A stretch of DNA of 27,737 nucleotides from a virus: positions 1-27,737 of the IMG/VR virus record IMGVR_UViG_3300021197_001133. One strand, given 5' to 3'. The notes under the pieces were generated by a model. That model was not told where the DNA came from. It searched no databases and worked only from the letters and a program-made list of their open reading frames with translations. The translations under genes were made by a program, and so were the position numbers. This document shows positions 1 through 27,737 of this stretch, piece by piece; position 1 is the first letter of the stretch, and every line of letters starts with the position of its first letter.

Positions 1-1
1 T

Positions 2-1684
2 CTTAGTAACCAAGTTCTACATGCAAGAAGTAAGCAGATCCGCTACACCGACTTCGACCAAATGGAGTATATGCCTGAGATCGCTTCTACCTTAGATATT
101 TATGCAGACGAGATAACAACATCAACGGCTCTTAACCCAATCGTTTCGATTGAGTGTGCAAACCGTGAGATTAAAGATATTGTCAATACTTTATTATACA
201 CTGTCTTAAATATCGAGGCTAACCTTTTTGGTTGGGCAAGAGGTATGTGCAAGTATGGTGACTATTATCTCTACATGGATATCGACGACTCAATGGGTAT
301 CACAAATGTGATCCCTCTGCCAGTTCGAGAGATCGAAAGAATAGAGGGTGCCGACCCAACAAACCCAAACTACATCCAATACTTCTGGACTGGTGCAGAG
401 GGGAATAAGGGCGTAACCTTTGAAAACTGGCAAGTATGCCATTTCAGGGTCATAGGTAGTGACAAATATGTACCAAACGGAACATCAGTACTAGAACCTT
501 CTCGACGCATTTGGAGACAGCTAACTCTACTCGAAGATGCTATGATGGCTTATCGTATTGTCCGCTCCCCTGAGCGACGAGTCTTTTATATTGACGTTGG
601 TAATATCTCCCCCGAGGATGTTGAAGGTTACATCGAACAAGTAAAAACACAGATGAAGCGCAACCAGATTGTTGATGAAGACAGCGGTCGTGTTGATTTG
701 CGATACAATGCAATGAGTGTTGATGAGGATTACTACATCCCCATCCGTGGTGCGGCAAGCAACACAAGAATCGAAACCTTGGCTGGCGGACAGTTCACGG
801 GAGATATCGATGATGTGAACTACTTGAGAGACAAACTCTTCTCAGCATTGAAGATCCCAAAAGCTTACTTGGCTCAATCTGACGCAATAGAAGATAAGAC
901 AACTCTATCACAAAAAGATATTCGCTTTGCCAGGACTATTCAAAGACTTCAGAGAACTGTCGTTGCTGAAATAGAAAAGATGGCTATTATCCACCTGTAC
1001 ACACTTGGGTACAGAGACGCTGATCTAACATCTTTCAAGATCACTCTAAACAATCCATCTAAGATCGCTGAGCTACAAGAACTCGAACATCTTCGTACCA
1101 AGTTTGATATCGCTGGAGCAGCAACCGATGGGTTCTTCTCGAAGCATTGGGTATATAAGAACATCTTTAAGTTAGACAATGAAGAAATAGATAGAATCCA
1201 GATAGAAATGTATGGAGATGCTCAGTTCGGTGCTGCTGTCGAAGAGGCTGGAACAATCCCAGACACCGAAGGCGGCGCAGGCGGCGATGACCTTGGTTTA
1301 GATCTTGGTGGTGAAGGCGAGACAGACACACCAGAAGAACCAGCAGATGAAGGACCACTGTTGGCAGAACCAGAACCAGGTCAGCGTGATGATGTACAAG
1401 GTCCGCACCAACGTGGTCGGTACGCACCTGGAGCCAGAAAACGTTCAATGGCTGCCGAAGCCGGTGGACAATCAGCTAAACCAGGAAATAGAAACAAAAG
1501 AAGACTATTTAATGGAGCAGACTCTATTGCTAAACAGTTAGTTCGTCCAATCGACTCTCTCGGCAATGGTGTCATAAGAACTAGGGAATCGGTTGACAAA
1601 GAAGAGCAAATATTGTTTAACAACCAACTAGAGATCAATAGACTAATAGAACAACTAGGGACAAAAGATGAAGGTCAAGCATAA
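2..1684 (+). CDS. 20: Portal protein gp20 (5' end outside window)
   Basis: T4-type portal (head-tail connector) subunit, which forms the dodecameric vertex through which DNA is packaged and to which the neck attaches. The frame is open from base 2 without a stop, so the true start lies upstream and the ATG at 62 is internal. Diagnostic stretches are YPEI-like 'EIASTLDIYADE' (nt 74-109) and the portal core 'VLEPSRRIW...LEDAMMAYRIVRSPERRVFYIDVGN' region (nt 488-604, read with gaps), which closely follow the T4 gp20 pattern. The last roughly 140 residues are low-complexity: a Gly/Asp/Glu-rich stretch (from about nt 1245), then a basic Gln/Arg-rich stretch and a helical end; this tail is probably disordered and is less conserved than the core. 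It overlaps the next gene by 17 nt. At least 560 aa are visible, compared with 524 aa in T4. Confidence 0.96.
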   Translation, partial: LSNQVLHARSKQIRYTDFDQMEYMPEIASTLDIYADEITTSTALNPIVSIECANREIKDIVNTLLYTVLNIEANLFGWARGMCKYGDYYLYMDIDDSMGITNVIPLPVREIERIEGADPTNPNYIQYFWTGAEGNKGVTFENWQVCHFRVIGSDKYVPNGTSVLEPSRRIWRQLTLLEDAMMAYRIVRSPERRVFYIDVGNISPEDVEGYIEQVKTQMKRNQIVDEDSGRVDLRYNAMSVDEDYYIPIRGAASNTRIETLAGGQFTGDIDDVNYLRDKLFSALKIPKAYLAQSDAIEDKTTLSQKDIRFARTIQRLQRTVVAEIEKMAIIHLYTLGYRDADLTSFKITLNNPSKIAELQELEHLRTKFDIAGAATDGFFSKHWVYKNIFKLDNEEIDRIQIEMYGDAQFGAAVEEAGTIPDTEGGAGGDDLGLDLGGEGETDTPEEPADEGPLLAEPEPGQRDDVQGPHQRGRYAPGARKRSMAAEAGGQSAKPGNRNKRRLFNGADSIAKQLVRPIDSLGNGVIRTRESVDKEEQILFNNQLEINRLIEQLGTKDEGQA

Positions 1685-2492
1685 TAAAAAAAGAAACACA
1701 GCGTTTTTATTTGAAGCTCTCGTCAGAGAAGTGACAAAATCTGTTGTCAAAAGAGATAAGCTAAGAACAAAAATCGCAAAGAGTATTCTAGCAGAACACT
1801 TCTCCAAGGGCAAACCTTTGAGTAGAGAAGTTGAGTGTTATGAGTCTATTGTCGCAGAACAGGGTATTGATAAGGACACTGCCGAGAAGATTTTGGCTAT
1901 AGCTAAAGATTCATACAATGAACTAGACTCGCAAGAGATCTTCCAAGAACAGTCGAAAGTTATCAAAAAGATTAACACCCATCTTGACCGTGGCGTTTAT
2001 AATAACTTTGTTCCAAACTATAGGTCATTTGCTACTATCGCTCAAGTCTTTGGTAATAAGGGAGGCATCAAAAGCCGTGTCCTTATGGAACAAACAGTCG
2101 TTGAAGAGATGACAACTTCTAAAAACGAAAAAGAAGAGATGAAGCCTGTTGACTCTTTGGTTGTAAAGAGCTTCTCTGAGAGATTCAATGATCAATATGC
2201 TGGTCTTTTAAAAGAACAAAAAGATTTCTTAGGAAAATATATCATATCCTTCGGAACTAACGAAGTTGACTTCCGCCTTCATGCCGGGAAAGAATTAAAA
2301 AGAATCAAAGAAGAGGTTGAAAAATCTCTAGAACTAGATGAAGTAAACCAAGACGAAGAGATGATAAACACAACCAACCAAGTCTTGGAACAGATAGAAT
2401 CAATAAATGTCTCAAACATCCAGAAGGAAGACATTCTCAAAATCTTGAAGTTACAAAAGCTAGTCAGCGAGTATCAGTCTGATGACAATTAA
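1668..2492 (+). CDS. Unrecognised 274-aa protein downstream of portal
   Basis: I do not recognise a named family. The protein is highly charged and mostly predicted helical, with a basic N-terminus (MKVKHNKKRN) followed by 'AFLFEALVREV' and a Lys/Glu-rich C-terminal half typical of coiled coils. It has no signal peptide or membrane segment. The start ATG lies inside the end of the portal gene with AGGGA about 7 nt upstream, and its end overlaps the next gene by 11 nt, so it is almost certainly co-translated with head genes. T4 places the small core proteins gp67 and gp68 in this position; size and sequence do not match those, but a prohead core or scaffold-associated role is a reasonable guess from location only. 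Confidence 0.85.
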   Translation: MKVKHNKKRNTAFLFEALVREVTKSVVKRDKLRTKIAKSILAEHFSKGKPLSREVECYESIVAEQGIDKDTAEKILAIAKDSYNELDSQEIFQEQSKVIKKINTHLDRGVYNNFVPNYRSFATIAQVFGNKGGIKSRVLMEQTVVEEMTTSKNEKEEMKPVDSLVVKSFSERFNDQYAGLLKEQKDFLGKYIISFGTNEVDFRLHAGKELKRIKEEVEKSLELDEVNQDEEMINTTNQVLEQIESINVSNIQKEDILKILKLQKLVSEYQSDDN

Positions 2493-3021
2493 GATAAAGC
2501 TAAACATCCCAGAAAAGCCAGTACAGGCTCGGATACCGCTCAAGATAACGAAGACTCTTGATGGCAATCTTATCATAGATGACCATGAGTATATGGATAT
2601 TGTAATCAATCCCAGTGAGGGTAAGGTTGTTTCAATGCCTAAACCATATGCTGAAAAAGATGTATATGAATATCAAAGAGAGCTTATGTATCACTTGTTC
2701 AAGGGTGGTGTGACCGAGGCTGCCAACCCTAAAGCTGGGGTTTTGTTTGGTATGATGGAAACTCCTTATATAGTCGATAGCACTATCGGCGTAAATTCAT
2801 TGCAAGCAGTTTTATATTTGATCAGCGAGTACGTCAAGAAGAGTGCTGGCGACGATGAGTTTGCCAAGGAGTACGACAAGAACGTTGAAGATAGGTTCGT
2901 TGATCCACCAGACTCTGAAACAACTGAGCCTGGAGAGATCCCACCACATGAAGACAACCCAGAGGCATATCAAATCGGTGATCCGACATATAGCTTTGCT
3001 GGCTACGGTTACCTCTACTAG
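2482..3021 (+). CDS. Unrecognised 179-aa protein
   Basis: No family recognised. The N-terminal two thirds look like a small folded alpha/beta domain beginning with a strand-rich segment (MTIKIKLNIPEK). The last 45 residues are acidic and Pro/Glu-rich (PPDSETTEPGEIPPHEDNPE) and end in an aromatic Gly/Tyr tail (FAGYGYLY). The start is embedded in the last codons of the preceding gene (11-nt overlap), so translational coupling is likely. Its place between portal and prohead protease suggests a head-assembly or accessory function, which is inference only. The coding frame is clear of stops over its whole length and continues the overlap pattern of its neighbours. Confidence 0.8.
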   Translation: MTIKIKLNIPEKPVQARIPLKITKTLDGNLIIDDHEYMDIVINPSEGKVVSMPKPYAEKDVYEYQRELMYHLFKGGVTEAANPKAGVLFGMMETPYIVDSTIGVNSLQAVLYLISEYVKKSAGDDEFAKEYDKNVEDRFVDPPDSETTEPGEIPPHEDNPEAYQIGDPTYSFAGYGYLY

Positions 3022-3033
3022 AAAAGAGATAAA

Positions 3034-3378
3034 TTGCAACTAATATATTTTATATTGTGCTCTTACGGCTTGACACAGATTTTAGTTTATTCAAAAATCC
3101 TTGCACCAATCCGCCCAACCCACTACTTCTTTGGATGTCCAATGTGTATGGGTTTCTGGGTTGGTGTCGCTCTAATGAGTCTAAACCCATTTACAGAACT
3201 ATTTACCTATGGTGTAAGCATAACTAATGCGGTGCTCCTAGGTAGCCTATCATCTGGAACATCTTATGCATTATGTTCGCTTATCTCAGATGGAGGTTTC
3301 CAACATGAAGATCGAAACAGAAGGAGTTTGGACAAGAAAATGGATGCTAAGACCAGTAACAAACTGTTGTCGTGGTAG
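3034..3378 (+). CDS. Small membrane protein with CPMC motif (DUF1360-like)
   Basis: A 114-aa protein starting at TTG, preceded by GAAAAGAGA. Three hydrophobic segments (about residues 1-20, 40-50 with flanks, and 60-85) suggest an inner-membrane protein. The motif 'GCPMCMGFWVG' at residues 34-44 has two cysteines (C35, C38) next to a membrane segment and resembles the 'C-P-x-C-x-G-x-W-V-G' signature I associate with the DUF1360 family of phage and bacterial membrane proteins of unknown function. The last 30 residues are hydrophilic and overlap the start of the next small ORF in another frame. A membrane protein inside the capsid module is unexpected. The TTG start is the only initiator giving the full hydrophobic N-terminus. 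Confidence 0.75.
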   Translation: MQLIYFILCSYGLTQILVYSKILAPIRPTHYFFGCPMCMGFWVGVALMSLNPFTELFTYGVSITNAVLLGSLSSGTSYALCSLISDGGFQHEDRNRRSLDKKMDAKTSNKLLSW

Positions 3379-3424
3379 CTGTACCGTGCGGGTAACGCCC
3401 GCAGTCCTAAGGAGAAAAAAATGA
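3305..3424 (+). CDS. 39-aa cysteine-rich basic micropeptide
   Basis: Short ORF with a near-perfect Shine-Dalgarno GGAGG at 3292-3296, 8 nt before its ATG, and a stop codon that overlaps the gp21 start as ATGA (3421-3424). It encodes a basic peptide with WTRKW near the start and a 'NCCRGSC' motif at residues 20-26, then a Val/Arg/Lys-rich end. Three closely spaced cysteines could bind a metal or form a disulfide. It overlaps the preceding membrane-protein gene by 74 nt in a different frame. The strong ribosome site and exact coupling to gp21 argue that it is translated, either as a peptide in its own right or as a leader that sets gp21 translation. I recognise no family. Confidence 0.6.
   Translation: MKIETEGVWTRKWMLRPVTNCCRGSCTVRVTPAVLRRKK
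3388..3402 (+). other. GC hairpin just upstream of gp21
   Basis: Perfect 5-bp GC stem GCGGG / CCCGC with a TAACG loop, lying inside the 39-codon ORF and ending 19 nt before the gp21 ATG, next to the SD sequence AAGGAG. It has no T-run, so it is not a terminator. It could modulate gp21 translation or mark an mRNA processing site, or it could be coincidental. Confidence 0.4.
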
Positions 3425-4011
3425 ACAAGAGACATGTCTTACAAGAGTTTATGAACCTAGATTATTCTGGTGGTCTTCTCACAGAAGAAGAGCGCCAAGG
3501 GAATAAAGATGGTACTCACCTCATTGTTGCTGGCAAGATTCAGTGCGCTGGCGAGCCAAACGGTAACATGAGAATATACCCAGAAGGTGTACTTCGGAGG
3601 GAGATGCAAAACTACGAGAAGCTTGTCCGTGAAAAGCGTGCTTTCGGCGAGTTAGATCATCCAGAAAATCCAGTAGTAACTTTGGCAAACGTTAGTCATT
3701 TGATGACTGATATCTGGTGGGACGGTAATGATGTAATGGGTAAGCTTAAAATCCTCGACACCCCTTGTGGTATGATCGCAAAGCAGATTGTTGCTGGCGA
3801 CGGCTGCTTGGGAATCTCAAGTCGTGGCACTGGGTCCACACATCAGAAAGATGGCTACACCATTGTAGAGGACGACTTCCAGTTGTTGTGCTTTGACCTT
3901 GTGTCCGAGCCAAGTACTAGCGGAGCCTACCTTATGGCTGAGAGCAGAATACGTGCTCAACTTACTAAAGCAGATCGAATCAATCGTGCTCTGAACGATA
4001 TTTTACGGTAA
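3421..4011 (+). CDS. 21: Prohead core protease gp21
   Basis: T4-type prohead protease (peptidase family U9/S80, with a herpesvirus-protease-like fold), which cleaves scaffold, capsid protein and internal proteins during prohead maturation. 196 aa, close to the T4 length of 212. Visible motifs: 'GELDHPENP' (H80 as catalytic histidine), 'LANVSH' (88-93), 'GISSRG' (131-136, catalytic serine S133 or S134) and 'FDLVSEPS' (158-165). The N-terminus is a normal ATG with AAGGAG 8-9 nt upstream, and its ATG overlaps the TGA of the preceding micropeptide. It is followed within 20 nt by the next gene. Confidence 0.95.
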   Translation: MNKRHVLQEFMNLDYSGGLLTEEERQGNKDGTHLIVAGKIQCAGEPNGNMRIYPEGVLRREMQNYEKLVREKRAFGELDHPENPVVTLANVSHLMTDIWWDGNDVMGKLKILDTPCGMIAKQIVAGDGCLGISSRGTGSTHQKDGYTIVEDDFQLLCFDLVSEPSTSGAYLMAESRIRAQLTKADRINRALNDILR

Positions 4012-4031
4012 CAAAAAAAGAAGAGGTTATA

Positions 4032-4487
4032 ATGAAGAAATCAGAACTCAAATCACTAATCAAAGAATGTATAAAAGAAGTTATCTTTGAGGAAGGTGTT
4101 CTAACCAATATTGTGACTGAGGTCGCAACAGGTATGAGGGTATCATCTACGGCTGGTATTGTCAATGAATCGCCAATGCCCCAAGTTACTTCACAATCAA
4201 ATGCCCAAATGAAAGAGCTAGCTAGAATAAGCAATGAAGCCTCTAAGATGCTTGACAGCAATAGGGGTGAAGTGATGAAGGCTATCGGCAGCAGTGCTTA
4301 TAATGACTTGAATGAGAAGTTTTCTGACCAAGGATTTTTCTCTGGGACAAAGCCATTGCAAGAATCACAAGGAAAAGGCGGCGCATTGTCTGGACTACCA
4401 CCAGGTGATGCCGGATTAGATATTACAAATATCCCAGGATTTCAAAACTGGGGCTCAGTTTCAAACAAAATAGAAAGCAAGAAATAA
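4032..4487 (+). CDS. Unrecognised 151-aa protein in head module
   Basis: Begins with an amphipathic Lys/Glu helix (MKKSELKSLIKECIKEVIFE), then a hydrophobic/Thr-rich stretch, a Ser/Asn-rich middle and a Gly/Pro-rich C-terminal half (GGALSGLPPGDAGLD). It has no membrane segment or recognised domain. It lies 20 nt after gp21, and its stop overlaps the start of the bS21 gene as TAATG. The amphipathic N-terminus recalls the short N-terminal helices that target T4 internal proteins into the prohead, and sequences of the type V-x-E occur in residues 25-50, but neither is a close match, so a packaged or core protein is only a suggestion. Confidence 0.8.
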   Translation: MKKSELKSLIKECIKEVIFEEGVLTNIVTEVATGMRVSSTAGIVNESPMPQVTSQSNAQMKELARISNEASKMLDSNRGEVMKAIGSSAYNDLNEKFSDQGFFSGTKPLQESQGKGGALSGLPPGDAGLDITNIPGFQNWGSVSNKIESKK

Positions 4488-4777
4488 TGAGAAAAAATAA
4501 TAAGTTCAACAAGAGAAGACAACGACCACTCGAACCCTGTGTTACAGTTCACGCAGAAGAGTGTAATGGAGATCCTGAAAAGATGGTTCGCCGATTTACT
4601 AAGAAGGTTAAGCGTGAGGGTATCATTGAAGAATGTCGTGAGAGAAGGCATTTCAAGGCACCAAGCGAAACAAACCGGGAAAGAAAAGAGGCAAAGAAAA
4701 GAATCATAACTCAGGTGAATAGAAGAAGAAATGAACTACTTACACCTAGAGACAGGTACAGAAGGAAAAAACGATAA
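4487..4777 (+). CDS. rpsU-like: Ribosomal protein bS21 homologue
   Basis: Very basic 96-aa protein. The central region carries the bS21 pattern: residues 31-58 read 'EKMVRRFTKKVKREGIIEE' followed by 'CRERRHFKAPS', matching the bacterial S21 core (A-L-R-R-F-K-R-x-x-E-x-x-G-[IV]-L-x-E-x-R-x-R-x-x-Y-x-K-P-[ST]), then an Arg/Lys-rich helix 'RERKEAKKR' (65-73). bS21 sits on the 30S platform near the anti-Shine-Dalgarno region and is needed for efficient initiation on natural mRNAs. Phage-encoded bS21 has been reported in marine phages. A 20-residue N-terminal extension and a basic C-terminal extension make it longer than the usual 65-71 aa of cellular S21. Junctions on both sides are TAATG, so translation is coupled to the genes before and after. 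Confidence 0.88.
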   Translation: MRKNNKFNKRRQRPLEPCVTVHAEECNGDPEKMVRRFTKKVKREGIIEECRERRHFKAPSETNRERKEAKKRIITQVNRRRNELLTPRDRYRRKKR

Positions 4778-5208
4778 TGGCTACATCACCAGATCAAAGC
4801 GCACACTTTCAAGGTTTTTACAACAGAAGTCCAGGGATTTCAAGTGTAGGGTCTTATCAGGCTGCTGGCACGCCTTTTCTAACGGGAAGTGTAGTTGCCA
4901 ACGGTGCAGAGGTTCAAGTTGATTTTCCAAATGTGACAAAATCTATTACAGTAATCAATAAGGATGCCTCGGGTAACGACGCCCTCAGAGTTCATTTTGC
5001 TCCTCAGGCTGATGCTTGTGACCCCGCTAAGCTACATTTTATCACACTTGACGCTAAAAACTCATCAGTAACAATGAACATAAAGACAAAGTCTATTTGG
5101 ATTTCAAATGACTCAGGCGCTTCAAGTGACTTTCAATTGTTTGCAGAGTTAACAGGAATTGATGAAGGCGCTATGTGGACCTTGACCGGCGCTGGCATTG
5201 ACGCATAA
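4777..5208 (+). CDS. Probable small virion protein (143 aa)
   Basis: A strand-rich, soluble 143-aa protein with no cysteine-rich or membrane region. Features include a Ser/Gly/Tyr N-terminus, 'YQAAGTPFLTGS' (28-39), 'VDFPNVTKSITVINK' (48-62) and 'KTKSIWISNDSG' (103-114), and a C-terminus 'WTLTGAGIDA'. The regular alternation of beta strands and Gly/Asn turns resembles capsid decoration or small beta-sandwich virion proteins. The start overlaps the bS21 stop (TAATG) and is preceded by AAGGA. Location between protease and scaffold genes supports a head component. No named family is claimed. Confidence 0.8.
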   Translation: MATSPDQSAHFQGFYNRSPGISSVGSYQAAGTPFLTGSVVANGAEVQVDFPNVTKSITVINKDASGNDALRVHFAPQADACDPAKLHFITLDAKNSSVTMNIKTKSIWISNDSGASSDFQLFAELTGIDEGAMWTLTGAGIDA

Positions 5209-5223
5209 CAGGAGGGTATAAGA

Positions 5224-5958
5224 ATGGGATTCGGAAGCGGCGGCGGATACAGACCATCTCCAAATAGCATCTCAGGTGATGCTGTAATCGATGGACAACT
5301 TGAAGTAACAAGTACAACAGACCCTCAGATAAAGATAAACTATGATGCGGATAGTTTTGCAACCTTAACAGTTGCGGACACCAGTGAAGTAACCGTTGCA
5401 ACAGGAGAATCTGGCAACCTAATATTAGATGCTGGAGGAGATATCCGCCTAAACGCTGCTGGCGGCGATATTTCATTTAGAGAAAACGCTGAAGTCAAGC
5501 TTATCTTTGATATGGATACTGCTGGCGGCACAACCAAAATATATTCTGGTGTAGCCGGCGATGATTTAATATTTGGAACAGCCCCAGGTGGTGCGGGAAA
5601 TGTGCTCACTATCAAAGATGATGGAAAAGTTGGATTAGGACTAAATGACCCTGACTCGACATTAGAAATCTTCAGTACAACGACTCAACAGAAGTGGTCT
5701 TATGACGCTGATAGTTTTGCAACCCTAACAGTTGCGGATAGTAATACTACACTAGCAACTGCTGGAACCCTTCAGATAGATGCACCAGCACTAACTATAA
5801 GTAACGAGGTGGTCCTGACGGCTCCTACTGCCCCAGCCTCAGCCGGTGCTGCTGGTGTCGCTGGACAAATCGCCTGGGAGAATGATGGCGGCACTGGATA
5901 CTTGTATATCTGCATCGCCGCAAACACTTGGCAAAGAGTAGCGCTCGCCACCTTCTAG
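5224..5958 (+). CDS. Fibre-like beta-repeat protein, candidate head fibre
   Basis: A 244-aa Gly/Ala/Thr/Asp-rich protein of short beta repeats like those in phage fibre shafts. Its N-terminus is glycine-rich (MGFGSGGGYRPSPN). The sequence 'YDADSFATLTVAD' occurs twice (residues 40-52 and 160-172), each followed by a related 'ATxGxLxxDA' segment, indicating tandem domain duplication. The C-terminus ('GVAGQIAWEN...YLYICIAANTWQRVAL', about 211-242) resembles the small terminal domain seen at the ends of many phage fibres. Start ATG with AGGAGGG about 8 nt upstream. A fibre-like gene between gp21 and gp22 rather than in the tail module suggests a head fibre or capsid-associated fibre. This is the last gene before the gp22 promoter. 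Confidence 0.78.
   Translation: MGFGSGGGYRPSPNSISGDAVIDGQLEVTSTTDPQIKINYDADSFATLTVADTSEVTVATGESGNLILDAGGDIRLNAAGGDISFRENAEVKLIFDMDTAGGTTKIYSGVAGDDLIFGTAPGGAGNVLTIKDDGKVGLGLNDPDSTLEIFSTTTQQKWSYDADSFATLTVADSNTTLATAGTLQIDAPALTISNEVVLTAPTAPASAGAAGVAGQIAWENDGGTGYLYICIAANTWQRVALATF
5341..5380 (+). repeat. Direct repeat, copy 1
   Basis: This 40-nt segment matches 5701-5740 at all but a few, mostly third-codon, positions, and the two start exactly 360 nt (120 codons) apart. A shared core TAGTTTTGCAACC followed by TAACAGTTGCGGA is identical apart from one T/C difference. It encodes the repeated fibre motif. Confidence 0.85.
5701..5740 (+). repeat. Direct repeat, copy 2
   Basis: Second copy of the fibre-gene repeat at 5341-5380. 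The nucleotide identity is higher than protein constraint alone needs, which points to recent duplication, recombination or gene conversion between the two copies. Confidence 0.85.
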
Positions 5959-5980
5959 CAGAAAATTAGTCTTTTAGATT

Positions 5981-5988
5981 TATAAATA
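5981..5988 (+). promoter_or_regulatory. T4-like late promoter TATAAATA before gp22
   Basis: Exact match to the T4 late promoter -10 octamer TATAAATA, in the gap between the fibre-like gene and gp22, 46 nt upstream of the gp22 ATG. It is immediately followed by ACTATTTAT, so ATAAATA and TATTTAT form a perfect inverted repeat around AC. Position at the head of the scaffold/capsid operon fits a late promoter read by a gp55-type sigma factor (inference; gp55 is not in the window). Confidence 0.65.
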
Positions 5989-5997
5989 ACTATTTAT
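5989..5997 (+). promoter_or_regulatory. ACTATTTAT motif, site 1 (before gp22)
   Basis: One of three intergenic copies of ACTATTTAT, each in the gap ahead of a late operon head (gp22, gp13-like, gp18). Here it directly follows TATAAATA. Candidate late-promoter element or regulator site. Confidence 0.4.
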
Positions 5998-6033
5998 TCT
6001 TGATGTATTTTCATCAGACAAGGGGATATATTT

Positions 6034-7056
6034 ATGTCTAATATGCTAGAACAAGCAATCATCGATGCCCAAACACTACGTGAGGCTGCGATCAAGAACG
6101 CTGAAACAGCAGTGGTAGAGAAGTATTCTGACGAGGTCCGAGAGGCTGTCAGCAGTCTTTTAGAACAAGACGATCTTGATCTTGGGCTCGGACTAGACGA
6201 AGAACCTACTGCAACCGACACCCCTGCGGAACTATCTCCAGAGACAGAAGAAACCGTAGACCAAGCCCCCGCTGCCCATCTCTCAGAAGACGAAACCGTT
6301 GTCATTGACTTAAACGACATCGGCGCTACCTTGAGCCAAGAACTAGCTTCTGGCGAAGCTCAGCCCGACGATGGCGTTGAACGTGAAGAAATGTTCGACA
6401 CCCTAAAGATCGACGACGAAGAAGAAACCGGGACTGATCTAGAGCAAGAAGCTCCTGCAAATCGCTCTGATGAAGAAATTGAGCTTGATGAAAGCGTATT
6501 AGTAGACCTCTTTAAAGAGATCCTAGCAGTTGACGTACCACAAGGTGACATCAACATGGCTCTCGAAGAGGAGCCCGAAGCCGACCTAACACAAGACGAG
6601 CTTCAGGAAACTCCCCCAACCGACGGCATGGATAAAAAAGATGTAGAAGAACTACACGCCAAGTTGGAACAAGAGAACGACGAACTAAAAGAACAAGTAG
6701 CTAAGTTGACAGAAACATTAAACGTAGCTAAACAAACATTTGAAAAATTAAACTTGCATAATGCAAGATTATTGTATGCGAACCGTGTACTATCTGACTC
6801 CTCCCTGAATGAGCAGCAAAAGAACAAAATTGCTGAGATGGTTGATAAGGCACAAACAGTAGAAGAAGCGAAGTTGGTATTTGAAACCCTTCAAAAGACA
6901 ATGGCGACAACCAAGAGGGTTGCTCCACAATCATTGTCTGAAGCAGTATCTAGATCTTCCTCAATTATTCTTGGCGGGAATCGTAAAGACGAGCGCACTA
7001 CTGAAGATAACCCAACAAAAAATCGTTGGGCTACTCTCGCAGGTCTTAACAAATAA
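6034..7056 (+). CDS. 22: Prohead scaffolding protein gp22
   Basis: Major component of the prohead core around which gp23 assembles; it is degraded by gp21 during maturation. A 340-aa strongly acidic protein (T4 gp22 is 269 aa). Residues 1-40 form a helix, 45-200 are Asp/Glu/Pro-rich low complexity, 203-240 a Leu/Glu/Lys coiled coil, and the conserved segment 'LNLHNARLLYANRVLSD' (239-255) followed by 'EQQKNKIAEMVDKAQT' is the hallmark of T4-like gp22. The C-terminus is Ser/Arg-rich with 'RWATLAGL'. ATG start with AAGGGGAT upstream. It directly precedes gp23, as in T4. Confidence 0.93.
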   Translation: MSNMLEQAIIDAQTLREAAIKNAETAVVEKYSDEVREAVSSLLEQDDLDLGLGLDEEPTATDTPAELSPETEETVDQAPAAHLSEDETVVIDLNDIGATLSQELASGEAQPDDGVEREEMFDTLKIDDEEETGTDLEQEAPANRSDEEIELDESVLVDLFKEILAVDVPQGDINMALEEEPEADLTQDELQETPPTDGMDKKDVEELHAKLEQENDELKEQVAKLTETLNVAKQTFEKLNLHNARLLYANRVLSDSSLNEQQKNKIAEMVDKAQTVEEAKLVFETLQKTMATTKRVAPQSLSEAVSRSSSIILGGNRKDERTTEDNPTKNRWATLAGLNK

Positions 7057-7088
7057 ACTGATTAAATCACTTAAAGGAGATATAAAAA

Positions 7089-8828
7089 ATGTCAGTATTA
7101 GAAACACTCACAGAAGGCATCAAGGCTCGTTCCTTGGCCAATGAGGGTGAAGCACTTCTCGGGAAGTGGGAAAAGACTGGTCTTCTAGAAGGTCTTAGCG
7201 ATGTTAGAAGTTCTAACATGGCTCGTCTACTAGAAAACCAAGCTGCCCAGCTTCTCAAAGAATCCAGCACAATGGCTGCTGGTGACGTCGAAGGCTTCTC
7301 CGCAGTTGCATTCCCAATCGTTCGCCGTGTATTCGGTAACCTTTTGGCACAGGATCTCGTATCCGTTCAACCAATGAGCCTACCTTCAGGTCTCATTTTC
7401 TTCCTAGATTTCACCTATGAGAAGACCCAAGCCGCTTCCGGCGCTGTCGGTGGTGTTACCCCTGAATCCGTTTACGGCGGTGGCGTTGTAGGTTCGGGAT
7501 TGACTGGTGGTGTTGATTTGGGCTCTGATGCAGCAACAGATCCAGAAAAGAGTTTTTATGCTCTTAACAATGGTTACTCTGCTGCTACAGCTTCCTCGAC
7601 GACAGCTACCATCCCTTGCGTCGCTGGCACAAACATCCCAGCCGCTAAGATTTTTGCTAATCTTACATCTGCCGAGTTGTCTCGTCTAAACAATGACCCA
7701 GACGTCCTTGCAGCTATGGCAGCAACCCCTGCTGCTGAAGTCATTGAAGTCAGAATTGCTGCTGGCGCTGCCCTTGGTCAGGTTGACTTTGAGCTTCCTA
7801 ACCTCAACCGAGACAATGTAATTGCTCTTGCTGCAACCTATACCAATGATGCTAATGCCATTCTCGTCCGCCGCTTGACTCGTTTTGAGTCTGACGGTAG
7901 TTTGTCCATGGTCTTCTTGGACGACGCCGGCGCAGTTGCCGCAGCGACAACCTTCTCCGTGGTTACATACAACCGTGCTGATAACTTCGCTGCTGCTACC
8001 GCTACTGGTGGTGTCACCGGTGCTGAACCATGGCGCTTAGAAGCTGATTCGGCTCTAAACGAAATCGACATCAAGGTTGATTCCGTAGCTGTCACAGCTA
8101 TGACCCGTAAGCTCAAGGCTAAGTGGTCCCCAGAACTAGCTCAAGATTTGAACGCTTATCATAACCTCGACGCTGAAGTTGAGTTGACAAGCATTCTTTC
8201 TGAGCAGATCGCTCTAGAAATCGATCGTGAAATCCTTAAGGATCTCGTCGAAGGCGCTACCGCTGGTACATTGTACTGGTCACGCAGCCCAGGCAAGTTC
8301 GTTCAACGTGAAACAGGTGCAATCACCACAGGCGCAGTCTACCCAGACTTCACAGGTACCGTATCCGAGTGGTACGAGACTCTACTTGAGACAGTCAACG
8401 ACGTAAGTGCTCGTATTCACCGTAAGACCCTTCGTGGCGGCGCTAACTTCCTAGTTTGCGGTCCCGAAGTAGCTTCCATTCTTGAGTTCACCAGCGGCTT
8501 CCGTGCTTCTACAGCAGTAGACAGCGACACAACCGGCTCCTGGGGTGCTCAAAATGTTGGTTCTATCAGCCGTAAGATGGACATTCATGTCGATCCTTAC
8601 TTCCCACGCAGTACCCTACTAGTAGGTCGTCGTGGTGGCAGCTTCCTAGAAAGCGGCTATGTATACGCTCCTTATGTACCACTACAGGTCACACCCACCA
8701 TCTTTGGTATCGAAGATTTCGTCCCACGTAAGGGCGTAATGACTCGCTATGCTAAGAAGATGGTTCGTCCTGATATGTACGGCTTGGTCATTTGCAAGGA
8801 TCTTGTAACTGATGTTGCTGATAAGTAG
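7089..8828 (+). CDS. 23: Major capsid protein gp23
   Basis: HK97-fold major head subunit. The N-terminus 'LLGKWEKTGLLEG' and 'ARLLENQ' parallel the T4 gp23 propeptide, and the mature domain begins near 'AFPIVRRVFGNLLAQDLVSVQPM' (read with gaps; about residues 74-96), a clear gp23 signature. 579 aa compared with 521 in T4, the excess being an Ala/Thr-rich insert of roughly 200 residues (about 115-320) in the place of the T4 insertion domain. 'KAKWSPELAQDLNAYHNLDAE' (about 340-360) is the conserved core that follows. Propeptide removal by gp21 is expected: E58 (LKE) and E68 (DVE, next residue Gly) are both candidates. The SD AAGGAGAT is strong, 8-9 nt before the ATG. Followed by an intrinsic terminator. 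Confidence 0.97.
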   Translation: MSVLETLTEGIKARSLANEGEALLGKWEKTGLLEGLSDVRSSNMARLLENQAAQLLKESSTMAAGDVEGFSAVAFPIVRRVFGNLLAQDLVSVQPMSLPSGLIFFLDFTYEKTQAASGAVGGVTPESVYGGGVVGSGLTGGVDLGSDAATDPEKSFYALNNGYSAATASSTTATIPCVAGTNIPAAKIFANLTSAELSRLNNDPDVLAAMAATPAAEVIEVRIAAGAALGQVDFELPNLNRDNVIALAATYTNDANAILVRRLTRFESDGSLSMVFLDDAGAVAAATTFSVVTYNRADNFAAATATGGVTGAEPWRLEADSALNEIDIKVDSVAVTAMTRKLKAKWSPELAQDLNAYHNLDAEVELTSILSEQIALEIDREILKDLVEGATAGTLYWSRSPGKFVQRETGAITTGAVYPDFTGTVSEWYETLLETVNDVSARIHRKTLRGGANFLVCGPEVASILEFTSGFRASTAVDSDTTGSWGAQNVGSISRKMDIHVDPYFPRSTLLVGRRGGSFLESGYVYAPYVPLQVTPTIFGIEDFVPRKGVMTRYAKKMVRPDMYGLVICKDLVTDVADK

Positions 8829-8840
8829 GCGATAAATAAG

Positions 8841-8859
8841 ATAATATCTTGAATATTAT
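8841..8859 (+). other. AT-only hairpin after gp23
   Basis: Perfect 7-bp inverted repeat ATAATAT / ATATTAT around CTTGA, between the gp23 stop and the terminator. Too AT-rich to terminate alone; it may protect the abundant gp23 mRNA 3' end together with the downstream hairpin. Confidence 0.4.
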
Positions 8860-8866
8860 TTGAGGG

Positions 8867-8899
8867 AACCTCGTCCTTGTGACGGGGTTTTCTTTTTTA
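8867..8899 (+). terminator. Intrinsic terminator after major capsid gene
   Basis: Stem AACCTCGTC / GACGGGGTT (9 bp with one G-T pair) with a CTTGT loop, followed by TTCTTTTTT. It lies 38 nt after the gp23 stop, where a terminator would set a discrete end for the most abundant late transcript. Confidence 0.85.
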
Positions 8900-8924
8900 A
8901 GATAAACCTTTGTGGAACTCAAAA

Positions 8925-8933
8925 ACTATTTAT
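8925..8933 (+). promoter_or_regulatory. ACTATTTAT motif, site 2 (before gp13-like gene)
   Basis: Second copy of the shared 9-mer, 20 nt upstream of the ATG at 8954 and just after the gp23 terminator, where a new promoter is required. The flanking base makes TATTTATA, which is TATAAATA on the opposite strand. No minus-strand gene is present. Confidence 0.4.
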
Positions 8934-8953
8934 ACAATATATGAGGGTCAAAA

Positions 8954-10201
8954 ATGCCAACTAACTTACAGCCATTGAGCACCACGAGCGCCGTCGTCTT
9001 ACCATCCACGGGTACCCCAGGCGACGTTCAAGCTGTTCTAGCTTATAACATTTACACAACAAACGCATTCTATAGCGGTGCCGCTGATCAGGTTGCATAC
9101 ACTTATAATAAGCTCGGCGGGAATATCCTAGATCTAGAGATTACACCAGCAAATGTTTATAATGCCTATGAAGAGTCTTGTTTAGAGTATTCTTATCTCA
9201 TAAACACACATCAGTCTAAAAATGTCCTCTCTTCTCTCTTGGGGAACAATACAGGCTCTTTTGATCAGGACGGTGAATTCTCTGAGTATGTTCATGGAAC
9301 GGGTTCAAGTCCAAACTTAAAGTATCCGAGATTCCAATTAGGATACATCAGAAATATTGGTGATAGTGTTGGAACCTTGGCTGGCGTAGGTGGAAACCAA
9401 ACAGTCTATTCAGCATCTTTCGCAAGTGTAGATGATGTTCAAGATTATGATCTACAAAAGATTATCTATTCAGCTTCACTAGATATAACTTCTCCTTTCC
9501 ACGGCAAAATTGGCAAAAAAGCTTTGACAATACAGAAGGTTTATTATAAGAGTCCTGCTGCTATGTGGAACTTTTATGGTGGCTATGCTATTGGTGCTGT
9601 GGGTAACTTATCAACATATGGAATGTATGCCGACGATAGTTCTTTCCAGTTGGTTCCATCTTGGCAAAATGTCCTCCAGGCGTATGCCTTTGAGCAAGAT
9701 CTTAACGTAAGAGCTTCTCACTACTCTTTCAGGATTAATAATAATAAATTAAGAATATACCCTAGCCCAAGAGGCTTTACTCAAAAGTTTTGGGTAGAGT
9801 TTAGGGCAGCAGAGGATGCTTTTACCGAAGAATCAGATCGCAAGCATGGCGCTGATGGTGTCAACAATATGAATACTTTACCATTTCCCAATGTTCCTTA
9901 TCAGAACATTAATAGTATTGGTAAGCAATGGTGCCGACGCTTTGCCCTATCTCTAGCTAAGGAGACTCTTGGTCAAGTAAGGTCTAAGCTTGCTTCAATA
10001 CCAATCCCTAATAATGAGATTACGCTGAACGGTCCAGCGCTTGTATCCGAGGCAAAGGAAGAACAGGCAAACCTAAGAACAGAACTTAAGGAGACATTGG
10101 ACCAAATGGTGTATGCTGCACTTGCTGAACAAGATCAGAGGTTACAGAATAGCGCAGCAGACATTGTCCAGAAGATTCCAACTGGCATATACGTAGGATA
10201 A
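8954..10201 (+). CDS. 13: Neck / head-completion protein, gp13-like
   Basis: 415-aa protein (T4 gp13 is 309 aa). 'AYTYNKLGGNILDLEI' (about 48-63) and 'YNAYEESCLEYSYLIN' introduce an N-terminal helical domain. The C-terminal part, 'WCRRFALSLAKETLGQVRSK' (about 325-344) then 'PIPNNEITLNGPALVSEAKEE', resembles the gp13 neck proteins of marine T4-like phages. Gp13 with gp14 forms the neck that closes the filled head and receives the tail. A long middle section (120-300) is not assigned. It is first in a three-gene set with gp14- and gp15-like proteins; ATG with GAGGG upstream. The gp13 name rests on motif memory and position. Confidence 0.65.
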   Translation: MPTNLQPLSTTSAVVLPSTGTPGDVQAVLAYNIYTTNAFYSGAADQVAYTYNKLGGNILDLEITPANVYNAYEESCLEYSYLINTHQSKNVLSSLLGNNTGSFDQDGEFSEYVHGTGSSPNLKYPRFQLGYIRNIGDSVGTLAGVGGNQTVYSASFASVDDVQDYDLQKIIYSASLDITSPFHGKIGKKALTIQKVYYKSPAAMWNFYGGYAIGAVGNLSTYGMYADDSSFQLVPSWQNVLQAYAFEQDLNVRASHYSFRINNNKLRIYPSPRGFTQKFWVEFRAAEDAFTEESDRKHGADGVNNMNTLPFPNVPYQNINSIGKQWCRRFALSLAKETLGQVRSKLASIPIPNNEITLNGPALVSEAKEEQANLRTELKETLDQMVYAALAEQDQRLQNSAADIVQKIPTGIYVG

Positions 10202-10206
10202 GATAA

Positions 10207-10740
10207 ATGCCTCAAAACAGATGGACTCAGCCTACTCAGCCACCACCACCGCTTTTTGTAGGGAAAGCAGAAAGAAACTTTGTAAAGCAACTCAATGACG
10301 AGGTCATCGAGCGTGTTATTGGTCAACAGTTACTTTACTTCCCTATAGACAATAACAGAACAAAATACCACCCAGTTTATGGGGAAGCAATAGATAAAAC
10401 ATTCTTACCACCAGTAAGAGCTTATTCATTGGTAGAGTACGTCGGACCAAACGGAGTACAGGAAGAGTATGGCTTTGATAACATATACAGTATCAATGTA
10501 CACTTCCACAAGAGAAGACTAACAGAAGATCAGGACTTGTTTGTACGCCTAGGCGACTTTGTTCAATATGATCAGATGTTCTTTGAGATTGTAGATACAT
10601 TTGAGCCAAGATATCTTTTTGGTCAGGATAGTGACTTTGCTGATGGCACTTCCTTAGAGGTGACTGCCGTATGTCGTCAAGCCCGAAGTGGTCTATTCAA
10701 CCCTGCCGGAAGTCTCGGCGGTCACAACAAGAGAATGTAG
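10207..10740 (+). CDS. Neck protein, gp14-position (tentative)
   Basis: 177-aa protein starting with a Pro/Gln-rich tail (QPTQPPPP) then a compact beta-rich domain: 'YGEAIDKTFLPPVRAYSLVEY' region (about 59-79), 'INVHFHKRRLTEDQDLFVR' (96-114), 'GDFVQYDQMFFEIVD' (116-130) and an end 'CRQARSGLFNPAGS'. The domain looks like a head-tail joining or neck adaptor. It lies between the gp13-like and gp15-like genes, the place of gp14, but is shorter than T4 gp14 (256 aa) and the sequence match is not clear, so no symbol is given. Start ATG is 6 nt after the preceding stop, with AGGATAAGA spanning the junction. Confidence 0.55.
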   Translation: MPQNRWTQPTQPPPPLFVGKAERNFVKQLNDEVIERVIGQQLLYFPIDNNRTKYHPVYGEAIDKTFLPPVRAYSLVEYVGPNGVQEEYGFDNIYSINVHFHKRRLTEDQDLFVRLGDFVQYDQMFFEIVDTFEPRYLFGQDSDFADGTSLEVTAVCRQARSGLFNPAGSLGGHNKRM

Positions 10741-10750
10741 GATTTTATAA

Positions 10751-11614
10751 ATGCCAAAGAAGACAAAGCTAGATCAAGATTTGAAAGCAGACTACAGTTT
10801 GAAGCCCTCAACACTAGAGGACATCGACGCTGCCATTTATGAGTTCGTAAACGACTCTCTAAATGTATTTTGCGATACAAATGAAGGCTTCGAGAAAGTA
10901 CCTGTTATCTTTGCTGGTGCCGAAAGGGCATACCAAATAAAAAACCAACAAGAACTAAGAAAGAATGGTAGATCTCTAGAGTACCCTATCATCTCTATTA
11001 TTAGAACTTCGCTAACTAAGAACCCAGAGAACAAAGGAAGGTACGGTGTGTATATCCCGCCATACTTTGACTTCTATAAGAAGGGCGGTGCTGTACCAAT
11101 CGCTAGACAAGTCCAGCAGGGCAAGTCAAGAGAGCGTGCGAATGCAACTGCTGTTAGGAAATATGGTCAGAGCACCTTCCCGTTCGACAATGAGAAAGTT
11201 GTTTATGAGACTTTGTTTATACCAAACCCAACTTTTGTTGAGCTTGTGTATCAGGTAAAAATGATCTCCAACTATCAGCAACAGATGAACCAGATGTTGG
11301 CTCCCTTCCTATCTGGGTTCTCAACTCCTGCTGTATTCAACATAACTTACGACGGAAACACCTATGAGGCTTTTGTCGAGCCTGATTTTGCCAATGAAAG
11401 TAATAACGCCGCACTTGGAACGGATGAGAGAGTATTCAAATCAACCGTAACCATCAAGGTGCTAGGGCACATCATCGGCGCAGACAAGAACCAAGAGACC
11501 CCATCTGTTACTGTGGTAGAGTCTGCCGCTGAAGTAACGATAGGTAGAGAACGAACAGTTACGGAAGACAAGCCTGAATTCCAGGCACAAAGAAAAGATA
11601 AATATAGACGCTAA
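10751..11614 (+). CDS. 15: Tail terminator / sheath-completion protein, gp15-like
   Basis: 287-aa protein close in length to T4 gp15 (272 aa), which caps the tail tube and sheath and joins the tail to the neck. It shares the order of elements I can recall in gp15: 'VPVIFAGAERAYQIKN' (about 51-66), a strand 'YPIISIIRTSL' (76-86), 'PNPTFVELVYQVKMISNYQQQMNQML' region (156-181) then 'APFLSGF', and a Thr/Glu/Arg-rich flexible C-terminus. Start ATG 10 nt after the previous stop, with a weak SD. It is the last gene before the sheath promoter region. Identification is by motif order and synteny, without alignment. Confidence 0.7.
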   Translation: MPKKTKLDQDLKADYSLKPSTLEDIDAAIYEFVNDSLNVFCDTNEGFEKVPVIFAGAERAYQIKNQQELRKNGRSLEYPIISIIRTSLTKNPENKGRYGVYIPPYFDFYKKGGAVPIARQVQQGKSRERANATAVRKYGQSTFPFDNEKVVYETLFIPNPTFVELVYQVKMISNYQQQMNQMLAPFLSGFSTPAVFNITYDGNTYEAFVEPDFANESNNAALGTDERVFKSTVTIKVLGHIIGADKNQETPSVTVVESAAEVTIGRERTVTEDKPEFQAQRKDKYRR

Positions 11615-11653
11615 CCATAATAAGATATTGGTGGGTGTTTGGATTTATCGGTT

Positions 11654-11662
11654 ACTATTTAT
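11654..11662 (+). promoter_or_regulatory. ACTATTTAT motif, site 3 (before gp18)
   Basis: Third copy of the shared 9-mer, in the 117-nt gap ahead of the sheath gene, 69 nt upstream of its ATG. No TATAAATA octamer accompanies it on the + strand in this gap. Confidence 0.35.
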
Positions 11663-11672
11663 TATTAGCGTT

Positions 11673-11689
11673 TAGTATGTTTTATACTA
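11673..11689 (+). other. Hairpin in gp18 leader
   Basis: Perfect 6-bp inverted repeat TAGTAT / ATACTA around GTTTT, 42 nt upstream of the sheath ATG. No T-run follows. It may be an operator-like or mRNA leader structure. Confidence 0.4.
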
Positions 11690-11731
11690 CAAAATAGCGA
11701 TTTAAAAACACACCGAGGAGAAGGATTATCA

Positions 11732-14700
11732 ATGGCTGACAACTCTTCAAGAAAGTTCAAATTTATATCCCCAGGGGTATTCATCAACGAGATCGATCAA
11801 TCTCAACTGCCCGACACACCTGGCGCAGTTGGACCACTAGTTATCGGCAGATCCAGAAAAGGACCTGCTGATAAACCTGTTACTGTGGATTCCTTTTCTG
11901 ATTTTGTTCAGACATTTGGTAACCCAGTTCCTGGTGCTCAAGGTGGCGATGTATGGCGTGAGGGCAACTTAACTGCTCCTACCTATGCTGCATATGCTGC
12001 CCAGGCATGGCTACAGAATGGTTCACCTTTGACATTTATTCGTGTCTTGGGTGATAACTCAACTAATGCTTCTGACGGTGGTAAAGCTGGCTGGGAAGTT
12101 AGTGACTTTCTTGCCGAAGGTACGGAGATTGCTAAGAACAAAGCCGGCGGTGTCTACGCTCTTTGCGTATGGCCTTATAACGGCTTGGACGCTTCGCCAG
12201 GGGTCCTAACTGGATCAGTGGCTGCTCAGATTTACATGAACAATGGTCGTGTCTTGCTCAAGGGTAACACCGGCTCCACTGCATCTGCTACGTTGACATA
12301 TGTACCCGTCGTCTCCCCGGCAGTAGACCTTGGCGCTAAGCCTCTTGCTCTAACCTTGGGCACTCAAACCTATTCTGCTACTTTTGACTCTGCTGTTTTG
12401 CCAGCGGATTCAACCAGTACCATAATAGGTGTCAAAGACGTCGCTCCCGGTGGCCTCGCTGCGTCAATTGTTAGCAGCCTAAATGCTGCTGCTGCTGCGG
12501 GCTTTCCAGTAGTCGCCGCCGTTGATGCGACCAACCCTCTTGTCGTAAATGTCTTTGGAACCACTATTGGCACTGATGACAATACCGCAACATTTACAAG
12601 TACTGCATTCCCTGCCAAGATGACCACCACTGCTTTTGCCGGCGGCGTCGCTGCCTCGACCGCACAAGACGGATCTACAATATACGAGATCAATGGTCTT
12701 AACGATATCACACTCGTGTTCACGGGCAGTGAAGGCGGTCAATTTTCGGAAGAAGTGACAGTAAGTCTTAATAGGGACCAAGAGAACTTTATTCGTAAAG
12801 CTTTGAATACTAACCCAACAATAACAAACAGTGCAATCACAGACGCTTCATCAAAAGCTTTCTACCAACGAGGTGTTTACTTCCTCGGTGAAACATTTGA
12901 AAACTCTCTAGTTGATAAGACTGCCTCTAACTCCATCGGTGTTCTAGATGGTGGTACTGCTTCTGCTACTAAGTTTTATGCTGCTATGTTGCCAATGGCT
13001 GTTCAGCAAGCTGATGATCTCAAAGCTGCTAAGCAGCAGAGCAACTTCCGTGGCGCTGCTACAAGAGCTTCTACAGGCTGGTTTATTTCTCAGGATCTTA
13101 GTTCCAACAACGCTGGGTACCAAGCAAAGGCTCAACAGAAGCTTTTCCGCCTTGAAGCTCTAAGCGCTGGCGAGTCAACTCAACGGGAAATAAAAATATC
13201 TATTGCTAACATCAAGGCTCCAGAGGGCGACTATCAGGACTACGGTTCCTTCTCTGTGATCATTCGTGATCTCCAGGACACAGATAACCGCCCATCAATC
13301 ATCGAGCGTTATGACGGTGTAACACTAAACCCTGCTGCTGATAGCTATATTGCTAAGCGTATCGGTGACAAGTACATGGTCTATGATGAAAATGACAAGC
13401 GCCTTGTAGAGTACGGCGAGTTTGAAAACAAATCAAACTTTGTTCGTGTTGTCGTAAACGACACCGTCGCTGCTGGTAGCGGTGAACGCCGTTGGTTGCC
13501 TTTCGGCGTCTTCGGTCCTCTCCAGTACCGTAGTGTTGGTATTGTCAGTGGCTCAAGCGGTTTCTCCGTAGATCTAGACACTCCCTTGAAAGCTAATCGT
13601 GGCTCTATGCTCACTATGCTACTTGGTGGCTCTAGTGCTAACTATGGAAACATTGGTCATACAACAGTCTCAACTGATATTGTAGACGTTCCTACCTTCG
13701 GTGGTTATGAACAAAACGCATTTAGCGGATCGATTGTGTTCCCATCTGTACCACTACGTGGTCAGAGCAGTTGGGGTAAGCCAAGGTCTCTTAACAACAC
13801 CTATTGGGGTGCTTGGACAGGCAGATCTGGCGATGATACATTCTTCTCGCAGCAGGTTATTGACTCCTTGAGAGTTCGCTCTGCTGACGTAACATCTTTT
13901 GGCGAAGCTGCTAACCCATCTTCAACAGATTATGATATTGAGGGTGACACTCCAACAAGACAGACTTCCTCCGCACTAGCCATCTCTTGGGTATTCTCCC
14001 TGGATGATGTCCAGCAACCAGCAAGCGGTGTTTTCACATACGCTAGCGGCTCTCGTAATGCTGGTACTGCTATCAGTGCTCAGGTTGGAAACTCTTACAA
14101 GAATGTTCTTACCGGGTCCATTGACCGATTCACGACCACCTTACACGGCGGTTTTGATGGGTATGACATCACTGAGCGTGAACCTTTCGCAAATAGAAAG
14201 ATCGGTTCAACAGAAGAAAGTTCTTATGAACTCTTCAGCTTGAGAAAAGCAATCAACATTGCGTCTGACAAAGACTTTGTTCAGATGAACGCTGTTGCTA
14301 TCCCAGGTGTTTGGAAGAGCGTTGTGACTGATACCCTGCTTGACGTAATCGAAGAGCGTGGCGATGCCCTAGCTCTCGTAGACATCCAGTACGGTTATAC
14401 ACCAAGCACTGAAGACACAGGATCTGCTCAGACTAGAAACGAAGCCAACACGCCTACTCAGGCAGCAAACACATTGGCAGATCGTAGCATCAACAACAGC
14501 TACGGTGCTACATACTATCCTTGGGTTCGTATCTTAGACACAAACACAAACCAGAACTTGTGGGTACCACCAACAGTTCCAGCCTTGGGTGTTCTTTCTT
14601 CTACTGATAGAATCAACGCTCCATGGTTTGCTCCTGCTGGATTCACCCGAGGTGGATTGAGTGAAGGTGCTGCTGGTTTGCCAGTCCTAGATGTTTCTAG

Positions 14701-15142
14701 AAGACTCACATCAGATGATCGTGACAGACTCTACGAAAACAACATTAACCCAATCGCTAAGTTTCCTGCTGAAGGTATCGTAATCTTCGGTCAAAAGACA
14801 CTACAGCAAACAGAATCTGCTCTCGATCGTATCAACGTTCGTCGCTTGATGATCTTCTTGAAGCGTGAGATTTCATTCATCGCTTCCCGCCTCCTTTTCG
14901 GACCAAACGCAAAGGATACTTGGGATCGCTTCTTGGGTCAAGCTGGACCAATCCTAGAGAGTGTTCGTGCTGAGTTTGGTATTGATGACTTCCGTCTAAT
15001 CCTAGACGAAACAACAACAACACCAGACCTCGTTGACCGAAACATTATTTATGCTAAGTTGCTTGTCAAACCTACTCGCTCTGTTGAGTACTTTGCAATC
15101 GACTTCGTGGTTACAAATAGTGGGGCAGCCTTCGAAGACTAA
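11732..15142 (+). CDS. 18: Tail sheath protein gp18, extended
   Basis: Contractile sheath subunit. The N-terminus 'FISPGVFINEIDQS' then 'GPLVIGRSRKGPADKPV' and 'FGNPVPG' (about residues 11-75) is the classic T4-like sheath start, and the C-terminus 'RRLMIFLKREISFIASRLLF' followed by 'GPNAKDTWDRFLGQ' and 'VVTNSGAAFED' is the conserved polymerisation domain. At 1136 aa it is much longer than T4 gp18 (659 aa). Extra material includes an Ala/Thr/Ser-rich, Ig-like stretch at about 165-320 and further large middle segments to about 800, presumably surface-exposed domains. The start follows the SD GGAGAAGGA. It opens the tail operon. Confidence 0.96.
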   Translation: MADNSSRKFKFISPGVFINEIDQSQLPDTPGAVGPLVIGRSRKGPADKPVTVDSFSDFVQTFGNPVPGAQGGDVWREGNLTAPTYAAYAAQAWLQNGSPLTFIRVLGDNSTNASDGGKAGWEVSDFLAEGTEIAKNKAGGVYALCVWPYNGLDASPGVLTGSVAAQIYMNNGRVLLKGNTGSTASATLTYVPVVSPAVDLGAKPLALTLGTQTYSATFDSAVLPADSTSTIIGVKDVAPGGLAASIVSSLNAAAAAGFPVVAAVDATNPLVVNVFGTTIGTDDNTATFTSTAFPAKMTTTAFAGGVAASTAQDGSTIYEINGLNDITLVFTGSEGGQFSEEVTVSLNRDQENFIRKALNTNPTITNSAITDASSKAFYQRGVYFLGETFENSLVDKTASNSIGVLDGGTASATKFYAAMLPMAVQQADDLKAAKQQSNFRGAATRASTGWFISQDLSSNNAGYQAKAQQKLFRLEALSAGESTQREIKISIANIKAPEGDYQDYGSFSVIIRDLQDTDNRPSIIERYDGVTLNPAADSYIAKRIGDKYMVYDENDKRLVEYGEFENKSNFVRVVVNDTVAAGSGERRWLPFGVFGPLQYRSVGIVSGSSGFSVDLDTPLKANRGSMLTMLLGGSSANYGNIGHTTVSTDIVDVPTFGGYEQNAFSGSIVFPSVPLRGQSSWGKPRSLNNTYWGAWTGRSGDDTFFSQQVIDSLRVRSADVTSFGEAANPSSTDYDIEGDTPTRQTSSALAISWVFSLDDVQQPASGVFTYASGSRNAGTAISAQVGNSYKNVLTGSIDRFTTTLHGGFDGYDITEREPFANRKIGSTEESSYELFSLRKAINIASDKDFVQMNAVAIPGVWKSVVTDTLLDVIEERGDALALVDIQYGYTPSTEDTGSAQTRNEANTPTQAANTLADRSINNSYGATYYPWVRILDTNTNQNLWVPPTVPALGVLSSTDRINAPWFAPAGFTRGGLSEGAAGLPVLDVSRRLTSDDRDRLYENNINPIAKFPAEGIVIFGQKTLQQTESALDRINVRRLMIFLKREISFIASRLLFGPNAKDTWDRFLGQAGPILESVRAEFGIDDFRLILDETTTTPDLVDRNIIYAKLLVKPTRSVEYFAIDFVVTNSGAAFED

Positions 15143-15185
15143 ATCAAAGGCAACTAATATATATTATCAAGGAGTAACATAGAGA

Positions 15186-15752
15186 ATGTCAAGCTTATTT
15201 TGGAATGACGTAAGAACTGAGCCAAAGCGCAGGTTTAGGTTTGAACTTAAGTTTAGTAGCCGAACCCTAGGGCAAGGTGCTATTCCAGTATGGACAATCA
15301 AAACAGCCAGCAAGCCAAAGGCTAACGTCAGTACCATAGAACATCAGTACGTCGATCATACTTTCAAGTATCCAGGTCGTGTAACTTGGGATCCAATTTC
15401 TATCACATTGGTAGATCCAGTGGACCCAGATTTGTCCTATGCTTTCCTAGACGTTCTTGGTGCTTCTGGCTACAAGTTCCCAACCACAGCTTCTAAGTCC
15501 AAGCTAAGCTTGAGCAAGAAGGCTTTCGCTGAACAGATCGGCTCTGTCTTCATCGACCAGATCGACGAAAACGGTGAGATCATCGAACGCTGGGAACTAA
15601 TCAACCCATTCATCACCTCTGTTGACTTTGGCGGAAGCTTAGATTATAGTTCCGATGATATGAACGAAGTAACCGTAGAGGTCACATATGACTGGGCAAG
15701 ACTTACCCAGACCAAGGCTAACGGCAGAGACCAAACATCTGCTGCTGACTAA
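15186..15752 (+). CDS. 19: Tail tube protein gp19
   Basis: 188-aa inner tube subunit (T4 gp19 163 aa), stacked in hexamers on the baseplate and capped by the terminator. Characteristic segments are an N-terminal 'MSSLFWNDVRTEPKRRFRFE', the central 'VDHTFKYPGRVTWDPISITL' (about 56-75) and the C-terminal 'RWELINPF' with 'LDYSSDDMNEVTVEVTYDWA', all typical of T4-like tube proteins. AAGGAG SD, 10 nt before ATG. It directly follows gp18, as in T4. Confidence 0.93.
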   Translation: MSSLFWNDVRTEPKRRFRFELKFSSRTLGQGAIPVWTIKTASKPKANVSTIEHQYVDHTFKYPGRVTWDPISITLVDPVDPDLSYAFLDVLGASGYKFPTTASKSKLSLSKKAFAEQIGSVFIDQIDENGEIIERWELINPFITSVDFGGSLDYSSDDMNEVTVEVTYDWARLTQTKANGRDQTSAAD

Positions 15753-15799
15753 ACGGAACAAATAATATCGGTTACAATATAAGAAACGAAAGGTTATAA

Positions 15800-16684
15800 A
15801 TGAGTCGCAACGAAAATAGAACAGGTTTTCCTGAAGATTTTACTCCCCAAGACGATACACCAACTCCTGCTGTTGCTGCAACGGTAGGCGCTGGTGTGCC
15901 TGGTCCACAACCAACATTTGCATGGTCAGTGCCAACTGAGTTTGTAGCATTGCCAAGTGGTGGACGCTTTTACCCACAAAACCATCCCCTTCATAATAAG
16001 ACCTCGGTAGAGATCCGATATATGACTGCTAAGGAAGAAGACATTCTTACTTCCCGTGCTTTGCTTAAAGAGGGTGTGGCTCTTGACAGAATGTTACAGA
16101 GTTTGATTATCGAAGAGGGTGTCCGTATCGACACCTTACTCATTGGTGACAAGAACGCTCTTTTAGTAGCAGCAAGAAGAACAGGATACGGAGCGGATTA
16201 CACTACATCAGTGACTTGCCCATCTTGCGGCAACACAGATGAGTTTGAATTTGACATTACAGACCCTTCAGTAACTGAGTACGAACAGAACATTGAAAAG
16301 AACGCTGTTGTCCTCACAGATGAAGGGAACCTATTAATAACTTTACCAATGACAAACGCAGTCGTTGAGTGTAAGATGTTAACAGGCGCTGATGAGATGA
16401 GACTATACAAAGAATCAGAGCGCAAGGCTAAGAGAAAACAAGCCACAGGCACTATGACAGATATGTTCAGAAGCTACATTGTTAGCGTTAACGGTCAGGA
16501 GTCACCAATAGTCGTTGAATCCTTCATTCAGGCACTTCCAGCAAGAGATGGTCGAATCCTTCGAAACACCTATTCAGCTTGCGTGCCCAACATCGACTTG
16601 ACACAAGAGTTTGATTGCACTAGTTGCGGTCATACAGCGGACATGGAGGTTCCGCTTTCTGCGGACTTTTTTTGGCCTAAGTGA
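15800..16684 (+). CDS. 26: gp26-family baseplate hub / tail assembly protein
   Basis: 294-aa member of the T4_baseplate family (PF12322 by recollection, T4 gp26). A Pro/Ala-rich N-terminus (1-40) is followed by 'VALPSGGRFYPQNHPLHNKT' (49-68), 'MTAKEEDILTSRALLK' (75-90) and 'GDKNALLVAARRTGYG' (116-131). Two CxxC pairs, CPSC (140-143) and CTSC (273-276), suggest a bound zinc. In T4, gp26 is required for baseplate hub assembly. The gene sits between tube and tape-measure-like genes, where other tailed phages encode the tail-assembly chaperone with a programmed frameshift. The final codons run through seven Ts (16667-16673), and a +1 (or -2) shift there would enter the next ORF. Confidence 0.9.
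   Translation: MSRNENRTGFPEDFTPQDDTPTPAVAATVGAGVPGPQPTFAWSVPTEFVALPSGGRFYPQNHPLHNKTSVEIRYMTAKEEDILTSRALLKEGVALDRMLQSLIIEEGVRIDTLLIGDKNALLVAARRTGYGADYTTSVTCPSCGNTDEFEFDITDPSVTEYEQNIEKNAVVLTDEGNLLITLPMTNAVVECKMLTGADEMRLYKESERKAKRKQATGTMTDMFRSYIVSVNGQESPIVVESFIQALPARDGRILRNTYSACVPNIDLTQEFDCTSCGHTADMEVPLSADFFWPK
16667..16673 (+). promoter_or_regulatory. Candidate programmed frameshift site (T7 run)
   Basis: Seven Ts, read TTT TTT TGG in the gp26 frame, four codons before the gp26 stop. Slipping +1 (UUU to the overlapping UUU) or -2 places the ribosome in the frame of the ORF that runs to 16886, joining ...ADFF to GLSDQYIES... The downstream frame has no ATG, GTG or TTG between the site and the conserved part of that ORF, so a shift is the simplest way to translate it. 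Confidence 0.6.
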
Positions 16685-16886
16685 TCAATACATAGAGAGC
16701 GTTTACGAGCAGATATTCCAACTTAAATATTATGGAGGTTGGAGTTTCTTTGAGTCGTATAACCTTCCTGTCAGCGTTAGAGTCTGGTTCCTGAACCGCT
16801 TAGCGGAACAAAAAAACCAAGAACAAGAAGCGCAATCTAAAACATTAACCAGTTCAAGTGGTCGAGGCAAGAGGTATACTCCGTAA
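16674..16886 (+). CDS. Frameshift extension of gp26 (70 aa)
   Basis: Open frame that continues gp26 in the +1 frame after the T run. It encodes 'GLSDQYIESVYEQIFQLKYY' followed by 'GGWSFFESYNLPVSVRVWFL' and a Gln/Glu/Ser-rich basic tail. Aromatic-rich 'YYGGWSFFESYNLP' followed by an Arg/Trp/Leu helix recalls the short second domains of tail-assembly chaperone pairs. The only in-frame initiator is a TTG at 16611 inside gp26 with a poor SD, which would add about 20 unrelated residues. With frameshifting the long product would be about 361 aa. Lack of a local start, the position before the tape-measure-like gene and the slippery run are seen directly; the chaperone function is inferred. Confidence 0.7.
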   Translation, partial: GLSDQYIESVYEQIFQLKYYGGWSFFESYNLPVSVRVWFLNRLAEQKNQEQEAQSKTLTSSSGRGKRYTP

Positions 16887-16937
16887 GAAATAGTTTACCA
16901 AACTACTTAATAAGCGTAGTACTAAGGGGGAAATCCT

Positions 16938-17267
16938 GTGCAAATCGATTTTGAAAATGATGTTTTAGATCTTACCAAGCTTCGAGGTAACCAACTCAAT
17001 GAGAATATTCTCCACGTCTTTGCAGCGTGGATTGAGTATCTCTTATCTAAAATGTTCAAAGGCAGACGAGTTCCTGTACGAGTTAAAGGGAACAGAATAG
17101 AAGTAGAAAGATTTACCGATGCCTTGGTAAACGAGAAGAAGTACCTTGACTTCATTAAGAAATATGGTCTAGATGATCCGATGACTTACAAGCAGAAAGC
17201 TAAACTTCAGCTTGCTATCAAAAGATTCGAGACCGAAGCCGGTATCAACTGGCCCATCAAAGGGTAG
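16938..17267 (+). CDS. Unrecognised 109-aa tail-module protein
   Basis: Starts at GTG with the strong SD AAGGGGG (16924-16930). The protein is soluble and helical: 'NENILHVFAAWIEYLLSKMF' (about 21-40), a basic strand pair 'VRVKGNRIEVERFTDALV' (47-64), then 'NEKKYLDFIKKYGLDDPMTY' and 'KAKLQLAIKRFETEAGINWP'. I believe similar proteins occur next to tape-measure genes in related phages, but I can name no function. It lies between the gp26 frameshift ORF and the tape-measure-like gene, with a 9-nt gap to the latter, so a tail-assembly role is likely. Confidence 0.8.
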   Translation: MQIDFENDVLDLTKLRGNQLNENILHVFAAWIEYLLSKMFKGRRVPVRVKGNRIEVERFTDALVNEKKYLDFIKKYGLDDPMTYKQKAKLQLAIKRFETEAGINWPIKG

Positions 17268-17276
17268 GGCTAGGTC

Positions 17277-19211
17277 ATGGCAAATGAAGGCTTAAAAGAA
17301 CAGTTAGACCTGCTGAAGCAGCAAAATGCGGTGATCAAAAAGCAAACTCGACTCGTTGAAGATCTTGATAAAATCAAGGAGAAGACCCCCCAGCAGCAAG
17401 CCGACTATGATGAGGCTGTAAAAAATCTTAGAGAGTTTCAAGATGAGTTGGAGGAGACAACTAAGAAGGTAGAGAAAAACAAAAAAGCCATATCTAATTA
17501 CAACTCGGCTTTAGATGAAACAGCCAGCACAGTAGGAAACCTAGTTCCAGGCATCGGTAAAGTCACTTCTGCGTTCAAAAAGAACGAAGAAGGTATAATC
17601 GATATTACAAAGGCTGCTGACTCGTTTATTGCAGGTATGTTCTCTATGATGAAGACCATCGAAGAGACCAATGTAGCGCTGGCAAAACAAACAGGCTTTG
17701 CCACGGCTTTACAGCAAGATGTTTTAGATTTGGCCAACAGCCATGACGGCTTGTACTTATCAATGTCAGAGAGTAAAGAAGTTGTAGGATCACTATCTAC
17801 AGGATTCAAGATGTACAATGCCCAAAGCAAACAGACTCGTGGAGAGATAAACGATCTTGCCGGTCGATTTAAAGTCCTTGGGGTTGATACGAATACCTTT
17901 GCAACCGTACTTGACCAATTGAACGAGGGCTTTGGTCTAACGGGTGCTGGCGCTCTTGCTGCTGCCGCAGAACTAGAAAACCTAGCCATCAGAACAGGTT
18001 CTCCCCTATCCTCTGTTGTAAATGACTTCCAAGATCTTGGCCCACAGATGTCTCGATTCGGGTCAGATGGTGTTCGTGTCTTTACAAGGTTGAATGAACA
18101 AGCTAGAACACTAGGCTTGACAACACGCCAGGCTTTTGATCTTTCGGAATTATTTGATACCTTTGAGAGTTCTGCTGATGTTGCTGGGAAGCTTAACGCC
18201 CAGCTAGGTTTGCAGCTTAATTCTGTTGAACTTATGGCAGCCTCGTCTGAAGATAGACTTAAGATTCTGCGTGCAGAGTTTGATATGGAAGGCATGAGGT
18301 TTGATCAAATGGGTCGTCGTCAAAGACAAATGATCGCTGAGATCTTACAGACGGATGTTTTGACCGCAGAGAAGCTACTCGGCGACCCAATGGCAATGCG
18401 TGAGTTCCAAAAGGAACAAGAAAATAATGCAGAGAGAGTGCAAAAGTTCACAACAGCTATGGATAAGTTCAAAGCTGTCGCTGAGCAGTTGTTTATAAAT
18501 CTTGCACCGGTTATGACTAGTATTTTATCTGTGTTTAACTCGATCGCCGAGGTTCTCAACACTGTCATGTCTAGCGGTCTTGGGATGATAATCAGTAAAA
18601 TGATGATGTTTGGCGCTATTATTATAAAAGTAGCCGGCTATATGAAAGGGTTTTTTGCTCCTCTTGGGTACGGTCTCAAAATTATATCAATGGCGCTGGG
18701 AACAGTTCTTTCTGTTTTCCTCTTAATAAAGGACCTTGCCCAGTCGTTTGGTCTCTTTACGGACAGCAAAGGTCAAAGTGATGCCCAAGCCCGATTAACC
18801 GGCGGTCTGGGCGGCGCTGCGATCGGTGGTGCTGGCGGCGCTGTCTTTGCCGGTCTCGGTGCAATCCCCGGCGCAGCGCTTGGCTACTCTATCGGAAGAG
18901 AGGTGCCCTCAGCCATCGCCGGCGACCTTAATGGAAGACCGGGAGCGGTTCGTTCTGTCACTTCTATGAACGGTCAAACTTACAATATCAGTCCAGAAGA
19001 TGGCATCAAAGTTTCTCCAAGGGTCGGGGGACTAGAAAATATGGATCAGACGACAGGCAAACTCGACAAGGTCGTCAATATCCTTGAAAAGATATACAGT
19101 AAAGATCAGAACACGTACCTAGATGGAACTCTAATGTCGAAGAAGCTTGGTAGCAACCCAACGATGCAAGAAAGAGTCCTTGCCGGTACTACTCCTGCTC
19201 GTATGGCATAA
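17277..19211 (+). CDS. Tape-measure-like tail protein (gp29 position)
   Basis: 644-aa protein with the composition expected of a tail tape measure: an N-terminal Lys/Glu/Gln coiled coil (1-75), a long mainly helical body, a hydrophobic region (about 430-490, including 'GMIISKMMMFGAIIIKVAGY' and 'LGTVLSVFLLIKDL') able to insert in a membrane, a Gly/Ala-rich segment (about 505-545) and a C-terminal part that may contact the hub ('NISPEDGIKVSPRVGG'). Tape measures set tail length and are ejected first during infection. T4 gp29 is 590 aa. No lytic domain is evident. The gene starts 9 nt after the previous stop and follows the gp26/frameshift pair, the normal order. Confidence 0.78.
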   Translation: MANEGLKEQLDLLKQQNAVIKKQTRLVEDLDKIKEKTPQQQADYDEAVKNLREFQDELEETTKKVEKNKKAISNYNSALDETASTVGNLVPGIGKVTSAFKKNEEGIIDITKAADSFIAGMFSMMKTIEETNVALAKQTGFATALQQDVLDLANSHDGLYLSMSESKEVVGSLSTGFKMYNAQSKQTRGEINDLAGRFKVLGVDTNTFATVLDQLNEGFGLTGAGALAAAAELENLAIRTGSPLSSVVNDFQDLGPQMSRFGSDGVRVFTRLNEQARTLGLTTRQAFDLSELFDTFESSADVAGKLNAQLGLQLNSVELMAASSEDRLKILRAEFDMEGMRFDQMGRRQRQMIAEILQTDVLTAEKLLGDPMAMREFQKEQENNAERVQKFTTAMDKFKAVAEQLFINLAPVMTSILSVFNSIAEVLNTVMSSGLGMIISKMMMFGAIIIKVAGYMKGFFAPLGYGLKIISMALGTVLSVFLLIKDLAQSFGLFTDSKGQSDAQARLTGGLGGAAIGGAGGAVFAGLGAIPGAALGYSIGREVPSAIAGDLNGRPGAVRSVTSMNGQTYNISPEDGIKVSPRVGGLENMDQTTGKLDKVVNILEKIYSKDQNTYLDGTLMSKKLGSNPTMQERVLAGTTPARMA

Positions 19212-19225
19212 TGGAAAACTAAGAT

Positions 19226-20170
19226 ATGGTAAAGAACGATTTTTATTCACAAGGTTCCAGACAACAGTTCAAGGTTCAAGGTCAAGATTTAACTATAAAG
19301 CATGTGCCTAGTGACGTTGGTGTAAAGTTTCCAGCCTTCTTGGATTTATTCAGTGACAACTTCAGTTCTACGTGGAACGCTGAAGATGTTTATGGACGTA
19401 TGGATCCTATCGCTACATTTATGAACACGAGACGATCTATTTCAGTAGCTTGGTGGGTTCCTGCTGACTCTTTCGAGCAGGCAGAGATAAACTTAGCTAA
19501 AGTAAACAAGCTTATGACTTTCTTGTATCCCTTATATGACGGGAAGTCTAATGGCGGAGCCACTGTTATTAATCAAGGACCCCTTATGAGAGTCAGTTTT
19601 GGCAATCTTATTAGAAATGCAAATACAGGCAGAGGTCTGCTCGGCTACGTCAACGGGTTTACGTTTGATCCATCTTTAGAATACGGGATGTTTAATCGTC
19701 GTGTATCTAATCGTAAAGACGGAAAAGACCCACAGATGAATGAATATTATCCCAAAACCTACAGGCTGAACTTTGAGCTTACTGTTTTACACGAGCACGA
19801 ACTTGGCTGGAGAAAGACTGGTACTGGTTATTCCTTTAATGGAAACAAGAATGACAAAGTGGACGAGGGATCTTATCCATACTACACCAAGAGGACGGAT
19901 CCAGACCGAGTAGCTTCTAGTGGCGGCAAGTCCTCATCCGGCGGAAAAACGATAAAGAAACAGCCTGTAAAAAGCAAACAGCCTGCGACCACAAAATCAA
20001 CAGATGAGGCTCTACCACCCCTGAAACCGTTGCCTGGTCAAGAACCCTTGACTCCAGCCCTCGTCCCCTTGACTCAGACTGCTCGGCGAGACCCTAACTC
20101 AGTCAATGCAACGACGAACGGCGCTGGCTTCGCTATAAATGGACCATTTGCCGTGAGAAAGGAAAGGTAA
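19226..20170 (+). CDS. Baseplate / tube-initiator-like protein (gp48/gp54-like, tentative)
   Basis: 314-aa protein with a folded N-terminal 215 residues and a Ser/Lys/Pro/Thr-rich disordered C-terminus (about 225-314). Features include 'VQGQDLTIKHVPSDVGVKFP' (18-37), 'STWNAEDVYGRMDPIATFMN' (50-69), 'RVSFGNLIRNANTGRGLLGY' and 'LTVLHEHELGW' (about 186-196). The combination of a tube-like beta domain and its position after the tape measure suggests the tube cap that nucleates tail-tube growth, as gp54 and gp48 do in T4, but I cannot confirm it. Start ATG 14 nt after the preceding stop. The next gene follows after 3 nt. Confidence 0.55.
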   Translation: MVKNDFYSQGSRQQFKVQGQDLTIKHVPSDVGVKFPAFLDLFSDNFSSTWNAEDVYGRMDPIATFMNTRRSISVAWWVPADSFEQAEINLAKVNKLMTFLYPLYDGKSNGGATVINQGPLMRVSFGNLIRNANTGRGLLGYVNGFTFDPSLEYGMFNRRVSNRKDGKDPQMNEYYPKTYRLNFELTVLHEHELGWRKTGTGYSFNGNKNDKVDEGSYPYYTKRTDPDRVASSGGKSSSGGKTIKKQPVKSKQPATTKSTDEALPPLKPLPGQEPLTPALVPLTQTARRDPNSVNATTNGAGFAINGPFAVRKER

Positions 20171-20173
20171 GCG

Positions 20174-20512
20174 ATGGCATACTCAAGATACGGGAAAACA
20201 GATATATTCCTAAATAAAGACAAGAACTACAAGAATGTCTTCTTTAGGCGTAGAGGTATAGAAGAAACCTACCAATACGAGTTTCCTAGGCTATCCTACC
20301 CTACAAATGATTTTATAGCGAGTCTTACTAACACTCCACAAGTATGGAGAGCCACAGATAAGCTTTATAATGTAGCGAACGAAGCATATGGATCCCCAGA
20401 ATATTGGTGGGTGATTGCTTGGTATAACAAGAAAGCTTCAGAAGCCGAGTTCAAAGTCGGAGAGATTTACTACATTCCACAGCCACTTGCTGATGTGTTA
20501 GGGTTCTTCTAA
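20174..20512 (+). CDS. 53: LysM-like baseplate protein, gp53-like
   Basis: 112-aa protein with an N-terminal strand-rich arm and a C-terminal LysM-like domain: 'WRATDKLYNVANEAYGSPEY' (about 58-77), 'WWVIAWYNKKAS' (78-89) and 'FKVGEIYYIPQPLADVL' (94-110). This arrangement (W-x(3)-D-x-L-x(3)-A-x(3)-Y-G-x-P-x-Y-W-W-x-I-x-x-x-N ... G-x-x-x-x-I-P) is that of phage LysM-type baseplate proteins, which include T4 wedge protein gp53 (196 aa). Shorter than gp53, it may correspond to the domain alone. It ends in a TAATG overlap with the large hub-like gene. Confidence 0.65.
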   Translation: MAYSRYGKTDIFLNKDKNYKNVFFRRRGIEETYQYEFPRLSYPTNDFIASLTNTPQVWRATDKLYNVANEAYGSPEYWWVIAWYNKKASEAEFKVGEIYYIPQPLADVLGFF

Positions 20513-23205
20513 TGGCTGAGAACGACAATAACAAGTGGGAGGGAGTAAGGGTCCCTGATCTCATCTTGGACGACGCCGAGAAGGAACTCGGTCTTCGACG
20601 AGAACCAACGGTCGCCGAGCAAGTCGCCATGGCAGTGAGAGGTCAAAAAAGAAGGGATGAGTTAAATAAAGCAATTACCATAACTGGTCAAGAAGTGCTT
20701 ATGCAAAATCTAAAGGAGATCCACACTGGAGCTTCTCCTATCTATAAGCAATCTAATGAGACTCTTTCGCCCGATAAATTAAAAGCAGCTAAAGAGCGAA
20801 ATAAGTATGTTTTGCCTTGTGTCGAGATGTCCCCTGAGAGTATTATTGCAAAACTAACTGATCCTACTAGCATGAAGCCTTTTCATAATGCGACCCCTGC
20901 ACAACTGGGATCGCTCCAGCCCACGTTAAGGTTCTTTATTGTGAGTAACGAAGACGTTGAAGTAACCAAAGACGGGAAAAAGACAAAGGAAAAGAGACAA
21001 AAACAAGAAGAAGTACGCTTCAGTGACTATACAGACATAGACCGCATAGTAAAGCTTGCCAACGCTCGTGCCTCCAATAGTGTGGACAACACCCTTAAAC
21101 GTGGAGGATCAGAGGCAGGCATCCGATCATTTAATTGGAAATACCACAATAAACACGAAGGCGACAAGATTATTCAAGCAGACTTGGAGTTGTATTTTGG
21201 GACTCTTTCAGAGCTTGTCAATCTAAACTATTTGACTTTCCTCTTTACAAATGGAAGAAAATCATCCATCGCCCCGAAGATCAATAAACAAGGCTACAGT
21301 AAAGCTGATAGAATGAAAGACCTGAAGGAAAGCAATGACAAACTAAAGAAAGCATTGCTCCCAGGAACAAATCTTAAAAGCATAGAGGTGGACGACAAAG
21401 TAAGTAACGATTTCCGACAACTAAAGGTCGTTGTCGGCTGGGCTGTCCCACAAGGAAATCCTGGTGGCTTGGCTCGCATCTATGGACCGAACTGGAAAAA
21501 GTTCTTGGAAGCCGTGAAGTCTACTCAAAGAGTCATATTATTGAATCTTACAAACTACGATGTGAATTTCACACAAGAGGGACCCACGACACTAAAGTTG
21601 GAGTATGTAGGGTCATCAGATAACTATCTTGGCTCGGCACAATCTGATATCCTTGGGCAAAATAACTTCACCAAGGGAAACTTAAACCAGCAACAAGTGA
21701 TGGTATCACTAGATGGTGTTGATTCAAACAAGCTATTCAAGGATGGTTATCTAAAGTACCAAGTGGACAATTTCGATGGAGCCGGATTAGGGACCGTATT
21801 TGTTCGTCTTGACAGGCTGAATAGAGAACACGAGTATCTTGCGGGAGACAAAGATCTCCGCCGATTACAAACGGATGGCTCAAAGCCATCTTCTGCTCAA
21901 ATCAAGGAGCTTGAGACCATAGACGAACAAATGAATCTTGTAGAGACTGTTTATAAACGAGCCCAGAAGGGCTTGCGTGTTAAGCGATACTCTTCCTTGA
22001 TAAACAACCTTATCGGCGGGACCGGTAATACTAGTAGAATTTATATGAGCACCGCAGCTAGAGATGGCTCCGGCGGGATACAGTTTAAGCTCGGTGGCAA
22101 CATTACAGGGCAGTCAGGCGCAACCGCCGCTGCATCGGCTCGGAACAGATTAAATGAACTCGCAAAACTTGGAAAAGAGGAGAGAAAGAAGTTCCTTGAA
22201 AGTAATGCTCTCTCTCCCGAGTTTACATTTACGAGAGGTTTGAATGTAAAAGTAGGTGAAGAAGAAACAGATAGAAAGTTCGTAAAGATACCATTCGTGT
22301 TCCTGGGCGACATCATCTTAGCTGCAATGGAAAACGCAGATATGAGAGATGATATAAAATTCATCTTAGGTACATATTGCCCAAAGAAGCTTGGTGTGCC
22401 AGGGTTTGAAAATGATAACTCGAACTATCCCCTCTATGATATCCCGATAGCACTAGACTATCTGACTCAGTTTATTTACGATAATATCATCTCTAGGGAG
22501 ATTGATGAATATCCTTTTCGACAATTTATTGACACTCTTTTGTCAGTAGTTTCTAGATTGTTAAACAATCTTTCTTCGTACCGTTTTCGTATCAGTTTTG
22601 ATTACACTCTCTATATGACAGAGAACGAGGTCAAGGCTAGCGAAGCTAGCAGTGCGGGCAAGGATTACCTTATCACGAAAGAGCGCCTAAACAATATAAG
22701 GCGGGACGATCTGAAGAATGAGATCCTTGTAGATAATAGAAAAGTTAATAGCTATTACATTGTTTTTGCGAGACAGACGAACGACGAATACCGAGGCAAC
22801 AGAGATGAGGATGAGAAGCGAGGCATTTATCACTACACACTCGGCGCAGACCGTGGCATCGCCAAAAACTTTAACTTTGCTAAACAGGATGTACCACAGT
22901 TTAAGGCTTTGAACATTGAAGCTATATATTCTGGTCCCAACGCCGCAAACTTCGCCCAAGCACTGATATTACCTCAGAATGTTTCTATTGAGATGTTCGG
23001 CAACTCGATACATAAGAACGGCGACATGATTTATGTAGACAGTCGTGCTTCCTTGGGCGAGTTCGCAAACCAGATTCTCGCTCTTGGTGGCTACTATAGG
23101 GTCGTGCGCTCACAAAACAGTATTTCTAGTAGAGGTTTTACAACAACAGTCGATGCGGTTTTCCAACACAGGACAAACAGCAAACTAAATACTCTAGGTA
23201 GCTAA
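20512..23205 (+). CDS. Large hub-like baseplate protein (897 aa)
   Basis: 897 aa. No full-length family is recognised. The N-terminus (1-90) is charged and helical. Around 100-360 are beta-rich sections with 'VEMSPESIIAKLTDP', 'LQPTLRFFIVSNEDV' and 'ILLNLTNYDVNFTQEGPTTL', which look like repeated tube/hub domains. The last 60 residues ('DMIYVDSRASLGEFANQIL', then 'LGGYYRVVRSQNSISSRGFT') follow the pattern of hub proteins of the gp27/gpD kind, whose final barrel ends with G-G-Y-Y-x-V-x-x-x-x-x-x-I then T-T-x-x-x-x-x-x. I infer a baseplate hub or central baseplate role. Start couples to gp53-like by TAATG, and its stop abuts the next ATG. Confidence 0.55.
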   Translation: MAENDNNKWEGVRVPDLILDDAEKELGLRREPTVAEQVAMAVRGQKRRDELNKAITITGQEVLMQNLKEIHTGASPIYKQSNETLSPDKLKAAKERNKYVLPCVEMSPESIIAKLTDPTSMKPFHNATPAQLGSLQPTLRFFIVSNEDVEVTKDGKKTKEKRQKQEEVRFSDYTDIDRIVKLANARASNSVDNTLKRGGSEAGIRSFNWKYHNKHEGDKIIQADLELYFGTLSELVNLNYLTFLFTNGRKSSIAPKINKQGYSKADRMKDLKESNDKLKKALLPGTNLKSIEVDDKVSNDFRQLKVVVGWAVPQGNPGGLARIYGPNWKKFLEAVKSTQRVILLNLTNYDVNFTQEGPTTLKLEYVGSSDNYLGSAQSDILGQNNFTKGNLNQQQVMVSLDGVDSNKLFKDGYLKYQVDNFDGAGLGTVFVRLDRLNREHEYLAGDKDLRRLQTDGSKPSSAQIKELETIDEQMNLVETVYKRAQKGLRVKRYSSLINNLIGGTGNTSRIYMSTAARDGSGGIQFKLGGNITGQSGATAAASARNRLNELAKLGKEERKKFLESNALSPEFTFTRGLNVKVGEEETDRKFVKIPFVFLGDIILAAMENADMRDDIKFILGTYCPKKLGVPGFENDNSNYPLYDIPIALDYLTQFIYDNIISREIDEYPFRQFIDTLLSVVSRLLNNLSSYRFRISFDYTLYMTENEVKASEASSAGKDYLITKERLNNIRRDDLKNEILVDNRKVNSYYIVFARQTNDEYRGNRDEDEKRGIYHYTLGADRGIAKNFNFAKQDVPQFKALNIEAIYSGPNAANFAQALILPQNVSIEMFGNSIHKNGDMIYVDSRASLGEFANQILALGGYYRVVRSQNSISSRGFTTTVDAVFQHRTNSKLNTLGS

Positions 23206-24723
23206 ATGGCAGATCAGTATAAACCATCTCCAAGCGAGAATCCAGAATCTTATTCATATGGGGAAAACGACCTTAGTGCGGCAGGTATACATACCGAGCG
23301 GCTTATCTATAGGAATCTTATCTTCCCGCAAGGTTTGATCACAAACTCTGTCAGCACTTGGTCTACTGAGCGATTTTATGGTATCGTAAACACAAAAGGA
23401 AATACGGTAATACCTGATCAGAAGTTTCTAAAACCACTGTACTTCACAGATAACGAAAGCCAATTTGCATTGAACTTTGTAGCTGACGCTTGGTACGACT
23501 TGTCTAAAAAACTTAGAGAGCTAGCAGACCAAAACATAATATTCAGGAACAGTCCTTGGACTGAACCAACAATTGTGAAAGCATGGAATCCTGCTACTTT
23601 AGAATATGATGAATATATGAGAGATGTAGTCTATCGATACTTCATCGAAAGCTTTCTACCTTTGGGGAACAAAGAGAGAAGAATAAAAAACATTGACAAC
23701 TTCTTATCTGTGTTCGACGAGTACATAGACTTAGCAGTTTCACTAGTGGGACCAACAACATTCAGTGGATACATAGAGGGAGTAAGTTTATCTCCTTTGA
23801 TGTCTGGGTTGATGGTCGAGATCGCTGCTGAGCAATACTCTGACGACTTCACAAAGTCTTATGAGTTCTTAGATCAGAACTTTGAACTTGTTTCTAATAT
23901 CGTAGCACAGTACGGATTCTCTATTGATAGAAATATCCCGTGGAGGCTAGTGGCAGATCTTAGGAATCCAGCTATGCAAGAATACATGTATGGCGTTCCA
24001 ATCGAGGAGTTTGAAGACCTTTATCCTGATCCTTTGCCATGCGACCCTACACTTGAAAATCAGGAGTTAGCTCCAATGGCTTTTGGTTATTCTCAAATTC
24101 CAGGGATGGAGAGTGTAAAACGCCGCATAGCTATACATTTTGATGAAAATGGAGCCCCTAAGCCAGGCTACCAGGAATATCAACCAGCCAAAGACGCCTC
24201 CTCTCAAGAGGAGGTGTTCGAGACATTATTTGAAGCCTCTTATACCGAGACCTGGAACAACGACGCTGAACTTCTAGAGAAATACATTCTTGGCTTCTAT
24301 AATACTTACATCCTTACTGCTCCGACAGTCAGTGTGAGAAAAGAGTATGTGCAAGTCGATTGTGTTCCCAAGACAGAAGTGATAGAAAGAAGCCAGATTT
24401 CTGAGGAAGAATATAAAGCTCACTTTGGAGAACGATGGAAACTAAAAACATTTTACCTCTCTAGACTAACAGAGCGTGACCCTACTCGATCATCGAGAAT
24501 AAGAAGAAGAGAGGTTCAACAGATAATGAATGTCTACAATCTCAGTTCAGAGAACCGATATATGAGGGCATTAAGATTCGCCCAAGAGGAATATATTGGA
24601 CCATACGACACTGATCCATTAACATTGAGGACAGTAGGGGATATAATTGGATCTAGCGAGGAAGAAAATGATATTCCAAACACTAGACGACAAGACCGAG
24701 TGCGTCGGAATCTATACACATAA
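23206..24723 (+). CDS. Unrecognised 505-aa virion/baseplate-region protein
   Basis: No family recognised. Soluble, rich in Tyr, Asp, Glu and Asn, with several aromatic-rich helical stretches ('FALNFVADAWYDLSKKL', 'IKNIDNFLSVFDEYIDL', 'QYSDDFTKSYEFLDQNFEL'), no membrane segment and a basic disordered end ('NTRRQDRVRRNLYT'). Its ATG immediately follows the stop of the hub-like gene with AGGTAG upstream, so it belongs to the same transcript and probably to the baseplate. The last 56 nt contain the start of the DNA polymerase gene in another frame. Confidence 0.8.
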   Translation: MADQYKPSPSENPESYSYGENDLSAAGIHTERLIYRNLIFPQGLITNSVSTWSTERFYGIVNTKGNTVIPDQKFLKPLYFTDNESQFALNFVADAWYDLSKKLRELADQNIIFRNSPWTEPTIVKAWNPATLEYDEYMRDVVYRYFIESFLPLGNKERRIKNIDNFLSVFDEYIDLAVSLVGPTTFSGYIEGVSLSPLMSGLMVEIAAEQYSDDFTKSYEFLDQNFELVSNIVAQYGFSIDRNIPWRLVADLRNPAMQEYMYGVPIEEFEDLYPDPLPCDPTLENQELAPMAFGYSQIPGMESVKRRIAIHFDENGAPKPGYQEYQPAKDASSQEEVFETLFEASYTETWNNDAELLEKYILGFYNTYILTAPTVSVRKEYVQVDCVPKTEVIERSQISEEEYKAHFGERWKLKTFYLSRLTERDPTRSSRIRRREVQQIMNVYNLSSENRYMRALRFAQEEYIGPYDTDPLTLRTVGDIIGSSEEENDIPNTRRQDRVRRNLYT

Positions 24724-25888
24724 TCAGCTAGTATTCGATCCAGGGCACTTTCCTGAGGATCTTAAAGCAACCTGGAAATATGCACCGTATTTACGTGACT
24801 TAGACGTAGATTACATATCTTTGTACCTTGAGGGTGGGAAGATCAGTGATAATATCCCTGAATACTTGCAAGACGACTGGGATGATGTATCCAAGAAAAT
24901 CCTTGCTTTCAAGAGATCACTGGCTATTTCACAGGTAGACACCTATGATAACTGTTTCTTTGACTTGGTCCCCAAGAGATTCTTGATGGATTTTTGTGAG
25001 GTAAAGAATAAAATATGTGAACACATCCTCAAGACAGTAAAGAAGCCAGAACGATATGACTTCTATAAACATATCTCTATGATGCTAGGGGACATTGCAA
25101 CAAGAAAGATTTCAATCGACACAAAAAGAGTAAAGTCTTTTGAAGCTTCGCAGAAGCTAAAGAATCAAGCAAAGATGATCCTCAAGAACAAGCCTTATGC
25201 AGACTATAACCAGTTTGGGACAAGGACTGGGAGGCTAACAACCAAAAAGGGGTCATTTCCTATCCTGACCCTTAGTAAAGAGTTTAGATCAGCGGTCCTT
25301 CCTCAAAATGATTACTTCATTGAGCTAGACTTTAATGGGGCAGAGGTCAGAACGCTGCTTGGTCTACTGGGTAAACCGCAGCCAACCGAGGATGTTCACG
25401 ATTTTCATCTAAATAACATCTTTACCGATGTTCACAATAGAAATGACGCAAAGGTAGCTTTTTTTGCTTGGCTTTATGGTTCAAAATCAGCCGTCAACCA
25501 GCGAGATATGCAGAAACTAGCCAGTTTCTACGAGAAGGGTCGCCTACTCAAAGAATATTGGGATGGTAGCACAGTTAGAACACCATTTAGGAAAGAAATG
25601 CCGGATGTAAGCGAACATCACGCCCTCAACTACTTGGTACAGTCCACCGCAGCAGAACTAACCCTAAAGCAGGCTCTAAAGATGGAGTACTTGCTTCGTA
25701 ACCGCTCCTCTGGCTCTAACATCGCTTTCTTGATCCACGATGCGGTCGTACTTGATATGAAAAAAGAGGATGAGAACCTAATTAAACCATTGCTAGCACT
25801 TATGAGTTCGACAAACTTTGGAACTTTTAGGGTAAACATTAAAAGAGGTAAAACTCTAGGTTCTATGAAGGATATACAAGTTGGATAA
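24668..25888 (+). CDS. Compact family A DNA polymerase, no exonuclease
   Basis: 406 aa from ATG 24668 (SD GAGG at 24658-24661; a TTG at 24647 is in frame but has no better site). A family A polymerase domain is visible: 'GTRTGRLTT' (184-192) with 'FPILTLSKEFRSAVLP', motif A 'FIELDFNGAEVR' (217-228, catalytic D221), O-helix motif B from R258 through K262 and F266 to YG (270-271), 'NYLVQSTAAEL' (321-331) and motif C 'FLIHDAVVLDM' (354-364, catalytic D358). The usual Glu after the motif C Asp is Ala (HDA). No 3'-5' exonuclease motifs (DxE, NxxxD) are apparent in the first 150 residues. T4 uses family B gp43 instead. It starts inside the preceding virion gene and overlaps the next by 8 nt. Confidence 0.88.
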   Translation: MIFQTLDDKTECVGIYTHNQLVFDPGHFPEDLKATWKYAPYLRDLDVDYISLYLEGGKISDNIPEYLQDDWDDVSKKILAFKRSLAISQVDTYDNCFFDLVPKRFLMDFCEVKNKICEHILKTVKKPERYDFYKHISMMLGDIATRKISIDTKRVKSFEASQKLKNQAKMILKNKPYADYNQFGTRTGRLTTKKGSFPILTLSKEFRSAVLPQNDYFIELDFNGAEVRTLLGLLGKPQPTEDVHDFHLNNIFTDVHNRNDAKVAFFAWLYGSKSAVNQRDMQKLASFYEKGRLLKEYWDGSTVRTPFRKEMPDVSEHHALNYLVQSTAAELTLKQALKMEYLLRNRSSGSNIAFLIHDAVVLDMKKEDENLIKPLLALMSSTNFGTFRVNIKRGKTLGSMKDIQVG

Positions 25889-26741
25889 AGTCATTGGACT
25901 AGGTAAACTCGGTTGCGCCATTGCAGAACACCTTACATCATACCCAGAGTATAGAGTTTACAAAATAGACTCAGAGATCAAAGAGCGTGGCAGCCTTTCT
26001 ATAGGTGAGTACTCTGGGCACGACGATTATGAGTATAATCTTGACCAAGACGAAGTCGCTGTCTATCTTCGTTCAATCAAAAAGAAAGATGATGTTCTTA
26101 TGGTTGTCGAAGGCGGCGACCCTACTTCAGGTGCGATCCTCAAGATATTAGAAACTGTAAAGGACTCAAAACTAAACGTCCTCTACATCGTCCCTGATCG
26201 GGTGATGTGTTCAGAGGTCCAGCGCCGAGACGATAAGATAGCATTTAACGTTTTGCAAGAGTATGCCCGCAGTGGTGTGTTTGAGAGCATCTTTCTAGTA
26301 CATCGCCAAGCAGTAGATAATCTAGTCGGAGACGTCTCTATACAGGAGTACGAGAATAGTGTCTCTTACTTCATATCCTATATCGTCGCTATGATAAACT
26401 TCTTCAATCATACTGACCCTATCCTTGCAAATAAGATCGAGCCACACAACATTTCAAGGATCGTCACCTTCGGAGTCTCTTCCCTAGAAGAAGACCAAAG
26501 AGATGTCAAGCTCCTGTTTCCGCTTGAATCAGCAAGAGATATACATTTTTTCTATGGCATCCCCGAGCCGGCTCTAGACGAAGACCCTTCCTTGACGAAT
26601 AAGATCAAGCAACATGTGAAAAGTTTCAAAGAAGAAGACATATCCACCAGTTTTTCGGTATACTCAACAGATTTCGAGAATCTAATGGTTCTTTGTATTG
26701 CATATTCGTCGGAGATTCAGCCAGTTTTGGATACTATTTAG
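25881..26741 (+). CDS. Divergent FtsZ/tubulin-like protein
   Basis: 286 aa, TTG start with GAAGG 8-9 nt upstream; the overlap with the polymerase end implies coupling. The layout follows the tubulin/FtsZ fold: a Gly-rich first loop 'VIGLGKLGCAIAE' (4-16), a strand then 'EGGDPTSGAILKILETVKDS' (77-96) at the place of the FtsZ signature GGGTGTG, 'VLYIVPDR' and 'RR' (115-116), 'FESIFLVHRQAVDNL' (134-148) matching the FtsZ 'VDTLIVIPNDRL' strand, a long helix, and a C-terminal domain with 'FFYGIP' and 'NLMVLCIAYSSE'. Spacing between landmarks agrees with FtsZ to within about 10 residues where I compared them. The T7-loop Asp appears replaced (N190). An NAD-binding Rossmann protein is the main alternative, but the C-terminal half argues for tubulin. 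Confidence 0.65.
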   Translation: MDKVIGLGKLGCAIAEHLTSYPEYRVYKIDSEIKERGSLSIGEYSGHDDYEYNLDQDEVAVYLRSIKKKDDVLMVVEGGDPTSGAILKILETVKDSKLNVLYIVPDRVMCSEVQRRDDKIAFNVLQEYARSGVFESIFLVHRQAVDNLVGDVSIQEYENSVSYFISYIVAMINFFNHTDPILANKIEPHNISRIVTFGVSSLEEDQRDVKLLFPLESARDIHFFYGIPEPALDEDPSLTNKIKQHVKSFKEEDISTSFSVYSTDFENLMVLCIAYSSEIQPVLDTI

Positions 26742-26751
26742 AGTAGTAGTT

Positions 26752-26779
26752 TTTACATAACTGATAGACTAGTTATAGA
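26752..26779 (+). promoter_or_regulatory. Sigma70-like promoter candidate
   Basis: TTTACA (26752-26757), 16-nt spacer, TATAGA (26774-26779), in the 62-nt gap ahead of the gene at 26804. The spacer region carries ATAACT/AGTTAT inverted arms (26757-26776), a possible operator. The same box spacing recurs before gp32. Confidence 0.5.
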
Positions 26780-26803
26780 ACATAACAAAAGGAAAGTATC
26801 TCA

Positions 26804-27244
26804 ATGGGACAGGAAAGAGGCGTATTATTAGCATCCTTCATAAAGACAGAGGATGAAGAGGCAGTTCTTGCTGAAGTGGAGTTCATAGCTTCAGACATTA
26901 ATCTAACAAATAAGTTCATATTCTTATTAGAAGATAACGAAGACCCAACAAACAAGATCTTGTCATATAACGCAATCGTCTCCAAGAACAGAGTCTATAA
27001 TCCACGCCTATACACTATCCGTGTTCACCGCAAGAAACAAACAAACACTCTCTATACCATCAACGCTCTCAATAAAGCAGTTGCTTTGGAACATGACGGT
27101 CAGACAGGAAAGCACTTAAAACTAGACTGGGAAAAATACACAGACAGTATTCTTTTGACTTCTGGTAGCGATTTAAGAGTCCATAATGTGACTGTAGCAA
27201 AAATCTTCCAGGTAGAAGATGAAGAGCCTGAGTCCGCCGAGTAA
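26804..27244 (+). CDS. Unrecognised 146-aa protein upstream of gp32
   Basis: A soluble alpha/beta protein with an N-terminal 'GVLLASFIKTEDEEAVLAEV', a central 'KFIFLLEDNEDPTNKILSYN' (about 45-64), and a conserved-looking core 'TIRVHRKKQTNTLYTINALN' (78-97) followed by 'LKLDWEKYTDSILLT' and an acidic tail (EDEEPESAE). I think related proteins occur in other marine T4-like phages without assigned function. It has its own promoter candidate and SD (AAAGGA), and is followed by a strong terminator, so it forms a one-gene unit beside gp32, whose neighbours in T4 are replication and late-transcription factors. Confidence 0.82.
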   Translation: MGQERGVLLASFIKTEDEEAVLAEVEFIASDINLTNKFIFLLEDNEDPTNKILSYNAIVSKNRVYNPRLYTIRVHRKKQTNTLYTINALNKAVALEHDGQTGKHLKLDWEKYTDSILLTSGSDLRVHNVTVAKIFQVEDEEPESAE

Positions 27245-27274
27245 ATAATATCTCATAAAGATTTTTGATAAATT

Positions 27275-27298
27275 AGGGGCTTTCGGGCTCCTTTTTTT
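27275..27298 (+). terminator. Intrinsic terminator with UUCG loop
   Basis: Stem AGGGGCT / GGCTCCT (with G-T pairs) closed by a TTCG tetraloop, followed by seven Ts (27292-27298). It separates the gene at 26804 from gp32. UUCG loops are common in T4-like terminators. Confidence 0.88.
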
Positions 27299-27326
27299 AT
27301 GACACAAAAAAACTTCACTAAAAAGC

Positions 27327-27354
27327 TTTACAGGGTATAAGCCTGTGGTACTAT
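27327..27354 (+). promoter_or_regulatory. Promoter candidate for gp32 with palindromes
   Basis: TTTACA (27327-27332), 16-nt spacer, TACTAT (27349-27354), 38 nt upstream of the gp32 ATG and just after a terminator. The spacer contains ACAGG/CCTGT arms (27330-27346), and the -10 region lies in a perfect palindrome TACTATAGTA (27349-27358), so a repressor or activator site is plausible. Confidence 0.5.
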
Positions 27355-27391
27355 AGTATCAAGGTCAACTAACCAGTAAAGGAGAAATACA

Positions 27392-27737
27392 ATGGGTATT
27401 GACTTGAATAAGATGCGGCAGAAGCACGCTGCCTTAACCAATAAAAGAGGTGGAGACACCAATGACTACTTCTGGAAGCCAGAAGAAGGAACACATCAGC
27501 TTCGACTCGTTTGTCCAAGCACCGGCGATCCGTTCTTTGAGGCATACTACCACTATTCGATGGGTTCTGAAGGTCGCACGACCGTTCTAAGCCCACGGAC
27601 TTTTGGTGATGATGATCCAATTGCCGAGTACGGCACTTCGCTTTGGAACGAAGGCACTGACGCTTCCAAGGAGGCTGCCAAGCGTTTCTGGCCTAAGATG
27701 CGAGTATTTGCTCCCGTCCTCGTCCGTGGCGAAGAGG
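27392..27737 (+). CDS. 32: ssDNA-binding protein gp32 (3' end outside window)
   Basis: First 115 residues of a gp32-type single-stranded DNA binding protein, which coats DNA during replication and recombination and organises the replisome. It starts with a basic N-terminal helix (MGIDLNKMRQKHAALTNKR) like the cooperativity domain, then an OB-fold start 'DYFWKPEEGTHQLRLVCPS' (25-43). The zinc-loop region reads 'SPRTFGDDDPIAEY' (67-80), which lines up with the C-P-x-x-F-G-x-x-C-P-[IV]-C-E pattern of gp32 but has Ser, Asp and Ala where the three cysteines belong; H54 may match the histidine ligand. ATG with AAAGGAGA upstream. The gene continues beyond the right edge. Confidence 0.85.
   Translation, partial: MGIDLNKMRQKHAALTNKRGGDTNDYFWKPEEGTHQLRLVCPSTGDPFFEAYYHYSMGSEGRTTVLSPRTFGDDDPIAEYGTSLWNEGTDASKEAAKRFWPKMRVFAPVLVRGEE

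What the first reader, a model, noticed from the sequence alone, without database searches (positions are those of the whole stretch)
15800..16886. Programmed frameshift at the gp26 locus, resembling a G/GT tail-assembly chaperone pair
The gp26 gene ends four codons after a run of seven Ts; the overlapping +1 frame continues for 70 codons with a structured, aromatic-rich sequence and no nearby start codon. The pair lies between the tube gene and the tape-measure-like gene, exactly where lambda-type phages make gpG and gpGT by frameshifting. This would recast T4 gp26-family proteins as tail-assembly chaperones.
Basis: partly seen in the sequence, partly recalled or inferred. Interest (0 to 1): 0.8.

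Follow-up and report, generated by a model that had tools for sequence, protein, structure and literature searches.

The report
Frameshifted tail-assembly chaperone of T4-like phage
This phage gene makes a short tail-assembly chaperone and, when ribosomes skip one base at a run of seven Ts, a longer version; the arrangement is conserved in dozens of related phages, was already proposed for T4-like phages in 2022, and has a seemingly unreported cousin in bacterial and archaeal contractile injection systems.

Summary
gp26 (15800-16684) carries UUU UUU UGG at 16667-16675, four codons before its stop, and the +1 frame stays open to 16886. In 85 loci (80-contig search, window, five phage-collection loci), 82 keep an in-frame UUU followed by U or C at this spot with the second ORF in the +1 frame. 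Three related contigs instead keep it in the -1 frame behind a canonical A_AAU_UUC heptamer. The second ORF is under purifying selection (pN/pS 0.09 to the nearest relative; 109 of 109 pairs below 1) and has no conserved start. Variants such as UUUCUUUGG and UUUCUAUUC argue for ribosomal +1 slippage of tRNA-Phe from UUU to UUY, and against transcriptional slippage or a -2 shift.

Vladimirov, Gautam and Davidson (Virology 2022) identified T4-like tail assembly chaperones, so the window is a new member of a known kind. I could not compare the +1 direction and the switch to -1 with that paper, which is not held.

Side finding: homologous pairs in extracellular contractile injection systems carry a G_GGG_GAR slippery site with DUF6760 in the -1 frame (85 loci, Bacteria and Archaea). 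I found no report of it.

The parts
11732..15142 (+). tail sheath gene (1136 aa)
   Evidence: PF17482 1.5e-8, PF04984 1.4e-6; homologue upstream of gp26 in 73 of 84 loci
15186..15752 (+). tail tube gene (gp19-like)
   Evidence: phrog_4542 1.5e-24; homologue upstream of gp26 in 71 of 84 loci
15800..16684 (+). gp26-family gene, short form of the tail assembly chaperone (TAC-N), with two CxxC zinc-ribbon-like pairs
   Evidence: PF12322 4.2e-16, phrog_150 9.6e-16; AlphaFold2 model pLDDT 89, pTM 0.81
16667..16675 (+). slippery site UUU UUU UGG; inferred +1 slip of peptidyl-tRNA-Phe on UUU_U
   Evidence: 82 of 85 loci keep in-frame UUU followed by U or C
16673..16684 (+). frame-0 tail W-P-K-stop of the short form
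   Evidence: FFWP conserved in frame 0
16668..16886 (+). +1-frame ORF encoding the C-terminal domain of the long form (TAC-C); joined product 361 aa (P0003)
   Evidence: conserved in 68 aligned loci, pN/pS 0.09 to L001, predicted helices 6-23, 27-31, 35-63, DUF6760 matches in 38 of 68 members, best 3e-5
16938..17267 (+). 109-aa ORF of unknown function between the chaperone pair and the tape measure gene
   Evidence: tblastn homologues in 33 loci at the same place
17277..19211 (+). tape measure protein gene
   Evidence: phrog_167 1.8e-15, PF20155 8.8e-5, below its cut-off

Best explanation
The locus encodes a tail assembly chaperone in two forms. Most ribosomes read gp26 to its stop and make the short form (TAC-N, 294 aa). 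A minority, on reaching UUU UUU UGG, slip +1: peptidyl-tRNA-Phe re-pairs from UUU to the overlapping UUU or UUC. They then continue ...ADFFGLSDQ... for 70 codons to make the long form (TAC-NC, 361 aa). By analogy with lambda gpG/gpGT, many short copies coat the tape measure protein, while the helical C-terminal domain of the rarer long form recruits tube subunits; neither stays in the tail. Shown here: both ORFs are coding and conserved, the frame relation and UUU_Y site are conserved, and gene order is conserved. Inferred: that frameshifting occurs, its rate, the tRNA-Phe mechanism, and the chaperone role.
For: Site tally in 85 loci: TTTTTTTGG 66, TTTCTTTGG 8, TTCTTTTGG 3, five single variants that all keep UUU_Y, and three TTCTTCTGG that use the -1 frame. 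On a tree of 79 gp26 proteins TTTCTTTGG needs 5 changes (at least 4 forced by strong branches) and TTCTTTTGG needs 3, so the UUU_Y rule survived repeated sequence change. The second ORF has pN/pS below 1 in all 109 pairs. 52 of 78 loci have no ATG, and 26 no ATG, GTG or TTG, for the second ORF up to 15 codons in; conservation starts at FFGL, at the slip site. One clade (L069, L071, L075) put the second ORF in the -1 frame behind A_AAU_UUC, so selection is on the fusion, not on the T run. Order sheath-tube-gp26-ORF2-tape measure is conserved. The best-probability PDB match of the gp26 model is HK97 tail assembly chaperone 2ob9, though not significant (E 0.77, prob 0.30). T4 gp51 is a PF12322 protein with an extra C-terminal stretch, and 10 of 68 second ORFs match the gp51 family phrog_634, best 0.0016.
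Against: No experiment here shows a frameshift product. +1 sites usually need a stimulator, and none is clear: downstream folding z is only -0.8 on average, and SD-like 4-mers occur upstream in 35 of 85 loci. HK97 chaperone similarity is not statistically significant. The T4 gp51 C-terminus matches only weakly. The window's own second ORF has no DUF6760 match, and the relatives' matches that were printed lie below Pfam's cut-off.
Confidence: 0.88

Rival explanations
1. Transcriptional slippage: RNA polymerase adds or drops bases on T7, giving mRNA in which gp26 and the second ORF are fused.
For: T7 is long enough for some polymerases to slip, and 66 of 85 loci have it.
Against: Loci with T3CT3 (8), TTCTTTTGG (3), TTTCTATTC and TTCTTTCGT have no long homopolymer, yet the second ORF stays in the +1 frame. 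The -1 clade has no long run at all.
Confidence: 0.05
2. A -2 ribosomal frameshift, giving ADFFFGLSDQ rather than ADFFGLSDQ.
For: On an unbroken T7, -2 and +1 reach the same frame; -2 shifts at GUU_UUU are known in eukaryotic viruses (mentioned in PMC10885494).
Against: At TTTCTTTGG, TTTCTATTC and TTCTTTCGT a -2 move would leave the tRNA badly mispaired, while +1 from UUU to UUC is cognate for tRNA-Phe.
Confidence: 0.04
3. The second ORF is a separate gene translated by coupled re-initiation near the gp26 stop.
For: Some loci have GTG, TTG or ATG codons upstream in that frame; the window has a TTG at 16611.
Against: 26 of 78 loci have no start codon of any kind up to 15 codons into the ORF. 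Conserved residues begin at the slip site, and start positions differ between relatives.
Confidence: 0.05
4. The pair is frameshifted as described but acts in baseplate hub assembly rather than as a tape measure chaperone.
For: T4 genetics place gp26 and gp51 in hub assembly (PMC3004832); Pfam and PHROG names are 'baseplate hub'. The T4 tape measure gp29 is itself part of the hub pathway, so the two readings overlap.
Against: Position beside the tube and tape measure genes and the short/long form scheme are those of tail assembly chaperones (PMC5009743).
Confidence: 0.15

Closest known systems
T4-like phage tail assembly chaperones, T4 gp26 and gp51 (Vladimirov, Gautam and Davidson 2022, Virology 566:9-15)
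   Same: Same protein family (PF12322) and same short/long scheme. Citing papers say some T4-like phages carry a short gene plus a separate longer gene (PMC10885494) and that T4-like TAC-N genes have poly-T slippery sites (PMC12846349). From memory of the abstract, frameshifting is described there for several T4-like groups.
   Different: T4 itself has gp26 and gp51 as separate divergent genes; the window uses one gene with a +1 shift. PMC12846349 calls the T4-like sites -1. I could not read the 2022 paper to see which direction it reports.
Lambda gpG/gpGT and similar tail assembly chaperones
   Same: Short protein plus frameshift-extended form, encoded between the tail tube and tape measure genes (PMC5009743).
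   Different: Lambda shifts -1; the window shifts +1. No significant sequence similarity was found; fold match to the HK97 chaperone is only suggestive.
Halorubrum myovirus HSTV-2 chaperone
   Same: Described as very likely +1 frameshifting in a contractile-tailed virus (PMC5009743).
   Different: Not compared at sequence level here.
DUF6760 (PF20546) and the 'phage tail assembly protein' of extracellular contractile injection systems
   Same: Profile comparison links the short forms (E 2e-7, prob 94) and C-terminal domains (E 6e-5, prob 65); same position after the tube gene.
   Different: Shift is -1 at G_GGG_GAR with an SD-like element and a downstream hairpin.

Membership tests
Tail assembly chaperone (G/GT type) | gene pair lies between the tail tube and tape measure genes | tested here: met
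Tail assembly chaperone (G/GT type) | second ORF overlaps the 3' end of the first in another frame, with a conserved slippery site and no own start | tested here: met
Tail assembly chaperone (G/GT type) | -1 direction of the shift, as in lambda (common, not defining: HSTV-2 is likely +1) | tested here: not met
   window and 81 other loci are +1; three loci are -1
Tail assembly chaperone (G/GT type) | fold like solved tail assembly chaperones | tested here: inconclusive
   2ob9 HK97 chaperone is the best-probability PDB match, E 0.77
Tail assembly chaperone (G/GT type) | binds tape measure protein; both forms absent from the virion | not testable with these tools
   needs binding assays and virion proteomics
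T4 gp26 family (PF12322) | profile match over the curated cut-off | tested here: met
   59.7 bits against 24.5
T4 gp51 as the long form | C-terminal extension of gp51 homologous to the +1 ORF | tested here: inconclusive
   phrog_634 hits in 10 of 68, best 0.0016; joined profile against gp51 E 5e-4, prob 31; C-terminal domain alone not significant
DUF6760 (PF20546) | profile match over the curated cut-off of 27 bits | tested here: not met
   the window protein has no match; 38 of 68 relatives match at E up to 5, best 3e-5, individually printed ones 12-14 bits; profile-profile E 6e-5

The most novel reading that the evidence does not exclude
One ancient chaperone with two forms, made by programmed frameshifting, serves both T4-like phage tails and extracellular contractile injection systems of Bacteria and Archaea. 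The direction and slippery site have been swapped in evolution: +1 on UUU_Y in most T4-like relatives, -1 on A_AAU_UUC in one phage clade, and -1 on G_GGG_GAR with an SD-like element and a hairpin in the injection systems. DUF6760 would then not be a separate gene product but the frameshifted end of the injection system's assembly chaperone.
Probability: 0.7. Interest if true: 0.75.

Novelty: new member of a known kind. Interest (0 to 1): 0.52.

Why it matters
For phages, it extends a chaperone scheme, long thought absent from the T4 lineage (PMC5009743), to a broad set of environmental contigs. It also gives a sharp sequence rule (in-frame UUU_Y) for a poorly understood class of +1 frameshift, and corrects annotation: the second ORF is usually missed or started at a wrong ATG. 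The link to injection systems would add a missing assembly factor and a recoding event to machines that are being engineered for protein delivery.

Tried and rejected
The C-terminal domain model had no useful PDB match. Neither half has a significant PDB sequence relative. DUF6760 as the Cis6 spike plug of the Anabaena system was considered, since three copies of Cis6 are described as plugging the spike (PMC8894136). It was set aside because a DUF6760 sequence had no PDB match better than E 1.1, although an atomic model of that system is published. An SD-like GGAGG upstream of the window's T run was considered as a stimulator, but SD-like 4-mers are absent in 50 of 85 loci and the spacing fits no +1 stimulator I know of. 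Single-sequence profile comparison with T4 gp51 and gp26 gave nothing. The window has no tRNA genes that could tune decoding.

Full report
What is there. The window is a 27.7-kb virus record (IMG/VR) with a T4-type head and tail operon. The gp26 gene (15800-16684) matches Pfam T4_baseplate at 4e-16 and PHROG 'baseplate hub' at 1e-15. It lies directly after the tail tube gene and upstream of a tape measure gene. Its last codons are GAC TTT TTT TGG CCT AAG TGA. The +1 frame is open through that point and runs to 16886.

Is it more than chance? A scan of IMG/VR gave 80 relatives at 35-90% identity. With the window and five loci from the phage collection, 85 could be read across the junction. The site is TTTTTTTGG in 66, TTTCTTTGG in 8, TTCTTTTGG in 3 and TTCTTCTGG in 3. 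Five single variants complete the set: TTTTTTCCT, TTTTTTCGG, TTTTTTCAC, TTCTTTCGT and TTTCTATTC. Where enough sequence follows, 76 of 79 loci have at least 50 open codons in the +1 frame. The three exceptions are the TTCTTCTGG contigs. The second ORF aligns across 68 loci with consensus FFGL...Y...YE.IF.L.Y.GGWSF.E.YNLPV.LR.W. Pairwise pN/pS is 0.09 for the window against its nearest relative, with a median of 0.27 and a maximum of 0.63 over 109 pairs. It is a protein-coding segment under purifying selection.

How is it translated? 52 of 78 loci have no ATG in the second frame between the upstream stop and codon 15. 26 of them have no ATG, GTG or TTG either. Conservation begins exactly at the slip site. 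Separate initiation is therefore unlikely, and fusion to gp26 is the natural reading.

Which shift? On T7 alone, +1, -2 and transcriptional slippage cannot be told apart. The variants can. In 82 of 85 loci there is an in-frame UUU followed by U or C, so tRNA-Phe can slip +1 from UUU to UUY and stay cognate. A -2 move or polymerase slippage does not work at TTTCTTTGG, TTTCTATTC or TTCTTTCGT. On a tree of 79 gp26 proteins, TTTCTTTGG needs 5 changes (at least 4 forced by starred branches) and TTCTTTTGG needs 3. The rule has thus been kept through repeated independent substitutions. In L069, L071 and L075 the UUU_Y rule is broken (TTC TTC TGG). There the second ORF lies in the -1 frame and the preceding bases read A AAT TTC, a canonical -1 heptamer (my reading of the printed sequence). 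That clade is one well-supported branch (100/97). It shows that the fused product, not the T run, is what selection keeps. No clear stimulator was found for the +1 site: downstream folding z is -0.8 on average, and SD-like 4-mers occur upstream in 35 of 85 loci.

What does it do? Sheath and tube homologues lie upstream in 73 and 71 of 84 loci, and tape measure or 109-aa ORF homologues lie downstream where detectable. The AlphaFold2 model of the short form is confident (pLDDT 89, pTM 0.81). Its best-probability PDB match is the HK97 tail assembly chaperone, but not significantly so (E 0.77, prob 0.30). The C-terminal domain is predicted as three helices. Position, two-form design and family make a lambda G/GT-like tail assembly chaperone the best explanation.

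Relation to T4. In T4, genes 26 and 51 are divergent neighbours. Both are PF12322 proteins, and gp51 has an extra C-terminal stretch of about 48 residues. Ten of 68 second ORFs match the gp51 PHROG, best 0.0016, and the one match printed with positions is to its C-terminal half. The joined profile matches gp51 relatives with E 5e-4 but only 31% probability. This fits gp26 as the short form and gp51 as the long form, without proving it from my data alone.

Prior knowledge. Vladimirov, Gautam and Davidson (Virology 2022, doi 10.1016/j.virol.2021.11.003) published the identification of T4-like tail assembly chaperone genes. The paper is not held. I rely on its title and on two citing papers (PMC12846349; PMC10885494). 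From memory, its abstract says that frameshifting is conserved in several T4-like groups, while T4 itself uses separate genes 26 and 51. The window therefore belongs to a known kind. PMC12846349 describes T4-like poly-T sites as -1, whereas the loci here are +1; whether the 2022 paper already noted this I cannot tell.

Beyond the window. Pfam DUF6760 matched 38 of 68 second ORFs. DUF6760 proteins sit after the 'phage tail assembly protein' in extracellular contractile injection systems. In 85 readable loci from Bacteria and Archaea, the DUF6760 frame is the -1 frame of that upstream ORF. At the end of the upstream ORF, 70 loci read G GGG GAR and 5 read G GGG GGA; in 79 of 85 the detected slip motif lies within two codons of the stop, and 72 have no start codon nearby. 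An SD-like 4-mer lies 9-20 nt (most often 12) upstream in 65 of 79. Downstream folding averages z -2.8, with 52 of 65 below -2, and a hairpin is shared by 14 diverged loci with limited covariation (two pairs with compensatory change). Many loci are Nostoc relatives, so these counts overstate independence. The upstream protein and the DUF6760 domain match the phage short form (E 2e-7) and C-terminal domain (E 6e-5) by profile comparison. Searches for papers linking contractile injection systems to frameshifting found none on this (only open-licence papers are searchable). Neither shift has been tested experimentally here.

Verdict. Observation confirmed; interpretation supported; novelty modest for the phage locus. 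The injection-system cassette is the more surprising lead.

Noticed in passing
L089-L174: Extracellular contractile injection systems of Bacteria and Archaea: the DUF6760 ORF lies in the -1 frame of the preceding tail assembly protein gene, with G_GGG_GAR just before the stop, an SD-like element about 12 nt upstream and a conserved hairpin downstream. It looks like a complete -1 programmed frameshift cassette that I did not find reported.
   Followed up: yes
L069:2525-2560, L071:3464-3500, L075 same region: A phage clade that replaced the +1 UUU_Y site by a canonical -1 heptamer A_AAU_UUC, with the second ORF moved to the -1 frame.
   Followed up: partly
window 16938-17267: A 109-aa ORF with GTG start between the chaperone pair and the tape measure gene; homologues in 33 related loci at the same place, no family match.
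   Followed up: partly
L082:4333-4443 (Flavobacterium phage immuto) and L085:4234-4470 (Microcystis phage Mel-JY01): Public annotations call fragments of the frameshifted second ORF as small separate hypothetical genes.
   Followed up: partly
window 11732-15142: Unusually long tail sheath protein (1136 aa) whose Pfam sheath domains match only its C-terminal part.
   Followed up: no

Follow-up and report, generated by a model that had tools for sequence, protein, structure and literature searches.

A divergent tubulin/FtsZ-superfamily protein encoded directly after a DNA polymerase gene in a T4-like phage lineage

The DNA analysed here, referred to as the window, is the whole stretch of an uncultivated virus record and is 27,737 bases long. 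Portal gp20, protease gp21 and capsid gp23 were recognised in it by Pfam, and the earlier description of the stretch as a T4-like morphogenesis region holds. The features of the locus under study are listed in Table 1. At its centre lies an open reading frame whose product is named TubS here. The start of TubS overlaps the end of the polymerase frame by 8 bases (the polymerase stop ends at 25888), and the likely start of the polymerase is the ATG at 24668, as M8 is nearly invariant. TubS is followed by a conserved small protein and by a frame which we take to be the start of a gp32-like gene, a likeness judged by eye on the sequence alone.

Table 1. Coordinates of the features at the TubS locus of the window.
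Feature	Position	Strand	Basis
Small family-A DNA polymerase, 5′ of TubS	24647..25888	+	Pfam DNA_pol_A, 53.4 bits (cut-off 34.3)
AAGGA within the polymerase gene, 8 bases 5′ of the TTG; likely ribosome-binding site for TubS	25868..25872	+	Reading of the sequence
TubS, divergent tubulin/FtsZ-superfamily protein, 286 aa, TTG start	25881..26741	+	AlphaFold2 model, Foldseek, VIA
T1 glycine loop of TubS, residues 6–12 (GLGKLGC)	25896..25916	+	Family counts; profile alignment to FtsZ/TubL T1
Degenerate T4 loop of TubS, residues 77–84 (EGGDPTSG)	26109..26132	+	Family counts; alignment to TubL/FtsZ
Core helix H7 of TubS, residues 154–176	26340..26408	+	DSSP on the model
Place of T7/H8 in TubS, residues 177–193; acid pair lost, H8 absent from the model	26409..26459	+	Model, alignment, family counts
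C-terminal domain of TubS, residues 194–276 (strands, H10, strands)	26460..26708	+	DSSP on the model; covered by tubulin matches
Conserved 146-aa protein	26804..27244	+	Counterparts directly 3′ of the polymerase in two cultured phages without TubS
5′ part of a gene resembling that of a T4-type gp32 (ssDNA-binding protein), truncated at the end of the window	27393..27737	+	By eye, on the sequence

Comparison of the TubS gene with those of four relatives gave 14/9/112, 27/10/152, 34/14/153 and 60/31/173 differences at codon positions 1/2/3. On the basis of these differences, the frame is a real protein-coding gene under purifying selection. A start codon is present at or near the same residue in the loci of the relatives (ATG 91, TTG 32, GTG 15; n = 138, the nearest start within 12 codons being taken). 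The T4 late promoter TATAAATA occurs twice in the window, 1.14 occurrences being expected by chance, and none is near TubS. The sequence motifs pointed out in the initial annotation were found at the residues given there, i.e. GGDPTSG at 78–84, RR at 115–116, FESIFLVHRQ at 134–143, FFYGIP at 223–228 and LCIAYSS at 271–277.

TubS is one member of a large protein family of uncultivated phages. A scan with the single sequence yielded 16 relatives, and a search with a 15-row alignment detected relatives in at least 590 IMG/VR stretches, 80 of which were kept; use of a distant member as query added 52 loci. The first TubS profile matched 148 open reading frames. Ten with a missing start or stop were dropped, leaving 138 full-length loci, which include a few contigs fetched twice and the window itself, and 99 members remained after removal of near-copies. 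No relative was detected by tblastn with two members against the 50,697 phage records of INPHARED. Two Wolbachia-phage matches in the tblastn search, at E 0.7, were taken as chance. The TubS profile gave no match in the phages RM378, immuto and Mel-JY01, and no match at E ≤ 1e-4 in LR756508, LR756511 and phage G. A single peptide pattern, a weak test, retrieved eight stretches from bacterial and archaeal genomes, with no relative among them. The window protein alone matched no PHROG family at E ≤ 1 and no Pfam family above cut-off (DUF1491, E 0.13). PHROG matches of its relatives were scattered and weak, mostly to families of unknown function, the best being 1.5e-5 in one member.

An open reading frame related to the window polymerase lies upstream of TubS in 131 of the 138 loci; the frame overlaps TubS in 73 of these and ends no more than 700 bases from it in 127. 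Among the seven loci that carry no upstream polymerase, TubS lies within 610 bases of the locus end in six, and the remaining one (L139) is a real exception. A frame related to the gp32-like one of the window is found downstream of TubS in 30 cases, and in the loci nearest to the window the order is baseplate genes, polymerase, TubS, 146-aa protein and gp32-like relative. Given its place directly after the polymerase, TubS is probably produced along with the replication machinery. Two phages among the nearest named relatives by capsid, Flavobacterium phage immuto and Microcystis phage Mel-JY01, encode a small polymerase that is distantly related (E 1.6e-19 and 4.5e-11, respectively). The counterpart of the 146-aa protein follows directly 3′ of it (E 3e-17 and 6e-19), with no TubS in between, indicating that TubS was gained or lost within a conserved module.

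The position of the gene directly 3′ of the polymerase, and its frequent overlap with it, could also be explained if TubS were a polymerase accessory factor, which binds the small polymerase or its ssDNA-binding neighbour and makes no contact with filaments. The gene order in the two cultured phages argues against this explanation, since a polymerase of the same type evidently does not need TubS there. Further evidence bearing on it is given below with the loop conservation and the distribution of the gene.

The initial annotation had described the product as a divergent FtsZ/tubulin-like protein. It asked for a top structure hit to FtsZ, TubZ or PhuZ across both domains as support, and the call was to be discarded if the predicted fold was a plain Rossmann one or lacked the tubulin C-terminal domain. 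An AlphaFold2 model built on 99 relatives reached pLDDT 96.0 and pTM 0.93; an earlier model built on 15 sequences, with pLDDT 79.9, gave the same kind of matches. With both models, all 50 matches listed by Foldseek are FtsZ or TubZ, the top match included (best E 1.9e-12 with the 15-sequence model and 3.5e-13 with the 99-sequence model). VIA comparison of the model gave CetZ 3zid (Z 24.9, rmsd 3.2, 264 residues aligned), CetZ2 4b45 (Z 24.3), TubZ 4ei7 (Z 23.7, 282 aligned), FtsZ 2r6r (Z 23.4, 276 aligned) and beta-tubulin (Z about 22, about 270 aligned); these matches span residues 1–286, with Z between 21.8 and 24.9 among the 50 matches listed. In a viral structure library, the five best matches of TubS, three of which carry the names FtsZ, cell division protein or tubulin, have 10–12% identity. 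The predicted fold is that of a two-domain tubulin, comprising a nucleotide domain, core helix H7 and a C-terminal domain. As the tubulin C-terminal domain is present in the model, neither of the discarding outcomes occurred and the FtsZ/tubulin-like assignment is upheld.

Profiles of TubS in two versions found no tubulin among solved structures. PF00091 was then run over eight long TubS-bearing contigs, three of which encode a further, larger FtsZ-like protein, named TubL here. The T4 and T7 motifs of TubL are intact. One member matches Pfam Tubulin and TubZ-like_C above cut-off, and two others match Tubulin below it. Among solved structures the best match of the TubL profile (46 rows) is CetZ at 1.7e-20, with weaker ones to TubZ and FtsZ. 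No neighbour gene of TubL has a Pfam match above cut-off. Judged from its motifs, TubL probably forms GTP-driven filaments.

The two proteins are linked by profile searches in both directions. The TubS profile detects TubL with E 8.0e-7 to 1.5e-6 in all three clade-1 contigs of at least 100 kb, and at E ≤ 1e-4 in 19 of the 21 TubL-bearing contigs of the capsid-chosen set described below, the other two having only a cut TubL. The matches cover residues around 125–186. In the reverse direction, the TubL profile finds TubS of contig G002 at E 1.9e-6. Alignment of the two profiles by hhalign gave E 9.1e-5 and a probability of 59% (1.1e-5 and 61% when a whole-length alignment was forced), values that are modest alone. 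The sequence homology that these profiles indicate between TubS and accepted tubulins is reached only via TubL.

These links bear on the possibility that TubS is an NAD(P)-binding Rossmann enzyme mistaken for an FtsZ relative. TrkA_N is the commonest weak Pfam match in the family (31 of 99 members, best 8.8e-6), as against Tubulin in 5 of 99 (best 0.049), which would be in line with such an enzyme. The structure matches are nevertheless to tubulins over the whole length, including the C-terminal domain, and the profiles lead to TubL, itself a match of CetZ, TubZ and FtsZ. A Rossmann dehydrogenase is very improbable on this evidence and was rejected.

The nucleotide pocket of TubS is partly retained. 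The T1 glycines are kept almost throughout the family (G6 in 98, G8 in 99 and G11 in 99 of 99 members). The T4 signature of FtsZ and tubulin is GGGTGT/SG, and it is present in E. coli FtsZ in the alignment with TubS and TubL. The loop GGDPTSG, read originally as following FtsZ, is correctly placed but does not have this signature; it is a degenerate form, the family having mostly G-x-G-x-I-S-G. Asparagine occupies the two putative guanine-binding columns, in T6 and in H7, in most members (N142 in 71 and N162 in 73 of 99), and the window protein has R142 and S162. In the aligned T7 region E. coli FtsZ has NVDFAD, and TubL has F-D-x-x-D with D248 and D251 in 46 of 46 members. By contrast, as far as a weak profile alignment allows residues to be mapped, the corresponding columns of TubS have D at 186 in 4 of 99 and D at 189 in 1 of 99 members. 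Anywhere in residues 178–193, D-x-x-D occurs in 3 of 99 and acid-x-x-acid in 18 of 99, and the window protein has neither of the conserved acids. With the loss of the T7 acid pair (D-x-x-D in FtsZ), which would complete GTP hydrolysis on an adjacent subunit, TubS alone would not be expected to hydrolyse GTP in the ordinary tubulin manner. Taken together, the model, profiles and alignment show TubS to be a genuine, though divergent, tubulin/FtsZ-superfamily protein with a minimal two-domain body in which T1 is kept and the T7 pair is lost. TubS may still bind nucleotide.

Mean column conservation in TubS is 0.54. T1 is highest at 0.86, T4 (0.59) and T5 (0.54) are near the mean, and T2 (0.37), T3 (0.34) and T6 (0.40) are below it. 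Apart from T1, therefore, the loops on the nucleotide side are not conserved above average, an argument against a conserved docking face on that side. Loops H1-S2 (0.79) and H5-S6 (0.73), which lie away from the nucleotide, are well conserved and may point to another partner of TubS; such loops would suit a polymerase accessory factor.

Could TubS polymerise by itself, hydrolysing in an unusual manner or very slowly, and position phage DNA or capsids in the way of PhuZ? The full two-domain fold would permit it, as would the occurrence of contigs that carry TubS and no detectable TubL, and 57 of 99 relatives have an acid at position 190 (E in 44, D in 13), which might replace the lost pair in some of them. 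Against this, the T7 pair is lost and T4 degenerate, the window protein has N190 and R142, and H8 is absent from the model. We regard self-assembly of TubS as improbable.

Prevalence of the two genes was studied in contigs chosen by capsid, so that tubulin did not decide the choice. The best 80 of 456 loci similar to the window capsid were taken, and the 41 contigs of at least 20 kb were searched. TubS was found in 21 of the 41, TubL in 21 (three cut by contig ends) and both in 10; some of the contigs may represent the same phage from different samples. Relative to the capsid start, TubS begins 18.2–21.9 kb downstream and TubL lies 10.2–12.8 kb upstream. With reach limits set after these distances were seen, TubS is present in 14 of 14 contigs that extend 22 kb downstream (7 of 7 with a limit of 25.5 kb), and TubL in 17 of 18 that extend 13 kb upstream, the exception being G061, whose capsid is 57% identical. 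No TubL lies in the window itself. Its capsid gene starts at 7089, so TubL is expected about 3–6 kb before the first base. As observed in close relatives, the lineage of the window carries two tubulins. Median identity over 36 pairs from 9 contigs is 93% for TubL, 69% for capsid and 55% for TubS; in close relatives TubL is better conserved than capsid, and TubS evolves much faster than TubL.

Outside the clade of the window the two genes are often apart. Among 24 contigs of at least 100 kb picked for either gene, some of which may be incomplete, 9 have both, 5 TubS only and 10 TubL only, and no TubL is detectable in 5 of the 8 picked for TubS. The split indicates that pairing is not obligatory outside this clade. 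Searches of the TubS-only contigs with PF00091 and the TubL profile gave no TubL. None was found either in contigs G002 and G004, in which all frames of at least 120 aa were searched by hmmsearch --max and a motif scan; the best TubL-profile match besides TubS was one frame (L440) at E 0.045. By eye, L440 resembles a UDP-GlcNAc epimerase. A distant polymerase is present in 6 of the 10 TubL-only contigs, two of the six being nearly the same phage, and the next gene encodes a protein of 172–195 aa, not TubS. Any partnership of TubS and TubL, if real, holds for the clade of the window and some others, not for all. The 5 of 8 contigs with TubS and no detectable TubL are as a polymerase accessory factor would predict; that almost every capsid-chosen contig of sufficient reach carries both tubulins is not. 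We consider the accessory role unlikely, though a serious alternative.

TubS-only contigs would also be accounted for if TubS acted on the host. Phage proteins that block FtsZ are known. With a tubulin fold and no T7 acids, TubS could enter or cap host FtsZ filaments through its nucleotide face and stop their growth, halting division of the infected cell. The fixed place of the gene beside the polymerase speaks against such interference, as does the lack of sequence closeness (TubS profile against the single sequence of E. coli FtsZ, E 0.15). We rate it as quite improbable, marginally more so than filaments made of TubS itself.

The reading that we put forward, tentatively and at somewhat less than an even chance, is that TubS, a tubulin without catalysis, sits on TubL filaments as a non-hydrolysing end subunit and couples them to replication. 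Within a tubulin filament, each T7 loop completes the nucleotide site of the adjoining subunit. A protein that has the nucleotide face but no T7 acids could occupy a filament end, its nucleotide face against the T7 face of the terminal subunit, and gamma-tubulin has this kind of role at microtubule minus ends. TubL would polymerise into GTP-driven filaments, and the nucleotide face of TubS would dock on the T7 end of such a filament. End-bound TubS would then cap or seed the filaments and tie them to replicating DNA, and the filaments would position or organise the replication site. The initial annotation had suggested that the protein may organise replication or packaging. In PhuZ the catalytic aspartate sits in T7 (PMC3678025), and the inactive mutant D190A is reported to have an about tenfold lower critical concentration, with filament dynamics absent (PMC4244570).

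Counted in favour of the end-subunit role are the predicted fold, the profile links between TubS and TubL, the loss of the T7 acids as against their retention in every TubL member, the polymerase context, the co-prevalence and the conservation of TubL. Counted against it are the faster evolution of TubS, which is unlike what is expected of an obligate subunit pair, the separation of the genes in many of the 24 long contigs, the poorly kept nucleotide-side loops, the R142 and S162 of the window protein, and the mapping of T7 on a weak alignment. A fuller version, built by analogy, is a two-tubulin cytoskeleton in which an almost invariant, complete TubL would be nucleated by a catalytically dead, polymerase-tied TubS, acting like gamma-tubulin at filament ends and anchoring them to the replication machinery. 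This version is doubtful, less probable still than the accessory factor.

A literature search found no published report on tubulins in T4-like phages, and the words tubulin and FtsZ are missing from the main text of the far-T4 papers PMC4360716 and PMC13037479 (2026). Phage tubulins found described comprise PhuZ of jumbo phages, TubZ elements and, by annotation, one of phage G; an overview of jumbo phages mentions two distinct FtsZ/tubulin representatives among them (PMC7824862). With TubS, a T4-like lineage regularly carries a gene for a tubulin-fold protein, located beside that of the DNA polymerase. If the proposed role is borne out, tubulin-organised infection is not peculiar to giant phages, and a small natural pair of a catalytic and a non-catalytic tubulin would allow direct tests of nucleation, capping and cargo coupling.

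Among known systems, gp138 of Bacillus phage G ('putative FtsZ-like cell division protein') is like TubL, phage G being the only INPHARED phage matched by the TubL of L155 (E 3e-7, 22% identity); the TubL profile matches gp138 at E 5.7e-25. Phage G differs in being a 497-kb phage and in having no TubS match at the threshold given above. PhuZ, like TubS, is a phage-encoded protein of the tubulin superfamily and has been reported to place phage DNA close to mid-cell (PMC4244570). It is, however, a jumbo-phage tubulin, and the phage of TubS is T4-like. The sequence signal is slight: as a single protein, PhuZ of phiKZ gave E 0.0063 and 2.0 bits with the TubS profile and E 0.011 and 2 bits or less with the TubL profile; PhuZ chains are not among the 50 VIA matches listed for TubS, which excludes nothing. 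TubZ is the partition tubulin of plasmids and phages, in a type III system with DNA-binding TubR and the centromere tubC. It resembles TubS in structure, and one TubL member matches its C-terminal Pfam family, whereas TubS itself has no Pfam match above cut-off. FtsZ shares with TubS the two-domain fold over the whole length and the T1 loop; TubS departs from it in lacking the T7 D-x-x-D and GGGTGTG, in its identity of 11–16% and in the coupling of its gene to a phage polymerase gene. CetZ, an archaeal tubulin/FtsZ family, provides the best structural matches of TubS and the best solved-structure match of TubL, but TubS, 286 aa long, has a degenerate T4, lacks the T7 acid pair, shows no H8 in its model and is 12–16% identical to it in VIA. 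TubS is accordingly placed within the tubulin/FtsZ superfamily, apart from FtsZ, TubZ and PhuZ proper.

Across nine contigs, TubL, the second, larger tubulin of close relatives of the window phage, shared 91-100% identity, whereas capsid identity was 62-84%. For a phage protein, TubL thus evolves unusually slowly. By eye, the two small proteins on either side of TubL in L155, a related phage locus, resemble lysis genes; a Pfam search with them gave nothing above cut-off.

The family-A DNA polymerase gene of the window lies where the baseplate genes end, and no exonuclease domain was reported in its product by Pfam. Two cultured phages, Flavobacterium phage immuto and Microcystis phage Mel-JY01, share with the window a conserved protein encoded beside the polymerase module; a Pfam search with this protein likewise gave nothing above cut-off. 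The window also encodes a ribosomal protein S21, and in Mel-JY01 an annotated S21 is close to the capsid gene.

Features of the window and of related phage loci (L155 and L160, carrying TubL; L460 and L461, from the two cultured phages)
Feature	Position	Strand	Evidence
Small protein, apparent membrane segments, one side of TubL	L155:426-839	-	
TubL, FtsZ/TubZ-like, 378 aa	L155:808-1944	-	
Small protein, apparent membrane segments, other side of TubL	L155:1956-2452	-	
TubL, FtsZ/TubZ-like, 378 aa	L160:5001-6137	+	
Phage-encoded ribosomal protein S21, among head genes	window 4487-4777	+	Pfam 35.6 bits (cut-off 27); PHROG S21
Small family-A DNA polymerase, ~400 aa	window 24647-25888	+	Pfam
Conserved 146-151-aa protein, HRKK..NT.YTIN	window 26804-27244; L460:1346-1801; L461:2076-2519
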